A DNA stretch of 64,000 bases from an uncultured Bacteroidales bacterium (GTDB taxonomy: Bacteria > Bacteroidota > Bacteroidia > Bacteroidales > UBA932): assembly GCA_944322815.1 (NCBI GenBank), contig CALUQB010000005.1:37450-101449 (forward strand), written 5' to 3'. How positions within the stretch are numbered: position 1 is the stretch's first letter; each line of letters opens with the position of its first letter. Both the position numbers and the translations under genes were made by a program. Below the pieces are notes generated by a model, which was not told where the DNA came from, made no database searches, and worked only from the letters and a program-made list of their open reading frames with translations. Below, piece after piece: positions 1-64,000 of the stretch.

Positions 1-2
1 CC

Positions 3-875
3 GAGACGCTGCTCCTGATGCTGGCCGGAATGTCTTTCTTCGATGCCCTGAACCATTCGTTCAGTACAGTGGCAACAGGCGGTTTCAGTACGAAGAATTC
101 TTCCATAGCATATTTCGATTCTGCAGCGATAGACATCATCATCATAGTCTTCATGACGCTGTCATCCATCCATTTCGGTCTGCTTTTCGCGATTTTCGCC
201 ACGCGTTCGCTGAAGACATTCAGACATCCTGTAGTCAAGTTTTTCCTCGGTACCCTGGCTCTCCTTTCGGTACTTGTAACCCTGTCTCTGAGGATTTCAG
301 GTACTTATGACAGCTGGGGAGAGGCTGCACTGGATGCCACATTCCAGGTGGCGAGTTTTCTTTCCACTTCCGGATTTGCCACGGCAGACAATGCCGGGTG
401 GCCCGTTTTCGCCAACATTCTGCTCATGTATGCCGTGTTCCAGTGCGGGTGCTCCGGTTCTACTACCGGAGGTGTCAAGTCAGACAGGATGCTCATAGCC
501 TTCAAGGCCATAGGCAGGCAGGTAAAGCAGAATCTGCACCCGTCTTCCATCATGCAGCTCAGGGTGGGGAATCATTTCCTGAAAGATGATGCGGCATTTG
601 CTGCCATATTGTATATTGTATTCTATGTAGTCGTGCTGCTTATTTCATTCCTGCTTCTGATACTCTTCGGCGTGGATACGGCCGAAGCTGTTTCAGGCGC
701 CCTTTCATCCCTGGGCAATGCCGGGCCTGCTCTGGATTCGATAAGCTCCATGGGCAATTATTCGTCGCAGCTGGGAATAGCCAAGTTCATATATACTGTG
801 GATATGATTCTCGGCCGTCTCGAGATTTATCCTGTCTTCATATTCTTTTCTCTGATTTTCGGGAGACGCAAGTGA
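3..875 (+). CDS. trkH: TrkH/KtrB-type potassium uptake channel subunit, C-terminal part
   Basis: The 5' end lies outside the window; the frame is open from the first bases (ETLLLMLAGMSFF...). Trk/Ktr membrane subunits move K+ across the inner membrane through four pore repeats, each with a P-loop glycine. Seen here are the pore-like segments TGGFS (about residue 22 from the first internal Met), TSGFA, and SSLGNAGPA, with the intervening CSGSTTGGVKSDR segment typical of TrkH, and several hydrophobic membrane helices. It ends GRRK followed by TGA, which overlaps the ATG of the next gene by one base. A trkA partner would be expected upstream but is not visible. Family assignment is secure; whether it is TrkH or KtrB type is less so. 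Confidence 0.9.
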   Translation, partial: ETLLLMLAGMSFFDALNHSFSTVATGGFSTKNSSIAYFDSAAIDIIIIVFMTLSSIHFGLLFAIFATRSLKTFRHPVVKFFLGTLALLSVLVTLSLRISGTYDSWGEAALDATFQVASFLSTSGFATADNAGWPVFANILLMYAVFQCGCSGSTTGGVKSDRMLIAFKAIGRQVKQNLHPSSIMQLRVGNHFLKDDAAFAAILYIVFYVVVLLISFLLLILFGVDTAEAVSGALSSLGNAGPALDSISSMGNYSSQLGIAKFIYTVDMILGRLEIYPVFIFFSLIFGRRK

Positions 876-2308
876 TGGCAGCTGCTGATTTTCTTTTCGA
901 CGGATTCCTGCAGTCTTTGGAGTATGAACCGACAGACTGTCAGAAAACCATGTTCCGGAAACTGGCAGCTTTCCTTTCCGGTGATGACAGCGACATCATG
1001 GTGGTGAACGGTTATGCCGGTACAGGGAAGACTACGGCAGTATCGGCTGCCATATCGTTTCTCAAGAGCCTGAAAGTGAACTGCGTGCTCCTGGCTCCTA
1101 CAGGCCGTGCGGCCAAGGTGCTTTCAGGATACGCACATACTCCGGCCTATACAGTACACAAGCATATTTATCGTCAGAAATCAGTTTCAGGCTCCGGCTT
1201 CGGTGAATTCGTGATAGGTCCGAACAAGGATCGGGATACTGTGTATTTCGTGGATGAAGTTTCACTCATTGGGGTTGACAGCGGAGGCCAGGCAAATCTT
1301 TTCGGTTCCGGAAATCTGCTTCTTGATCTGATGGAATATGTAAGGCGCGGGACTGACAACAAGGTCATACTCATAGGAGACAAGGCGCAGCTGCCTCCGG
1401 TAGGCCTGGATGTCAGTCCGGCCCTCTCGGAAGATTACATATCGATGCTCGGATGCCCGGTATGGACCGAACTGGTCACTGTAGTCCGTCAGCGTTCAGG
1501 TTCAGGCATCCTGGACAACGCTACCAGGTTGCGTAACGAAATACAGAGGCTGGAGAATTACGGTGCTGACGAAGTGAATCTCGTCATGGATGTCCGGAAT
1601 TGTTCCGATATCGAAAGGATTTCGGGATCGGAACTCATAGAAAAGCTTTCCGATGCTTATGACAGATACGGTGACGACGAAACGGTGATAGTCTGCCGTT
1701 CGAACAAGCGTGCGATCAAGTACAATCTGGGCATCCGTTCCACTGTGCAGTTCAAGGAGGAAATGCTGGTGAAAGGGGACAGGCTCATGATCGTCAGGAA
1801 CTGCTACCAGTTCGTCCAGGACCTGAAAGACGTCGACTATATAGCGAACGGAGACATAGCGACGCTGGAGAGCATTTCACATTATGAGGACAGGTACGGA
1901 CTGCATTTCGCCAGAGCACGTCTTTCTTTTCCGGACTATGATGAACAGGAGATCACTGCGACCGTGATTCTCGACACTCTCACTTCCGAGAGTCCTGCAC
2001 TTACTGCAGAGCAGCAGAATATGTTGTACGCCGGTGTAAATGAAGATTATTCACATATAAGGACGAAGAAGAAACGCTATGAAGCCGTGCGTGAAGACAA
2101 GTACTTCAACGCCCTGCAGCTGAAATACGCAAATGCCATCACCTGTCACAAGTCTCAGGGAGGCCAGTGGAAATGCGTGTTCATAGACAATCCGTTCTGG
2201 CAGGACGAGCTGCTTCCGGATGACCTGAAATGGCTCTATACCGCCCTGACCCGAAGTACTGAAAAGGTATATCTCGTGAATTTCAAGGATTCGTACTTCG
2301 TACAATGA
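875..2308 (+). CDS. RecD-like ATP-dependent DNA helicase / AAA ATPase
   Basis: 477 residues, a superfamily 1 helicase core of the RecD/UvrD type. Walker A is GYAGTGKTT (about residues 46-55) and Walker B is FVDEVSLIG, followed by GDKAQLPPVG (motif III). Near the C terminus are ITCHKSQGGQW (motif V) and LYTALTRSTEKVYLVNF (motif VI), as in the UvrD_C_2 domain. It lacks the long N-terminal region of RecD2, so it is a compact cytoplasmic helicase of unknown specific task, presumably in DNA repair or recombination. An in-frame GTG lies one codon upstream of ATG 875; the ATG overlaps the trkH stop (TGATG), suggesting translational coupling, so I chose it. Confidence 0.88.
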   Translation: MAAADFLFDGFLQSLEYEPTDCQKTMFRKLAAFLSGDDSDIMVVNGYAGTGKTTAVSAAISFLKSLKVNCVLLAPTGRAAKVLSGYAHTPAYTVHKHIYRQKSVSGSGFGEFVIGPNKDRDTVYFVDEVSLIGVDSGGQANLFGSGNLLLDLMEYVRRGTDNKVILIGDKAQLPPVGLDVSPALSEDYISMLGCPVWTELVTVVRQRSGSGILDNATRLRNEIQRLENYGADEVNLVMDVRNCSDIERISGSELIEKLSDAYDRYGDDETVIVCRSNKRAIKYNLGIRSTVQFKEEMLVKGDRLMIVRNCYQFVQDLKDVDYIANGDIATLESISHYEDRYGLHFARARLSFPDYDEQEITATVILDTLTSESPALTAEQQNMLYAGVNEDYSHIRTKKKRYEAVREDKYFNALQLKYANAITCHKSQGGQWKCVFIDNPFWQDELLPDDLKWLYTALTRSTEKVYLVNFKDSYFVQ

Positions 2309-2338
2309 AAATACCCGATTACATGAAAAACGACTGAT

Positions 2339-4399
2339 ATGAAAAAAGGACTACTGACAATTCCTGTCATCATTCTGATGACAATCTCTGCTTCCGCCGC
2401 GGATTTCACGAACATACCACTTTCATGGAAATGGATATCCGATGACGAGGTGGTGTTTTCCTACGACAGATCGTATACGGATACCTCGGCATTTTCGTAC
2501 AATGCCAGGACCAGGACCGTGAAGACAGGCGTATCCGCCCCTGAAAAGTACGCTGAGTTCCCTTTGAAGCCCAACGGGGCTGTCAACATGACATATTCTC
2601 CGGATTCTTCCATGATAGCATTTACGAGGGGGAATGATCTGTATGTCATCGACATAGCGACAGGAAAAGAGCACAGGATCACATCGGATGGAAGTGACCT
2701 GATACTGAACGGATATGCTTCGTGGGTATATTATGAGGAGATTTTAGGCAGGGCTACGGAATACAAGGCATTCTGGTGGTCTCCTGACAGCAGGAAAATA
2801 GGTTTTTACCGTTTTGACAATACGGAAGTCCCTCTTTTTCCGATATATTCCCCGTTCGGGCAGGACGGGAGTCTGAACAGGACCAGATATCCTAAGGCTG
2901 GAGAGACGAATCCGACGGTAAGGATCGGAGTGGCTGACGTGTCCTCATTCATGGCTTCACCGGCGGATGATGTCGAAGCCGATGTCCTCTGGCTGGATTT
3001 CGACGAAAACCCTGACCAATATTTCGGGACTCCTTTCTGGGGACCTGACAGCAGGTCATTCTTCATTTCCAGAATGCCGCGTTCGCAGCAGTCTCTGGAA
3101 CTTTACAGCGTGTCCGTGGAGGACGGTAGCAAGACTATGGTCTATCAGGAAACGAGTCCTACATGGGTGGACTGGATATCAGGTGCCGTTTTCACCTCTG
3201 ACGGCCTTTACATGGCCAGATGCCTGGACTCAGGCTGGCAGCAGGTGTGTTTCCTGTCTTATGACGGGGAATTCCACCGGCTGACAGACGGCGAGTTCTG
3301 GAATGTTTCCATTCTGAATGTTTCTGACGGAGAAGTCTTCTTCTCGTCGAACAATGAGTCCACGGTCCGCCTTTCAGTGTACAAGGTGGACAGAAAGGGC
3401 AGGGTGAAGATACTGACGGATCCGGATTACAATGTCCTGTCGGCTGTCTTTTCTCCGGACGGGAAATATTTCGCCGCTTCCTGGTCGAATTCCGTGACAC
3501 CGGTGAAAGTGTCGGTTTTCAAGACTTCTGAAACAGCTTCGACAGGGCATGTGGTGGCCGACATGGCCGGCGATGGTTTCGATCCTTCCGATTATGCCTT
3601 GCCGGAGATCATCTATATGGAGACTGAAGACGGTTTCAGCCTGCCCGCCTCGATAGTATATCCTAAAGATTTCGATCCTTCCCGGAAGTATCCCGTACAT
3701 TTCGATATTTACGGCGGTCCGGATATTCCCATGGTCTGGGACAGATGGTCCACGCCGTCTGACAGGAACCAGTGGTGGTCCGACCACGGTATCATCCAGA
3801 TCACCGCGGACTGCAGGGCGGCAGGTCACAACGGCCGCAAGGCACTGGACATGATATACCGTCAGCTTACCGTATATGAGATTCAGGATTTCGTGGCCTG
3901 GGCTGATTACATGAAGTCCCTGCCGTATGTAGATGGCGACAAGATCGGGGTCGAGGGTTTCTCTTTCGGAGGTACGATGACTGCCATGCTGCTGTTCCAG
4001 GCTCCGGACAGTTTTCACTACGGCATAGCCGGCGGGGGAGTCTATGACTGGGCCTTGTATGATTCACATTATACCGAACGCTATATGAGTACTCCTCAGG
4101 AGAATCCGGATGGATATGCCGCAGCCTGCGCTTTGAGATATGTGAAAAGATATCCGGTCTCCGATGAGTCCGTACCGGACGGGGTACGGCTTGTCTATCT
4201 GAAGCTGACACACGGGACAGGTGATGACAATGTCCATTTCCAGAATACACTGCAGCTGGTGAATGCGCTCCAGAAGGCAGGGAAAAGTTTCGAACTCATG
4301 GTATATCCGGACGGCATGCATGGCTACAGGGGATATCAGGGGGAGCACTTCCTGAACGAAAACCGCCGGTTCTGGCTGGAACATCTGTGCGGCAGGTAG
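2339..4399 (+). CDS. S9B prolyl dipeptidyl peptidase (DPP IV family)
   Basis: 686 residues with an N-terminal signal peptide ending near SASAA. Residues about 25-440 form the DPP IV N-terminal beta-propeller region; the conserved VYYEEILGR-type segment carries the EE pair that binds the substrate amino terminus. The C-terminal alpha/beta hydrolase has nucleophile Ser542 in GFSFGG (the family more often has GWSYGG), Asp629 in HGTGDDNVHF and His661 in DGMHGYRG, so the triad is complete. It would release X-Pro or X-Ala dipeptides in the periplasm or at the surface, consistent with peptide scavenging by Bacteroidales. Transcribed 30 bases after the helicase gene, possibly with it. Confidence 0.93.
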   Translation: MKKGLLTIPVIILMTISASAADFTNIPLSWKWISDDEVVFSYDRSYTDTSAFSYNARTRTVKTGVSAPEKYAEFPLKPNGAVNMTYSPDSSMIAFTRGNDLYVIDIATGKEHRITSDGSDLILNGYASWVYYEEILGRATEYKAFWWSPDSRKIGFYRFDNTEVPLFPIYSPFGQDGSLNRTRYPKAGETNPTVRIGVADVSSFMASPADDVEADVLWLDFDENPDQYFGTPFWGPDSRSFFISRMPRSQQSLELYSVSVEDGSKTMVYQETSPTWVDWISGAVFTSDGLYMARCLDSGWQQVCFLSYDGEFHRLTDGEFWNVSILNVSDGEVFFSSNNESTVRLSVYKVDRKGRVKILTDPDYNVLSAVFSPDGKYFAASWSNSVTPVKVSVFKTSETASTGHVVADMAGDGFDPSDYALPEIIYMETEDGFSLPASIVYPKDFDPSRKYPVHFDIYGGPDIPMVWDRWSTPSDRNQWWSDHGIIQITADCRAAGHNGRKALDMIYRQLTVYEIQDFVAWADYMKSLPYVDGDKIGVEGFSFGGTMTAMLLFQAPDSFHYGIAGGGVYDWALYDSHYTERYMSTPQENPDGYAAACALRYVKRYPVSDESVPDGVRLVYLKLTHGTGDDNVHFQNTLQLVNALQKAGKSFELMVYPDGMHGYRGYQGEHFLNENRRFWLEHLCGR

Positions 4400-4444
4400 A
4401 ACTGCCGCCGGAGTCGCTCCGGGTGATTCCGGCTTCAGTGGTGC

Positions 4445-4489
4445 AAAACGAAAAGAGGTGATCTCTGATGAGACCACCTCTTTCGTTCC
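4445..4489. terminator. Bidirectional terminator-like hairpin
   Basis: AAAGAGGTG (4452-4460) and CACCTCTTT (4475-4483) form a 9-bp stem that extends outward through the AACG/CGTT flanks with one bulged A, around a 14-base loop. It lies between two convergent genes, the DPP IV gene and rpmE. The leftward reading is followed by a T-rich tail, so it can terminate rpmE and probably serves both genes. Confidence 0.7.
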
Positions 4490-4511
4490 GCAAATGAATC
4501 CGTCCGGGGAT

Positions 4512-4760
4512 TTATTTGTTCTTCTTGTATCTCTGATAGAATTTGTCGACGCGTCCTGCCGTGTCCACGAGTTTCATCTTTCCTGTATAGAACGGGTGGG
4601 ATGTGTTGGAGATTTCGACTTTTACCACCGGATACTCTACACCGTTGACTTCGATGGTTTCCTTTGTGTTTGCGCAAGAGCGGGTGATGAACACCTCGTC
4701 ATTCGACATATCCTTGAAAGCTACAAGACGGTAGTTTTCGGGATGAATTCCTTTTTTCAT
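4512..4760 (-). CDS. rpmE2: 50S ribosomal protein L31, type B
   Basis: 82 residues beginning [11 protein letters not shown] and containing [11 protein letters not shown] and a [10 protein letters not shown] tail, the signature of L31. It lacks the CxxC zinc motif of type A L31, so it is the zinc-independent B form, the usual L31 in Bacteroidota. It is monocistronic, with its own promoter just upstream and a hairpin terminator downstream. Confidence 0.96.
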
Positions 4761-4794
4761 TTCCTTTAAAATTTTAGTTAACTAAATCAGCGCG

Positions 4795-4824
4795 CAAAGG
4801 TACAAATAATTTTCCAATTTCCAA
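4795..4824 (-). promoter_or_regulatory. Bacteroidota-type promoter of rpmE2
   Basis: On the minus strand the -7 element TACCTTTG (4802-4795) lies 19 bases from a TTGG -33 element (4824-4821). It matches the TTTG-N19/20-TAnnTTTG pattern and would give a leader of about 28 bases before the ATG. Confidence 0.75.
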
Positions 4825-4861
4825 GTCTCTTCCGGCTGATTCTTTCTTCGGACGGCTACGC

Positions 4862-5926
4862 TCATTTGATCCGGTATGGAAGATCATCGTACAGACAGAA
4901 TTTCTTCGCCTTCCTTATCCATTTCTGTTCTTCGACTTTTATATGTTCCCTGACTGCAGCCCAGTCCGCCTTGCCTTCAATGTATGAAAACAGAACGTCG
5001 TCAGCCAGTCTGAGCCTGAAATCCGGTTCAAGTTCGAAAGCGGAATACCTGTCCTTGAAGTATCTCATCAGCTGGAGCGTATGAATCAGCGAATGATATT
5101 CGGCTCCGGGTTCGAGCATGATCTGGTAGCCATGACATTTCGTGCCTGCGTATTTCCCGAATGCGGGAGTGAAAGAACATGGCCTCAGCATCACCCGTGA
5201 CGGGGCGGGCGGCAGATTTTCCGAGTCTGTCCTGATGAACGGCGCTCCGAAATATTCGTACGGGCGGGCTGTCCCTGTTCCGGGTGTGATGCTGGTGTAC
5301 TGCCACAGCCCTCCTCCCGAGTACATCTCGCAAGTGAAGAATCCGGGAATGTCAGGGGCAGGGGCGATGGTCCACGGCATCAGCTGCCTGTTGGAGTCGG
5401 TGGCCTGCGCCGAGATGATATGCAGGGGAAATCTGGCTCCTATTTCCGCGTAATAGAGATTCGCCAGCTCTCCGAGTGTCAGTCCATGTCTGTGTGCCGC
5501 CTTCGGAATATCCGGTTCCGTTACGGAAGATGGCATGGTGCCTTCCACGACACGTCCGGCCGGATTGTTATGGTCCACGATATAGAGGGCAGGGGATTCT
5601 TCCATTTCAGCCAGCAGTCTCATCAGCCTGAATACGTCCCGCGTATATCCGAAATACCTGGTCCCTACATCCTGGATTTCGACCACTATGGCATTCAGTT
5701 CCCTGATCTGCTCCGTCCGGACTTCGATGTGCCGTACGTCAGGGGACAGTTCGGAATTATCGGGAGAGAAGACTGCCCGAAGGTTCCCTCTCTCCCGAAA
5801 AATGTCTGTCATGTATCTTTCTTTCCCCGTGTCCCAGCAGTTCGGCGTGCAGAAACATCCTACATTTCCGTCGGTCAGTGCCTTGTCAAGCTGGTCTTCC
5901 AGGGGGGTGGTTCTGAATGAAAACAT
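4862..5926 (-). CDS. DUF1343 / NamZ-like exo-beta-N-acetylmuramidase family protein
   Basis: 354 residues. DUF1343 landmarks are present in order: a QDVGTRYFGYTRDVFRLM segment (about 108-125), DHNNPAGRVVEG (the family's D-R/H-x-N-P-x-G motif, about 142-153), RHGLTLGELA (about 169-178), an SPNMP-like APDIPGFF, the TGTARPYEYFGAPF segment, and a late FGKYAGTKCHGYQI. Characterised members remove terminal MurNAc from peptidoglycan fragments. Most Bacteroidota homologues carry a signal peptide; this one starts MFSFRTTPLEDQLD and shows none, so it may act in the cytoplasm. Its ATG overlaps the stop codon of glmM by one base (TAATG), pointing to coupled expression with amino-sugar metabolism. Confidence 0.8.
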   Translation of the reverse strand: MFSFRTTPLEDQLDKALTDGNVGCFCTPNCWDTGKERYMTDIFRERGNLRAVFSPDNSELSPDVRHIEVRTEQIRELNAIVVEIQDVGTRYFGYTRDVFRLMRLLAEMEESPALYIVDHNNPAGRVVEGTMPSSVTEPDIPKAAHRHGLTLGELANLYYAEIGARFPLHIISAQATDSNRQLMPWTIAPAPDIPGFFTCEMYSGGGLWQYTSITPGTGTARPYEYFGAPFIRTDSENLPPAPSRVMLRPCSFTPAFGKYAGTKCHGYQIMLEPGAEYHSLIHTLQLMRYFKDRYSAFELEPDFRLRLADDVLFSYIEGKADWAAVREHIKVEEQKWIRKAKKFCLYDDLPYRIK

Positions 5927-7338
5927 TAGCCTTTGATGATTTTCTCTGCTATGGCCTTTATTTCAGAAGCCAGCTTCTCGGCGGATTCCCTGGTCGCCGA
6001 TTCCGCATAGATCCTGATGATAGGCTCCGTGTTCGATTTGCGGAGATGTACCCACTCCTTTTGGGTTTCGAAGGAGATCTTCACTCCGTCTATGTCGTTT
6101 ATATCCTCTGAAGCATATATGTTCTTCATCTCCGAAAGGATCTTGTCGATCAGGGACTTGTCGGACAAGTCGATGCGGTTCTTCGTGATATAATACTGAG
6201 GATATGTCTTCTGCAGTTCGGATACCTTCATCTTCTTGTATGCCAGGTTCGTGAGGAAGAGAGCCGCGCCTACGATAGCGTCGCGTCCGTAGTGAAGGGC
6301 AGGGTAGATGACCCCTCCGTTTCCTTCTCCGCCGATGATGGCACCGCATTCTTTCATCTTCGTAGTCACGTTCACTTCACCCACTGCGGCGGCGAAATAT
6401 TGTCCGCCATAGCTTTCCGTGACATCTCTCAGTGCTCTCGAAGACGAGAGATTCGAGGATGTGGCGAGCTTCTTCCCGTCTTTTTCACGTGAAAGGATAT
6501 AGTCTGCCACGCTTACCAGAGTGTATTCCTCTCCGAACGGCTGTCCGTTTTCGCAGATGAGGGCAAGCCTGTCCACATCAGGGTCTACAGATACTCCGAG
6601 GTCGGCCTTTTCCCTGACCACGGTTTCGCAGAGTTCCACGAGGTTTGCAGGGAGCGGTTCAGGATTATGTGCGAAATGGCCGGTCGGTTCGCAGTTCACT
6701 TTGACACATTCTACACCGAGTCTTTCGAAGAGTTTCGGCATGATGATGCCTCCTACCGAGTTCACGGCATCAAGAGCTACCTTGAAACCGGCTTTCTTCA
6801 CGGCTTCCACATCCACGGCATCCAGAGCCAGTACGGCATCTATGTGTGCATCGGTGAAGTCTTTTTCCACTATGCTGCCCAGCGAATCCACGTCAGCGAA
6901 ATCGAAGTTTTCCTGCTCTGCACATTCGAGAATGGCGGCGCCTTCGGCAGCATTCAGGAATTCTCCTTTCTCGTTCAGCAGCTTGAGGGCATTCCACTGT
7001 TTCGGATTGTGTGACGCTGTCAATATTATACCTCCGTCGGCCTTTTCGAAGATGACGGCCATTTCCGTTGTCGGAGTCGATGCGTAGCCGGCCTTGATAA
7101 CGTCCACGCCGCATGCTATGAGGGAGCCGCATACAAGCTGTTCCACCATCTGGCCGGAAATCCTGGCGTCTTTTCCCACTACCACACGGTAGCGCTCTCC
7201 GGCAGGCTTAGGCCTGCGTTCCCTGAGCTTGACGCAGTATGCGTATGTGAATTTGACGATGTCGATCGGGGTCAGAGCCTCTCCAGGTGTACCGCCTATG
7301 GTTCCGCGGATTCCGGAAATAGATTTGATAAGTGTCAT
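5926..7338 (-). CDS. glmM: Phosphoglucosamine mutase (phosphohexomutase family)
   Basis: 470 residues; interconverts glucosamine-6-phosphate and glucosamine-1-phosphate for UDP-GlcNAc synthesis in the cytoplasm. The catalytic loop TASHNP (107-112, phosphoserine Ser109), the metal loop DPDVDR (V replaces the common G or A), the sugar loop GGEGNGG and the phosphate-binding segment RKSNTEPIIRIYAES are all present. The size fits the 440-470 residue GlmM/ManB group rather than the 550-residue phosphoglucomutases. A phosphomannomutase activity cannot be excluded. It precedes and overlaps the NamZ-like gene. Confidence 0.9.
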   Translation of the reverse strand: MTLIKSISGIRGTIGGTPGEALTPIDIVKFTYAYCVKLRERRPKPAGERYRVVVGKDARISGQMVEQLVCGSLIACGVDVIKAGYASTPTTEMAVIFEKADGGIILTASHNPKQWNALKLLNEKGEFLNAAEGAAILECAEQENFDFADVDSLGSIVEKDFTDAHIDAVLALDAVDVEAVKKAGFKVALDAVNSVGGIIMPKLFERLGVECVKVNCEPTGHFAHNPEPLPANLVELCETVVREKADLGVSVDPDVDRLALICENGQPFGEEYTLVSVADYILSREKDGKKLATSSNLSSSRALRDVTESYGGQYFAAAVGEVNVTTKMKECGAIIGGEGNGGVIYPALHYGRDAIVGAALFLTNLAYKKMKVSELQKTYPQYYITKNRIDLSDKSLIDKILSEMKNIYASEDINDIDGVKISFETQKEWVHLRKSNTEPIIRIYAESATRESAEKLASEIKAIAEKIIKG

Positions 7339-7388
7339 GGTAATTATGTTTTGGTAGTTATTGTCAGATAGTGTAGTTCATATCTTTA

Positions 7389-7419
7389 CAAAATTAAGAA
7401 AAATGGCGGCATTATCAAA
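7389..7419 (-). promoter_or_regulatory. Promoter of glmM
   Basis: Minus-strand -33 TTTG (7419-7416) and -7 TAATTTTG (7396-7389) are separated by 19 bases. The predicted start near 7382 leaves a leader of about 45 bases before the glmM ATG. Confidence 0.65.
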
Positions 7420-7427
7420 TTTAATAT

Positions 7428-7435
7428 TACATTTG
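7428..7435 (+). promoter_or_regulatory. Probable -7 element for the DUF486 gene
   Basis: TACATTTG matches TAnnTTTG and sits 26 bases before the ATG at 7462. No clear TTTG is seen at the usual distance upstream, so only the -7 half is supported. Confidence 0.45.
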
Positions 7436-7461
7436 CAGCCGTTTTTGTTATCAGCATAAAC

Positions 7462-7830
7462 ATGAAAGCCCTTTATACCGTATTACTTCTGATCACATCC
7501 AATGTCTTCATGACCATAGCATGGTACGGACACCTGAAACTGCAGGAGATGAAAGTGACTACAGGCTGGCCTCTCATTCTGGTCATACTCCTGTCCTGGG
7601 GCGTAGCTTTCTTCGAATATTGCGCCCAGGTCCCTGCGAACAGAATCGGTTTCATAGACAACGGAGGCCCTTTCAATCTCATACAGCTGAAAGTCATCCA
7701 GGAAGTGATTTCCCTGACCGTCTTCACTGTGATAGTGACACTGCTTTTCAAGAACCAGGCTCTCCAGTGGAATCATTTCGTCGCCTTTTTCCTTCTGATC
7801 ATGGCGGTCTTTTTCGTTTTTCTCAAATAA
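7462..7830 (+). CDS. DUF486 small integral membrane protein (DMT-related)
   Basis: 122 residues with four hydrophobic helices: an N-terminal helix from residue 3, WPLILVILLSWGVAFFEYC, a helix in the NLIQLKVIQEVISLTVFTVIV region, and a C-terminal helix. The motifs NVFMTIAWYGHLK, FEYCAQVPANRIG and FNLIQLKVIQEVISL identify the DUF486 family, four-helix proteins related to small multidrug resistance and drug/metabolite transporters. Substrate unknown. It is divergently transcribed from glmM and followed by a tRNA with its own promoter, so it looks monocistronic. Confidence 0.9.
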   Translation: MKALYTVLLLITSNVFMTIAWYGHLKLQEMKVTTGWPLILVILLSWGVAFFEYCAQVPANRIGFIDNGGPFNLIQLKVIQEVISLTVFTVIVTLLFKNQALQWNHFVAFFLLIMAVFFVFLK

Positions 7831-7854
7831 AATTCAAACAAAATTGAAAATAAA

Positions 7855-7886
7855 TTTGGAGAATCCGAATTAAAGACATACCTTTG
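7855..7886 (+). promoter_or_regulatory. Promoter of tRNA-Glu
   Basis: TTTG (7855-7858), 20-base spacer, TACCTTTG (7879-7886): a full-consensus Bacteroidota promoter ending 21 bases before the tRNA. Confidence 0.8.
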
Positions 7887-7907
7887 CAATCCCCAAAAAC
7901 GAAATAC

Positions 7908-7982
7908 GCTCGGCTCGTATAACGGTTAGTACTCAAGATTCTCAATCTTGCAATCGGAGTTCGATTCTCCGGCCGAGTACCA
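7908..7982 (+). tRNA. tRNA-Glu (anticodon CTC)
   Basis: 75 bases including an encoded CCA. The acceptor GCTCGGC/GCCGAGT pairs with a G1:U72 wobble, D stem GTAT/GTAC, anticodon stem CAAGA/TCTTG with loop TTCTCAA (anticodon CTC, reading GAG), a 4-base variable loop, and T stem CGGAG/CTCCG around TTCGATT. Every stem closes. Glutamate follows from the anticodon. A CTC isoacceptor usually supplements a TTC one, which is not in this window. Confidence 0.92.
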
Positions 7983-7985
7983 CAG

Positions 7986-8020
7986 CGCCCCCTGATCGTC
8001 AGATTGCGGGGCGTTATTGT
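7986..8020 (+). terminator. Terminator after tRNA-Glu
   Basis: CGCCCC (7986-7991) pairs with GGGGCG (8008-8013), with an inner CTGA/TCAG extension, followed by the T-rich TTATTGTTTTC. Confidence 0.7.
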
Positions 8021-8076
8021 TTTCAATTCTTGCTTGTTTTACGGATATTGCTCTCCGGCGGAGAGCCTGACAGGAA

Positions 8077-8748
8077 ATGGAATTCATAAACATCATCGAC
8101 TATATCGGTACCTTTGCCTTTGCGATAAGCGGAATCAGACTGGCTGCGGCGAAAAATTTCGACTGGTTCGGAGCATACGTGGTAGGCTTCGTGACGGCTG
8201 TGGGAGGAGGTACTCTCCGTGACCTGATGCTGGATCTGACACCGTTCTGGATGGAACATGTATCATATCTGGTCATTACGGGTCTGGCCCTGGTTTTCGT
8301 CATCATTTTCCGCAAGCATGTGGTCCGGCTGGACAATACTTTCTTCATATTCGATGCCGTCGGTATCGCGCTGTTTACGGTAGTGGGAGTGGAAAAAAGC
8401 ATTGCCGCAGGCTTTCCGATGTGGGTGAATGTCATCATGGGAACTATCACAGGTGCGGCAGGAGGCATGTTGAGGGACATTTTCATAAACGAGGTGCCGC
8501 TTATCTTCAGAAAGGAGATATATGCGATGGCATGCCTTGCCGGAGGTATAGTCTATTATATATGTATCTGGACAGGTCTGTCTACGGTGGCCGCCCAGGT
8601 AGTCGCCGCCTTGTCCGTCATAGTGATCAGAGTGCTTTCGGTGCATTTCCGCATCAGTCTTCCGGCCCTGAAGAGCATAGACAGGAATGCCGGAGAATCT
8701 GAACCTGTTACAGGCGGCGGAGAAAAAAGGCATGGAACGGATTCGTAA
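8077..8748 (+). CDS. Trimeric intracellular cation (TRIC) channel family protein, UPF0126
   Basis: 223 residues with about seven membrane helices made of two internally related halves. Each half has a glycine-rich LRD segment: GGGTLRDLMLD (about 46-56) and GGMLRDIFINEVPLIF (about 129-144), the hallmark of the YadS/TRIC family. The N-terminal TFAFAISGIRLAAAKNFDWFG is also typical. Prokaryotic TRIC proteins form homotrimeric cation-conducting channels; physiological role here unknown. The C-terminal tail (GESEPVTGGGEKRHGTDS) is hydrophilic. It ends ten bases before rmuC and is probably co-transcribed with it. Confidence 0.93.
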   Translation: MEFINIIDYIGTFAFAISGIRLAAAKNFDWFGAYVVGFVTAVGGGTLRDLMLDLTPFWMEHVSYLVITGLALVFVIIFRKHVVRLDNTFFIFDAVGIALFTVVGVEKSIAAGFPMWVNVIMGTITGAAGGMLRDIFINEVPLIFRKEIYAMACLAGGIVYYICIWTGLSTVAAQVVAALSVIVIRVLSVHFRISLPALKSIDRNAGESEPVTGGGEKRHGTDS

Positions 8749-8758
8749 AGGGGATATT

Positions 8759-10039
8759 ATGGACACGATATTATTCATGCTGGCAGGTCTGGCCATAGGT
8801 GTATTGGCAGGCTATCTTGCAGGCAGGAGCGGACGTCAGGCCCTTCTTGTCAGGAACGAAGTGCTCAAGACTCAGCTGGACGAACAGGAAAAACGCCACG
8901 CAGAGGCCATGTCGTCCCTGCAGGGGAAATTCGACGAGACTTTGCAGAAAGTGACGGCGCAGATGAAATCCGCCACTGACGACATGCTGAAGCAGCGGCA
9001 GAAAGAGTTTGCCGAATCCAGCAGTGCGAATCTCGGACAGATAGTGGACCCTCTGAAAGAGACCATAGACCGGATGAAGAAGGCCATGGACGACAGTGCG
9101 CTGAAGCAGACACAGCTGGGCGGTGTCATGAAAGCCACGGTCGAGAATATGATACGGCAGAGCGAAGCCGCCAGGAAAAGTACCGACGAGCTGGCCAGGG
9201 TATTCAGGCACGGTTCGAAGGTCCAGGGTGACTGGGGGGAAACCGTCCTCACCGAACTTCTCGAATCCCAGGGCCTGACTCCCGGAATCCATTATGATGT
9301 ACAGACTTCTCTCAAGGATGCCTCCGGCAATGTCGTCAGGACAGATACAGGGGGTTCCATGCGTCCGGACATCATCCTTCATCTGGATACCAGACGGGAA
9401 GTCATCATCGATTCCAAAGTGTCGCTTACCTCCTACATGGACTATGTGAATGCGGAATCGGAGGAAGACAGACGGCGCTGCCTGAAGTCCCATCTGGACA
9501 GTCTGTGGAAACATGTGAAGGAACTCTCTGCGAAAGACTATTCGTCTTATGTGCGTCCGCCGAAGCTGAGGATGGACTATGTCATAATGTTCGTGCCGCA
9601 TACCGGAGCATTGTGGACCGCTCTGAACAGCCAGCCTGACATGTGGAGAAAGGCGATGGAACTGAATGTCTTCATAGCCGACGAACAGACTCTCTTCGCC
9701 GCGCTGCGCATCATCAGCATGACATGGATCCAGATCGCGCAGGCACAGAATCATGAAAAGGTGTATGCCCTGGCCAATGAGATGCTGGACAGGGTAGGGC
9801 AGTTCATGAAAAAATACGAGTCCCTGGGCAAGTCTCTGGAGGCTGCCCTCAAATCATACGAAGAAGCCGGAAGAAAGCTTTCCCCGTCAGGACAGAGCAT
9901 ACTCCAGACATGCGGCAAACTGCAGAAACTCGGAGCCCGTCAGAGTGACAGGAATCCGCTCCCGCAGCTTTCCGGAACAGAAAATGACGGAGGAGGGACT
10001 CCAAGTCGGGAATCAGGAGAAGACGGAGATGGACAGTGA
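8759..10039 (+). CDS. rmuC: DNA recombination protein RmuC
   Basis: 426 residues from ATG 8759; an upstream Met at 8687 would overlap the TRIC gene, and an AAAGGGGA purine run precedes 8759. The start MDTILFMLAGLAIGVLAGYLAG is a single membrane anchor, followed by a coiled coil (about 30-130) and the RmuC domain. The PD-(D/E)XK nuclease-like core is visible as RPDIILHLDTRREVIIDSKVSL (about 205-225), with preceding GDWGETVLTELLE. RmuC restrains DNA inversions at repeats and helps resolve replication problems; biochemistry is poorly known. The 3' end abuts the recombinase gene, whose start lies inside this gene's last codons. Confidence 0.92.
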   Translation: MDTILFMLAGLAIGVLAGYLAGRSGRQALLVRNEVLKTQLDEQEKRHAEAMSSLQGKFDETLQKVTAQMKSATDDMLKQRQKEFAESSSANLGQIVDPLKETIDRMKKAMDDSALKQTQLGGVMKATVENMIRQSEAARKSTDELARVFRHGSKVQGDWGETVLTELLESQGLTPGIHYDVQTSLKDASGNVVRTDTGGSMRPDIILHLDTRREVIIDSKVSLTSYMDYVNAESEEDRRRCLKSHLDSLWKHVKELSAKDYSSYVRPPKLRMDYVIMFVPHTGALWTALNSQPDMWRKAMELNVFIADEQTLFAALRIISMTWIQIAQAQNHEKVYALANEMLDRVGQFMKKYESLGKSLEAALKSYEEAGRKLSPSGQSILQTCGKLQKLGARQSDRNPLPQLSGTENDGGGTPSRESGEDGDGQ

Positions 10040-10982
10040 CCTCATAAACAGATACATGGACTATATCACCACTGTCAGGAGATATTCCAGGAGGACAGCG
10101 GAGATATACATGTCTTCTCTGGAGGAATTCCGTGCCTTTTCCCAGGTCTCCGGTGACGGGGAACTGCTTGAGTCGCTGATACCTAATATCGTGAGGGGAT
10201 ACGAAGTGGCTCTGCTCGGAAAGGGCCTGAAATCCAGGACGGTGAATCTGCATGTTTCCGTTCTGAGCGGATTCTGCAGGTTTCTGGTGAAGGAAGGAAT
10301 ACTGAAATCGAATCCCGTGAGGCTGGTGAAGCGTCCGCGTGCGGAAAAAAGGCTTCCGGAATTTTTCAGGGAAGAAGATATCGCAGCTTATTTCATGCGT
10401 ACGGATGCCTTCGCATCGGAAATGCCTGATCTGACTGTTGGTGGATATGAACGCAGGCTGCGCAGGGCTGTGGTCTCCACGCTTTACAATACGGGAATCC
10501 GCCGTTCGGAGCTGGTCCGTCTCAGGCGCGGCGACGTGGATTTTTCCAGACATGTGATGAGGGTTACCGGAAAAGGTGACAAAATGCGAGAAATTCCTCT
10601 TACGTCTTCGTTTTGTCAGGAAATTTCACTATATTTACATGCAGTTGATACGATGGCTGGTGGCGTTTCCGACACGTCTTCGCCGCTTTTCGTCACAGCT
10701 AAGGGACGGCCCTTCTATCCGGAACTTGTGGACAGGATAGTGAAGCAGGAACTGGGAGAAGCCGGAGGGTTTTCAGGCAGGAAATCCCCTCACGTCCTGA
10801 GGCACACGGTAGCGACAGAACTGCTGGATGACGGTGCCGACCTGAATTCCATCAAGGAATTTCTGGGACATTCGTCCCTGGCAGCGACGCAGGTCTATAC
10901 GCACAACTCCATCGAGAAACTGAAGCATGTTTATGAATCTGCCCATCCACGGGCTAAAAACGGAGGTAAAAATGGAGATTAG
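10029..10982 (+). CDS. Tyrosine recombinase, XerC/XerD type
   Basis: 317 residues from ATG 10029, chosen because a GGAGAAGACGGAG purine run precedes it and the core-binding SAM-like domain begins there (DLINRYMDYITTVRRYSRRT). Catalytic set: Arg158 (TGIRRSEL), Lys182 (TGKGDKMRE), His255 and Arg258 (PHVLRHT), His281 (LGHSSL) and nucleophile Tyr290 (QVYTH), all intact. Probably a chromosome dimer resolution recombinase; XerC versus XerD cannot be decided here. It overlaps rmuC by 11 bases at its start and hpf by 11 bases at its end. The xer-hpf pairing is common in Bacteroidota. Confidence 0.92.
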   Translation: MDSDLINRYMDYITTVRRYSRRTAEIYMSSLEEFRAFSQVSGDGELLESLIPNIVRGYEVALLGKGLKSRTVNLHVSVLSGFCRFLVKEGILKSNPVRLVKRPRAEKRLPEFFREEDIAAYFMRTDAFASEMPDLTVGGYERRLRRAVVSTLYNTGIRRSELVRLRRGDVDFSRHVMRVTGKGDKMREIPLTSSFCQEISLYLHAVDTMAGGVSDTSSPLFVTAKGRPFYPELVDRIVKQELGEAGGFSGRKSPHVLRHTVATELLDDGADLNSIKEFLGHSSLAATQVYTHNSIEKLKHVYESAHPRAKNGGKNGD

Positions 10983-11262
10983 AGTACAATCCATCAAGTT
11001 CAATGCTGATCAGAAATTGTTGGACTTCGTAGAAAAGAAGCTTTCCAAACTGCCTAAGTTCTACGATGAGATCATCGGAGTGGATGTCACGATGTCACTG
11101 CTCCCGGAGCATGAGAACAAGAATGTGAAGGTGCAGGTGCAGGTTCCCGGCAATGATGTCGTGGTTGAGAGGAACGCGAGGACATTCGAGGATGCGATAG
11201 TGGACTGCATCGATGTCCTGAAAGAGAAACTGGTGAGGGTAAAGGAGAAGAAAGCGAACTGA
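10972..11262 (+). CDS. hpf: Ribosome hibernation promoting factor, short HPF/RaiA
   Basis: 96 residues from ATG 10972, preceded by CGGAGG six bases upstream. A start at 10927 is open but would add a 15-residue tail that the family lacks. The sequence MEIRVQSIKFNADQKLLDFVEKKLSKL followed by a beta-strand EVDVTMSL-like region and NARTFEDAIVDCIDVLKEKL matches the S30AE fold. It binds the 30S decoding region and silences ribosomes in stationary phase. It lacks the C-terminal dimerisation domain of long HPF. Overlaps the recombinase gene by 11 bases. Confidence 0.92.
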   Translation: MEIRVQSIKFNADQKLLDFVEKKLSKLPKFYDEIIGVDVTMSLLPEHENKNVKVQVQVPGNDVVVERNARTFEDAIVDCIDVLKEKLVRVKEKKAN

Positions 11263-11293
11263 CGGAACGAACGATAGATTTTTCATCACTTTT

Positions 11294-11326
11294 ATTGGCT
11301 GGATTTGAAATCCAGCCAATATTTTT
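11294..11326 (+). terminator. Rho-independent terminator after hpf
   Basis: ATTGGCTGGATTT and AAATCCAGCCAAT form a perfect 13-bp inverted repeat around a single G (11294-11320), followed by ATTTTTATATTTTTG. It also contains the -33 element of the next promoter (see findings). Confidence 0.85.
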
Positions 11327-11335
11327 ATATTTTTG
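11304..11335 (+). promoter_or_regulatory. Promoter of the PurF-like gene, embedded in the terminator
   Basis: TTTG (11304-11307) at the tip of the hairpin, a 20-base spacer, then TATTTTTG (11328-11335) in the U tract. The ATG follows 20 bases later. Confidence 0.65.
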
Positions 11336-11355
11336 CCGCCGTAAAAATTCAAACT

Positions 11356-12762
11356 ATGGGAGGTTTTTTCGGTACTATTTCCAAAGAGAAATGCATCAAC
11401 GACCTGTATTACGGCACTGATTACAATTCACATATGGGCACAAAACGTGGCGGTATGGCCACATACAGCCCGGGAGAAGGTTTCAAGCGTTCGATCCACA
11501 ATCTCGAAAGTTCGTATTTCCGCAGCAAGTTCGAGGACAGTCTCGACAAGTTCACGGGAAATTCGGGAATCGGAGTCATCAGCGATACGGATCCGCAGCC
11601 TATAGTGCTGAATTCCCATTTGGGAAAATTCGCCATAGTCACCGTAGCGAGGCTGGTGAATCTTCCGGAACTGGAAAAGGAACTCCTGGACAGCAACATG
11701 CATTTTGCGGAGCTGAGTTCAGGCAAGACGAACCAGACGGAACTGATCGCGCTGCTTATCATCCAGGGCAAGAGCTTCAAGGAAGGCATCGAGAACGTTT
11801 TCGCGAAAATCAAAGGCTCATGTTCGATGCTGATATTGACGGAAGACGGAATCATTGCAGCCAGGGACAGGCTCGGCCGTACACCGATAGTCATCGGCAG
11901 GAAAGAGGGTGCGTATGCCGCCACGAGTGAATCGTGCAGTTTCCCGAATCTCGGTTACGAAATAGAGAGGTATGTAGGCCCGGGTGAAATCCTGAAACTG
12001 TATCCGGACCATATAGAGCAGATCAAGGCTCCCGAGAAGGAAATGCAGATCTGTTCGTTCCTGTGGGTTTACTACGGCTTCCCTACCTCCTCATACGAAG
12101 GACAGAATGTGGAACAGGCACGTTTCAAGAGCGGCTATGAGATGGGAAAGAAAGATGAATCCGATGCCGACTTTGTCTGCGGCATTCCGGACTCAGGCAT
12201 AGGACAGGGACTCGGATATGCGGAAGGAAAGGGGATTCCGTATCATCGTGCCATTACGAAATACACTCCTACATGGCCGAGGAGCTTCACTCCGAGCAAT
12301 CAGGAGCGGCGTGACCTGGTGGCCAAGATGAAGCTCATCCCGAACAGGGCCATGCTTCAGGGCAAGAAAATAATATTCTGCGATGACTCCATCGTCAGAG
12401 GTACCCAGCTCAAGGACAACGTCAAGATTCTGTTTGACTACGGGGCCAGGGAAGTGCACATGCGCATCGGATGCCCTCCGCTGGTTTACGGCTGTCCTTT
12501 TCTGGGATTCTCTGCCAGCAAGACCGATATGGAACTGATCACCAGACGCATCATTGAAGAATTCGAGGGTGACGCAAGCAAGAATCTGGACAAATACTCT
12601 GATCCTTCCACCCCGGAGTACCGCCGGATGGTGGACAAGATAGCCGCAAAATTCGGCCTTACTTCGCTGAAATTCAATACTATCGAAACACTTGTCCAGG
12701 CTATCGGCCTTCCGAAGTGTCAGGTTTGCACCCACTGTTTCGACGGTTCGAGCAAGTTCTAG
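11356..12762 (+). CDS. PurF-like amidophosphoribosyltransferase homologue lacking the N-terminal catalytic Cys
   Basis: 468 residues from ATG 11356. The N-terminal half has the class II glutamine amidotransferase fold (YNSHMGTKRGGMATY, SSYFRSKFE, SNMHFAELSSGKTNQTELIALLI, RDRLGRTPIVIG). The C-terminal half is a type I phosphoribosyltransferase with the PRPP-binding loop IIFCDDSIVRGTQLKDN, and CxxC near the end (CQVCTHC). Canonical PurF begins MCG, the Cys becoming the N-terminal nucleophile; here it reads MGGFFG, so glutamine hydrolysis as normally understood should be lost. It may use ammonia, have a different substrate, or be regulatory. An upstream in-frame start at 11305 lies inside the terminator and promoter and is rejected. 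The 3' end overlaps the convergent methyltransferase gene by 62 bases. Confidence 0.8.
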   Translation: MGGFFGTISKEKCINDLYYGTDYNSHMGTKRGGMATYSPGEGFKRSIHNLESSYFRSKFEDSLDKFTGNSGIGVISDTDPQPIVLNSHLGKFAIVTVARLVNLPELEKELLDSNMHFAELSSGKTNQTELIALLIIQGKSFKEGIENVFAKIKGSCSMLILTEDGIIAARDRLGRTPIVIGRKEGAYAATSESCSFPNLGYEIERYVGPGEILKLYPDHIEQIKAPEKEMQICSFLWVYYGFPTSSYEGQNVEQARFKSGYEMGKKDESDADFVCGIPDSGIGQGLGYAEGKGIPYHRAITKYTPTWPRSFTPSNQERRDLVAKMKLIPNRAMLQGKKIIFCDDSIVRGTQLKDNVKILFDYGAREVHMRIGCPPLVYGCPFLGFSASKTDMELITRRIIEEFEGDASKNLDKYSDPSTPEYRRMVDKIAAKFGLTSLKFNTIETLVQAIGLPKCQVCTHCFDGSSKF

Positions 12763-14134
12763 TCACCAGCAGCAGGTCTTTACGTTCAGGCAGAAGATCG
12801 CAGCGCAGACCGAATATATGGACACTGTCCCCTGAAGAGACTCCGAGTTTCTTTCTGAGGGTGTCGGTGTCCATTTTTATATTCCTTGCAGTCACTTCCG
12901 CTTCGGGATATTTTTTCCCTGTTTCTTTTATGGACCGCTTGTCCAGCGGCAATACTTCGCAGATGACGAAGAATTTCCCGAAATCCTCCAGTTCATCCCT
13001 GAGTTTTCCGGACGCTTCCGCGTCCAATATATAATAATGTGTGAACCGCCCGAGTTTTTCCAGAGGGAATCTTCTGTCCAGAATCCGGAAAGCCCCTGCT
13101 TTCATCAATGCTTTTCCTGGTTCGTACAGCAGCGCTCCTTCTCGTAACAGGTCAGAGTTGCCGGTGCCGCAGCAGTCGTTTTCCCGTAGTCCTGCCAGCG
13201 TAAATTCCATTTCAGCCCATCCGTTGCATGCCCCCGGTCCGGTTACTGCACCGTATCCATGGAAATTGGCGGCAGTCACGGTGCATTCCCCATGGAACTC
13301 CCTGTCCATCAGTATCAGTATTTCCTTGCATTCGCCTCCTGCAGCCAGGATGTGAAGCTGGCGGACGGTATCACCCAGTCTTTTCAGAAGCATGTCCGTA
13401 TCCGCCATGGGAGATACTTTCAGCATGATATACCTGCCCAGGGAAAACAGTTCTTCCTGCAGGGCCGGTACGTCCGGGCTGCAATGTTCCAGAAGAAACA
13501 CTTTCGAACCGTCAGCACTGCGCCTGGCCGGATCCATGAATATGATGTCCGGTCTGAAATCTCCGATGATGTTTTCCGGGGTCATTTCACGGGAAGCAGT
13601 GTGTCCTGTTCCTGTTTCCGGGTCCCGGCGGCTTCCGTCAGTCTTCCCATGGCTGGAAACGGTCATGAACGACTTTACCGTAATGCCGGAGCAGCCGAGT
13701 GCCGCGAAGTTGGCCTCTGCGGCAGCAGCGAGGTCAGGATTCATTTCGTTGTAGAGCACGGCATCCGCTATCAGGGAAAAGGCCCAGGAATCGACTCCGA
13801 GTCCTCCTGTCAGGTCTGCTATGCGTGGTTTCCTGCAGCAGTTGCCGAGGTCATGGCCGCATATCCGGCCGTCTGTACGGAAAATCCTTTCCGCCAGGGC
13901 GGCCTTGTACATGGCGGTAGCTTCGGAGCTGCATTGTTCTCCGCTGAGTTTCAGCGGATATACCAGCTCAGGATGTCTGTACCAGGACGGTACTTTCCTT
14001 TTCATCTTGCGGCGGACTTCGATGGTATTGGCCGCCAGGCCGGGGTCGATATTGTCCGGAAACTTTCCGGACAGCAGAAGTCCGGCGATGTCGTCGTTTT
14101 CGTGCTTTGTCACGAATTCGGAAAAACTTTCCAT
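12701..14134 (-). CDS. Class I SAM-dependent methyltransferase with THUMP-like domain
   Basis: 477 residues from the ATG at 14134; an in-frame ATG at 14167 lies upstream of the predicted transcription start. The N-terminal region MESFSEFVTKHENDDIAGLLLSG is family-typical, then the SAM-binding motif RIADLTGGLGVDSWAFS (about 115), acidic YNEMNPDLAAAAEAN, and the NPPY-like DIIFMDPARRS, followed by MLKVSPMADTD. The C-terminal part corresponds to the THUMP-like domain. Probably an RNA methyltransferase acting in the cytoplasm; the target is unknown. Its last 62 bases overlap the 3' end of the PurF-like gene on the other strand. Confidence 0.82.
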   Translation of the reverse strand: MESFSEFVTKHENDDIAGLLLSGKFPDNIDPGLAANTIEVRRKMKRKVPSWYRHPELVYPLKLSGEQCSSEATAMYKAALAERIFRTDGRICGHDLGNCCRKPRIADLTGGLGVDSWAFSLIADAVLYNEMNPDLAAAAEANFAALGCSGITVKSFMTVSSHGKTDGSRRDPETGTGHTASREMTPENIIGDFRPDIIFMDPARRSADGSKVFLLEHCSPDVPALQEELFSLGRYIMLKVSPMADTDMLLKRLGDTVRQLHILAAGGECKEILILMDREFHGECTVTAANFHGYGAVTGPGACNGWAEMEFTLAGLRENDCCGTGNSDLLREGALLYEPGKALMKAGAFRILDRRFPLEKLGRFTHYYILDAEASGKLRDELEDFGKFFVICEVLPLDKRSIKETGKKYPEAEVTARNIKMDTDTLRKKLGVSSGDSVHIFGLRCDLLPERKDLLLVTRTCSNRRNSGCKPDTSEGR

Positions 14135-14155
14135 GGAATAAGATATTTTCTGCCG

Positions 14156-14163
14156 CAAAATTA
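14156..14163 (-). promoter_or_regulatory. -7 element for the THUMP-like methyltransferase gene
   Basis: Minus-strand TAATTTTG. A start of transcription near 14149 would lie inside the longer open frame, so it favours translation from the ATG at 14134. No convincing -33 element. Confidence 0.4.
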
Positions 14164-14257
14164 CCATTTATCGCGGATATTTGATAAATTCGCATGATTT
14201 ATCATAACCGATCAGGATTTATTCTCATTAACACAATATTAAAACTAAGAATCAATT

Positions 14258-15922
14258 ATGGAAAGAAATTTCAGAGATGTGGCCCAGAGCTGGCTCGACG
14301 GGAACTATGACCAGGAGACTAAGGCCGAAGTCAAAAGGCTTATGGACACTGATCCCGCAGGACTTGAAGATGCATTCTACAGAAATCTCGAGTTCGGTAC
14401 CGGAGGACTCCGCGGAGTGATGGGAGTAGGTACGAACAGGATGAACAAATATGTCGTGGCCATGGCTACGCAGGGTCTCGCGAACTATATTCTCAAGAAT
14501 GTTCCCGGAGACAACCACAGCGTGTGCGTATCGTTCGACAGCAGGAACAACAGCGATGCCTTCGCACATATCACTGCCGAGGTCCTTTCGGCAAACGGTA
14601 TCCATGTCTATATCTACGACTGCCTGCATCCCGTGCCTCTTCTGAGCTATGCAGTCAGGAAGAAACATGCCACTGCCGGTGTCATGGTCACTGCCTCTCA
14701 CAATCCTAAGGAATACAACGGCTACAAGGTTTACTGGTCCGACGGCGCACAGATCATAGCACCTGTCGACAAGGATATCGTGGCCGAGGTGAATGCCATC
14801 TCTGACCCGTCCATGGTGAAATACAAGGCTGACGGAAAGGAAGGCGGCATCGAGATCATGAGCGACGAGATGAATGATGCGTACATGGATGACGTGCTCA
14901 CCCTCATGCTTTCCCCTGAATCCAGGGCCAGACACAAGGACATCAAGATCGTCTACACCCCTCTCCACGGCTCAGGAGTGAAGATCGTCCCTGCCATACT
15001 GAAGAGACTCGGTTTCGAGAATATCTACCATGTTCCGGAGCAGGATGTCAGTGACGGTAATTTCCCTACCGTCAAGTCTCCGAACCCTGAGGAGTCTTCC
15101 GCTCTCGAGATGGCAGTGAAAGTCGCTGACCGCGAGGGTGCGGATCTGGTGCTCGCTACGGACCCGGATGCGGACCGTCTGGGCATAGCAGTGCGCGACA
15201 ATGACGGCAAGATGGTCCTCTTCAACGGAAACCAGACAGGTGCCATGCTTACATACTATATTCTCAGACGCTGGTCCGAACTTGGAAAACTGGACAGTAC
15301 GAAATATGTCGTGAAGACCATAGTGACTACCGAACTGATCCGTGCCATCGCAGAGAAATACGGTGTGAAGGTATACAATGTCCTTACAGGCTTCAAATTC
15401 ATCGCCGACATCGTGCGCAAGAATGAAGGAAAAGGCGAGTTCATCTGCGGAGGAGAGGAAAGCTACGGCTTCAATATAGGTGAGTTCGTGCGTGACAAGG
15501 ATGCTCCTATATCATGCGCCATGGTCGCAGAGTGCGCAGCCTGGGCTGCCGATCAGGGTCTGACCCTGTATCAGCTTCTCCAGAATATCTATGAGGAGTT
15601 CGGTTACTACAAGGAGTCCCTTACTTCCCTCGTCCGCAAGGGCAAGGCCGGAGTCGAGGAGATCGCGGCCATCATGACGGACATGAGGAACAATCCTCCT
15701 AAGGAGCTTGCAGGTGTCCCTGTGACGAAAGTCATCGACTACAACAAGCCGGAGGAAACAGGTCTTCCTAAGTCCAATGTCCTCCAGTTCTTCAACGAAG
15801 AAGGGGACGTAGTGTCCGTAAGGCCGTCGGGTACCGAACCTAAGATCAAGTTCTATTTCGGAGCCAAAGGTCCTGACGCTGACGCCAAGATAGGGAAACT
15901 CAGGGCACAGTTCATCAAATAA
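14258..15922 (+). CDS. Phospho-sugar mutase (phosphoglucomutase/phosphomannomutase)
   Basis: 554 residues of the alpha-D-phosphohexomutase superfamily. Catalytic loop TASHNPKEYNGYKVY (about 147-161), metal loop DPDADRLG (about 308), sugar loop GGEESYGFN and phosphate loop RPSGTEPKIKFYFG are intact. The length and the FGTGGLRGVMGVGTNRMN start match the long phosphoglucomutase/phosphopentomutase group (PGM2-like) rather than GlmM. It would interconvert hexose-1- and hexose-6-phosphates in the cytoplasm, feeding glycogen or nucleotide-sugar pools. Exact specificity cannot be read from sequence. An AT-rich leader precedes it, with no clear promoter match. Confidence 0.92.
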   Translation: MERNFRDVAQSWLDGNYDQETKAEVKRLMDTDPAGLEDAFYRNLEFGTGGLRGVMGVGTNRMNKYVVAMATQGLANYILKNVPGDNHSVCVSFDSRNNSDAFAHITAEVLSANGIHVYIYDCLHPVPLLSYAVRKKHATAGVMVTASHNPKEYNGYKVYWSDGAQIIAPVDKDIVAEVNAISDPSMVKYKADGKEGGIEIMSDEMNDAYMDDVLTLMLSPESRARHKDIKIVYTPLHGSGVKIVPAILKRLGFENIYHVPEQDVSDGNFPTVKSPNPEESSALEMAVKVADREGADLVLATDPDADRLGIAVRDNDGKMVLFNGNQTGAMLTYYILRRWSELGKLDSTKYVVKTIVTTELIRAIAEKYGVKVYNVLTGFKFIADIVRKNEGKGEFICGGEESYGFNIGEFVRDKDAPISCAMVAECAAWAADQGLTLYQLLQNIYEEFGYYKESLTSLVRKGKAGVEEIAAIMTDMRNNPPKELAGVPVTKVIDYNKPEETGLPKSNVLQFFNEEGDVVSVRPSGTEPKIKFYFGAKGPDADAKIGKLRAQFIK

Positions 15923-15946
15923 GTTCCACCCGCAGGGTTTTGTCAG

Positions 15947-17263
15947 ATGGAAACGGGAAGTTCTCCTTTTCTCCATCCGCAGTACGAGGCCCTTTCGCGA
16001 CCGGAGATAGAAGCACTGCAGCTGGAGCGTTTGCATGACACTCTGCTGCAGTGCATGAAGTCTCCGTTCTACAGGAAGAGGTTTGCGGAAAGCGGGATAT
16101 CGCCTCAGGACATCAGGACTCTGGACGATATCGTTAAGATCCCCTTTACTACGAAGCAGGATCTGCGGGATCATTATCCTTTCGGACTCTGCACCGTAGG
16201 CCTTGACCGTGTGGTACGGCTCCATTCGTCAAGCGGTACTACGGGAAAGCCTACCGTGATCCTGCATACGCGGAAAGATCTGGACCAGTGGGCCGATGCC
16301 GTGGCCAGATGCCTTTATATGACGGGTCTCAGGCCGGGCGACATATTCCAGAATACTTCCGGATACGGCATGTTTACGGGAGGACTCGGTTTCCAGTACG
16401 GAGCCGAGCGGCTGGGGCTGTTGACGGTTCCTGCAGCTGCCGGAAACACCAGACGGCAGATCAAGTTCATCATGGATTTCGGGACCACTGCCATACATGC
16501 CATCCCGAGTTATGCCGGACGGCTGTATGAAGTGATGGAGGAAATGGGTATCGATCCCCGCAGGGATACCAGGCTGAAGACTCTGGTCATAGGGGCTGAA
16601 CCTCATTCCGAAGAACAGCGCAGGCGGATCGAGCAGATGCTTGGCGTGAAAGCGTACAATTCTTTCGGAATGTCGGAAATGTGCGGTCCGGGCGTTGCTT
16701 TCGAATGCAGGGAGCAGAACGGAATGCACATCTGGGAGGACTATTACATCGTCGAGATAGTAGACCCTGTGACTCTGGAGCCTGTCCCTGAAGGAGAGGT
16801 CGGAGAGCTGGTCCTGACTACCATAAACCGTGAGGCCATGCCTCTTCTCCGCTACAGGACGCGCGACCTTACCCGGATTCTCCCGGGAGAGTGTCCGTGC
16901 GGCAGACACCACAGGCGGCTGGACCGTATGAAAGGCCGTAGCGATGACATGATGATTCTCAAGGGTGTGAATATCTTCCCTATCCAGATAGAGACGGTAC
17001 TCATGCAGTTCCCTGAGCTTGGAAACGAGTATCTCATCACCCTGACGAACGAGGATGCGAACGACATGATGACCGTGGAAGTCGAACTGAAGGAGTTCCA
17101 TGATGACTACCAGCGTCTCCAGTCTCTTACCAGAGAGATAACCAGGCAGTTGAAAGACGAGATCCTCGTCACTCCGCAGGTAAGGCTCGTTCCGAAAGGC
17201 TCTATTCCTGTGACTGACGGGAAAGCCGTGAGAGTGAAGGATTTAAGAAAAACCCTGATTTGA
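15947..17263 (+). CDS. paaK: Phenylacetate-CoA ligase family protein
   Basis: 438 residues, an ANL-superfamily adenylate-forming enzyme. The P-loop is LHSSSGTTGKPTVI (about 89-102); further motifs are SFGMSEMCGPGVAFEC (A5 region), LLRYRTRDLTRI (A7/A8) and RSDDMMILKGVNIFPIQIE (hinge). These match PaaK, which activates phenylacetate or related aryl acids to CoA thioesters. In anaerobic gut bacteria such enzymes usually sit with indolepyruvate/ketoacid ferredoxin oxidoreductases, not seen here. The next gene, one base after the stop, is an ACT-domain protein, a recurrent partner of these ligases. Confidence 0.9.
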   Translation: METGSSPFLHPQYEALSRPEIEALQLERLHDTLLQCMKSPFYRKRFAESGISPQDIRTLDDIVKIPFTTKQDLRDHYPFGLCTVGLDRVVRLHSSSGTTGKPTVILHTRKDLDQWADAVARCLYMTGLRPGDIFQNTSGYGMFTGGLGFQYGAERLGLLTVPAAAGNTRRQIKFIMDFGTTAIHAIPSYAGRLYEVMEEMGIDPRRDTRLKTLVIGAEPHSEEQRRRIEQMLGVKAYNSFGMSEMCGPGVAFECREQNGMHIWEDYYIVEIVDPVTLEPVPEGEVGELVLTTINREAMPLLRYRTRDLTRILPGECPCGRHHRRLDRMKGRSDDMMILKGVNIFPIQIETVLMQFPELGNEYLITLTNEDANDMMTVEVELKEFHDDYQRLQSLTREITRQLKDEILVTPQVRLVPKGSIPVTDGKAVRVKDLRKTLI

Positions 17264-17264
17264 T

Positions 17265-17693
17265 ATGACAGTACATCAGATATCTGTATTTGTAGAGAAC
17301 AAGTCCGGGACACTGGTGAAAGTGCTGGATCTGTTCAAGGAAGCAGGCATACAGCTCATAGCCACCACCATATCGGACACTGCCGACTACGGGATATTCC
17401 GCATCATCTGCTCAGAACCCCTGAGGGCCAAATCGGTATTGGACCGGGCTGGAGTTTCATCCAGTCTCGCAGATGTTTTCGCCGTGACCCTCGAAAACTA
17501 CCCGGGTACTGCCGCGGATGCGATCAGTTCCCTGAGCCAGGCTGGTATAGGCATATCCTATCTTTATTCTTTCATGCTGTCCGGAAAGGGTATATTGATT
17601 TTCAGGACAGATGCTCCGGAGAAGACTGCAGGGGTCATTACTGCCCACGGCATGTCCACTTTGGACGACGACTCGCTCCTTTCTCTGGTATAG
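17265..17693 (+). CDS. Tandem ACT-domain amino acid-binding protein
   Basis: 142 residues comprising two ACT-like beta-alpha-beta repeats: HQISVFVENKSGTLVKVLDLFKEAGIQL (residues 3-30) and a second about 72-140 (DAISSLSQAGIGISYLYSF). ACT domains bind amino acids and regulate metabolism. Being almost fused to paaK (stop TGA, one base, ATG) suggests feedback sensing of an aromatic amino acid in aryl-acid metabolism; that is inference. No catalytic domain is present. Confidence 0.85.
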   Translation: MTVHQISVFVENKSGTLVKVLDLFKEAGIQLIATTISDTADYGIFRIICSEPLRAKSVLDRAGVSSSLADVFAVTLENYPGTAADAISSLSQAGIGISYLYSFMLSGKGILIFRTDAPEKTAGVITAHGMSTLDDDSLLSLV

Positions 17694-17715
17694 ACGGCAT
17701 GCATCGGTCAGGACA

Positions 17716-19182
17716 ATGGAAATCACGGTAGAAAATGCAGTGGCCAGGTTCCCTGAATTCAGATTCAGGGAACCTGTGTCATGGACCATGCAGCATGGCG
17801 AGAATTGGGCCGTCATCGGTCCCAACGGTGCCGGCAAGACGCTCTTCACGGAACTGATCCAGGGCAGCATAGCTCTGAAAGAGGGGCAGGTAAGGCACTT
17901 CGATGAGCATGGACATGAAGTCTCCGGAGGAATCAGGACTCTGGTATTCAGGGACATTTATTCTATGTCGGGGATACGGTCCATGTATTATCAGCAGAAG
18001 TGGAATTCCCAGGATGCAGCCGAATCTCCGTTGGCCTCGTCTCTCCTTGACGGCTTTCCGGAAGAAAGAAAGCGCGAATATTCCGCCCTTTTCGGCATAG
18101 ACGGACTTCTGGACAAGAGAGTCATATCCCTGTCCAGCGGAGAACTGAGGAAGTTCCTCATCACCCGGGCCCTTATGAGCGAACCTTCCGTCATCATACT
18201 TGACAATCCTTTCATCGGTCTTGATGAGGCTTCCAGGCATTCTCTCGATTCCATGCTTTCCGTTTTAGGAGACAGGAAAGGACTGCAGACCATACTGGTG
18301 CTCAGCCAGACTCGGGATATTCCGCTGTGGACGGACAAGATGCTCCCGGTCTGCGACAGAAAGGTCCTTCCTCCTGTAACCCGTGAGGAATTCTTTTCAA
18401 ACCAGGACCTCGTTTCAGGTCTTTTCACTGACCGGAATACAGGTCCAATAGTCTTTCCCGGCAGAGCCAGCTCGTCCGGAACTTCGTCCGTATGCAAGGG
18501 CGACTACGAATATGTGCTTCGCATGAAATCGGTGAAAGTGCGGTACGGAGGCAGGGACATCATCCGGGACGAAAACTGGGAAGTCCGGAAAGGGGAGTGC
18601 TGGGCCCTGCTCGGAGAAAACGGCTCCGGCAAGTCGACCCTCCTCAGCCTGGTCTGCGGGGACAATCCGCAGGCATACGCGAATGACATCACCCTTTTCG
18701 ACCGCAAAAGAGGTTCGGGAGAGAGCATCTGGGACATAAAGAAACGCATAGGCTATCTGAGTCCGGACATCCATACCTATTATCTGGAAGATATTCCGTG
18801 CATCAAGGTCGTAGCCAGCGGATTCTTCGATTCCATAGGCCTTTCAGGTGAATGTTCCGCCGGAGAGTATGAGACTGTCATGCAGTGGATGCGCCTGTTT
18901 CATGCCGAACATCTGGCAGAGCGGTCCTTTGTCCGGATTTCCTATGGAGAGCAGCGTCTGGTCCTGCTGGTCAGAGCCTTCGTGAAGTCACCGGAACTCA
19001 TGGTCCTGGATGAACCTCTGCATGGTCTTGATGCCGGAAAGAAAAGGCTGGCTACAGCCATTATCCGGGAATATTGTTCGGATCCCGGAATATCACTGAT
19101 ATATGTCACCCATTACATGGATGAAATCCCTGAATGCGTGACGGAATTCAAGTTCATGAAGCGTTCTCCATATCGGATATGA
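17716..19182 (+). CDS. ModF-like protein with two ABC ATPase domains
   Basis: 488 residues from ATG 17716. Two nucleotide-binding domains: Walker A GPNGAGKTLF (about 36) with LSSGELRKFLITRAL and VIILDNPFIGLDE, then GENGSGKSTLL (about 304) with ISYGEQRLVLLVRAF and LMVLDEPLHGLD. The first Walker B ends DNP rather than DEP, so its catalytic glutamate is replaced by Asn; the second is intact. The ABC signatures are SSGEL and SYGEQ. There are no membrane segments. The layout matches ModF/PhrA-like soluble duplicated ATPases of unclear function. It starts 22 bases after the ACT gene, probably the same operon. Confidence 0.85.
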   Translation: MEITVENAVARFPEFRFREPVSWTMQHGENWAVIGPNGAGKTLFTELIQGSIALKEGQVRHFDEHGHEVSGGIRTLVFRDIYSMSGIRSMYYQQKWNSQDAAESPLASSLLDGFPEERKREYSALFGIDGLLDKRVISLSSGELRKFLITRALMSEPSVIILDNPFIGLDEASRHSLDSMLSVLGDRKGLQTILVLSQTRDIPLWTDKMLPVCDRKVLPPVTREEFFSNQDLVSGLFTDRNTGPIVFPGRASSSGTSSVCKGDYEYVLRMKSVKVRYGGRDIIRDENWEVRKGECWALLGENGSGKSTLLSLVCGDNPQAYANDITLFDRKRGSGESIWDIKKRIGYLSPDIHTYYLEDIPCIKVVASGFFDSIGLSGECSAGEYETVMQWMRLFHAEHLAERSFVRISYGEQRLVLLVRAFVKSPELMVLDEPLHGLDAGKKRLATAIIREYCSDPGISLIYVTHYMDEIPECVTEFKFMKRSPYRI

Positions 19183-20632
19183 TGAGAAGCCTGTCCCCGG
19201 CTTTCAGTTCGACAGTCCCGTTCGGAACGATGAACTTGTCGTTTCTCTTGATCATCATCACCAGCATTCCTTCAGGGAGTTTCAGTTCCTTCAGGGTGTT
19301 GCCGTGAAGCAGGGATTCTTCCGTAAGGGTGATTTCCACCAGCTTGCCGGCTTCCTCAGGCACTTCCACTCCGAATGTGTTTTCTTCTTCAGGCATCTCT
19401 TCGTTCAGCTTGAACATCCTGGCCGAGGCCGGAATGGAACTTCCCTGGATGATGAGGGAAAGCAGGGTGATGAAGAAGACCACATTGAATATGACATCAG
19501 CCCCCTGGACATTTTCCACCACCGGATAAGTGGCGAAAAGGATGGGTGCGGCCCCCCTGAGTCCTACCCATGAAATGAACAGTTTCGATGCCGTGGATAT
19601 CTTGCGGAACGGAGCCAGAGAGATGAATACGCTCAGCGGCCTGCCTGCCAGTACCATGAACAGTCCGATGAGCAGGGCCACAGGGGCGGTCTTCATCATC
19701 TCGTGCGGGTTTACCAGAAGTCCCAGAATGAGGAACATTATGATCTGTACCAGCCATGTGATACCGTCGAAGAAGGAGGATATGTCCTTTCTGTACGGGA
19801 TATTGTTGTTCCCTATGATGATGCCGGCGATGTATACGGCGAGATAACCGTTGCCTGACAGATATGTGGTGGCTGTGTACGAGAAGAACATCACGCTCAG
19901 CAGCATGATGGCATACAGAGGCGCGTTGTTCAGTCCTACCCTGCGGAGGAACCAGACAGTGGCGAAGCCGAATACCGCACCTCCGGCGCATCCTACTCCG
20001 AACTGGAGGAAGAGTGTCGTGAAGGCATCCTTTATCACCGTCCATGTTTCCGGTGTACCGGCAGCATCTCCGGCCAGGCTGTTGGCCAGCTGTATGAGGA
20101 TGATGGTCAGTATGTAGGCCATGGGGTCGTTGCTTCCGCTTTCCAGTTCCAGCATCGGCTGGAGATTGTTTTTCAGCCTCATGCGTGAATTCCTGAGTAT
20201 GTTGAATACGGAAGCCGAGTCAGTCGAGGACATGGTGGCGGCCAGCAGAAGACAGGTGACCAGCGGCAGGCTGATAGGGCAGCTTTCCCAGATGGACAGA
20301 ACGTATATGAAGAGTCCCGTGAAAACCGTGGTCAGCACGACTCCTATGGTGGAAAGCATCAGTCCGGGTCCGAGAATGGGGCGTATTTCCTTCACCTTCG
20401 TTTCCATACCTCCTGAAAACAGGATGACGCACAGGGAGCACATGCCGATGAACTGGGCCTGTTTCACATCGTTGAACTGCAGCCCCAGTCCGTCCACGCC
20501 GAAGAGCATTCCCGCTACCAGGAAGAGCAGGAGGGAAGGAAGGCCGAAGCGGTATCCTGCCTTGCTTATGAGTATGCTGCTGAATATCAGGACAGACAGG
20601 ATCAGCAATATGTTTTCTGAGGTAAATGTCAT
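19154..20632 (-). CDS. CPA1-type K+/H+ (or Na+/H+) antiporter with C-terminal RCK_C domain
   Basis: 492 residues from the ATG at 20632 (a longer frame to 20692 lies within nth). About 12 membrane helices; conserved features are SKAGYRFGLPSLLLFLVAGMLFG, ILFSGGMETKVKEIRP, SSTDSASVFNILRN and LELESGSNDPMAYILT, the Asp pair region of NhaP-type exchangers. The cytoplasmic tail (about 415-492) is an RCK_C/TrkA_C domain (VEITLTEESLLHGNTLKELKLP, GDRLLIISD). This matches the PRK05326 potassium/proton antiporter group. Its ATG overlaps the nth stop (ATGA). Its 3' end overlaps the convergent ModF-like gene by 29 bases. Confidence 0.9.
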   Translation of the reverse strand: MTFTSENILLILSVLIFSSILISKAGYRFGLPSLLLFLVAGMLFGVDGLGLQFNDVKQAQFIGMCSLCVILFSGGMETKVKEIRPILGPGLMLSTIGVVLTTVFTGLFIYVLSIWESCPISLPLVTCLLLAATMSSTDSASVFNILRNSRMRLKNNLQPMLELESGSNDPMAYILTIILIQLANSLAGDAAGTPETWTVIKDAFTTLFLQFGVGCAGGAVFGFATVWFLRRVGLNNAPLYAIMLLSVMFFSYTATTYLSGNGYLAVYIAGIIIGNNNIPYRKDISSFFDGITWLVQIIMFLILGLLVNPHEMMKTAPVALLIGLFMVLAGRPLSVFISLAPFRKISTASKLFISWVGLRGAAPILFATYPVVENVQGADVIFNVVFFITLLSLIIQGSSIPASARMFKLNEEMPEEENTFGVEVPEEAGKLVEITLTEESLLHGNTLKELKLPEGMLVMMIKRNDKFIVPNGTVELKAGDRLLIISDMENAS

Positions 20633-21300
20633 TTTCTTGTCTGTTTTTCGGATGATTTGGAGCAGTCTCTGCCCGTTTCGTATGATTTGCACCAGTTGCG
20701 GATTTCACAGCCTTCGCACGACGGCTTTCTCGCCGTGCATACGTATCTTCCGTGAAGTATCAGCCAGTGATGTGCTTTAGGCCGCATTTCAGGAGCTATG
20801 TTTCCGGTCAGGTCCTTCTCTACGGCTTCCACAGTCCTGCCTTCGGAAAGGCCGATCCTGCGGGCGACCCGGAATACATGGGTGTCCACGGCTATGACAG
20901 GGCGGTCATACACCACCGAAGCTATGACATTGGCCGTCTTGCGGCCTACTCCAGGAAGTCTGACAAGCACCGAAGGGTCTGAAGGAACCTCGCCCGAAAA
21001 CTCGTCTACAAGCATTCTGGCCATGCCGACCAGGTGGCGGGCCTTGTTGTTCGGGAAGGTTATGGACCTGATGTCTTCGGCGACTTCTTCTACGTCAGCT
21101 TCGGCGAGACTGGCTGGCGTAGGGTATTTTTTGAAGATTTCAGGAGTGTGCATGTTGACCCGTCTGTCCGTACACTGTGCCGAAAGTATGACGGCTATCA
21201 GCAGGTGGAATACCGAATCGTACTGAAGTTCGGTCTGCGCATCCTGCATGTTTCTGGAAAACCAGTCCAGTATTCCTGCGTATCTTTCTTTCGTCGTCAT
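20629..21300 (-). CDS. nth: Endonuclease III
   Basis: 223 residues from the ATG at 21300. HhH-GPD glycosylase/AP lyase: LPGVGRKTAN with Lys121, and VDTHVFR with Asp139. The [4Fe-4S] loop is C-x6-C-x2-C-x5-C, seen as CTARKPSCEGCEIRNWC. It removes oxidised pyrimidines from DNA. The start ATG overlaps the ftsE stop (ATGA), and its own stop overlaps the antiporter start in the same way, so the three genes form a tightly coupled run. An upstream in-frame Met at 21405 would overlap ftsE by 36 codons and adds a non-family, Cys- and Arg-rich stretch. Confidence 0.94.
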   Translation of the reverse strand: MTTKERYAGILDWFSRNMQDAQTELQYDSVFHLLIAVILSAQCTDRRVNMHTPEIFKKYPTPASLAEADVEEVAEDIRSITFPNNKARHLVGMARMLVDEFSGEVPSDPSVLVRLPGVGRKTANVIASVVYDRPVIAVDTHVFRVARRIGLSEGRTVEAVEKDLTGNIAPEMRPKAHHWLILHGRYVCTARKPSCEGCEIRNWCKSYETGRDCSKSSEKQTRK

Positions 21301-22052
21301 CTCGGTTCTCCGCTCTCTTTCTCCGCCTCCGGCGCAATGTTTTCGTCCGCCGTCACAGTCTTTTCCGTCTCCGGCAGAATCTCCGTACATGTCTCGTTCC
21401 TGCACTCGAAGATCCTGCCAGGATATTTGGTGAAAACAGTCCTGTTATGAGTGACCATCACGATGGCAGTGCCCTGCTCCCTGTTTATCCCTGTCAGCAG
21501 ATCCATGATCCCTTCGGCAGTCTCGCTGTCCAGGTTCCCTGTAGGCTCGTCTGCCAATATCACCTCGGGCCTGTTCAGAAGCGCCCTGGCAATGGCTATC
21601 CTCTGCTGTTCTCCTCCGGACAACTGGTGCGGCATCCTGTGTGATTTGTGGACCATGCCCACCGCCTCCAGAACCTCGGAGATCCGTCTCTCCATGTCGG
21701 AACTGTTTTTCCATCCCGTGGCCTTGAGCACGAAAAGCAGGTTCTCCTCCACGCTCCTGTCCATGAGCAGCTGGAAATCCTGGAATACCACTCCCAGACG
21801 CCGTCTTAGGAAAGGTATGTCCTTTTCCCGGATATGTCCCAGATCGAACCCGCAGACTTCGCCCCTTCCTTTTACAAGCGGATTTTCGGCTATGACAGTT
21901 CTGATGATGGAGGTCTTGCCAGTCCCAACCTTGCCTACTATATAAAGGAAATCTCCGGGATAGACATCCATGTCCAGTCCGTACAGGACGGTATTTTCGC
22001 CTCCGCAGATATCTGCACCCCGGAAAGATATCACAGGTATTCTTTCTTCCAT
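21297..22052 (-). CDS. ftsE: Cell division ATP-binding protein FtsE
   Basis: 251 residues: Walker A GKVGTGKTS (about 39-47), Q loop VFQDFQLL, signature LSGGEQQRIAIARAL, Walker B VILADEPTGNLD, and H loop VTHNR. The FtsE group is indicated by IVMVTHNRTVF and the overall match. FtsEX acts at the septum to activate peptidoglycan hydrolases through FtsX. No ftsX is adjacent. The C-terminal tail of about 35 residues is acidic and Cys-containing (CRNETCTEILPE..), beyond the usual length of about 220. It heads the ftsE-nth-antiporter cluster. Confidence 0.88.
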   Translation of the reverse strand: MEERIPVISFRGADICGGENTVLYGLDMDVYPGDFLYIVGKVGTGKTSIIRTVIAENPLVKGRGEVCGFDLGHIREKDIPFLRRRLGVVFQDFQLLMDRSVEENLLFVLKATGWKNSSDMERRISEVLEAVGMVHKSHRMPHQLSGGEQQRIAIARALLNRPEVILADEPTGNLDSETAEGIMDLLTGINREQGTAIVMVTHNRTVFTKYPGRIFECRNETCTEILPETEKTVTADENIAPEAEKESGEPR

Positions 22053-22084
22053 CTGATTACATCAATTATTTCGGGTATATTTCA

Positions 22085-22112
22085 CAAATATAGGGAAAAA
22101 AGCCTATTTTTG
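22085..22112. promoter_or_regulatory. Divergent -7 elements between ftsE and the TPR gene
   Basis: Minus-strand TATATTTG (22092-22085) points to ftsE; plus-strand TATTTTTG (22105-22112) points to the TPR gene, 25 bases before its ATG. Upstream TTTG elements are not clear for either. Confidence 0.45.
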
Positions 22113-22137
22113 TGCGAAATAAAGTAAAGTAAATTCG

Positions 22138-25100
22138 ATGAAACACTGGATAGCTGCACTCTTCGTGCTGTTTTTCTGCCAGATCTGCGCCCTCGGACAG
22201 ATCCTCTCCTACGGATATTCCGGACAGGAGACAGGGCAGCCACGCACAAGGGAATACAGGGAAGCGCTGAGACTATATGAAAAAGGAATGTTCGACAGGT
22301 CCATGCTTTTGTTCAAGGATTTGGTCACGGAGACAGGCGACGAGACCGCTTACGGCTATTATGTACTGAATGCTGCCTGTCTGAGGACTCCCGGTTATGA
22401 AAAGCTCATAGAAGAGTTCGTGGAGAGATCCGGGTCTTCGGCCCTTATCCCCCAGATCCGTTACAGATATGCGCTGAATCTATTCGATGACAAGGATTTC
22501 GCCGCTGCTTCAGCGCAGTTCGAACAGCTTTCCAGACATCAGTTGTACAGGAAGCAGGTGCCGGAATTCCAGTTCAAGCGTGCTTACTGCGATTTCGAAC
22601 AGAGGTATTTCGACAGGGCTCTGCTCAGGTTCAAGGATCTGGCCATGAGAGCACATTCAGACTATACGGCTCCTGCCCAGTATGCCGCCGGCTATATATA
22701 CTATGAGCGGGAAAATTTCGCAGACGCCGTAGAGTGGCTGGAAAAGGCTGCCAAAGACAGCCGTTTCACGGAGATAGCCTCTTTTTATCTGATAGAATGC
22801 CGGTTCATGCTCAAACAGTATGAAACAGTCAGGAAGGACGGCCCTGCAGTGCTCGCTACCGTTTCCGAAGACAAGAAACCGTATATGGCCAGATTCATAT
22901 CGGAATCCTGTCTGGTGCTGGGTGACACGGAGAATGCCAGAAAATATTTCGACATGAGCCGCAAATCTCTCTCCGCGCAGTCCAGATCGGACTATTTCTA
23001 CGCAGGCTCCGTACTGTATGCAGTCAAGGACTGGCAGGGAGCCATTGACAATTTTCTCATGATGCAGGAGAGGACTGACTCCATAGGGCAGATAGCAAAT
23101 TACCAGATGGGATACAGCTATATCAGGACCGGTAACAAGGTCGCTGCGATGGGGGCTTTCAAGGATGCTTCCGGACATGGGTATGACAGTGCCATTCAGG
23201 AAGACGCATTCTTCAACTATGCGAAGCTGTCTTTCGACCTCAATACGGACTCGTCCGTTTTCTATGACTATCTGGAAAAATATGCCGATACGGGTAAAAG
23301 AGAGCTGATATACAGTTATATAGCCATTGCAGCCCTCTACAACAGGGACTATGCGGGAGCCATAGCCGCATACGACGAGATCGATGAGCTTGATCCTGAC
23401 ATGAGGTCCAATTATATGAAGGCGAACTACCTGAGGGCAAACCAGCTCGTAAAGGCAGGCTCATGGAGAGCTGCCGTGGAATGTCTCAGGGCGGCCGGAT
23501 ATTACTCCGACAGGAGGACATATTTCAACCAGATGTCCCGCTACTGGCTGGCCGAGGCATATTACAGGTCTGCCCAGTATGACCAGGCTCTGGATGTGCT
23601 GATGGATCTCTACAACACTTCGGCCCTGTACGGAAAGGTGGAGTCCGACCTTGTGCCGTTCAACATCGCCTGGTGCTATATGAAAAAGAATGAACTGGAC
23701 TATGCCGCCAACTGGTTTTCCGCTTATCTTGACGGTACAGGTACCGAATACAGGAAGGAAGCGCTTCTGAGGTACGGTGACTGCATGTTCATGCAGCAGC
23801 GTTACAAGGATGCGGTGAAAGCCTATGATGATGTGCTGAAAGACTGGTTCGACGTGAATGACATTTATCCGTATTATCAGGCCGCTGTGTCATACGGGCT
23901 CACAGGGGACAATTCCAGGAAGGTTTCCCTTCTGTCCAATGTCGAGAAGGCGTCTCCTTCGTCTCCTTTCTATCCTGAGGCCATGTATGAACTTGGCCGT
24001 TCTCTGGTCACGGCAGGAAACCGGGAAAAGGCCATAAACTGTTTCAATACCCTGGCATCCAATGTCCGGGACAGTACATTCATAGCCAGGGCATATCTGG
24101 AACTGGGTATGATTTACAGGAACATGTCGGACAATGACAGGGCGCTCGGATATTACCGGAAAGTGGTGGAGGATATGCCTCCTTCCGAGTATGCAGATGC
24201 GGCACTTCTCGCCATAGAGTCCGTCTACAAATCCATGAATGCCCCGGAGACATATCTGGCTTATATCGAGAGTATAGGCAAATCCTCGCTCAAGACGGAA
24301 GAAGAAAAGGAAATGATGATATACAATGCCGCAGAGCAGATTTTCCTTTCGGAGAACTATCCGAAGGCCATGGCATCCCTTTCTTCCTATCTGGAAAAGT
24401 ATCCGTCAGGAAAGATGGTTACGAATGCGGAATACTATCTGGCCGAGTGTTACAGACTGTCATCACAGCCTGAGACTGCCTGTGACCATTATGCCAGAGT
24501 CATGGCTGCAGGCAAGGGTCCATTCCTGGAACAGGCTGCCATGAATTATGCGGAACTCTCCTATTCGATGCAGAAATTCCGCGAAGCTTTCGATGCATAT
24601 TCCGGGCTGTATTCTTCCACGAAGGTCGCCGAATACAGGACAGCATCCCTCGTCGGCCTTATGCGTTCCGCATACAGAGCACGTCTTTATGACGATGCTG
24701 TCAGATATTCCGAGATAGTGGCACGTCAGGATTTTGCGGATGAAGATCTGGTCCGTGAAGCGAGATATGTGGATGCGAAATCGCTACTGGCTACTTCACG
24801 CAGGGATGAAGCCTTTGCGGTCCTGGCTGTTCTGGCTGAAGAGCCTGCCACTGCGGAAGGGGCTGAAGCCTCTTACCTGATGATTCAGGACAGTTATGAC
24901 AGGGGTGCTTTCGATGAGGTGGAGACCAGGGTCTACGGTTTTTCGGAATCCGGTACCGCACAGAACTACTGGCTGGCGAAATCTTTCATAGTCCTCGGTG
25001 ATGCATTCGTGGATATGGAGAATCTCGAACAGGCAAAGGCCACATTCGAGAGCGTGGCTCAGGGTTACACTCCGGAAACGGAGGACGATGATGTCCTGCC

Positions 25101-25161
25101 GGGCGTACGCATGCGGCTGGAGAAGCTTCAGGAACTCATGCAGACCGGAAGTATAGAATAG
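22138..25161 (+). CDS. Large secreted tetratricopeptide-repeat protein
   Basis: 1007 residues with a signal peptide (MKHWIAALFVLFFCQICALGQ). The rest is a chain of TPR-like helical pairs, for example REALRLYEKGMFDRSMLLFKD, YALNLFDDKDFAAASAQFEQL, GYIYYERENFADAVEWLEKAA and AYLELGMIYRNMSDNDRALGYYRKV. No catalytic domain is visible. Such periplasmic TPR scaffolds in Bacteroidota are often encoded beside an outer-membrane beta-barrel protein, as here (next gene 46 bases on). A role in envelope assembly or transport is plausible but unproven. Confidence 0.88.
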   Translation: MKHWIAALFVLFFCQICALGQILSYGYSGQETGQPRTREYREALRLYEKGMFDRSMLLFKDLVTETGDETAYGYYVLNAACLRTPGYEKLIEEFVERSGSSALIPQIRYRYALNLFDDKDFAAASAQFEQLSRHQLYRKQVPEFQFKRAYCDFEQRYFDRALLRFKDLAMRAHSDYTAPAQYAAGYIYYERENFADAVEWLEKAAKDSRFTEIASFYLIECRFMLKQYETVRKDGPAVLATVSEDKKPYMARFISESCLVLGDTENARKYFDMSRKSLSAQSRSDYFYAGSVLYAVKDWQGAIDNFLMMQERTDSIGQIANYQMGYSYIRTGNKVAAMGAFKDASGHGYDSAIQEDAFFNYAKLSFDLNTDSSVFYDYLEKYADTGKRELIYSYIAIAALYNRDYAGAIAAYDEIDELDPDMRSNYMKANYLRANQLVKAGSWRAAVECLRAAGYYSDRRTYFNQMSRYWLAEAYYRSAQYDQALDVLMDLYNTSALYGKVESDLVPFNIAWCYMKKNELDYAANWFSAYLDGTGTEYRKEALLRYGDCMFMQQRYKDAVKAYDDVLKDWFDVNDIYPYYQAAVSYGLTGDNSRKVSLLSNVEKASPSSPFYPEAMYELGRSLVTAGNREKAINCFNTLASNVRDSTFIARAYLELGMIYRNMSDNDRALGYYRKVVEDMPPSEYADAALLAIESVYKSMNAPETYLAYIESIGKSSLKTEEEKEMMIYNAAEQIFLSENYPKAMASLSSYLEKYPSGKMVTNAEYYLAECYRLSSQPETACDHYARVMAAGKGPFLEQAAMNYAELSYSMQKFREAFDAYSGLYSSTKVAEYRTASLVGLMRSAYRARLYDDAVRYSEIVARQDFADEDLVREARYVDAKSLLATSRRDEAFAVLAVLAEEPATAEGAEASYLMIQDSYDRGAFDEVETRVYGFSESGTAQNYWLAKSFIVLGDAFVDMENLEQAKATFESVAQGYTPETEDDDVLPGVRMRLEKLQELMQTGSIE

Positions 25162-25207
25162 GCTGACTTCCGTGTCAGGAAGTTTTATCCATATTAACGT
25201 GAATCAG

Positions 25208-26965
25208 ATGAAGTATTTCAGAATATATGTCATTTCGGCTCTGGCCGCGCTTTCGGTGCCGGCAGCAGCCCAGAACCTGAATCCTACGGTGGAAGTGTCG
25301 AGGCAGTACAGGGGCACCATGATGGATCTTGACAAGCCGTCCGTAGAGATGGCCGTGCCTGACAGTATCATGAAGTTCAATCTTCAGTTCGACTACTCCG
25401 TATTCGACAGCCCTTTCAAGGGAGCATACGAGTTCCGTCCTTTCATCATGGACATGGATATCGCTCCTGCCTTTCCGGGAGAGAAGACCTTGTACCTGAG
25501 AGCCGGGGCGGGTTTTACCCTGCATCCGACCCTGGATTTCGTGTGGTCTCCGGTCAGAAACGACAAGTTCAGGCTCTCCCTTTATGCCATGCACCGTTCG
25601 TATATCGGCAATTACAGGTCTTTAGGGCCGGACAATACTGGAGGAGAGACGGAAATTGTTCCGGACGGAACACGTTTTTCCGGCCATGACCTGCTGTCGG
25701 AAGCCGGGGTCGACGGTTCTTGCGATTGGGAGACGGGCATATTGTCTTTCAGGGCCGGGTATTACGGTTCGGCGCTGAAAGATACAGTGGTGAACAAGGC
25801 ATACGACGGGGTGGACATCCGTTTCGGAATCGCCTCCAAACAGAGGCTGGAGTCGCATTTCATATATGACGTGAATCTGGGTTACAGGTTCGCGGAGGAC
25901 AAGGGGCAGCTTTCATGGATGACGGAACGCGGCTATCTTTCGGAGCATGACCTGAATCTGGATGTTTCTCTGGGAGGTTCATTCGGTTCGGGACATATCG
26001 TCCTGGCTGATTTCGGTCTGGACTACGCTTCATACGGGGGAGATGTTTTCGGTTCGTCCGCAGGCAATGTTTCCGTGACCCCGCACTATCTTTTCAGGAA
26101 CAGCCGCTGGGATGTGGATCTCGGAGTCCGGCTTGCATTCCTGTTCAGGGAGAATCATGCCCCGTATTATCCTCCGATGAACATGACCGGAGGACAGGTG
26201 GTCTACCCGGACGTGAAGATAGGTTTTTCGGTGATTGAAAGATACATGGACCTGTACCTGACAGCCGGCGGAGGACCTGATATCAACAAGTATTCTTCCA
26301 TGCTGGATTCCGGACATCATATCTCCGTCTTCTACAACAGATGCGGGGAAGGCCCCCTTCTCGACAATACCGTGGAGAGGGTATCCGCTTCGTTCGGCCT
26401 CAAAGGCAATATCGCATCCCGTTTCAGTTATGACCTGAGTGCCGGCTACCGCAATTTCGGCAATGCTCCCATGTCTTCCGTGACAATGGTGTCCGCAGCC
26501 GGGGATGAGCCTGGTTTCGTACCGGGGATTGTATATACTCCGTACCAGATGTTCTATACCCGACTGGACATGTTCTGGCGCTCACAGGATTTCAAGTTCG
26601 GCGGCCGGCTCATGTATCAGGCTTCCGATGTGGCCCGAAGAAACGCCTTCGCTTTCACGCCTTCCGCATTGTCCGGATATTTCAGTGCCAGATACAACTG
26701 GAAGGAGCGTATCTTCATAGGCGCCGACTGCGGTTTCGCCACTTCCCGTCACGGAGAGCTGAGGACCCCTGAGGGTGAAGCCGCCGGTTCCGGACTGGAA
26801 GTTCCCGGCTATGCAGATCTCGGCGTATCGTTCGAATATGCCTTTACCCGCAAGTTCTCGCTATGGCTCCGCGGAGGAAATCTTCTGAACGCCACTATCC
26901 AGACTACTCCGATGTATGCCCGGAGCGGGATTCATTTTACAGCCGGAATTTGCTTGAATTTGTGA
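25208..26965 (+). CDS. Outer-membrane beta-barrel protein, TonB-receptor-like without plug
   Basis: 585 residues from ATG 25208; the signal peptide MKYFRIYVISALAALSVPAAAQ starts there, and the upstream in-frame GTG/Met at 25172 is not needed. After about 60 residues the sequence alternates aromatic and glycine-rich strands (YLRAGAGFTLHPTLDFVWSP, GYFSARYNWKERIFIGADCGF) and ends FTAGICLNL, a C-terminal beta-signal type end. No carboxypeptidase-like or plug domain is seen. Probably an outer-membrane partner of the preceding TPR protein; substrate unknown. Confidence 0.75.
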   Translation: MKYFRIYVISALAALSVPAAAQNLNPTVEVSRQYRGTMMDLDKPSVEMAVPDSIMKFNLQFDYSVFDSPFKGAYEFRPFIMDMDIAPAFPGEKTLYLRAGAGFTLHPTLDFVWSPVRNDKFRLSLYAMHRSYIGNYRSLGPDNTGGETEIVPDGTRFSGHDLLSEAGVDGSCDWETGILSFRAGYYGSALKDTVVNKAYDGVDIRFGIASKQRLESHFIYDVNLGYRFAEDKGQLSWMTERGYLSEHDLNLDVSLGGSFGSGHIVLADFGLDYASYGGDVFGSSAGNVSVTPHYLFRNSRWDVDLGVRLAFLFRENHAPYYPPMNMTGGQVVYPDVKIGFSVIERYMDLYLTAGGGPDINKYSSMLDSGHHISVFYNRCGEGPLLDNTVERVSASFGLKGNIASRFSYDLSAGYRNFGNAPMSSVTMVSAAGDEPGFVPGIVYTPYQMFYTRLDMFWRSQDFKFGGRLMYQASDVARRNAFAFTPSALSGYFSARYNWKERIFIGADCGFATSRHGELRTPEGEAAGSGLEVPGYADLGVSFEYAFTRKFSLWLRGGNLLNATIQTTPMYARSGIHFTAGICLNL

Positions 26966-26982
26966 TAAAATTGTTAAATTTG
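26949..26982 (+). promoter_or_regulatory. Probable gyrB promoter
   Basis: -7 TAAATTTG (26975-26982) with TTTG at 26949-26952 (22-base spacer) or TTG at 26954 (18-base spacer), neither ideal. It overlaps the end of the upstream barrel gene and leaves a leader of about 53 bases. Confidence 0.5.
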
Positions 26983-27038
26983 TCCGTTTATATGCAGGGT
27001 CGGACCGCAGGGTCCGGACTGAAGTTAATTTGTTCTGA

Positions 27039-29021
<1,983 letters not shown>

Positions 29022-29101
29022 GGTTATCCCTTCATCGCGGAACCGGTAAGGAAAATATTATTGAAACAGGAAAACAGTATTAAAATCTAAACAACAGAAT
29101 T

Positions 29102-30361
29102 ATGGATATATTTGACAGAATTGCCAGAGACTCGGGCGGTCCTCTTGGCCAGTACAGACAGAAAGCTTTCGGGTATTACATGTATCCGAAACTTGAAGGT
29201 GAGATCGGTCCTCACATGAAGTTCCGCGGGAAGGATGTACTCTGCTGGAGCCTCAACAACTACCTGGGTCTTGCCAATCATCCGGAAGTCAGGAAGACTG
29301 ATGCCGAGGCTGCCGCCAAATGGGGCCTTGCATATCCGATGGGCAGCCGCATGATGTCAGGGCATACCTCTCTCCACGAGCAGTTCGAGAGAGAACTTGC
29401 CGATTTCGAGAAAAAGGAAGACGCTTTCCTCTTTAATTTCGGCTATCAGGGAATCATATCCACTATCGATGCCCTCATGGACAGGCATGACATCATCGTC
29501 TATGATTCGGAAGCGCACGCCTGCCTTATCGACGGAGCACGTCTCCACATGGGTAAGAGAATGACTTACCGTCACAATGATATCGAAAGCTGCGAGGCTA
29601 CCCTCAAGAGGGCTACCAAGCTCTGCGAAGAGACAGGAGGCGGCATACTTCTTATCACCGAAGGCGTGTACGGAATGACAGGAGCACTCGGAAATCTCGA
29701 TCAGATCGTGGCCCTCAAAAAGAAATACAATTTCAGGATTCTCATTGACGATGCACACGGATTCGGCGTGATGGGAGAGCATGGCCGCGGTACGTCAGAG
29801 CATTTCGGCGTCATGGATGAGGTGGACCTCTACATAGGAGCCTATGCGAAATCAATGGCCAGCATCGGAGGTTTCGTGGCCGGACCTAAGGTCATCATAG
29901 ACTATCTCAGATACAATCTCCGTTCTCAGATCTATGCCAAGTCTCTTCCTATGGCCTTCGTTGAGGGCGGTCTGAAAAGGCTTTCCATCATCCGCAGCGC
30001 GGAAGGTGACGAACTGAGGAAGAAACTTTTCAAGGTGACCCGCACCCTGCAGAACGGATTCCGCGAACTCGGCTTCGATATCGGACCTGCAGAAGCTTGC
30101 GTGACCCCTGTCGCCATCAAGGGCGGCGTGGGCCAGGCTACGAAGATGGCAGTGGACCTCAGGGAAAATTACGGAATATTCTGCTCCATAGTCGTTTATC
30201 CTGTCATCCCTAAGGGCATGATCATCTTCAGGGTCATTCCTACTGCGGCTCACTCCATGGAAGACGTGGAATATACTCTCAAGACTTTTGCCGAGATCCG
30301 TGCAAAACTCGAAAGAGGAGAGTACGATGGAGACGATATCGTCGACATGGCTATTCATTAA
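29102..30361 (+). CDS. Alpha-oxoamine synthase, probable serine palmitoyltransferase
   Basis: 419 residues of PLP fold type I. PLP lysine Lys250 in GAYAKSMASIGG; Asp216 and His219 in DDAHGFG; GSRMMSGHTSLHEQFE and TEGVYGMTG are alpha-oxoamine synthase motifs. The family includes 8-amino-7-oxononanoate synthase, glycine C-acetyltransferase and serine palmitoyltransferase (SPT). The N-terminal YYMYPKLEGEIGPHMKFRGKDVLCWSLNNYLGLANHP region resembles the Bacteroidota SPT group, and an SDR and an acyltransferase-like gene follow, which favours SPT. BioF cannot be fully excluded, but no biotin genes are near. Confidence 0.8.
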   Translation: MDIFDRIARDSGGPLGQYRQKAFGYYMYPKLEGEIGPHMKFRGKDVLCWSLNNYLGLANHPEVRKTDAEAAAKWGLAYPMGSRMMSGHTSLHEQFERELADFEKKEDAFLFNFGYQGIISTIDALMDRHDIIVYDSEAHACLIDGARLHMGKRMTYRHNDIESCEATLKRATKLCEETGGGILLITEGVYGMTGALGNLDQIVALKKKYNFRILIDDAHGFGVMGEHGRGTSEHFGVMDEVDLYIGAYAKSMASIGGFVAGPKVIIDYLRYNLRSQIYAKSLPMAFVEGGLKRLSIIRSAEGDELRKKLFKVTRTLQNGFRELGFDIGPAEACVTPVAIKGGVGQATKMAVDLRENYGIFCSIVVYPVIPKGMIIFRVIPTAAHSMEDVEYTLKTFAEIRAKLERGEYDGDDIVDMAIH

Positions 30362-30392
30362 TAGGTTTTCCACAGTTTCATTGACTTTAGGA

Positions 30393-31214
30393 ATGAACAG
30401 ACGATATTTTAAAGACAAAGTCATGATCATCACAGGAGCCAGCTCAGGAATTGGGTTGGCTTCTGCCAAATTATTCGCTTCCTGCGGGGCGAAACTCGCA
30501 TTGGCCGCAAGGTCGGCCGACAAACTCCGGTCTCTGGCGGAAGAACTCTCATCGGAGACGGAAGTCATCTGCGTGAAGACGGACGTTTCTGTGGAGGCGG
30601 ATTGCAGGAACCTGATAGAAAAGACGGTGGAGAGATTCGGCAGGATAGACATACTGGTGAACAATGCGGGACTGTCCATGAGAGCCATGTTCCGGGATCT
30701 TGACCTTTCTGTCATCAAGACTTTGATGGATGTGAATTTCTGGGGGACAGTCTACTGTACGAAGTACGCCCTGCCTTATCTCCTGGCAGCCAAAGGTTCA
30801 GTGGTGGGCGTGATTTCCATAGCAGGCTATTCCGGACTTCCGGGCAGGACAGGCTACTCTTCGTCCAAATATGCCATCCGCGGCTTCCTCGACACTCTGA
30901 GAATAGAGCATCTGTATGACGGACTGCATGTCATGGTCTTCGCTCCCGGATTTACTGCATCCAATGTCAGGAACGCCGCACTTACGGCTGACGGCTCGGC
31001 CCAGGGAAAGACGCCTCGGGATGAAGGGAAGATGATGACTGCAGAGAAAGTGGCCGAATATCTGGCGAAGGGGCTGATCCGCAGGAAATCACACATGATT
31101 CTCACTCCGATAGGCAAGCTTACCGTATTCATGCACAACCTCTGGCCCTCACTTACGGACAAGCTGGAATTCAGCTATATGGCGAAAGAGCCTGACAGTC
31201 CTTTCCATAAATAA
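30393..31214 (+). CDS. SDR-family oxidoreductase, candidate 3-ketosphinganine reductase
   Basis: 273 residues from ATG 30393; the longer frame from 30288 overlaps the upstream gene. Classical short-chain dehydrogenase: TGASSGIG (about 13-20), NNAG (about 90), and active-site Ser with YSSSK (Tyr-x3-Lys, about 157-161). Nucleotide preference is not clear; the residue after beta-2 is AARSADKL, Arg-containing, which favours NADPH. Position 31 bases after the SPT-like gene suggests reduction of 3-ketosphinganine to sphinganine. That is inference from context; the SDR fold is certain. Confidence 0.82.
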   Translation: MNRRYFKDKVMIITGASSGIGLASAKLFASCGAKLALAARSADKLRSLAEELSSETEVICVKTDVSVEADCRNLIEKTVERFGRIDILVNNAGLSMRAMFRDLDLSVIKTLMDVNFWGTVYCTKYALPYLLAAKGSVVGVISIAGYSGLPGRTGYSSSKYAIRGFLDTLRIEHLYDGLHVMVFAPGFTASNVRNAALTADGSAQGKTPRDEGKMMTAEKVAEYLAKGLIRRKSHMILTPIGKLTVFMHNLWPSLTDKLEFSYMAKEPDSPFHK

Positions 31215-31224
31215 TTTGAAACCG

Positions 31225-32517
31225 ATGAGCAGCATCACTGAATATCTCGCTCCGGATTTGCTGGGGAGCACATATCTCTACTCCGATTCTTCGAAGGCGA
31301 ACACGTCGTTCGGATTTGTCGTCAGTATGACGATGGCCGTGGATACAAGCCTTCTGGAGCAGGCTCTGAACGGACTTATGCCACGTTTTCCCCATGTCTG
31401 TCTGAAAGCGGTCAGGGAAGGTGATTCTGTCGTGCTGGCGAAACGGACCGCACCTGTCCGTGTCCTGCCGATAGGGGAGAGAGAGAACTTTTCCGGGTCC
31501 GGGAGTTTCGGCAGGGACTCTCTTTTCGCGGTCTTCGTGAACCACAAGACCATGTATTTCGACTTCCATAGGGCGTTGACGGATGAAAAGGGGATAGTGC
31601 CTTTTGTCAGGGCTGTCCTGTACCGCTATCTTCAGCTGGGAGGTTATGACGTGGAAAATGACGGCAGTGTCATCACGGCGGACAGCGAATATCATGACAT
31701 AGAAGCGGATGACGCTTTCGTGAAGCTTGACGATATCCCGGCATCGCGGCCGATATGGTATATGGACGCGAAAGCCGTGAATCTGCCACACAGACAGCAG
31801 GAAAATACGTTCAGGGTGACACGTATCCATGTTCCCCTGGCCAAGGTCAAAGGCGAAGCCAGACTTTATACTGGCATGCCTTCCACTATCGTCTCACCGT
31901 TCTTTTCGCAGGCCCTGCTGGAGGAATATCCTGAATACGATGTCCAGGGCGAATATATGATATCGTATATCCAGATCAATCTGCGTCAGTATTTCCCTAC
32001 GACCACGCTGCGTCCTTTCTACGTCAACGTACCTCTGGCATACAACAGAAGACTTCCTGAATATCCGGTAGCCACAGTCCTGATGTCGCAGAAGAAGTTT
32101 CTGGAAGCCCAGCTAAAGACCGATGCGCTCGCATACAATGCCCAGCGGAAGATATCCCTTCTGGAAGATATCCTGGATCGCAGGACCTTGGAAGACAAGT
32201 CAGCTGCCATGCATGAGATGCTCGGGACGAAATCCATGGAATCCACATATTCGCTGTGCAATGTGGGCAATGTGATCATGCCTGACTCCATGCAGCAGTA
32301 TGTCACCGAATTTTATCCGCTTGTGCCTCCGGTGCTGTTCCCGTTCAGCATCTCCACCATCAATCTCAAGGGAGATCTGGTCATCACGGTGTCTTCGTCG
32401 GACATCGGAAACGGAACATGCCGCAGATTCGTCTCTCTTCTGAAACAGTATGGCGTGCACGCCTACATTTCGGACAGCTACCTGTACAGCACATTGAAAT
32501 ATAAACCGGAATTGTGA
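31225..32517 (+). CDS. Condensation/alcohol-acyltransferase-fold protein, function unknown
   Basis: 430 residues from ATG 31225; a TTG three codons earlier is possible. No signal peptide or membrane helix. The layout resembles CoA-dependent acyltransferases of the chloramphenicol acetyltransferase/condensation superfamily: an N-terminal FGFVVSMTMAVDTSLLEQALNGLMPRFPH, the active-site region FDFHRALTDEKGIVPF (His115 to Asp120), and a late YSLCNVGNVIMPDSM resembling the DFGWG-like second motif. In related proteins the motif reads H-x-L-T-D-G; here Arg occupies the aligned catalytic His and a His lies one place before it. Between the SDR gene (10-base gap) and the HD gene (overlapping TGATG), so in the same operon. 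It could N-acylate sphinganine, but this is conjecture. Confidence 0.6.
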   Translation: MSSITEYLAPDLLGSTYLYSDSSKANTSFGFVVSMTMAVDTSLLEQALNGLMPRFPHVCLKAVREGDSVVLAKRTAPVRVLPIGERENFSGSGSFGRDSLFAVFVNHKTMYFDFHRALTDEKGIVPFVRAVLYRYLQLGGYDVENDGSVITADSEYHDIEADDAFVKLDDIPASRPIWYMDAKAVNLPHRQQENTFRVTRIHVPLAKVKGEARLYTGMPSTIVSPFFSQALLEEYPEYDVQGEYMISYIQINLRQYFPTTTLRPFYVNVPLAYNRRLPEYPVATVLMSQKKFLEAQLKTDALAYNAQRKISLLEDILDRRTLEDKSAAMHEMLGTKSMESTYSLCNVGNVIMPDSMQQYVTEFYPLVPPVLFPFSISTINLKGDLVITVSSSDIGNGTCRRFVSLLKQYGVHAYISDSYLYSTLKYKPEL

Positions 32518-34568
32518 TGAAAAAGACCAAGATCAATTACTCCTGGAAGGTTTATCTGCCGCTGGCCATACTTTTCGTGACCCTCGTCATGATCTTTCCG
32601 AGGATGGGAAAGTTCAACTACGACTACAAGAAGGGGTCTCCATGGATGTATGAGCCGCTGATCGCGCAGTTCGATTTCCCGATACTCAAGACCGATGCCC
32701 AGATCCAGGCGGAAAGAAGCCTGCTCGGCTCCAGTATCATACCTTACTTCCGCTATTCCGATATGGTGGTCCACAGCCAGATATCCCAGGTCGAGAGTCT
32801 TGATCTCGGTGCAAACAATTCATACAAGCCGGAAATCCTGAACGCTTTCGTCCGTCTGTACGGCAGCGGCATAGTTTCCGAATCCGGACCGGAATATCTT
32901 CCGGAAGGAAAGACCTTTGACAGCAACGTGATTTTCATACAGAAGGACCGCCGTGCGAAGAAAGTACCTTCGACAGAAGTCTATACAGTCCAGGAAGCCA
33001 GGGATTTCCTTCTCCTTTTCCTCACCGAAGCCGAGCTCCGGTGCAATGTCGACTCTCTCTGCCGGACGGCAGGCATCTATGACCTGGTCAAGCCGAACCT
33101 GCTTTTCGACAGGCAGACCACGGATCTCGTGCACGAAGAATCGGTGAACTATGTCTCTCCGACGGCAGGCGTCGTGAATGCCGGGCAGCTGATAGTATCC
33201 AACGGAGAAATCATCACTGCGGAAATCGAGCAGCTTCTGGACTCCTACAAGGCCGAATATGAAAACAGTCTGGGCTACAGCGGACCGAGAATCTGGCTGT
33301 GGACAGGCAATATCCTGCTGGCTCTGGCTCTGGTGGTCGTGCTCTTCTTCACCATATACTATACGAATTACTGGGTATTCGACCAGATGAACAAGTACCT
33401 GTACCTTCTGGTCATTTATCTTTTCGCCACGATTCTCGCTCTGGTAGTCGAAAAGGTCGATCCTGCGCTTCTGTACATGACCCCGTTCACGCTGGTGGCC
33501 TTGTATCTGGTAGCCTTTTTCAAGAAAAGGGTGGTACTTCCGGTCTATATTCTGGCCCTGCTGCCATTGCTGGTTTTCTCACACAACGGTACGGAACTAT
33601 TCGTGATGTATCTGGTAGCCGGAGCCGTCACCATTTTCTTTGCCGAGATTTTCAACAAGGGCTGGAAGCAGTTCATAACGGCGTGCATCGTCTTCGTGGT
33701 CCTGGTCCTGGTTTATTTCGGTTTCCGCTTCATAGAAGGCATAAGCGGCTTCCACGACTACCGTACCATTTTCTATCTGTTCATCGGTTCCTTCCTCTCC
33801 GTGGCAGGATACCCTCTCATTTACCTGTTCGAGAAAATTTTCCAGCTTGTGTCGAACAACAGGCTCGTGGAGCTGACTGATACGAACAACAGGCTGCTCC
33901 GGGATCTTGCCCACAAGGCTCCGGGAACGTTCCAGCACTCTCTCCAGGTGATGAACATGGCTGATGCCGCAGCCCGTTCCATAGATGCCAATGTCCTGCT
34001 CGTCAGGGCAGGCGCCCTCTATCATGATGTGGGAAAGATCATGAATCCGCAGTGTTTCATAGAAAACGAAAATCTTGGAGTCCATTATCATGACGGACTG
34101 ACCCCTCGCGAGAGCGCCATAGAAATCATCAAGCATGTATCCGACGGTATGGCTCTGGCATCGAAGTTCAAGATTCCTGAAGTGGTCAAGGAATTCATTG
34201 TCACCCATCATGGAACGACGTGTACCGCCTATTTTTACAATAAATACATTACTGGTGGCGGTGATCCCGCCAATGCGGACGACTTCTTCTACAAGGGGAA
34301 GAAACCGAATACCAAGGAGCAGATCATCATAATGCTCTGCGATACCCTCGAAGCGGCATCACGGACTTTGAAGGACTATTCGGCCGAGACGATGTCGGCT
34401 CTGGTGGAGAACATAGTCAAATCGAAGATGGCTGACGGGCAGTTCGAAGATGCGGACATCTCCCTGAAAGAACTCAACATAGTGAAGAACGTCCTCAAAT
34501 CTTATCTGCAGCAGATATACCATGCCCGCATAGCGTATCCGAAAAAGGTGGCTCCGAGACACAGGTAA
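32517..34568 (+). CDS. 7TM-HD phosphodiesterase, PgpH-like
   Basis: 683 residues. N-terminal membrane helix, a periplasmic 7TMR-HDED-like domain (about 45-265), seven membrane helices (about 270-465), then a cytoplasmic HD domain: HKAPGTFQHSLQVMNMAD, ALYHDVGKI (His-Asp), HVSDGMALA and HHGTT. PgpH proteins hydrolyse c-di-AMP, controlling K+ and wall homeostasis. Start chosen at ATG 32517 since it overlaps the preceding stop (TGATG). Being coupled to the probable sphingolipid genes may only reflect membrane-related co-regulation. Confidence 0.9.
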   Translation: MKKTKINYSWKVYLPLAILFVTLVMIFPRMGKFNYDYKKGSPWMYEPLIAQFDFPILKTDAQIQAERSLLGSSIIPYFRYSDMVVHSQISQVESLDLGANNSYKPEILNAFVRLYGSGIVSESGPEYLPEGKTFDSNVIFIQKDRRAKKVPSTEVYTVQEARDFLLLFLTEAELRCNVDSLCRTAGIYDLVKPNLLFDRQTTDLVHEESVNYVSPTAGVVNAGQLIVSNGEIITAEIEQLLDSYKAEYENSLGYSGPRIWLWTGNILLALALVVVLFFTIYYTNYWVFDQMNKYLYLLVIYLFATILALVVEKVDPALLYMTPFTLVALYLVAFFKKRVVLPVYILALLPLLVFSHNGTELFVMYLVAGAVTIFFAEIFNKGWKQFITACIVFVVLVLVYFGFRFIEGISGFHDYRTIFYLFIGSFLSVAGYPLIYLFEKIFQLVSNNRLVELTDTNNRLLRDLAHKAPGTFQHSLQVMNMADAAARSIDANVLLVRAGALYHDVGKIMNPQCFIENENLGVHYHDGLTPRESAIEIIKHVSDGMALASKFKIPEVVKEFIVTHHGTTCTAYFYNKYITGGGDPANADDFFYKGKKPNTKEQIIIMLCDTLEAASRTLKDYSAETMSALVENIVKSKMADGQFEDADISLKELNIVKNVLKSYLQQIYHARIAYPKKVAPRHR

Positions 34569-34609
34569 TGACCCGGACAGTCATTCCGGCCTTCCCGGCC
34601 CGGCTTGAT

Positions 34610-34640
34610 TTTGATATTATTTGCGGATTGATTATATTTG
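34610..34640 (+). promoter_or_regulatory. Promoter of tig-clpP-clpX
   Basis: TTTG (34610-34613), 19-base spacer, TATATTTG (34633-34640), with the tig ATG 38 bases further on. A full match to the Bacteroidota promoter pattern. Confidence 0.8.
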
Positions 34641-34677
34641 CGCCCTTGCTCTGGAAAATATTTAAAAATTATATATT

Positions 34678-35994
34678 ATGAAAATTGAACAGAATAAAGT
34701 CGATGACCTCAATATCGAACTCACGCTTTCGATAGCGAAGGATGATTATTCGGAGAAGAGGAAGAAAAGACTGAACGAGCACAAGAGAACAGCCGAACTC
34801 AAAGGTTTCAGGAAAGGAATGGCCCCGATGAGTTTCATCGAGAAGATTTACGGACAGTCATGTCTGGTAGATGCAGTGAATGACATCATTTCTGATGCAT
34901 TGAACGGTTTCATCAAGGAAAATGACCTGAAAGTGATCGGCGAACCTCTTCCTGCAGAGAACCAGGAAAGCGTGGAGTGGAAGAACGGGAACGATTTCGA
35001 ATTCAAATTCGACGTGGCCCTGGCTCCGAAGGTGGAATTCGAACTTTCCAAGGATGACAAGATACCTTATTATAATATAGAGATTTCGGATCTGGCGAAG
35101 TCTGAGATGAAAGAGAATCTGCTCAAGCAGTACGGGTCTCTCGAAGACGGCGAGGCTGCCAAGGAGGAGGACTTCATCATCGTGGACTTCGAACAGGGTG
35201 AAACCAGGATAGAAGGTACTTATGTGGCACTCAGAAACGTGTCCGAGGCTGTCAGGCCATCGTTCGTCGGTCTCAAGGCAGGAGATACCCTGGATGTGAA
35301 CGTGAATGAAGCCTTCACCAATGAGGCTGACAGGGCATCCATGCTCAAGGTAAGCAAGGAAGAGCTTGCCGGCATCGATCCTCTTTACAAGATGACCGTG
35401 AAGAACGTGAAGACGTTCGTATCAGCGCCTTTGAACCAGGATACTTTCGACAAGATATTCGGAGAGGGAAATGTGAAGTCTGAAGAGGAATTCGATGCGA
35501 AGATAGCCGAGAGACTTGCCGCAGAGTACGGACAGGAGTCCGAATTCAGATTCTCGAAGGATGCTAAGGCTTATCTGGTGAAGAAGGCTGCCATTTCACT
35601 TCCGGAGAAGTTCCTGAAGAGATGGATATATGTGGCCAATGACGGCAAGTTCACCATGGAGGATATCGAGAAGGAATTCGATCTCTTCCTGGAAGACTAC
35701 CGCTGGCAGATGGTCAGGAACTATCTGATGGACAAATATTCCGTCAAAATAGAAGAAGCCGATCTGATGGCAAGCGCGAAGGCTTTCGCTGCATACCAGT
35801 TCGCCATGTACGGTATAAACAATGTTCCGGATGACCAGCTTGAGTCTTATGCGAAGACCATCCTTTCTCAGGAGAAGGAAGGCCGCAGGGTCCTGGAGCA
35901 GGTGGAAGATACCAAGACACTTTCAGCAGTGAAAAATGTCGTTTCTCTCGAAGATACGAAGGTATCCGTAGAGAAATTCCGCGAACTTGCATAA
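34678..35994 (+). CDS. tig: Trigger factor
   Basis: 438 residues. The ribosome-binding signature is seen as [17 protein letters not shown] (about 43-59) in the N-terminal domain, followed by a divergent FKBP-like middle segment (about 150-250, [15 protein letters not shown]) and the helical C-terminal arms. It binds near the ribosome exit tunnel and folds nascent chains. The length and divergent PPIase region are usual for Bacteroidota. First gene of the tig-clpP-clpX operon. Confidence 0.93.
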
Positions 35995-36016
35995 ATCTTA
36001 CAGGAAGAAAACCGTT

Positions 36017-36688
36017 ATGGAAAAGGAGTTTGACAGATACGCAAGACTGCACCATGGAATCAGTTCCATGACACTGCACAGATTCGAGTCGGCGTTTGAT
36101 GCCTACATAAACCCGACCATCATCGAGGAGCGCAAGCTTAATGTGGCTTCGATGGATGTGTTCAGCCGTCTGCTGATGGACCGGATCATCTTCCTCGGTG
36201 TTCCGATAGATGATGATGTGGCCAATATCATCCAGGCCCAGCTTCTTTTCCTGGCTTCTACGGACAGTCAGGCAGATGTCTCCATCTACCTGAATACTCC
36301 AGGAGGATCCGTTTCGGCCGGTCTGGGTATTTATGATACGATGCAGCTCATAGAGCCGGATGTGGCCACTATCTGTACGGGCATGGCAGCTTCCATGGGA
36401 GCTGTCCTGCTATGCGCAGGCGTGAAAGGGAAAAGATCCGCCCTGCCGCATTCGCGTGTCATGATACACCAGCCTCTCGGCGGAGCCAGGGGACAGGCTT
36501 CCGATATAGAGATTGCGGCCAAGGAGATCCTGAAAGTGAAGAAGGAACTGTATACCATACTGTCGGAACATACGGGAAAACCGTATGCGACCATAGAGGC
36601 GGACGGAGACAGGGATTTCTGGATGTCTTCATCCGAAGCCCTCGAATACGGTATGATCGATGAGATCCTGACCGGAAAAAGGAAGTGA
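36017..36688 (+). CDS. clpP: ATP-dependent Clp protease proteolytic subunit
   Basis: 223 residues from ATG 36017. Ser126 in GMAASMGAV and His151 in MIHQPLGGA, with the expected late Asp in the [20 protein letters not shown] segment. It forms the two-ring serine protease chamber with ClpX, encoded directly downstream. The start at 35987 would overlap tig and is not favoured. The N-terminal extension [22 protein letters not shown] is longer than in E. coli and may be processed. Confidence 0.95.
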
Positions 36689-36692
36689 AGAG

Positions 36693-37928
36693 ATGGCCAA
36701 AAGGACTAACAGGGAAGAAAGACATTGTGTATTCTGCGGCAGAAGCGAGAGTGAAGTCCCGCTTCTGCTTCAGGGGCTGGATTCAGCCATCTGCAGCGAC
36801 TGCGTGAAAATCTGCAATGATTATATCGCCAGTCTCGAAAAAACCGCTGACCCGGTTCCTGAAAAGATAGGCAAGCTCCTTAAACCAAAGGAGATAAAGG
36901 AATATCTCGACCAGTATGTCATAGGACAGGACAGGGCGAAGAAACTTCTTGCCGTAGCAGTTTACAACCATTACAAGAGGATAAACAACAATCTGGCTTC
37001 TTCCGGCGGAGACGATCTTGAACTGGAAAAGTCGAATATACTCATGGTAGGTCCGACCGGTACGGGGAAGACCTTGCTGGCCAAGACCATAGCGAAACTC
37101 CTCGAAGTGCCGTTCACCATAGTGGATGCCACTGTTCTGACAGAGGCCGGATATGTCGGCGAGGATGTGGAAAGCATCCTCACCAGGCTCCTGCAGGAAG
37201 CTGACTATAATGTGAAACAGGCTGAAAGGGGTATAGTCTTCATCGATGAGATAGACAAGATCGCCCGCAAGAGCGACAACCCTTCCATCACCAGGGACGT
37301 GTCCGGAGAAGGCGTCCAGCAGGCATTGCTGAAACTTCTGGAAGGCAATGTCGTGAATGTACCGCCGAAAGGCGGCCGCAAGCATCCTGAGCAGGAGTTC
37401 GTCCAGGTGAATACCCAGAATATCCTTTTCATTTGCGGAGGAGCTTTCGAAGGGATAGAGCGGAGGATAGCACAGAGACTCAATACGCAGGTAATAGGCT
37501 ACGGTTCGGTGCACAAACAGCTGGTCGACAAGAAGAACCTGCTGCAGTATGTTTCTGCCCAGGATCTCAGGGCTTATGGCCTGATACCTGAGATTATCGG
37601 CCGTCTTCCTGTCATCACATATCTCGACCAGCTGGACAGGGATGCTCTTCTGAGGATTCTGACCGAACCGAAGAATGCCATTATCCGCCAGTACGCGAAA
37701 ATGTTCGAACTGGACGGACTCAAACTGCAGATAGAGCCTGCAGTGCTGGATCTGATCGTTGATACGGCGATAGAGAACAGGCTGGGTGCCAGAGGTCTGC
37801 GTTCCATCTGCGAGCAGATCATGACAGATGCCATGTATGAGGCTCCAAGTTCGAAGAAGAAGACCTTCGATCTTACTCTTGACTATGCCAAGGCCCGTCT
37901 TGACTCCCGGATAGGGATGCGTCAGTAG
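36693..37928 (+). CDS. clpX: ATP-dependent Clp protease ATPase subunit ClpX
   Basis: 411 residues. N-terminal zinc-binding domain with CVFCGR and [10 protein letters not shown], Walker [11 protein letters not shown] (about 115), Walker [13 protein letters not shown], the RKHPEQEF pore region, the IGF-like loop region and sensor motifs [11 protein letters not shown]. It unfolds substrates for ClpP. Begins four bases after clpP. A hairpin follows the stop. Confidence 0.96.
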
Positions 37929-37929
37929 A

Positions 37930-37976
37930 GTCCGGTCCTGGAGAAGACCGGACAAATCTTCGGGCCGGCGTTTTTT
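37930..37976 (+). terminator. Probable terminator after clpX
   Basis: GTCCGGTC (37930-37937) and GACCGGAC (37946-37953) form an 8-bp stem; a second GC-rich stretch is followed by a six-T run at 37971-37976. The stem and T tract are separated by 17 bases, so the exact hairpin used is uncertain. Confidence 0.5.
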
Positions 37977-38009
37977 AGTGGAAATTTTATCATTTGTAAA
38001 AATATTAGT

Positions 38010-38939
38010 ATGAAAAGATTTTTGACCTTTCTGGCAGTAGCGGCATCGGCCGTATTGGCTGCCACCTCATGTCAGGACAATACTACGCCTGACGTAGCAG
38101 GACCTTCCATTTCATGGTCCTCGAATCCTGATTTCGATACCGTCACTATTGATGATGAACTGGATGCCAATCTGACCGTGACAGCTCCTGCAGGAATCAA
38201 GTCATTGGTAGCGGTGGTGGAATCTGATTCGGAACTCTTCATGGGCACGCTAGAGTCAATATTCGGAACCTCTTCTCTGGATTTCATCAATGATGCTAAA
38301 GTGATAAAAGCCCTTGTTGCCGTTGCACCTGATCTTCCTGCAGGCGATGCGCTCAAGGATCAGAAAGAGGTGAACTTCAATATTACAGATCTGGTCAAGC
38401 TTATCTCCCGATTTGCTGGAACTGAAGAGGAAAACCATAAATTTACTGTGAATGTTACGGATAATAACGGCAAATCGACATCAGTTACTTGTATTTTCCG
38501 TACAGTGCCCGCTGCCGAAGAAGATCCCGATGACGAGGTGACTGAGACTGCCATCGCATGGCCTGGAAACGAAGACTTCGCTCCGGTGGAAATTTCTTCA
38601 GACATGAATGCCACCCTGAAGGTGACTGCTGTCGGCGGTATCAAGTCATTTGTAGTGAAAGTTCCCGAAAGTCTGTCTGCCTTGTTGATACCTTTCGGAT
38701 TGACAACAGAGATGGATCTTATCAATAATGAAAAAGTGATTGAAGCTCTTGCAAAGATAGCACCGGATATGCCTACAGGTGAGAACCTGAAAGGCAAGAC
38801 TTCGCTCGATTTGAATATTTCCTCGCTTCTTAATACCATGGGTCTGATGCTGCAGGCCGGCGAATATGAGTTCGTATTGACTGTGACTGACAGCAACGAT
38901 GAGGAAGTTTCAGCAACCTGCACATTTATAAAGGCCTGA
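38010..38939 (+). CDS. Lipoprotein with two tandem homologous domains, function unknown
   Basis: 309 residues. Signal peptide with lipobox LAATSC (Cys21). Two repeats of about 135 residues: one from about 33 (ISWSSNPDFDTVTIDDELDANLTV...GIKSLVAVV) and one from about 178 (IAWPGNEDFAPVEISSDMNATLKV...GIKSFVVKV), both ending in a beta strand followed by TVTD(N/S)N/S-type Ig-like strands. Each contains an amphipathic DFIN/DLIN..KVI(K/E)AL helix. A linker of AAEEDPDDEVTE joins them. Probably exported and membrane-anchored, Ig-like. I do not recognise a family. Flanked downstream by a structured intergenic repeat. Confidence 0.85.
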   Translation: MKRFLTFLAVAASAVLAATSCQDNTTPDVAGPSISWSSNPDFDTVTIDDELDANLTVTAPAGIKSLVAVVESDSELFMGTLESIFGTSSLDFINDAKVIKALVAVAPDLPAGDALKDQKEVNFNITDLVKLISRFAGTEEENHKFTVNVTDNNGKSTSVTCIFRTVPAAEEDPDDEVTETAIAWPGNEDFAPVEISSDMNATLKVTAVGGIKSFVVKVPESLSALLIPFGLTTEMDLINNEKVIEALAKIAPDMPTGENLKGKTSLDLNISSLLNTMGLMLQAGEYEFVLTVTDSNDEEVSATCTFIKA

Positions 38940-38970
38940 CGGGACGATACTTGCCGTTCTGATAGATTTA

Positions 38971-39008
38971 CGAGAGGGTGGGTCAAAAGGAGCTTTGACC
39001 CGCCCTCG
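38971..39008. repeat. Intergenic hairpin, locus 1
   Basis: AGGGTGGGTCAAA and TTTGACCCGCCCT-type arms form a long, nearly complete hairpin with one G:U pair and a small bulge around AGGAGC. It sits immediately beside the structured repeat and can act as a terminator for the lipoprotein gene. A similar hairpin lies at 49366-49399. Confidence 0.65.
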
Positions 39009-39074
39009 ATTCGCTTTCGACCCCTGTCAGGGGGGATCTCACTCCTTCCGGTCGCGGTCACTTCGTGACTTTTG
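39009..39074 (-). repeat. Structured dispersed intergenic element, copy A
   Basis: Read on the minus strand this matches the plus strand at 49151-49212 over about 63 positions, with some ten differences and one gap by eye. It holds two hairpins: GTCAC-GAA-GTGAC (39069-39057) and CCCCTG-A-CAGGGG. Both stems are kept in copy B by paired changes. Confidence 0.75.
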
Positions 39075-39110
39075 CCACAGTCTCGCATGTCTAAACGCAT
39101 GGCAAATAAA

Positions 39111-39142
39111 TTTGTTCTCCTCTTGGCTTCTTCGTATCTTTG
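39111..39142 (+). promoter_or_regulatory. Promoter of the M20 dipeptidase gene
   Basis: TTTG (39111-39114), 20-base spacer, TATCTTTG (39135-39142), 25 bases before the ATG. Full pattern match. Confidence 0.75.
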
Positions 39143-39166
39143 TAAGGATACGTCAGTATAATAGCC

Positions 39167-40513
39167 ATGAAAGAATACATCGAAGCGAACAAGAACAGAT
39201 TTCTCGAAGAATTATTCTCCCTGCTGCGGATACCGTCCGTCAGCTCACTTGAAGAACACAAACCAGACATGCTCCGCTGTGCGGAACGGCTTGTGGAACT
39301 CCTGAAAGAGGCAGGAGCCGACCATGCGGAAGTTTACCCTACCTCAGGCCATCCGGTCGTTTATGCCTCCAGAATCATTGATCCTTCATTATCCACCGTC
39401 CTCGTCTACGGCCACTACGATGTCCAGCCTGTAGATCCTGTAGAGCTATGGAATTCGGATCCTTTCCAGCCGGAAATCCGTGACGGAGCCATCTATGCCC
39501 GCGGGGCCAATGATGACAAGGGGCAGCTCTTCATGCATGTCAAGGCCTTCGAGTATCTGCAGAAGACAGGCCGGCTCAGGCATAATGTCAAATTCATCCT
39601 CGAGGGTGAGGAGGAAATAGGCAGCCCTTCCCTGGCCGAATGGGCTTCGGGTCATAAGGATCTGCTTAAAGCGGATATCATCCTCGTATCCGATACAACC
39701 ATGATATCGGAACAGGTTCCTTCCATCAACTGCGGCATGCGCGGCCTTTCCTATCTGGAAATAAAAGTCACCGGTCCTGACAAGGACCTCCATTCCGGAC
39801 ATTACGGCGGAGCCGTAGCAAATCCTGTCAATGTCCTCTGCGACATGATATCCTCTTTGATCGACGGGGACGGCCGCATCACGGTGAAAGGATTCTACGA
39901 TGATGTGGTGGAACTCTCTGCAGAAGACAGGGCCAAGCTCGCCAGGGCGCCGTTCGACCTCGAAGAGTACAAGAAATTTCTGAAAATCGCCGAAGTCAAG
40001 GGTGAAAAGGGCTATACTACGCTGGAACGGACAGGCATAAGGCCTTGTCTGGATGTAAACGGTATCTGGGGCGGCTATACAGGTGAAGGTGCCAAGACCG
40101 TGCTTCCGTCCGAAGCCCATGCGAAGATTTCGATGAGGCTTGTGCCGGATCAGGACAGTGAGAAAATCACGGAACTTGTAGAGAAGCACATACTCTCCAT
40201 CGCCCCGCCGTATGTCAGGGTAGAGGTGAAACGTCATCATGGAGGCAACGGCTTCCTGATTCCGATATCCTCTCCTGCATACCAGGCAGCATCCAGGGCC
40301 ATGACGGAAGTCTACGGAGTCGAACCTGTTCCGAGCAGGGGAGGCGGCAGCATTCCGATTCTCGCGGACCTGCAGAAAATACTGGGCATAGACCCGCTTC
40401 TGATGGGATTCGGTCTGGAGCGCGATACCATCCATTCTCCGAATGAAAGTTATCTGCTCAGCCAGTTTTTCAAAGGCATTGAAGCCATCATCCTTTTTTA
40501 CCGATATTACTAA
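39167..40513 (+). CDS. M20 family dipeptidase
   Basis: 448 residues. Metal ligands and catalytic groups of the M20/ArgE/CPG2 clan: GHYDVQPVD (His, Asp near residue 86-88), ARGANDDKGQL (bridging Asp), LEGEEEIGSPSL (catalytic Glu), VSDTTM (Asp), and C-terminal ERDTIHSPNESY (His). The dimerisation lid domain lies between. This matches carnosinase-like/PepV-unrelated dipeptidases widespread in Bacteroidota. Cytoplasmic, no signal peptide. pyrF follows after 11 bases. Confidence 0.93.
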   Translation: MKEYIEANKNRFLEELFSLLRIPSVSSLEEHKPDMLRCAERLVELLKEAGADHAEVYPTSGHPVVYASRIIDPSLSTVLVYGHYDVQPVDPVELWNSDPFQPEIRDGAIYARGANDDKGQLFMHVKAFEYLQKTGRLRHNVKFILEGEEEIGSPSLAEWASGHKDLLKADIILVSDTTMISEQVPSINCGMRGLSYLEIKVTGPDKDLHSGHYGGAVANPVNVLCDMISSLIDGDGRITVKGFYDDVVELSAEDRAKLARAPFDLEEYKKFLKIAEVKGEKGYTTLERTGIRPCLDVNGIWGGYTGEGAKTVLPSEAHAKISMRLVPDQDSEKITELVEKHILSIAPPYVRVEVKRHHGGNGFLIPISSPAYQAASRAMTEVYGVEPVPSRGGGSIPILADLQKILGIDPLLMGFGLERDTIHSPNESYLLSQFFKGIEAIILFYRYY

Positions 40514-40524
40514 TACAAACCGAT

Positions 40525-41367
40525 ATGAACAGAGAACAGTTATACAAGCAGATTCAGACTAAAAAAACGATGCTGTGCGTGGGTCTGGATGTGGACTATG
40601 CGAAGATGCCGGAGCATATAAAAGGCCTTGCCTCTTCCGAAATAGCCGTAAAGGGCCATCTTTTCGGCGGCAAGACACGCTCCATCATCGAGTTCAACAA
40701 AGCCATCATCGATGCCACGGCTCCGTATTGTGTGGCATACAAGCCGAATCTGGCATTCTACGAATGCTACGGTGTGGACGGTACCAGAGCACTGGAGGCC
40801 ACGGTGGACTACATACGTACCACATATCCGGATATTTTCCTCATAGCCGATGCCAAAAGGGGTGACATAGGAAATACGGCCAGGATGTATGCGAAGGCTT
40901 TCTTCGAGACCATGGACTTCGATGCCGTCACGCTTTCACCGTACATGGGACAGGACAGCATCCTTCCGTTCCTGGAATACAAGGACAAATGGGCGATAGT
41001 GCTGGCTCTGACATCGAATGCATCTGCGGTCCAGTACCAGCTGGCGGAGAAAGACGGGAAACCTCTGTACAGGGCAGTCATAGAAGACATGATGTCCATA
41101 TCCACTCCAGACAACATGATGTTTGTCGTAGGAGCGACCAAGGCAGAAAAACTCGCTGAAATCCGTTCATTCTGTCCGGACAATTTCCTGCTTGTCCCTG
41201 GCGTTGGCGCACAGGGCGGTTCGGCGGAAGAAGTGATGAAATACGGTGCCAATGACATGGGCGGTCTTCTCATCAATTCCTCACGCGGGGTCCTTTACGC
41301 AGACTCTACTCCGAATTTCGCCAAGGCGGCTGCCAAAGTGGCGTCCGAGACAGCGAGAATCCTGTAG
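40525..41367 (+). CDS. pyrF: Orotidine 5'-phosphate decarboxylase
   Basis: 280 residues, of the longer type (PyrF subfamily 2). LCVGLDVDYAKMP at the N terminus, KPNLAFYECYG, catalytic DAKRGDIGNTARMYAKAFF (about 109-127), and VPGVGAQGG (phosphate loop). It catalyses the last step of UMP synthesis. Likely co-transcribed with the dipeptidase gene. Confidence 0.95.
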   Translation: MNREQLYKQIQTKKTMLCVGLDVDYAKMPEHIKGLASSEIAVKGHLFGGKTRSIIEFNKAIIDATAPYCVAYKPNLAFYECYGVDGTRALEATVDYIRTTYPDIFLIADAKRGDIGNTARMYAKAFFETMDFDAVTLSPYMGQDSILPFLEYKDKWAIVLALTSNASAVQYQLAEKDGKPLYRAVIEDMMSISTPDNMMFVVGATKAEKLAEIRSFCPDNFLLVPGVGAQGGSAEEVMKYGANDMGGLLINSSRGVLYADSTPNFAKAAAKVASETARIL

Positions 41368-41373
41368 TCCCGG

Positions 41374-42216
41374 TCATTCTTCGAATCTGGAACGGATTCC
41401 TTTCGGAGTCAGCCCCGTATTGTCCTTGATGAATTTTGAAAAATGCGACGGGGTGGCGAATCCCAGCTCATAGCTGATCTGCTGGATCGTCATCCCGCTT
41501 GTTCTGAGCAGGTGTCTGGCCGCGGCCAGAGTATAGTCATCTATCCATGCGGAAGCGTTTCTGCCCGTAGTCTCCTTTATGACTACCGACAGGTATTTGG
41601 GGGTGATGTTCATCAGGGAGGCATAGTATTCTACCTTGCGGCTTGATCTGACATTCTGTTCTACAAGCCGTATGAACCTGCTTGCCATTTCTTCCTTGTG
41701 TCTGTCTTTGTTCCGCATGTTGTTTCCCGGTTCATGGAGCATGATGTTGCAGGCTTCGTAAAACAGGATATTCAGATAGTTCCGGATTATCTGCATTTTG
41801 AAGAAATTGTCCTCTTTCTTGATGAAGTTTTTAAGGTAACCGTGTATGTCACAGCACATTTTCATCTTTATTGAGTCGATTTCGTGCAGGGGCTGTTCGT
41901 GCAGAAGCCGCTGGAAGTATATCCTGATGACACCTTGGACCAGCTTGTCGAATAGAGTGTCGGATATCGCTATGATATGGACCTTGAAGTCCTCGCTTTT
42001 GTCCGTGTAGTAGAACGGTGTTCCTGCCCCGATGACTATAAAGGAATTTTTTGACAGAATATAGTCATTGAACCGGACATTGAATCTGGCCATTCCTTCA
42101 GTGCAAAGCATAATGATAATTGTCTTTGAGAAGAAAAACTTGTCAATAGACGACACTGGCTGGTTATATTCAATGTCTCCCGAATAATTGTCGTATATTC
42201 CGATGTGCTCTTCCAT
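41374..42216 (-). CDS. AraC-family transcriptional regulator
   Basis: 280 residues from the ATG at 42216 (MEEHIGIYDNYSGD); the open frame to 42342 adds a hydrophobic stretch encoded by AT-rich leader DNA and is unlikely to be translated. The N-terminal part is a cupin-like sensor region (FFFSKTIIIMLCTEGMARF..SFIVIGAGTPFYYT). The C-terminal ~100 residues hold two helix-turn-helix motifs: VEYYASLMNITPKYLSVVIKETTG and MTIQQISYELGFATPSHFSKFIKDNTG-TPKGIR. Divergent from the outer-membrane protein and nucleotidase genes, so these are its likely targets. Its codons are more AT-rich than those of pyrF. Confidence 0.9.
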   Translation of the reverse strand: MEEHIGIYDNYSGDIEYNQPVSSIDKFFFSKTIIIMLCTEGMARFNVRFNDYILSKNSFIVIGAGTPFYYTDKSEDFKVHIIAISDTLFDKLVQGVIRIYFQRLLHEQPLHEIDSIKMKMCCDIHGYLKNFIKKEDNFFKMQIIRNYLNILFYEACNIMLHEPGNNMRNKDRHKEEMASRFIRLVEQNVRSSRKVEYYASLMNITPKYLSVVIKETTGRNASAWIDDYTLAAARHLLRTSGMTIQQISYELGFATPSHFSKFIKDNTGLTPKGIRSRFEE

Positions 42217-42362
42217 TATCTGAAAAAATTTCCGTAAATATATTAAAAAAAGGAAAATTATGACAGAATCTGAGCTATGTGTTATAGATTTTCCGGAAAT
42301 TTTATGTAAACTTTGCATAGTCATTAGGACACACACATTCAATTCTAATATTTTCTTTTCAG

Positions 42363-42390
42363 GCAGGCTCAGGATTGTTCTTTAGCCTGC
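42363..42390. other. Hairpin in the divergent regulatory region
   Basis: GCAGGCT and AGCCTGC (7 bp) around a 14-base loop, upstream of the predicted promoter at 42419, followed on the plus strand by a T-rich run. It lies between divergent genes, so an operator or a structure in the AraC leader are both possible. The rest of 42217-42418 is AT-rich with no gene. Confidence 0.35.
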
Positions 42391-42418
42391 TTTCCTTTTG
42401 TTTTCAGCGGCCGATTAT

Positions 42419-42449
42419 TTTGAAGATTTCCTCCGATGTCTTAACTTTG
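42419..42449 (+). promoter_or_regulatory. Promoter of the outer-membrane protein / nucleotidase pair
   Basis: TTTG (42419-42422), 19-base spacer, TAACTTTG (42442-42449), 23 bases before ATG 42472. Confidence 0.7.
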
Positions 42450-42471
42450 TCTGCCTGATGATTGAAAAGAC

Positions 42472-43656
42472 ATGTACAGAATTATGAAATTGGCTTCAGC
42501 CGCAGTCTTGTTCGTGAATATTGCCGTGACGGCAGCTGCAGCCGGGCAGGGCAGGCAGCCATTGCCGGAACCGGCACCGGAAAATAGCGGTCCGGCAGAG
42601 TTTTCGCCGCGTCCGCATTTCGTCTATGATGTCGGTTTCGAGTTCAATTTCGACAACAGGGAGTATGGCGGAGGTGAATATTCTCCGTCCATGACAGTTC
42701 TCGGGGCGAGACTGACACCTTCGGTCGGAATCCGCATGGATGCTTCTCCAGCCTCCGTACATAGTCTCATGCTGGGAATCGATGTCATGAAGGATTTCGG
42801 ATCGGATGCGCGTACGGAAGATCTTTTCAGAGAACTGACATTCTATTACAAGTGGGAGAAGGATTTCGGCAGGACCGGCATGACTCTCACGGCAGGAGTA
42901 TTTCCACGCAGCGAAATGCGGGGCTCTTACTCCACAGCATTCTTCTCGGATTATGTCAGATTCTACGACCCGAACCTCGAAGGGCTCATACTCAGGTTTC
43001 GCAGGCCGTCTGCCGGATATGAGATAGGATGTGACTGGATGGGGCAGTACGGTGATACCAGGAGGGAGCGTTTCATGATATTTTCCAGCGGGGAAGCCCG
43101 TCTGGCTGACCGTATCCTCGTACTGGGCTATTCCGGCTACATGTACCATTATGCCGGCTCCCGTGAAGTCCGGGGCGTGGTGGACAATATCCTGCTGAAT
43201 CCGTATGTCGGGGCGGATCTGTCTGCGAGGACAGGCCTTCAGGACCTGAGTTTCCGGCTTGGCTGGCTTCAGTCCATGCAGAATGACAGGCGTAACATAG
43301 GCCGTTACGTTTTCCCTGCCGGAGGTGAATTCCATTTCAAAATCAGGAACTGGAATGTCAGCGTGGAAAACCGTCTGTTCTACGGCCGCGACCTGATGCC
43401 GTACTATGATTCATCAGATGCTGCCGGTCATGTGTACGCCGACGGACTTTATTTCGGGGATCCGTTCTACCATCTTCGCAGAGGAGGAGAGGATACGGGG
43501 ATCTATGACCGGCTTGAACTATGTTACGAGCCGCAAATAGCGGATTTTATCCGTCTCCGCATCTCTGCAGTCCTTCATTTCCACGGCAGCGGCTTTTCAG
43601 GCTGGCAGCAGATGGTATCGCTTCTTTTTGACCTCCCGGACTCGTGGAAAAAATGA
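42472..43656 (+). CDS. Putative outer-membrane beta-barrel protein, unknown function
   Basis: 394 residues; signal peptide with hydrophobic core SAAVLFVNIAVTAAAA (start may be ATG 42472 or 42484). A proline-rich linker (QPLPEPAPENSGPAEFSPRP) precedes amphipathic strands such as GFEFNFDNREYGGGEYSP, MTLTAGVFPRSEMRGSYS and FRLGWLQSMQNDRRNIGRY, and the chain ends VSLLFDLPDSWKK. The pattern suggests a 14-18 strand barrel. I do not recognise a named family. It begins a two-gene unit with the nucleotidase lipoprotein, so it could be a surface or porin-like partner for nucleotide-derived substrates; that is inference. Confidence 0.72.
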   Translation: MYRIMKLASAAVLFVNIAVTAAAAGQGRQPLPEPAPENSGPAEFSPRPHFVYDVGFEFNFDNREYGGGEYSPSMTVLGARLTPSVGIRMDASPASVHSLMLGIDVMKDFGSDARTEDLFRELTFYYKWEKDFGRTGMTLTAGVFPRSEMRGSYSTAFFSDYVRFYDPNLEGLILRFRRPSAGYEIGCDWMGQYGDTRRERFMIFSSGEARLADRILVLGYSGYMYHYAGSREVRGVVDNILLNPYVGADLSARTGLQDLSFRLGWLQSMQNDRRNIGRYVFPAGGEFHFKIRNWNVSVENRLFYGRDLMPYYDSSDAAGHVYADGLYFGDPFYHLRRGGEDTGIYDRLELCYEPQIADFIRLRISAVLHFHGSGFSGWQQMVSLLFDLPDSWKK

Positions 43657-43692
43657 TTTGCCCGCATGAAACCAGTTACAAATTCCAATACA

Positions 43693-45504
43693 ATGAGAAA
43701 ACATCTTTATCTTCTGTTCCTTCTGCCGGTCCTGCTTCTGTCATGCGGTCCGGAAGACGGGACTTACAGCTTCTGGATCTGTACCACGAATGACGTCCAC
43801 GGGCGGTATTTCGACTCTCTTTATGTAGACAGCGCCACGGCAGGCTCCCTTCTGGCAGTATCCGCGACTGTGGACAGTGTCAGGAAAGCCGTCGGACCGC
43901 AGAACCTTATCCTCGTCGATGTGGGAGACTGCGTCCAGGGTGACAATGCATCCTATTACTACAACTATGTCGACACCCTTTCACCGCATCTCTATGCACG
44001 CATGGTGGATTATATGGGCTATGACGCGGTAGTGGTGGGAAACCACGATATCGAAGCCGGACATCCTGTCTATGACAGGCTCGGGAAGGAACTCGGGTGT
44101 CCGCTGCTCGCGGCCAATGCAGTCAGGACTTCCGACGGGAAGCCGTATTTCCAGGACTATCTCGTGACAGTCAGGGAAGGATTCAGGATAGCCATCATCG
44201 GATTCACGAATCCGAACATAAAGAACTGGCTGTCTCCGGAACTCTGGAGCGGTATGGAATTCAAGTCCCTGATTCCTTATGTGCAGGAGTATGTGGACCA
44301 GGTCAGAAAGAGGGAGAAGCCCGATATCGTCATCGTGGCTGCCCATGTCGGCACAGGTCCGGGACTTGATCCTGAAGGGATCGCTGCAGTCAGAGGTCTT
44401 GAATCCGGCTCTTCAGACCGGGCACAGGCTGAGAAAGCCGGCTCGGCCAATATCGAAAGTCAGGGCAAGGCCTTGCTCCAGACCCTTGACGGCGTGGATT
44501 TCGTACTCTGCGCGCACGACCATTCTCCGGCTGTGATCCAGTCGGACTCCATTTGCCTGATAAATTCCGGCAGTCATTGCCGCAATGTCGGGTTCGGCCG
44601 TATCGACCTGACGGTCAATGACGGCAAGATCGTATCCAAGTCATGTTCTGCGTCTCTGATACCAGTCCGCAAGGACCATGTCGATACAGCCATGCGTTCG
44701 CTTTTCCGCCCGGACTATGAGGCTGTCAAGGCCTTTACCGTGAAGCCCGTAGGCAAACTGGAAATTCCTCTGGTGACCCGCGACTCATATACCGGGATGT
44801 CTCCGTACATAGACTTCATCCATTCCGTAAGTCTCGGCTGCGAGCCTGCGCAGATATCATTTGCCGCTCCTCTGACTTACGATGGCGTCATAGAGCCGGG
44901 AACCCTCGTGTACAACGATCTGTTCAAGATATATCCTTTCGAAAACCAGCTTTTCGTGGTCAGGATGACAGGGCGGGAGATCCGGAACTATCTTGAATAT
45001 TCGTATGATTCCTGGATCAATACTGTCTCCGGCCTTCCCGGCGAGCATCTGCTTAAAATCGAAAACAGACCTGATCCGAGGACCGGAAGCAGCAGGTGGT
45101 CCTTTACAGGAAGGGCTTATAATTTCGATTCGGCGGCCGGACTTGTCTACGATGTGGATGTGCGCAAGCCTAAGGGAGAACGGGTGATCATCAGATCGCT
45201 TGCCTCCGGAGAGACTTTCGATATGGACAGTACGTATTGCGTGGCCATGACGTCATACAGGGCCAGCGGCGGCGGAGGCATCATGAGGGAAGGTGCCGGC
45301 ATAGATACTGACCGGATAGACGAGAGGGTAGTGGCCAGGTATCCTGAAATCAGGGATATCATTTACGATGCCATACTTGAGGCAGGGACATTGACTTCCG
45401 GAAATATTTATGACCGGAATACCATGGGATACTGGTCATTCATCCCTTCCGAAATGGTCGGACCTCTTCTCGAAAAGGATATGGAACTCGTATTCGGAGA
45501 ATAG
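43693..45504 (+). CDS. 5'-nucleotidase / metallophosphatase lipoprotein (UshA/NT5E-like)
   Basis: 603 residues from ATG 43693; MRKHLYLLFLLPVLLLSC is a lipoprotein signal with Cys18, whereas the frame from 43666 adds nine residues before it. The calcineurin-like domain shows TTNDVHGRYF, VDVGDCVQGDN, GNHDIEAG, AAHVG and AHDHSP, a complete dimetal set. The C-terminal 5'-nucleotidase domain (about 350-560) has the substrate-binding segments GVIEPGTLVYNDLFKIYPFENQLFVVRMTG and ASGGGGIMREG. Anchored to a membrane, it would dephosphorylate external nucleotides. Follows the barrel gene by 36 bases. Confidence 0.92.
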   Translation: MRKHLYLLFLLPVLLLSCGPEDGTYSFWICTTNDVHGRYFDSLYVDSATAGSLLAVSATVDSVRKAVGPQNLILVDVGDCVQGDNASYYYNYVDTLSPHLYARMVDYMGYDAVVVGNHDIEAGHPVYDRLGKELGCPLLAANAVRTSDGKPYFQDYLVTVREGFRIAIIGFTNPNIKNWLSPELWSGMEFKSLIPYVQEYVDQVRKREKPDIVIVAAHVGTGPGLDPEGIAAVRGLESGSSDRAQAEKAGSANIESQGKALLQTLDGVDFVLCAHDHSPAVIQSDSICLINSGSHCRNVGFGRIDLTVNDGKIVSKSCSASLIPVRKDHVDTAMRSLFRPDYEAVKAFTVKPVGKLEIPLVTRDSYTGMSPYIDFIHSVSLGCEPAQISFAAPLTYDGVIEPGTLVYNDLFKIYPFENQLFVVRMTGREIRNYLEYSYDSWINTVSGLPGEHLLKIENRPDPRTGSSRWSFTGRAYNFDSAAGLVYDVDVRKPKGERVIIRSLASGETFDMDSTYCVAMTSYRASGGGGIMREGAGIDTDRIDERVVARYPEIRDIIYDAILEAGTLTSGNIYDRNTMGYWSFIPSEMVGPLLEKDMELVFGE

Positions 45505-45605
45505 TTGCCGTCCCGGTTGCGGTTTTCAGTGCCGTTTCCGGATGCTCTGATTCAAAAAACCGGAAAAATGATTTTAAATTTGTGCAAAATGTTTTGATTT
45601 TGTGT

Positions 45606-45642
45606 AAAGGCGGCATACTTCGTTTCGTGGTTTGCCGCCTTT
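45606..45642. terminator. Hairpin after the nucleotidase gene
   Basis: AAAGGCGGC (45606-45614) and GCCGCCTTT (45634-45642) form a perfect 9-bp stem. No long T run follows, so termination is only probable; it also sits 36 bases before the small-protein gene. Confidence 0.5.
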
Positions 45643-45678
45643 GTCTTATCTTGGTCAGATAATCAAAACACTAGAACT

Positions 45679-45849
45679 ATGACAAAATCAGACATCGGAT
45701 TTGACCGGGGGGAGGTAGGATACAGCGCCCCGGCATTCAGAATCATCAGCGTCAAGGCTGAAAAGGGTTTCGCATCTTCACCGGATCCGGAATATGACTG
45801 GACCGACGGTATCTTGAATGATGACGACTGGAATCATGTAGGGTATTGA
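45679..45849 (+). CDS. Small protein upstream of a surface lipoprotein, paralogue of 51030-51158
   Basis: 56 codons from ATG 45679: MTKSDIGFDRGEVGYSAPAFRI, then IISVKAEKGFASSPDPEY and an acidic, Trp-rich end (DWTDGILNDDDWNHVGY). No signal peptide. It shares the pattern Y-x-[AS]-P-x-x-R-x-x-x-V-K-x-E-x-GFA-x-S with the small protein at 51030-51158, and both are encoded just upstream of an MKK-lipoprotein gene (22 bases here). The family resembles the short acidic-tailed proteins scattered near surface-protein genes in Bacteroidales, whose function is unknown. A GGAGG run in codons 11-12 is not in start position. Confidence 0.7.
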   Translation: MTKSDIGFDRGEVGYSAPAFRIISVKAEKGFASSPDPEYDWTDGILNDDDWNHVGY

Positions 45850-45871
45850 TATTAAAGAAGGAGTTGTCATC

Positions 45872-48388
45872 ATGAAGAAAATGATTTTCGCTGGTCTTGC
45901 CCTCGGGCTCGTGACCATGGTTTCATGCCAGAAAGAACTCACGGAAAACAGTATCGGGACCGCTGTCCCTCAAATCACAAAGACCGTTTATGTCGAAGGC
46001 AACCGGTGGCTGCCTGATACCGGTACCAGGACTGCCTATACGCCCGGAACCGGTGTGGACTGGACAGGAAACGAGACTTTTGCCATTTACTACGGAGATC
46101 CTGACAAGGCTGCTACGGCTACGTCTGAAAACAAGTACATGCAGAAAGCTACCGACGTGACCGCTCTCGGCGGTGGAAAATATTCTTTCAAGCATGAGGA
46201 TCTGGGAATCAGTGCTTACGATTATTCCGTGATTGTGCCTGATATCGCTACGACAGGACTTCAGGGGGCCGGAAAGTCCGCTACATTCAAGCTCTCTCCT
46301 GTACAGACTCCAGGGGCAAACACTTATGACCCGAACTATGACATCCTCTTCGGCCAGGGTGCATTCGGAGTGGCTCCTGCCGAGGAACTTGAAATAACCA
46401 GATTCAAGAGGGTGACTGCCCCTCTGCGTCTGAGCCTTTCCGACGGAGCAGGTGTCATAGGTGACGAGAAAATCCATGCCGCTACCATCAGCTTTTCCCA
46501 GGCTGCTGCCGGTCAGAACGGCTTTGCCGGAACGCTGTATCTGAATTTCGGCTACGAATATGAGGACTGCAAGGTGAACAGTTTCACAGCTCCGTCAAGT
46601 TCCGTGACGGCGGTATATGCCGAAGGACTTTCCAAGGACGGAAGCATCTGGCCTGTATGGTATTCTGTCCATCCTGCAACATTCGATGCAGGCGGTGAAC
46701 TTACCGTCACAGTGACTACAGGGACGAAAACCATATCCAGGACGGTGGTCATGGCTTCGGAGGCTTCCATACAGGCTGATATCCTGAATGATCTGTCTTT
46801 CGACATTTCAGGAGAAGGATATACTGAGGCAGAGTCTCTCTACTGGGACTTCACCGCTCTGGAAAGCCTTTCATCCCAGCTGACGGCAAGTGACGGAAAC
46901 CCGTATAACTGGGGCTTTGAAAGTTGTCAGATATGGAACGGAAATGATGCTTCAGGCATTCTCCCATCTTCGCTCAGGGCAAATGCCAATGACGGTCAGA
47001 TCACACTTCCGACCATAGCAGGCAAGCAGATTTCGAAGATCAGGCTTTATGCCCATCCTAATAATACCACATCGGACAATACCATATCTCTGAATGGCGC
47101 TGCCGGACTCAATTTCAACAGTTATGCGGTCAATACGGATACGGGAAACAGCGGTGTACTCGAAATCACAGTGCCGGAAGACCAGTACGGCCAGCCTTTG
47201 ATCCTGACTGCCGGAAGCAAATTCGCTGCATTTGACGGTATTGCCCTTGAATTTATCGAAGGGGCAGAGCTTCCGGAAGCCGATGAAAATGACTATTACG
47301 ATCTCTTCACTAAAGGATATGATATAGAAATCAACGGTGAGGTTTATAATAATGGTTCCTATACGGCGAGATTGATTAATATTGCTGATCTGACAGCACA
47401 GGATATCAATGCTGATGCAATAACTAATGGAATATTGTTTATCGATTCTGAGGGGCAGACGGAAGTAAAGGTCTTTACCAAAGAGGAGTCGGTGATGACT
47501 CCTGGGAATGCCCAGAGTGTTATTTTGATTGGGCGCTATAAAAATACACAGCCTGAAATGCAGTTCTTCTCCCAATATAAATTACGTGGGACAGGGGAGT
47601 CTACTACTGTCTTCAAAAATCTCCATATTGTTGCCGGCCACAATACTTCGTTGGTAAACAGCGAAACGGGATACCCTGGTACTAATTTGATAGTGGAAGA
47701 CTGTACGATTGATGCGACTGCTACCAGATATGTATTCTATGATGCAGCTAATGATGGTTCGTATGGCAGTATATGTATCAACAATAGTATAGTTGAGTTG
47801 AATTCAGAGGCAACGAACAATCCAAGTGTCATCGCTTTGTCAACGAATGAAAAGAAAACTGTATATGGTCCTGATATGGCAGTTACTATGACCAATTCTG
47901 TGGTTTATGCTGCAAGCCCTGTCCAGGCATTCATAGTAAATCTTGGCGATGGAAAACCAGAGCATGACATTTTTGATGGTTACAATGCAAATCTGAATGT
48001 GTCAGGTAATACATTCTACAATATTTGGCAGCCGAATATTCTCGTCAGAGGCCAGGTGTTCCGGAATTTTACGGTTGACATGAATGTTGCGAGCTATAAC
48101 ACATCGGAAGTCGTTGCAAAACCTTCCAATTTGGCCTGTGTGTATAAATCAGCAGAGACGTCCAGCATTTCTGGAAACTATTTGTTCACTGACGCGGAAG
48201 CAGGTAAACAGTGGAATATAGTTCATAGCAACTCTATTGTAAAAGCAGGCGAAGGGAATTCAAGGAATCCGGAGACTAATCCATATCAGTCAGAAAATAT
48301 CGAGACCGGTTACTTCCCGATCAACACTTCGGTAGTGACAAACGGAGCCGGAGCAGACTATGATACGAAATACTGGATACGGAAATGA
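45872..48388 (+). CDS. Large surface lipoprotein: fimbrillin-like region plus beta-helix domain
   Basis: 838 residues. Lipobox LVTMVSC (Cys19), MKK start. Residues about 35-320 resemble fimbrillin/Mfa-like beta-sandwich proteins (RTAYTPGTGVDWTGNETFAIYYG, ITRFKRVTAPLRLSLSD). About 325-455 is a second beta domain (YWDFTALESLSSQLTASDG...). About 465-800 is repetitive and beta-helix-like (FKNLHIVAGHNTSLV, LIVEDCTIDATATRYVFYDA, NVSGNTFYNIW), as in DUF4957/DUF5123 proteins near polysaccharide loci. No catalytic residues are evident. DNA from about 47330 to 48290 is clearly more AT-rich, with different codon choice than the first half. Preceded by the small protein gene. Confidence 0.78.
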   Translation: MKKMIFAGLALGLVTMVSCQKELTENSIGTAVPQITKTVYVEGNRWLPDTGTRTAYTPGTGVDWTGNETFAIYYGDPDKAATATSENKYMQKATDVTALGGGKYSFKHEDLGISAYDYSVIVPDIATTGLQGAGKSATFKLSPVQTPGANTYDPNYDILFGQGAFGVAPAEELEITRFKRVTAPLRLSLSDGAGVIGDEKIHAATISFSQAAAGQNGFAGTLYLNFGYEYEDCKVNSFTAPSSSVTAVYAEGLSKDGSIWPVWYSVHPATFDAGGELTVTVTTGTKTISRTVVMASEASIQADILNDLSFDISGEGYTEAESLYWDFTALESLSSQLTASDGNPYNWGFESCQIWNGNDASGILPSSLRANANDGQITLPTIAGKQISKIRLYAHPNNTTSDNTISLNGAAGLNFNSYAVNTDTGNSGVLEITVPEDQYGQPLILTAGSKFAAFDGIALEFIEGAELPEADENDYYDLFTKGYDIEINGEVYNNGSYTARLINIADLTAQDINADAITNGILFIDSEGQTEVKVFTKEESVMTPGNAQSVILIGRYKNTQPEMQFFSQYKLRGTGESTTVFKNLHIVAGHNTSLVNSETGYPGTNLIVEDCTIDATATRYVFYDAANDGSYGSICINNSIVELNSEATNNPSVIALSTNEKKTVYGPDMAVTMTNSVVYAASPVQAFIVNLGDGKPEHDIFDGYNANLNVSGNTFYNIWQPNILVRGQVFRNFTVDMNVASYNTSEVVAKPSNLACVYKSAETSSISGNYLFTDAEAGKQWNIVHSNSIVKAGEGNSRNPETNPYQSENIETGYFPINTSVVTNGAGADYDTKYWIRK

Positions 48389-48455
48389 TTTGCATTAATT
48401 CAGTTATTGTTGAGATGAATAAGATTCTTTTGCATTAGTTTAACGTGCTTATGTG

Positions 48456-48508
48456 CAGGGGCTGCAGTGACCGGAGTGATCCGGATATCCGCAGCCCCTG
48501 TATTTTAT
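48456..48508 (+). terminator. Terminator after the mosaic lipoprotein gene
   Basis: CAGGGGCTGC (48456-48465) pairs with GCAGCCCCTG (48491-48500), with an inner CCGGA-GTGA-TCCGG hairpin, followed by TATTTTAT. It lies 68 bases after the stop. Confidence 0.75.
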
Positions 48509-48585
48509 GCAGGATATGGCATTAAGTCAAGACTTTGCGACACGGCTCTTTCATTTAGGGAAGTAGAAAGGCTATAGAGACCCTT

Positions 48586-48617
48586 ACCCGGTTCTACTGA
48601 GAGCCGGGTATTTTTTT
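48586..48617 (+). terminator. Second terminator in the intergenic scar
   Basis: ACCCGG (48586-48591) and CCGGGT (48604-48609), then seven T (48611-48617). No gene precedes it closely; it may be the tail of a lost gene or of an unannotated RNA beginning after 48510. Confidence 0.6.
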
Positions 48618-48760
48618 GTGTTGTATCACTGCTGTCCGGAGAAATTTTACCATAAAGTAAGTTGTACGACAGAACCCGTCTCCGGAACACTAACGGGGAC
48701 TGTCGGCTGATTAAAAAGATCCCGGATGTCCGTCCTCTGGAAGAGGACCTGCCCGATTGA
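48618..48760. other. Non-coding stretch before the gltA remnant
   Basis: Contains inverted repeats TCCGGAGA/TCTCCGGA and GTCCTCT-GGA-AGAGGAC but no supported gene. Possibly part of the rearrangement junction. Confidence 0.4.
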
Positions 48761-49105
48761 GTTAGATATAGAATGGAGCTTGGAGAGCCTGACGAGAGCG
48801 GAAGACGGTCTCCTGTGCCTGTGCCGGGATCCGAATTCGAAGTGGAGACGGATGCCGTAATCATGGCGTTGGGGACATCCCCGAATCCTCTGATTGCCAG
48901 GACTACCGCAGGTCTGGAGACGAACAGGAGAGGATGTATTGTGGCTGACGAGGACGGGGTGACTTCACGTCCCGGCGTGTTTGCCGGCGGCGATGCGGTC
49001 ACGGGTGCCGCTACGGTCATTCTGGCTATGGGCGCCGGGCGCAAGGCAGCCGCGGCGATAGACAGGTATATCAGAGGAACAGTTTCCGGAGACGGAACTT
49101 GCTGA
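48761..49105 (+). pseudogene. Remnant of NADPH-dependent glutamate synthase (GltA-type), C-terminal fragment
   Basis: About 110 codons: RMELGEPDESGRRSPVPVPG, then VETDAVIMALGTSPNPLIA, TTAGLETNRRGCIVADEDG, GVFAGGDAVTGAATVILAMG and AGRKAAAAIDRYI. This is the last quarter of the FAD/NAD(P)-binding flavoprotein family that includes homotetrameric glutamate synthase (GltA) and SudA/NfnL; the GGDAVTGAATVILAMGAGRKAA segment is the FAD-binding end. An in-frame stop (TGA 48758) cuts homology abruptly, and no N-terminal part exists in any frame nearby. The C terminus looks natural. I read it as a deletion remnant, since it could not bind NADPH or accept the Fe-S domain. Confidence 0.75.
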
Positions 49106-49148
49106 AGACAAGACGACCCGGCGGATGCCGGATGAAATGAAGGAGACT

Positions 49149-49212
49149 GGGTCAAAAGTCCCGAAGGGACCGCGACTGGAGGAAGCGAGATCCCCCTAAT
49201 AGGGGTCGTGAG
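49149..49212 (+). repeat. Structured dispersed intergenic element, copy B
   Basis: Matches copy A (39009-39074, minus). Hairpins GTCCC-GAA-GGGAC (49158-49170) and CCCCTA-A-TAGGGG. Relative to copy A, stem positions changed in complementary pairs. The 10-mer GGGTCAAAAG begins here (49149) and also occurs at 38980 and 63628. From 49213 to 49365 only unassigned sequence is seen. Confidence 0.75.
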
Positions 49213-49365
49213 CGGTTTATGAGAATGTCCGGTGGACATTCGAAAGCGAGCAGAGGGGGTTAGGATGGGTCCAGGTTAAACTGAAGTTTTTCCATATCCT
49301 CACCTCGGCAATTTGTGCAGGCACAATTGCACTCTGTTCGTCAATGGTTTCGAAGAAAGACGTTT

Positions 49366-49399
49366 GAGGGTGACCAAAAGTCACTTTTGAGTCACCCTC
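49366..49399. repeat. Intergenic hairpin, locus 2
   Basis: GAGGGTGAC / GTCACCCTC with an inner CAAAAG-TCA-CTTTTG, almost fully paired over 34 bases. It resembles the hairpin at 38971-39008 and may terminate the leftward PUL transcript that ends at 49455. Confidence 0.7.
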
Positions 49400-49454
49400 C
49401 TTCGCGTATTATTATGGCTGACAGTCTTTCAGTTCTGGAATGTCAGAGGCCGGG

Positions 49455-51005
49455 TTACGATATTTTCTTGAGTTCGTATGTCCAGTTTACTGTATCAACT
49501 TTGATTGAATACAATCCGTCACCGTAACCTTCATTTCCGACCATGTTGTTTTTCCGGTCAGTGCCGCCTTGCCAGATCCGGTTCAGTGCCCAGGCGAACT
49601 GTATGCCGTCCCATGTATTCCGGTTGAAAACGAACTTGAAGCCTTCTGCATTTCCTGAATCTGACAGTTTGGCCTCCACATAGAAAATACCGTTTTCCTG
49701 GTTTTCCATCTTGATTGCTTTAGACAGATCCCATCCTCCAGGAGTGACGTCGCCTATGAGATACAGTTCCTCCGGAACGCTGTAGGTGGAATTGGTCTTT
49801 ATGTCGAAAGTGAGCTTGTGGATATCTATGGTGATAGTATAGTTGCCGGCAGTCCCGACAGTATATTTCGGATCATCGGATGCTCCGTCAGGATGATATA
49901 CGAGACGTCCGTCCTGATAGCCGAAGAAGTCATTGAAAGAATTTTTCCATGGAAATTTGAATGTTCCGGGAGCCAGTATGCCTGTCCATGTATAGATTCC
50001 GTTGCCTGCATGGGTGAATGCGGACGACCATTCCGAAGCTTCCGGATTTTCACTGTTGAAAGCCGGATTGCCGGTCATCTCATCAAGACTCCATGGTGTG
50101 TAGAAAGTCCCGTCTCCAAGTATGTATATGTTTTCAAATTCGTTCGCATACACACCCATCTGTCCTCCGAAATTCTTTATGGTGCCGGCTGTCAGCGTAA
50201 CTTCGGCAGCTGCTGTAGCAATTTCCGTGGTCTTGTCCGCGTTATCAGTGACTGTAATCCTGAATCCGTTTGAATATGTGCCTGGAGCGACGATAAACTT
50301 GAATTCGGACGGTACGGCCGAGAGCGTCACGGCTTTGTCGATTTCAAGAGTTACAGTGCTGCTGCCTTCTCCGGATATGGACAATGACGGTATTTCACCG
50401 CTGCAGTCGACTAAGGCATCACCGGCAATTTTTTCTCCGCCGGCTGCCGTGATGGAAATCTTTTTCACGGAGGCATCACCTACGAGATTGAGAGATATGA
50501 CAGTGGCAAGGTTGGTGAATGAGAAGTTCTCCCCGTCAGACGATACGGCTGCCATAGGATATGGTGCAGGAAAGTTTTCTCCGTCATACGTCTGTACTGC
50601 AGGGATTTCGGCGGCGACAGACGAACCTTCCGCCTGACCTTCTACAGCAGGATATATCGCATATCCGTATCCTGTTTCAGGTTCTGTTTCGGTCTTGAAA
50701 TCCCCATAGGTCTGTCCACCCTCTCCGACAAGAGTGTAAGTGCAGGTCTGCCCGTCAGTATTGAACAGCGAAAGCTGGTCACCCTTGCTCCAGAGGATCT
50801 GGAGCCCGTCGAGGCTGGTTTTTGTAGCTGTGGATGATGCCTTGACCACCTGATGCGGTGTGAGGACAGCCACGTCATTGCCTGGCTTCTGGACTTCAGA
50901 GCCTGTCATTTCATGAGAAGTCTCCGGCTCGATGTTTTCTTTTGAACAGCCGGCCATGATGCCTGCCACGGCTGCGCAGGCGGCGATGAATATGTATTTT
51001 TTCAT
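49455..51005 (-). CDS. PUL lipoprotein with fimbrillin-like N-terminal region and SusF/SusE-type binding domains
   Basis: 516 residues. Lipobox AGIMAGC (Cys20). Residues about 45-275 resemble the fimbrillin/BACON-like beta region (ATKTSLDGLQILWSKGDQLSLFN). From about 290 come SusE/SusF-like starch-binding type modules: IYILGDGTFYTPWSLDEM..., and ELYLIGDVTPGGWDLSKAIKM with ENGIFYVEAKLSD and GFKFVFNRNTWDGIQFAW. It would bind glucan at the cell surface. Last gene of the PUL, 24 bases after the small protein. The fusion of an adhesin-like region with SusF modules is unusual for an ordinary SusE/F. Confidence 0.82.
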   Translation of the reverse strand: MKKYIFIAACAAVAGIMAGCSKENIEPETSHEMTGSEVQKPGNDVAVLTPHQVVKASSTATKTSLDGLQILWSKGDQLSLFNTDGQTCTYTLVGEGGQTYGDFKTETEPETGYGYAIYPAVEGQAEGSSVAAEIPAVQTYDGENFPAPYPMAAVSSDGENFSFTNLATVISLNLVGDASVKKISITAAGGEKIAGDALVDCSGEIPSLSISGEGSSTVTLEIDKAVTLSAVPSEFKFIVAPGTYSNGFRITVTDNADKTTEIATAAAEVTLTAGTIKNFGGQMGVYANEFENIYILGDGTFYTPWSLDEMTGNPAFNSENPEASEWSSAFTHAGNGIYTWTGILAPGTFKFPWKNSFNDFFGYQDGRLVYHPDGASDDPKYTVGTAGNYTITIDIHKLTFDIKTNSTYSVPEELYLIGDVTPGGWDLSKAIKMENQENGIFYVEAKLSDSGNAEGFKFVFNRNTWDGIQFAWALNRIWQGGTDRKNNMVGNEGYGDGLYSIKVDTVNWTYELKKIS

Positions 51006-51029
51006 TTTTTTCTGTTTTTCAGGTTCTAC

Positions 51030-51158
51030 TTACCAGACGACATCGGTCTGGTCCTCTTCGAGATATTGGGTGCTGAAAGCAAACCCGTGTTCGACTTTGA
51101 CATTGTCAGTCCGGATTTCAGGACTGACATACATGATTTTCTTTTCTTCTTTTTTCAT
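51030..51158 (-). CDS. Small protein upstream of the PUL lipoprotein, paralogue of 45679-45849
   Basis: 42 codons from the ATG at 51158: MKKEEKKIMYVSPEIRTDN, then VKVEHGFAFSTQYLEE and acidic DQTDVVW. Shares Y-x-[AS]-P-x-x-R...V-K-x-E-x-GFA-x-S with the protein at 45679. No signal peptide. Encoded between GH97 (27-base gap) and the lipoprotein gene (24-base gap), inside the same transcript. Function unknown. Confidence 0.72.
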   Translation of the reverse strand: MKKEEKKIMYVSPEIRTDNVKVEHGFAFSTQYLEEDQTDVVW

Positions 51159-51185
51159 AGCAGAATAAATTTATGGGTAATATGA

Positions 51186-55168
<3,983 letters not shown>

Positions 55169-55226
55169 ATTTTGCTTTTCTTTTTGTCCGGAGCAGGTTA
55201 TCTGCCTGCTCCGGACAATTGGTTTA

Positions 55227-57074
55227 TCAGTTCTTCGTCACAGTCATCGTTGAAGTCTTCACATTGATGCTTATGGTGTAGTTTCCTGCGGAGACATTCC
55301 ATTTCCAGTCTACGGCATCGGCTGCTGAAGCGTCTACGAGTTTGATAGTCTCAGTCCCTGAAGCGTTCAGCGCCTTGCCGTTTTCTTCAGGCATGAACCA
55401 TTTGCCTTTGAAATCCCTTTGCAGGTCGCAGCTTATTTTCAGTTCGCCTGATCTGAGTTCTCCGGTCCAGCTGTATGTGTCAGGATCGTCTGCCGACGGG
55501 TTCATCCTGGCGGCATCATTGGTTGCCGCTGCGTCAAGATTCCATCCACCACCCTCCAATACCGGTGATGCAGGGCCTATCAGCCACAGGGCTTCATATA
55601 GCGGTTCATCAGGCTCCGGCTCCTGGCTGTCTCCGATTTTTTCGATCTTTGCGCTCAGGTTTGTCGTGTTGACTGTTACTGTATACTTGCCGGCAGAGGC
55701 TATGTTGAATTTCCTGTCGCCATCCTCCGGATTGCTCTTATAGTATGCCAGGCTGAAGTCATCCGGATCATCGTTAGCTTTTACATATCCGGGCCAGAAA
55801 TCGGAAGTAGTGACTACGAATTTGAGGTCGCCTTGGGCAAGATCGCCAGTCCACGTATATTCTCCATCAGCTATAGATTCCATTTGTATGGCATTGTTGT
55901 CAAGAGAATATCCTCCAGTGGCGCCGCCTATCATGTACAATGTGTTGAATTCAGCCTCTCCGGATTTGGTTACGGATACAGTCATGCCGAAAAGATCCAC
56001 ATCCACGCGGTATTCTGCAGCTTCGCTTACTTTGAATTTCCTGTCATCCGCTCCTGACAGTTCGGTTTCGGAATACCTGAGCGTCCAGTCATCCGTGTCT
56101 TCATTCGCCTTGACATATCCAGGCCAGAAATTGCGTGTGGTGATGAACTTGAATCCTTCAGCGGCAGTCGTCAGAGTCCCTGTCCAGGTGAAAACCCCTT
56201 TTCCTGTCATCGTCATTTCGGAAGCCTTGTCGAGCGACCATCCTCCAGGTGTGGCATCTCCTATCAAGTACAGTGTCGTGGTCATGATATCTTCTATTGT
56301 CACCGTCATTTCGAGCAGGTTCACCGTGATTCGGTAGCTTGACTTTTCCGTGACGCTGAAGTTGATGTCATCTGCGGAAGCCGGAGCGGACTCTGCATAT
56401 GTGATTCCGTTCTGGCTGCCGGCAGTCTTGATGTATGCCGGCCATTCATTTCCGGAAGCAGATATGAACCTGAATTCATCTCCGGCTTCCATAATGCCTT
56501 CGAATGTGAAGATTCCGCCTGCTGTTCTGGTCATCTGAGTGGCCTTTGCCGCATCCCATCCCCCTTCAGTGGCATCGCCTGTGATGTACAGAACGGCTGG
56601 TGCAGGATTGTATGATGTCGCCGTGAAACTGAACTCGGAGTACTGCTCCATTTCAGGATAGTCAGTCACTGATGCCCTGATTCTGCCCTTGTATTCTCCG
56701 GATGTGCCATGCTTGGCGCCCAGTCCGGTCACTATGTTGTTCAGTTCTTCCACGGTTATATCCCGGCTGTAGATTCTTTTGCCGAGAGATTCGGTATAGC
56801 ATTCCGTCCAGTCTCCTTCAGCATGGTCTATGTCGAGGGTGTAGGAGATGGAATTGCCTGTGCCGAAATTGCTGCCGGAAGTCCAGGTCAGGCCTATGGC
56901 TGTCTCCAGGCTGTTCTTTTCCTGCAGGACTATCGGGTCCTCAGCCTGGGCCGTGACCTTCAGCTCTTCGCCTCCTTCAGGATCGCCTGCCTTGTATTCA
57001 TCTATGTCGATGCCGCATCCGGTGATGCAGAAGGCAATGGCGGACAATGTCAGTATTGTATTTAATTTTTTCAT
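55227..57074 (-). CDS. SusE/SusF-like surface glycan-binding lipoprotein with four binding modules
   Basis: 615 residues. Lipobox CITGC (Cys20). N-terminal SusE Ig-like domain (about 35-155, VLQEKNSLETAIGLTWTSG). Then four SusF/SusE-type modules beginning VLYITGDATEGGWDAAKA, TLYLIGDATPGGWSLDKA, TLYMIGGATGGYSLDNN and ALWLIGPASP..GGGWNLDAA, each followed by a FxFxGxLxxGxxKF-type strand. Such modules bind alpha-glucans through aromatic residues. Lies directly after susD in the leftward transcript. Four modules is more than most SusE/F proteins carry. Confidence 0.9.
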   Translation of the reverse strand: MKKLNTILTLSAIAFCITGCGIDIDEYKAGDPEGGEELKVTAQAEDPIVLQEKNSLETAIGLTWTSGSNFGTGNSISYTLDIDHAEGDWTECYTESLGKRIYSRDITVEELNNIVTGLGAKHGTSGEYKGRIRASVTDYPEMEQYSEFSFTATSYNPAPAVLYITGDATEGGWDAAKATQMTRTAGGIFTFEGIMEAGDEFRFISASGNEWPAYIKTAGSQNGITYAESAPASADDINFSVTEKSSYRITVNLLEMTVTIEDIMTTTLYLIGDATPGGWSLDKASEMTMTGKGVFTWTGTLTTAAEGFKFITTRNFWPGYVKANEDTDDWTLRYSETELSGADDRKFKVSEAAEYRVDVDLFGMTVSVTKSGEAEFNTLYMIGGATGGYSLDNNAIQMESIADGEYTWTGDLAQGDLKFVVTTSDFWPGYVKANDDPDDFSLAYYKSNPEDGDRKFNIASAGKYTVTVNTTNLSAKIEKIGDSQEPEPDEPLYEALWLIGPASPVLEGGGWNLDAAATNDAARMNPSADDPDTYSWTGELRSGELKISCDLQRDFKGKWFMPEENGKALNASGTETIKLVDASAADAVDWKWNVSAGNYTISINVKTSTMTVTKN

Positions 57075-57122
57075 TGTATTTTCGTTTATATTGACGTAAG
57101 TCAGATGAAAATCCCTCTCCTG

Positions 57123-58640
57123 TTAATATCCCGGATTCTGGGTCATGAGGTGGTTGGAGTCCATTTCTGTCAGAGGAATAGGGAAAAGCAGACGGTTTCT
57201 GTCGACATTCTTCCCGATGCCTTTCAGGAATTCGAGGGCATAGTCGCCGTTGTCTATCCTGACCATGTCGAACCATCTGTGGCCTTCGAATGCCAGCTCC
57301 ATGCGGCGTTCGTGTATTATTTTTTCCTTCATCCATGCCTGTCCTTCCTCAGAGTCAAGTGTGATGTCTGACGGAAGAAGGGTCTGGATGTCCGGCAGTC
57401 CAGCACGTTTGCGGACTATGTTGAGCGGGGCGCAGGCTTCTTCAGTGAGTCCCTGCCCGTTCAGGGCTTCCGCTTTTTTCAGCAGGACATCAGCATATCT
57501 GTAGACCACGAAATCGGCGGAACTGGTGTTGTATTCAGGTGAATCGGTCTTGGTGACCAGGAATTTCCTGACATTGTATCCAGTGTTTGACCAGCTGTCA
57601 TCATACGACATATTGTCGAAAGCAGGGCATCCGTCATAGAATACGGTCACATCTTTCCTGAGGTCGTCCTCTTCCCATTCATCCATGAATTCCTGTGTGG
57701 GCAGATTCCATCCGTAGGCCCCGGCCACTATGCCTGAGTTCCTCGGTCCCATGAAAGCGGAAAGCCATGATGACTGGTTGTCGCCGCTCCAGAAGTCATA
57801 CTGTGTGTCTCCAGAGTAGCCGACAGTGAAAAGTGCTTCCTGGCTGTTCTGCGCCTCCATCCCGAAATTGTCGGCATAGTCGTACTGTGAAAGGTCGTAG
57901 CCCATGTCTTCTATCTGTTCGCAGATATTCACCACCTCGGCGTAGTTCTGTTCAGGATGGTAGGTGAGCAATATGTCAGCCAGCATGCAGAGGGCCGCGT
58001 CACGGCTGGCTCTGTTGTAGTCACTCCCGGTGTAGGACTTCTTTTCGGGAAGCAGAGACACCGCCTGTCTGCAGTCCTTGATGATGCGGTCGTAGCATGC
58101 ATCCAGTGTCGCACGTTCGGAGTCGGTGTTGTCATCGGCTTCATGAGGTTCGAGGATGAGCGGTACGCCTCCGAACAGCCTCACCAGTATGTAGTAGTAA
58201 TGCGCTCTCAGGAAATAAGCCTCTCCCAGGCATCTGTTCCCGATTTCTTCGGAAGTCTGGTTACCTTCTCCGGTGAGAGACTGGATGACAGTGTTGCACT
58301 GGCCTATCCCCACCCATGGCGAACGCCAGACGTAGAGTGCGAAAGCATTCGATGCATCAGCTGCGAAATTGGCGCACTGGACAGTCTCTATGCCGTCTTC
58401 TCCTCCGCCTGCACCCACTTCGGAATTACCTGCTATGATATCCAGAGACCATATCCTCTGGTTGTACAGATTCGATGACTGCAGAGGTACATAGCATCCG
58501 TTGGTCAGTGCTATGGCTACAGAGTCGGATACTGAAACATTTATGTCTACCGCGTATGGCGGGAAACTGTCGAGAAAGTCCGAACATGATACGGACAGGG
58601 CCGCTGCCGCGGCAATGATCAAGGTTTTTATCGTTTTCAT
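57123..58640 (-). CDS. SusD/RagB outer-membrane glycan-binding lipoprotein
   Basis: 505 residues from the ATG at 58640. Lipobox SVSC (Cys19). TPR-rich SusD fold: RCLGEAYFLRAHYYYILVRLFGGVPLIL (about 135-162) and the C-terminal IIHERRMELAFEGHRWFDMVRI segment. It forms the lid of the SusC transporter and delivers bound oligosaccharide. Follows susC by 13 bases. Confidence 0.96.
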   Translation of the reverse strand: MKTIKTLIIAAAAALSVSCSDFLDSFPPYAVDINVSVSDSVAIALTNGCYVPLQSSNLYNQRIWSLDIIAGNSEVGAGGGEDGIETVQCANFAADASNAFALYVWRSPWVGIGQCNTVIQSLTGEGNQTSEEIGNRCLGEAYFLRAHYYYILVRLFGGVPLILEPHEADDNTDSERATLDACYDRIIKDCRQAVSLLPEKKSYTGSDYNRASRDAALCMLADILLTYHPEQNYAEVVNICEQIEDMGYDLSQYDYADNFGMEAQNSQEALFTVGYSGDTQYDFWSGDNQSSWLSAFMGPRNSGIVAGAYGWNLPTQEFMDEWEEDDLRKDVTVFYDGCPAFDNMSYDDSWSNTGYNVRKFLVTKTDSPEYNTSSADFVVYRYADVLLKKAEALNGQGLTEEACAPLNIVRKRAGLPDIQTLLPSDITLDSEEGQAWMKEKIIHERRMELAFEGHRWFDMVRIDNGDYALEFLKGIGKNVDRNRLLFPIPLTEMDSNHLMTQNPGY

Positions 58641-58653
58641 GATTCCAGCCATT

Positions 58654-61647
58654 TTAGAAATTGAAATTCAGCCCCAGGCTCAATGTCCGTGAAATAGGAT
58701 AGCGGTTTCCGTCGATTCCGTTTATACCTACCTCAGGGTCGAAGCCCGAGTATTTGGTCAGTGTGGCTACGTTTTCGCATGAAAGGAAGATCCTGGCATT
58801 CTCCACCGAAATCTTTTCCATCCAGCGTGACGGGAAAGTGTAGCTCAGAGTGATGTTCTTCAGCCTCAGGTATGATCCGTCTTCGACAAACCTGTCTGAA
58901 AGTCTGGAGTTGTGGTTAGGGTCTCCGTACACTGCACGAGGCATTACGGTGCTGGTGCCGTAGCCTACCCAGCGGTATTTGACTGAAGCAGTCTGGTTGT
59001 GCGCCGATGACATGCCCTCGTTGGATATGCCGGCGGCATTGAATATGTCGTTCCCGGCCACGCCCTGCAGATAGATTGACAGGTCGAATCCCTTGTAAGA
59101 GAAAGTGTTCGACATGGAGAATATCCAGTCCGGATTCGGGTCTCCTATGACTGTTCGGTCATCTTCATTGATGACTCCGTCGTTGTTCAGGTCCTTGAAC
59201 CTGATGTCTCCCGGAGCAGTGCCGGTCTCCTGGAATGCATGTGCATCCACTTCCGCCTGAGTCTGGAAAAGCCCGTCTGTCACATATCCATAGAATACGT
59301 TGATAGGCAGTCCGTTCTTCTGCATGGTGATATATGCTCCTGCATTCTCGTTCTGATAGAGCGGAGTGTCACTGTTCAGGCTGACAATCCTGTTGCTGTT
59401 GTATGTGGCTGTGAGTGATGTTTCCCACCTGAAGCCGCCTGTGGTGCTTTCGAAATTTACGGAAGTCACGGTCAGCTCGGCGCCCTTGTTGGAAACCTTT
59501 CCCGCATTCGTATATGTAGTGGAAGTGTCTTCATATCCTGAAGTGATAGGAATCGCCGCTTTCACCAGCATGTCCGTGGTATTCTTGATATAGCCGTCAA
59601 GAGACAGTGTCAGGCGGGAGTTCCACAGGCTGAGGTCGACACCGATATTTCCCTGGCGTACTTCCTCCCAGTGTATGCTCGGATTGGCCATAGTCTTGGC
59701 CATCAGTGTGGTCGCCACATCATCTCCGAAAATATACGCCCCTGTATTATAGGTCTGGATATAGGCGTATGAGCCTATCTTGTCATTACCTGTCACACCA
59801 TATCCGCCTCTCAGCTTGAGGTCGTTGATGACGAAACCGTTCTGAGGGAACCATGGCTCTTTCGATATCCTCCAGGCGGCAGACGCTGACGGGAAGTTTC
59901 CCCATCTGTGGTCAGGACCGAATCTTGATGAACCGTCCCGGCGGAATGTCACTGTGAGCAGATATCTGTCATCGTAAGAATAATTGGCCCTGGCCATGAA
60001 TGAGAACATGGCCCAGTCGCTGGATGAACCTCCGAGGTCCTTGATGTCTGTTCCGTTGTCGAACTCATGCACGCTGTCGAAGAGAAAGCCGCCCTTCGTG
60101 CCGTTGAATGCCGAAGCCCTGTTCCACTGGGCGGAAGTACCTGCCATTACGTTCAGATAATGTTTCTCCTTGAAAGTATGGTCGAAAGTCAGATAATTGT
60201 CGGACAGATACGTGAAAGCCTTGTTCGCGTCCTGGTATCTGGTCGTTTCCTCTACAGGAGACGGCTTGTAAGGATAGGCATAAGTCATGTTGTCGTTGAA
60301 CCAAAGCTTGGCGTCATATCCGAACGTGCTCTTGAATTTAAGCCATTTCGTGAATGTGATTTCAGCCGAGATATTCGCGAGGAAATTGTACCCGTTTGTC
60401 TTGTTCTCGTTCGTGTACAACGTTCCTATAGGGTTCCTGACATCTCCATACCAGTAAGAATTTCCGCTAGGACCGCTCCAGCCTCCGTCGGCATCCTTTA
60501 CCGGCTGGGTAGGAAGGGCGTTCATGGCATCGGAAACCGAATACGAACCTCCTGTCTTCACATCTGTGGAGAAGGTGATGTTGTTCGTGAATTTCAGCCA
60601 TTTGAGTACCTGGGCATCGTTGTTGTTCTGGAAAGTGAATCTCTGGTAGCCGATGGTCTTGACAGTACCTTTCTGGTCCGAAAATCCTCCGGACACATAG
60701 TAGTGCGCCTTTTCGTTTCCTCCGGAATAGCTGACCGTGTAGTTCTGCATGAATCCTGTCTGGAACATTTCGTCAAGCCAGTCAGTCCCTTCCCCTAGCG
60801 ATTCAGGTCTGCTCCATTCAGGATTCAGGGAAAGTCCGGCCGCTGACAGCATATCGTTCGAGTAGGCGGCATATTCAGAGGCATTCAGCATTTCAGGCAC
60901 ATAAGCCACGTTCTGCATCGCCCAGTTGGCGGATACATTCAGCTTCCCTTCTCCTGACTGGCCTCTTTTGGTCGTGACCATGACCACGCCGTTCGCACCC
61001 CTGGAACCATATATTGCGGTGGCGGAAGCGTCTTTCAGCACATCTATCCTGTCTATGTCCGCAGTGTTCAGCGATGACAGACCGAGGTCTGTAGGCACAC
61101 CGTCTATGACCACCAGAGGGTCGCTGTCGTTTATGGTGCCCAGACCGCGGATCTTGATGGACACGTTGTCACCAGGTTTCGCCGCATCCACGATGTACAC
61201 GCCTGAGACCTTTCCCTGGAGTGCCTGGCCTACATTCGACACGGGGGCATCCTTGATATCCCTGTCCGATACTGAAGACACGGCTCCTGTCAGATCCCTT
61301 TTCCTTACTGTACCATAACCGATCACCACGACTTCATCGAGGAATTCGCTGTCCTGCTCCATGACTATATTCATCTGAGAGAAAGACGTGACCGGCACTG
61401 TAATGGTCTGAAATCCCAGATAGGAGATTTCGAGAGAGGTCCCTATATTGACGGAAATGGAAAAATTTCCGTCAATGTCGGTAAGAGCTCCGGAACTTCT
61501 GTCCTGAGTGTCAATAACGGCGGCTCCTATGATAGGCACTCCCGTATTGTCGAGGACGGTTCCGCTTACAATTCCTGTCTGTGCAAAGGCCGTCGTACTG
61601 ACGAGCATAAAGACGGCCGCACAAATGAATGCTTGCATCCGTTTCAT
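58654..61647 (-). CDS. SusC/RagA TonB-dependent outer-membrane transporter
   Basis: 997 residues. Signal peptide ending TAFAQ, then a carboxypeptidase-regulatory-like domain (about 24-100, SGTVLDNTGVPIIGAAVIDT), plug (VVIGYGTVRKRDLTGAVSSV.. , IRGLGTINDSDPLVVIDGVPTD), and a 22-strand barrel ending SLGLNFNF. It imports oligosaccharides with SusD. First gene of the susCDEF-type PUL and preceded by a promoter overlapped by an inverted repeat. Confidence 0.97.
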   Translation of the reverse strand: MKRMQAFICAAVFMLVSTTAFAQTGIVSGTVLDNTGVPIIGAAVIDTQDRSSGALTDIDGNFSISVNIGTSLEISYLGFQTITVPVTSFSQMNIVMEQDSEFLDEVVVIGYGTVRKRDLTGAVSSVSDRDIKDAPVSNVGQALQGKVSGVYIVDAAKPGDNVSIKIRGLGTINDSDPLVVIDGVPTDLGLSSLNTADIDRIDVLKDASATAIYGSRGANGVVMVTTKRGQSGEGKLNVSANWAMQNVAYVPEMLNASEYAAYSNDMLSAAGLSLNPEWSRPESLGEGTDWLDEMFQTGFMQNYTVSYSGGNEKAHYYVSGGFSDQKGTVKTIGYQRFTFQNNNDAQVLKWLKFTNNITFSTDVKTGGSYSVSDAMNALPTQPVKDADGGWSGPSGNSYWYGDVRNPIGTLYTNENKTNGYNFLANISAEITFTKWLKFKSTFGYDAKLWFNDNMTYAYPYKPSPVEETTRYQDANKAFTYLSDNYLTFDHTFKEKHYLNVMAGTSAQWNRASAFNGTKGGFLFDSVHEFDNGTDIKDLGGSSSDWAMFSFMARANYSYDDRYLLTVTFRRDGSSRFGPDHRWGNFPSASAAWRISKEPWFPQNGFVINDLKLRGGYGVTGNDKIGSYAYIQTYNTGAYIFGDDVATTLMAKTMANPSIHWEEVRQGNIGVDLSLWNSRLTLSLDGYIKNTTDMLVKAAIPITSGYEDTSTTYTNAGKVSNKGAELTVTSVNFESTTGGFRWETSLTATYNSNRIVSLNSDTPLYQNENAGAYITMQKNGLPINVFYGYVTDGLFQTQAEVDAHAFQETGTAPGDIRFKDLNNDGVINEDDRTVIGDPNPDWIFSMSNTFSYKGFDLSIYLQGVAGNDIFNAAGISNEGMSSAHNQTASVKYRWVGYGTSTVMPRAVYGDPNHNSRLSDRFVEDGSYLRLKNITLSYTFPSRWMEKISVENARIFLSCENVATLTKYSGFDPEVGINGIDGNRYPISRTLSLGLNFNF

Positions 61648-61671
61648 TTGATTAGTTTTAATGCTATGGTT

Positions 61672-61712
61672 AAACCTTTCCCAAAGTAAGACGGATTGGG
61701 AAAGGTTTCAAA
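61672..61712 (-). promoter_or_regulatory. susC promoter overlapped by a perfect 13-bp inverted repeat
   Basis: AAACCTTTCCCAA (61672-61684) and TTGGGAAAGGTTT (61696-61708), 11-base loop. On the minus strand, TTTG (61712-61709), a 19-base spacer and TTACTTTG (61689-61682) form a promoter whose spacer carries one arm and whose -7 element touches the other. TTACTTTG deviates from TAnnTTTG at one position. Likely operator for the SusR-like regulator. Confidence 0.6.
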
Positions 61713-61815
61713 GCCGTGGTATTCATTTAGTAGCGGCCGTAGAAATTCTTCTGAGGCCAAATCCGTGTGTATTAGTGAAATAGCAGATGACAGTGTCGCT
61801 GAAAATAGTAGTGTT

Positions 61816-63423
61816 TCATGCAAGCCTTCCGATGTGCATTATCTGTTTTTCGAACTCTTCACGGTCTGAAAGTGCGGCATTCCTCATCTTTACGCGGTAG
61901 TTGTATATGGTAGACACCGAGCGTCGGAGGAAGTAGGCGATTTTTACGGAATCCGTAACGCCGAGTCTGATAAGGGCTGCCACTCTCAGTTCAGTAGTCA
62001 GAATGCCGTCCTTGCTTTTGCATTCGATCTGTTTGTCCGGCTGGAGAAGTTCGTTGAGCTGTTCTACAAAATCAGGGAACAATGCCAGGAATGTCGCATC
62101 GAACTGTGCATAGAATTCCTGCAATTCCTTTTCGATGAAATCTGTCGATTTCAGACTTTCCGAAACTGCGGCAAAGCCGCCTGTCCTTGCTGTTTTTCGC
62201 AGCTGGCTTCTATACTTTTCCAGACCGCCTATATAGTACGAGCACATGTCTATGTATCTCCCGATATAAATTTCCTTGATGTTGTTTGATTCCTGCAGAA
62301 GTCCGACATATTCCTTGAGTTTGGTATTGGCCTGTGATATTTTCTTGTTTCCTCTGATGGTGAAGAATATGGCTGCGGCCAATGCTATTGAAAGCAGGCT
62401 GATCCCCGCAAGGTAATTTCTCATTTGTCTCTGGTTTTTCACCATTTCATTATTGTATGCACTATATATAATGGGAAGAAGAGTATAGGTGGATTGCTTG
62501 TTTATGGCTGCATTGGAGGCCATGGCGTCATTTACTGATCTGGTTATGTATCTGTATGCGCGGTCTACATCTCCGTGTTTATACAGGAGCGACGAAAGTT
62601 CATGCAGGGACTTGTACTCTTTGACAGGGGTCTCGAGGTCGAAAAGCGCACTTTTGGCGAGATTGTAAATAGCCATCGTGCTGTCTCTGGCCTGGAGATA
62701 TCCGTTGGCAAGAATGTAGTGGAGAATACCTTTTTCATGGACGGAATATTTTCCGGAGGACAACAGGTCGCTGACAAGTCCGATTATATCTTCTCCGTCT
62801 CCGTTTTCCAGCTTGATTTCGGTCTCGACATATATTCTGGAGATGTCGTCTTGTCCGAGCAGGTTGAGCAGTTCTTCCCTGTACCGGTCTTTCTTTTCAC
62901 GGTATCTTTCTCTCAGGATCTTGTCGTCGGAAGAGTATTCCAGACTTTTGTAAACAGTATTGTATATGTGATAGTACGTCGGTTTCCGGTCTGCAGACAA
63001 TAGTTCGGGGTTCAGCTTCTCCATTATGTTGAACACTTCCGTATACATGCCGGAAAGGGCATACCTGTCTGCCAGGTCCAGGACTGCATCATGATATGTG
63101 GCGATATTCACGGTTTCTGCCAGTTCCAGTTTGGCCCTGGCATAGAATATCGCGGAATCAATGTCATATTGGTAATAGCATGAATAGAGACTGTCGAGGA
63201 TTGCATATTTCGCGCAGTCGGAATCCGCGGAGCCAAGCCGTGATCTCATTCCGGCAATCCGGGTTTCCAGTTCCTTTTCTATTTCCTGTTTCCTGGAGAC
63301 AGTGTTGTCCAGCTCTGCAAGGGCCTGTCTTATTTCGGGACTGTATTTGTTATTGCTGCAGGATAATAATACTGTTCCTGAAACTAAAATCGGGATTATA
63401 TGATATATGATAAATCCTCTCAT
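61816..63423 (-). CDS. SusR-like DUF6377 membrane regulator of the PUL
   Basis: 535 residues. N-terminal signal or lipobox (VLLSC, Cys22), a periplasmic TPR-like helical region (about 25-320), one membrane helix (about 340-360, LAGISLLSIALAAAIFFTI), a coiled coil, and a C-terminal helix-turn-helix of LuxR-like type (RVAALIRLGVTDSVKIAYFLRRSVSTIYNYRVKMR, about 480-515). This is the SusR/DUF6377 architecture that senses glycan in the periplasm and binds DNA inside. Upstream of and co-oriented with susC, with a 168-base gap. Confidence 0.88.
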   Translation of the reverse strand: MRGFIIYHIIPILVSGTVLLSCSNNKYSPEIRQALAELDNTVSRKQEIEKELETRIAGMRSRLGSADSDCAKYAILDSLYSCYYQYDIDSAIFYARAKLELAETVNIATYHDAVLDLADRYALSGMYTEVFNIMEKLNPELLSADRKPTYYHIYNTVYKSLEYSSDDKILRERYREKKDRYREELLNLLGQDDISRIYVETEIKLENGDGEDIIGLVSDLLSSGKYSVHEKGILHYILANGYLQARDSTMAIYNLAKSALFDLETPVKEYKSLHELSSLLYKHGDVDRAYRYITRSVNDAMASNAAINKQSTYTLLPIIYSAYNNEMVKNQRQMRNYLAGISLLSIALAAAIFFTIRGNKKISQANTKLKEYVGLLQESNNIKEIYIGRYIDMCSYYIGGLEKYRSQLRKTARTGGFAAVSESLKSTDFIEKELQEFYAQFDATFLALFPDFVEQLNELLQPDKQIECKSKDGILTTELRVAALIRLGVTDSVKIAYFLRRSVSTIYNYRVKMRNAALSDREEFEKQIMHIGRLA

Positions 63424-63448
63424 ATCTCGTGGTCTGTGGTTGTGTTTC

Positions 63449-63456
63449 CAAAATTA
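63449..63456 (-). promoter_or_regulatory. Possible -7 element of the SusR-like gene
   Basis: Minus-strand TAATTTTG, 26 bases before the ATG. No clear -33 element. Confidence 0.35.
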
Positions 63457-63593
63457 AGAAAAAATCCGGATTGCTGACATTTGTTGTTTTCTTGTGATGC
63501 GGATGATACCCGGATTCCAAGTCGGGTCTGCATGGACTGCTGCTCGAGACAATCTTGCTTCCGGTGCTGCTCGTATGGTGATGTCGGAATAAA

Positions 63594-63675
63594 ACCGAGG
63601 GGATAGAGTGGAGTGCCTTTCGGCACCGGGTCAAAAGCAAGCAGAAAGTTCCCTGCATAAGTACCTCCCCTCGGT
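63594..63675 (-). other. Three-way-junction-like structured sequence upstream of the SusR-like gene
   Basis: ACCGAGGGGA (63594-63603) pairs with TCCCCTCGGT (63666-63675); inside lie GTGCC-TTTC-GGCAC (63613-63626) and GCAG...CTGC (63641-63656). It contains GGGTCAAAAG (63628), also present in both copies of the dispersed repeat. I recognise no Rfam-type family. A 93-codon frame (63701 to 63420) and a 124-codon frame cross it; neither looks like a protein I know. Confidence 0.5.
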
Positions 63676-63683
63676 AACTGACT

Positions 63684-63719
63684 AAAAAAGCAGACATCCA
63701 TTTAGGGATAGATGCCTGC
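63684..63719 (-). terminator. Terminator of a short leader transcript
   Basis: Minus strand GCAGGCATC / GATGTCTGC (9 bp with one G:U) around a 12-base loop, then six T (63689-63684). Strong Rho-independent form. Confidence 0.75.
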
Positions 63720-63737
63720 CTCATTTGCTAAAGTCAT
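63702..63737 (-). CDS. Possible 11-residue leader peptide
   Basis: ATG at 63737 encodes MTLANEAGIYP and stops in the terminator loop. It starts about 10 bases after the predicted transcription start. Tentative; short frames arise by chance. Confidence 0.3.
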   Translation of the reverse strand: MTLANEAGIYP

Positions 63738-63753
63738 TCTTATCATGACACTG

Positions 63754-63783
63754 CAAAGGTAATAATAATTTTCGGAATAGCAA
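63754..63783 (-). promoter_or_regulatory. Promoter driving the short leader transcript
   Basis: Minus strand TTG (63783-63781), 19-base spacer, TACCTTTG (63761-63754). Transcription would start near 63747. Confidence 0.65.
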
Positions 63784-63847
63784 TGATGCTCCGGCCATGT
63801 GGCCGATGTGTCAAATCCGGGAATGTGTCAATTTAACATTTGAAAAA

Positions 63848-63877
63848 GGTGATACACCCCATGTAAGATGTATCTCC
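63848..63877 (-). terminator. Terminator after the partial gene at the right edge
   Basis: Minus strand GGAGATACA / TGTATCACC (one A:A mismatch) around a 12-base loop, followed by TTTTTC. Confidence 0.6.
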
Positions 63878-63918
63878 TTATCATTTTGTATTAAATGGAT
63901 AAGTTACTCTGAATAGAG

Positions 63919-63999
63919 CTAACGAGCTTTGCTCAGTTCACAGACAGAGCTGGTCTGAGAGATATTGAGACTACACTTAACCTCTGCGGAGACCTTTAC
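63919..63999 (-). CDS. C-terminal end of an unidentified protein (gene continues beyond the window)
   Basis: Only 26 codons are visible: VKVSAEVKCSLNISQTSSVC, then ELSKAR and TAG. The other two minus frames are closed, and a terminator-like hairpin lies 42 bases downstream, which supports a real gene end. Too short to identify. Confidence 0.4.
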   Translation of the reverse strand, partial: VKVSAEVKCSLNISQTSSVCELSKAR

Positions 64000-64000
64000 C

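Follow-up and report, generated by a model that had tools for sequence, protein, structure and literature searches.

Neisserial Intergenic Mosaic Elements (NIME) are intergenic mosaics, with other repeats interspersed among their short palindromic units. A passage of PMC3049150 names them, and parts of PMC3733652 mention mosaic regions and dRS3; the palindromic units set amid other repeats are a trait that NIME share with Y, the element described here. The BOX element of Streptococcus pneumoniae, where PMC3049150 deals with its structure, is like Y composite and modular, with optional internal modules and many hairpins, and the same source has it clustered with other repeats and supposedly mobilized in trans, again as for Y. 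SPRITE, another dispersed repeat of S. pneumoniae, shares with Y a terminator-like hairpin (PMC3049150, in its section on that repeat). REP/BIME sequences, which go with RAYT transposases, are palindromic, mostly extragenic and present in many copies, as is Y (passages of PMC3733652 and PMC6006769). Closer in taxonomy is the BrickBuilt MITE of Porphyromonas gingivalis, also from the Bacteroidales, also intergenic and with small inverted ends, for which part of PMC4596501 gives 19 copies in one genome. We hold with moderate confidence that Y is a small interspersed repeat, non-coding and non-autonomous, in the form of a BOX/NIME-like chain of hairpins that includes a terminator-like one. It looks like a fresh example of the known class of small bacterial repeats and may also be a transcription stop signal.

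Two copies lie in the window, i.e. the whole 64,000-nucleotide stretch of uncultured Bacteroidales DNA analysed here. An earlier note had aligned copy A (39009-39074, minus) with copy B (49149-49212, plus), and the alignment is as claimed; the extent that it gave the element was too small, as Y measures ~140 bp or more. The AGGGTG...CACCCT hairpin noticed at both loci (38974-39007 and 49366-49399) is hairpin hp5 and belongs to Y.

38974..39082, minus strand: copy A of Y, lacking hp3 and hp4 (matched by the model at 38982-39082, E 1.8e-11)
39057..39069, minus strand: hp1 of copy A, GTCAC-GAA-GTGAC (read in the sequence; pair statistics)
39040..39056, minus strand: hp1.5 of copy A, CGC..GTG, with one G-U pair (sequence; homologous hairpin counted)
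39021..39033, minus strand: hp2 of copy A, CCCCTGACAGGGG (read in the sequence)
38974..39007, minus strand: hp5 of copy A (terminator-like scan match, 14 pairs)
48773..49105, plus strand: 3' fragment of a glutamate synthase gene (gltA/gltD type), directly upstream of copy B
49146..49399, plus strand: copy B of Y, with hp3 as a module and an insertion in the linker (matched by the model at 49145-49240, E 1.1e-18)
49158..49170, plus strand: hp1 of copy B, GTCCC-GAA-GGGAC (sequence; pair statistics)
49171..49187, plus strand: hp1.5 of copy B (sequence; pair statistics)
49193..49205, plus strand: hp2 of copy B, CCCCTAATAGGGG (read in the sequence)
49223..49241, plus strand: hp3 of copy B, an optional module, GAATGTCC-GGT-GGACATTC (sequence)
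49348..49361, plus strand: remnant of hp4 in copy B, TTTCGAAGAAAGAC (sequence)
49366..49399, plus strand: hp5 of copy B (sequence)

A covariance model of 25 copies, all from other genomes, recovered both copy A (E 1.8e-11) and copy B (E 1.1e-18) from the window, far above chance; a further match at 18345-18434 (E 0.012), inside a long open reading frame, was taken as chance. The placement of the element next to surface-protein genes was checked at loci A and B: copy B lies between the glutamate synthase 3' fragment, of which an intact gene is present elsewhere in the same genome, and a SusE/F-like gene, and copy A between a PKD-like domain gene and an M20 peptidase gene, with 34 bases between its hp5 and the stop codon of the upstream plus-strand gene.

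Further copies of Y were sought and found, both in the window's genome and in ten more metagenome-assembled genomes (MAGs) of uncultured Bacteroidales, i.e. in eleven genomes in all. In the window's genome the model marks 32 places at E<=1e-3, of which repeat X, which shares hairpins with Y, accounts for nine; BLAST gave 37 places at E<=1 in G000, and an exact-pattern search gave 67 matches in 65 stretches of 10 MAGs. One canonical copy, used as the query, had no match in phages and plasmids, and a pattern confined to the A-T form of hp1 had none in viral contigs.

The unit of ~140 bp has the order hp1, hp1.5, hp2, hp4 and terminal hp5, any optional modules being internal. Such an ordered set of modules, some optional inside, as in BOX, was found among 70 scored copies, 36 canonical and 34 that have extra modules or lack hp4; nine further copies, all cut, stand outside this tally. 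Of 47 distinct units, row set A3 kept 33 and omitted the 14 that contain inserted modules; row set A4 comprised 25 of 33 rows, identical rows being excluded. The part from hp1 to hp4 is near-identical over ~100 bases at unrelated loci in several species. The order of the hairpins stays constant while whole hairpins may be swapped slot for slot (L024, L025, L009), and the hp3 module, carried by the genome's own copy L003, is missing at the corresponding locus in L142, a case of module gain or loss at one site. Modules appear to be exchanged among copies; apart from this apparent exchange, we found no evidence for the recombination site that the earlier note had considered.

Occupancy of the sites varies. 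Y is absent from locus A in G061; at locus B it is present in G063, and G061 and G068 have a plain hairpin instead. Seven more sites differ between two genomes, one through a partial copy and one with Y opposite a remnant, in a comparison of empty sites that is blurred by species divergence (75-80% in many flanks). A trans-acting activity would copy Y, and recombination between its copies would reshuffle it.

Short, dispersed, non-coding and variably present, Y is indeed MITE-like, as had been suggested, but a MITE in the strict sense is not supported: with the ends assumed (the exact ends being uncertain), only 2 of 43 copies share at least five edge bases, as against a shuffled mean of 2.0, i.e. 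no target-site duplication. It is unlikely that Y is nevertheless a classical MITE, in which GGGTGGGTCAAAAG and CTTTTGGTCACCC would be terminal inverted repeats served by a DDE transposase in trans. The left GGGTGGGTCAAAAG and the right CTTTTGGTCACCC are inverted relatives, but the latter sits in the local hairpin hp5, and the 'inverted repeat' may be only hp5, because hp5 is itself a palindrome. Repeat X, whose shared hairpins lend this explanation some weight, has inverted ends of ~16 bp and is a MITE with duplications of 5-7 bp (5-7 flank bases are shared in 20 of 29 copies; mean 2.9 and maximum 10 in 1000 shuffles); it seems to be mobilized via these ends by a DDE transposase in trans. We know of no insertion sequence with ends like those of Y.

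The view that a dispersed element keeps its stems paired holds in general, given the many copies, species and modules and the compensated changes, with the exception of hp2. In hp1 the change from GTCAC/GTGAC to GTCCC/GGGAC is confirmed as a compensated one, and the pair is kept in 67 of 67 exact-pattern copies. Its state is nearly fixed per genome (A-T in 22 of 22 in CASEOO, C-G in 23 of 23 in CALVDP) and therefore reflects few events, which may be one or two; the pair is broken in the own copies L013 and L019. In hp2 the change from CCCCTG-A-CAGGGG to CCCCTA-A-TAGGGG, which had also been read as preserving base pairing, is palindromic and says nothing of stem pairing, since the changed bases have only one central A between them and cannot pair in a hairpin; two copies (L105, L122) have A..C at these positions. 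The strongest covariation is found in hp5, where 8 of 14 pairs are double-changed, a level reached in none of 500 shuffles, and where one inner position is unpaired in 10 of the 33 scored copies (row set A5: 33 of 35 listed hp5 rows, with L136 and window 40858-40892 dropped as unrelated and window 49364-49398 added). In the body hairpins, double changes affect 2 of 23 pairs, which is not above shuffles (385/500).

Double changes are seen in both hp1 and hp1.5, as would be expected if Y were a functional structured RNA, regulatory or stabilizing mRNA 3' ends, with its fold under selection, an explanation that we regard as distinctly improbable. RNAalifold unaided predicts hp1, hp1.5 and hp4 but joins the C-run of hp2 to another G-run, and in five selected canonical copies the fold is stronger than in shuffles (z -3.0 to -5.4), whereas folding is weak in copy A (z -1.6 and -2.2) and copy B (z -0.65). 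The free addition of modules and replacement of hairpins argue against a selected fold, and Rfam at gathering scores returned only tRNA, one in each search, from the window and five loci. There is no clear support for a stem that would close the body; the candidate closing hp1-hp2 (UGGGUC/GGGUCCA) was rejected as weak, the covariation of a control slid by one column being nearly as high.

Template switching has been published as a source of compensatory changes (PMC8794818, in the part concerned with this process). For Y as an interspersed repeat, arm-to-arm template switching during replication would preserve the self-complementarity of the hairpins even as their sequence drifts, and selection against read-through would assist it in doing so. 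We give little credence to the idea that Y propagates as structure, not sequence, with snap-back synthesis copying one hairpin arm onto the other; each copy would then gain, at or after insertion, a private near-perfect hp5 palindrome, and the slot-for-slot exchange of hairpins in retained order would be part of the same process. The idea that Y inserts into terminator palindromes that were already there was rejected after a permutation test (764 of 5000 as high) on the 43 distinct rows among 45; a further 29 copies had been dropped for a missing end or landmark. By eye, palindromes extending into the host flanks are striking in L086, L107, L126 and copy B of the window.

The suggestion of a REP-like element finds no support in the strict sense. 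Y is not a single palindrome of 20-40 bp but a ~140-bp unit with five hairpins; read by eye, it has no GTAG or CGTC that is unpaired, whether at one end or elsewhere outside the stems, and the CGTC present on the reverse strand at hp4 has its GTC paired. It is very improbable that Y is of REP/BIME type and mobilized by RAYT (tnpA-REP, an HUH single-strand transposase). The window's genome has one Y1_Tnp gene, and the Bacteroidetes have a subclass of tnpA-REP whose flanking structures are atypical (a passage of PMC6006769), but of the five RAYT-type loci in Y-bearing genomes (2.5-3.2 kb each) none carries Y or X at E<=0.1. The flanks of these RAYT-type genes contain hairpin arrays with a 52-bp period in G000, G061, G062 and G064, and short tandem repeats of another kind in G069. 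RAYT was judged unlikely to mobilize Y. Moreover, no Y1_Tnp match was obtained in 6 of the 11 genomes that carry Y, the Y-rich G063 among them, although these MAGs may be incomplete. Rpn (PF12784) genes were a further candidate mobilizer that was not adopted; of seven matches, three are close to X or Y and four to a 52-bp array, one belonging to both groups.

The copies are nearly, but not only, intergenic: 1 of 60 scored copies lies inside an open reading frame, and one Rpn gene is broken by a Y-like chain (L079). Copies favour gene 3' ends: 26 of 60 lie between convergent genes, as do 41 of the 285 pairs in the background (Fisher p 2e-6), and divergent placement is depleted relative to background gaps of at least 60 bases (6 of 60 against 37 of 113, p 8e-4) but not significantly so relative to all background gaps (p 0.13). 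In 42 of 60 copies the side with hp5 points toward the 3' end of a gene, and hp5 is a G+C-rich hairpin near that end. In 43 copies the first 10 bases outside the element have an A fraction of 0.55 on the left and a T fraction of 0.41 on the right, next to hp5, with ~0.22-0.30 further out; a clear U-run is absent from the inner side of hp5. A terminator scan gave 21 matches, hp5 of copy A among them, against 17.8 in shuffles, and hp5-like palindromes number 20 in G000, 5 of them within clear Y copies, and none with a reversed-pattern control. Hairpins similar to hp5 also stand, without Y, at other places in the genome; hp5 itself would act as a bidirectional intrinsic terminator, and Y may be tolerated at gene ends because hp5 does so. 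That Y is just a set of ordinary, immobile intrinsic terminators, alike through the genome's reuse of terminator sequences, is scarcely credible: hp5-like hairpins do exist without Y and plain terminator-like hairpins stand at orthologous sites, but terminators alone leave unexplained the ~100 near-identical hp1-hp4 bases at unrelated loci in several species.

Stem covariation is commonly taken to prove a selected RNA; in Y it sits in the terminator-like hairpins of a repeat, where template switching during replication could yield it in the absence of selection, and the eleven genomes offer dozens of copies by which the two could be separated. Among the known systems, REP/BIME differ from Y, which has several hairpins per unit, lacks the unpaired GTAG/CGTC tag and does not lie beside RAYT genes, to judge by the features given in parts of PMC3733652 and PMC6006769. 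BrickBuilt has a 23-base tandem repeat where Y has distinct hairpins (PMC4596501, in its description of the element), and SPRITE, as outlined in PMC3049150, is a single hairpin with a long T-rich tract and no modular body. Y differs from NIME, so far as the passages on them go, in being a chain of hairpins in fixed order that lacks the CGTC tag of dRS3. BOX belongs to another phylum, and the likeness that we claim is one of layout only, not of sequence; Y differs from it in its terminator-like last hairpin, the sequence of which changes between copies. With Y, a repeat carrying a putative terminator joins the non-coding elements of uncultured Bacteroidales, which have been little studied.

Re-reading confirmed the positions and alignment that the earlier note had given for the two copies, A and B, of element Y, a dispersed chain of hairpins. 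With copy B as the query, BLAST returned 37 matches at E ≤ 1 in G000, the window's own genome (2.68 Mb, 64 contigs). A covariance model built from 25 copies, all from genomes other than G000, recovered copy B (E value 1.1e-18) and copy A (1.8e-11), and gave 38 matches in G000 at E ≤ 1, including 32 at E ≤ 1e-3, nine of which overlap repeat X, a second repeat of this genome. Several repeat copies lie close to contig ends of G000 (C54, C52, C33, C11, C35 and C22), so assembly breaks may be due to the repeats, and the numbers of copies given may be minimum values.

An exact pattern derived from the first hairpin, hp1, had 67 matches in 65 stretches from ten uncultured Bacteroidales MAGs, and a BLAST search at E ≤ 1e-3, covering 36 genomes of the same genus and 24 of the same order, yielded no match except in G000. 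When one mismatch was tolerated in an order-wide pattern search, 2 of 393 genomes were positive, G000 and the same-genus G071; judging by coinciding match positions, the latter is probably G062, one of the ten carrier MAGs. Thus, the distribution of Y is patchy, within at least this genus.

Copies and canonical unit of Y, in order
38974..39082, minus strand: copy A
49146..49399, plus strand: copy B
Left end: GGGTGGGTCAAAAG
hp1: GTCACGAAGTGAC
hp1.5: CGCGACTGGAAGGAGCG
hp2, then spacer: CCCCCTAATAGGGGG
hp4: GTCTTTCGAAGAAAGAC
hp5 arms: GAGGGTGACC...GGTCACCCTC

This layout was found in 36 of the 70 scorable copies, nine further copies being cut by locus ends and outside the 70. Optional modules are hp3, an insert of ~85 bases within the hp2 loop that itself bears hairpins, and a linker close to hp4. 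Different hairpins occupy the same slots in L024 and L025, and in L009 a Y lies within an X, replacing one X hairpin. At one locus, 95–99% identical between the two genomes, hp3 is present in G000 (L003) and absent from another MAG (L142).

Compensatory changes had been proposed for hp1 and hp2 from copies A and B. The former holds: the variable hp1 pair is A..T in 39 exact-pattern matches, C..G in 28 and mixed in none, under a pattern that permitted mismatched combinations at this pair and fixed the others. Since the hp1 state is almost fixed per genome (22/22 A-T in CASEOO, 23/23 C-G in CALVDP), these 67 copies are not 67 events; an hp1 pair is broken in two G000 copies (L013 and L019). The hp2 claim fails, as the change flanks a single base and is unable to form a stem pair, and the 25-row alignment contains no double changes in hp2. 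In the same number of rows, the hp1.5 pair is U-A in 14, C-G in ten and U-G in one. RNAalifold, unaided, recovered hp1, hp1.5 and hp4; for the C-run of hp2 it chose the G-run that follows as partner. Across the four body hairpins, double-changed cells numbered 18 versus 6.3 in shuffles (0/500 as high), with 2 of 23 pairs double-changed, not above shuffles (385/500 as high). In the terminal hp5 (34 rows), 8 of 14 pairs were double-changed, in 27 cells, and 0/500 shuffles were as high on all five measures; 94.7% of cells were paired, one inner pair being open in ten copies. Covariation alone is no proof of a selected RNA, because template switching between arms, a possible source of compensatory changes according to PMC8794818, can produce the same changes.

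Gene setting was scored for 77 copies by a simple longest-ORF rule. Among the 60 with both flanks, 26 lie between convergent, 28 between tandem and six between divergent genes; one copy is within an ORF. The convergent share exceeds that of background pairs of the same loci (41/285, p 2e-6), also when only gaps of at least 60 bases are considered (16/113, p 4e-5). Divergent settings are rarer than among the latter gaps (37/113, p 8e-4), the difference from all background gaps not being significant (p 0.13). G000 has 20 GGGTGA..TCACCC palindromes (none in the reversed control), of which five are within clear Y copies and the others by X, by weaker matches or alone; at least one, judged by eye, is apparently coding. 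In the first ten bases beyond Y, the left flank is rich in A (0.55) and the right flank in T (0.41), a composition compatible with a bidirectional terminator but no proof of one.

Sites with and without Y were compared between genomes. In G061, locus A comprises the same gene pair and lacks Y, and at locus B Y is present in G063, with G061 and G068 having the same convergent pair and a plain terminator-like hairpin. Eight more sites, one on X and seven on Y (one, L008, a partial copy and another facing a remnant of hp5 plus hp4), were compared side by side, and none of the eight has a clean target duplication. X itself behaves as a MITE-like element with 5–7-base flank duplications.

Repeat X
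L030, L029, L017, L018, L064-L075: ends ACGTGAGTTCGATGAA and TTCGTCGAACTGACGT, some 207 or 291 bp apart

Its ends are inverted, and 20 of 29 copies have 5–7 shared flank bases, compared with a shuffled mean of 2.9 and a highest count of 10 among 1000 shuffles. The long form has hp2 and hp4 in common with Y; the MITE-type activity of X is not linked to Y. That Y, too, is a MITE is unlikely, the more so as it shows no flank duplication: among 43 copies, shared flank words show no excess, two having at least five bases versus a shuffled mean of 2.0.

All that is present of a glutamate synthase gene (TIGR01316 family) directly 5′ of copy B is its final 333 bases.

Gene fragment beside copy B
48773-49105: glutamate synthase 3′ fragment, adjoining copy B, with stops upstream; nearest to the glutamate synthase gene of another species

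The fragment is nearest to the G063 gene (84%) and 77% identical to an intact gene elsewhere in G000; from about position 49100 onward, identity to G063 climbs to 98–100%. The copy B region would thus be a G063-like gene end plus Y, with recent exchange across Y.

RAYT-type genes (tnpA-REP-type transposases) are present in 5 of 11 carrier genomes, one of them in G000, and neither Y nor X was found at any of the five loci at E ≤ 0.1. Four are flanked by arrays with a common 52-bp period and a different sequence in each genome, the fifth by other tandem repeats.

RAYT-type genes with 52-bp-period flanking arrays
G000, G062, G064, G061: L031 5-104 and 1260-1692; L203, L204, L206

Four of seven Rpn (PF12784) matches in G000 (L077, L078, L081 and L082) adjoin an array ~75–87% similar to that of its RAYT gene. 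Another Rpn copy (L079 1501-2512, C22), with an intact paralogue in L076, is split by a Y-like hairpin chain with the loss of about 47 gene bases, and also by an X repeat, where the gene matches overlap by seven bases.

Rfam matches were tRNAs only, and no such repeat is named in the open-access literature searched. Y is not of the tagged REP kind described in PMC3733652. In layout, it is nearest to BOX elements, as presented in PMC3049150, along with neisserial mosaic elements.
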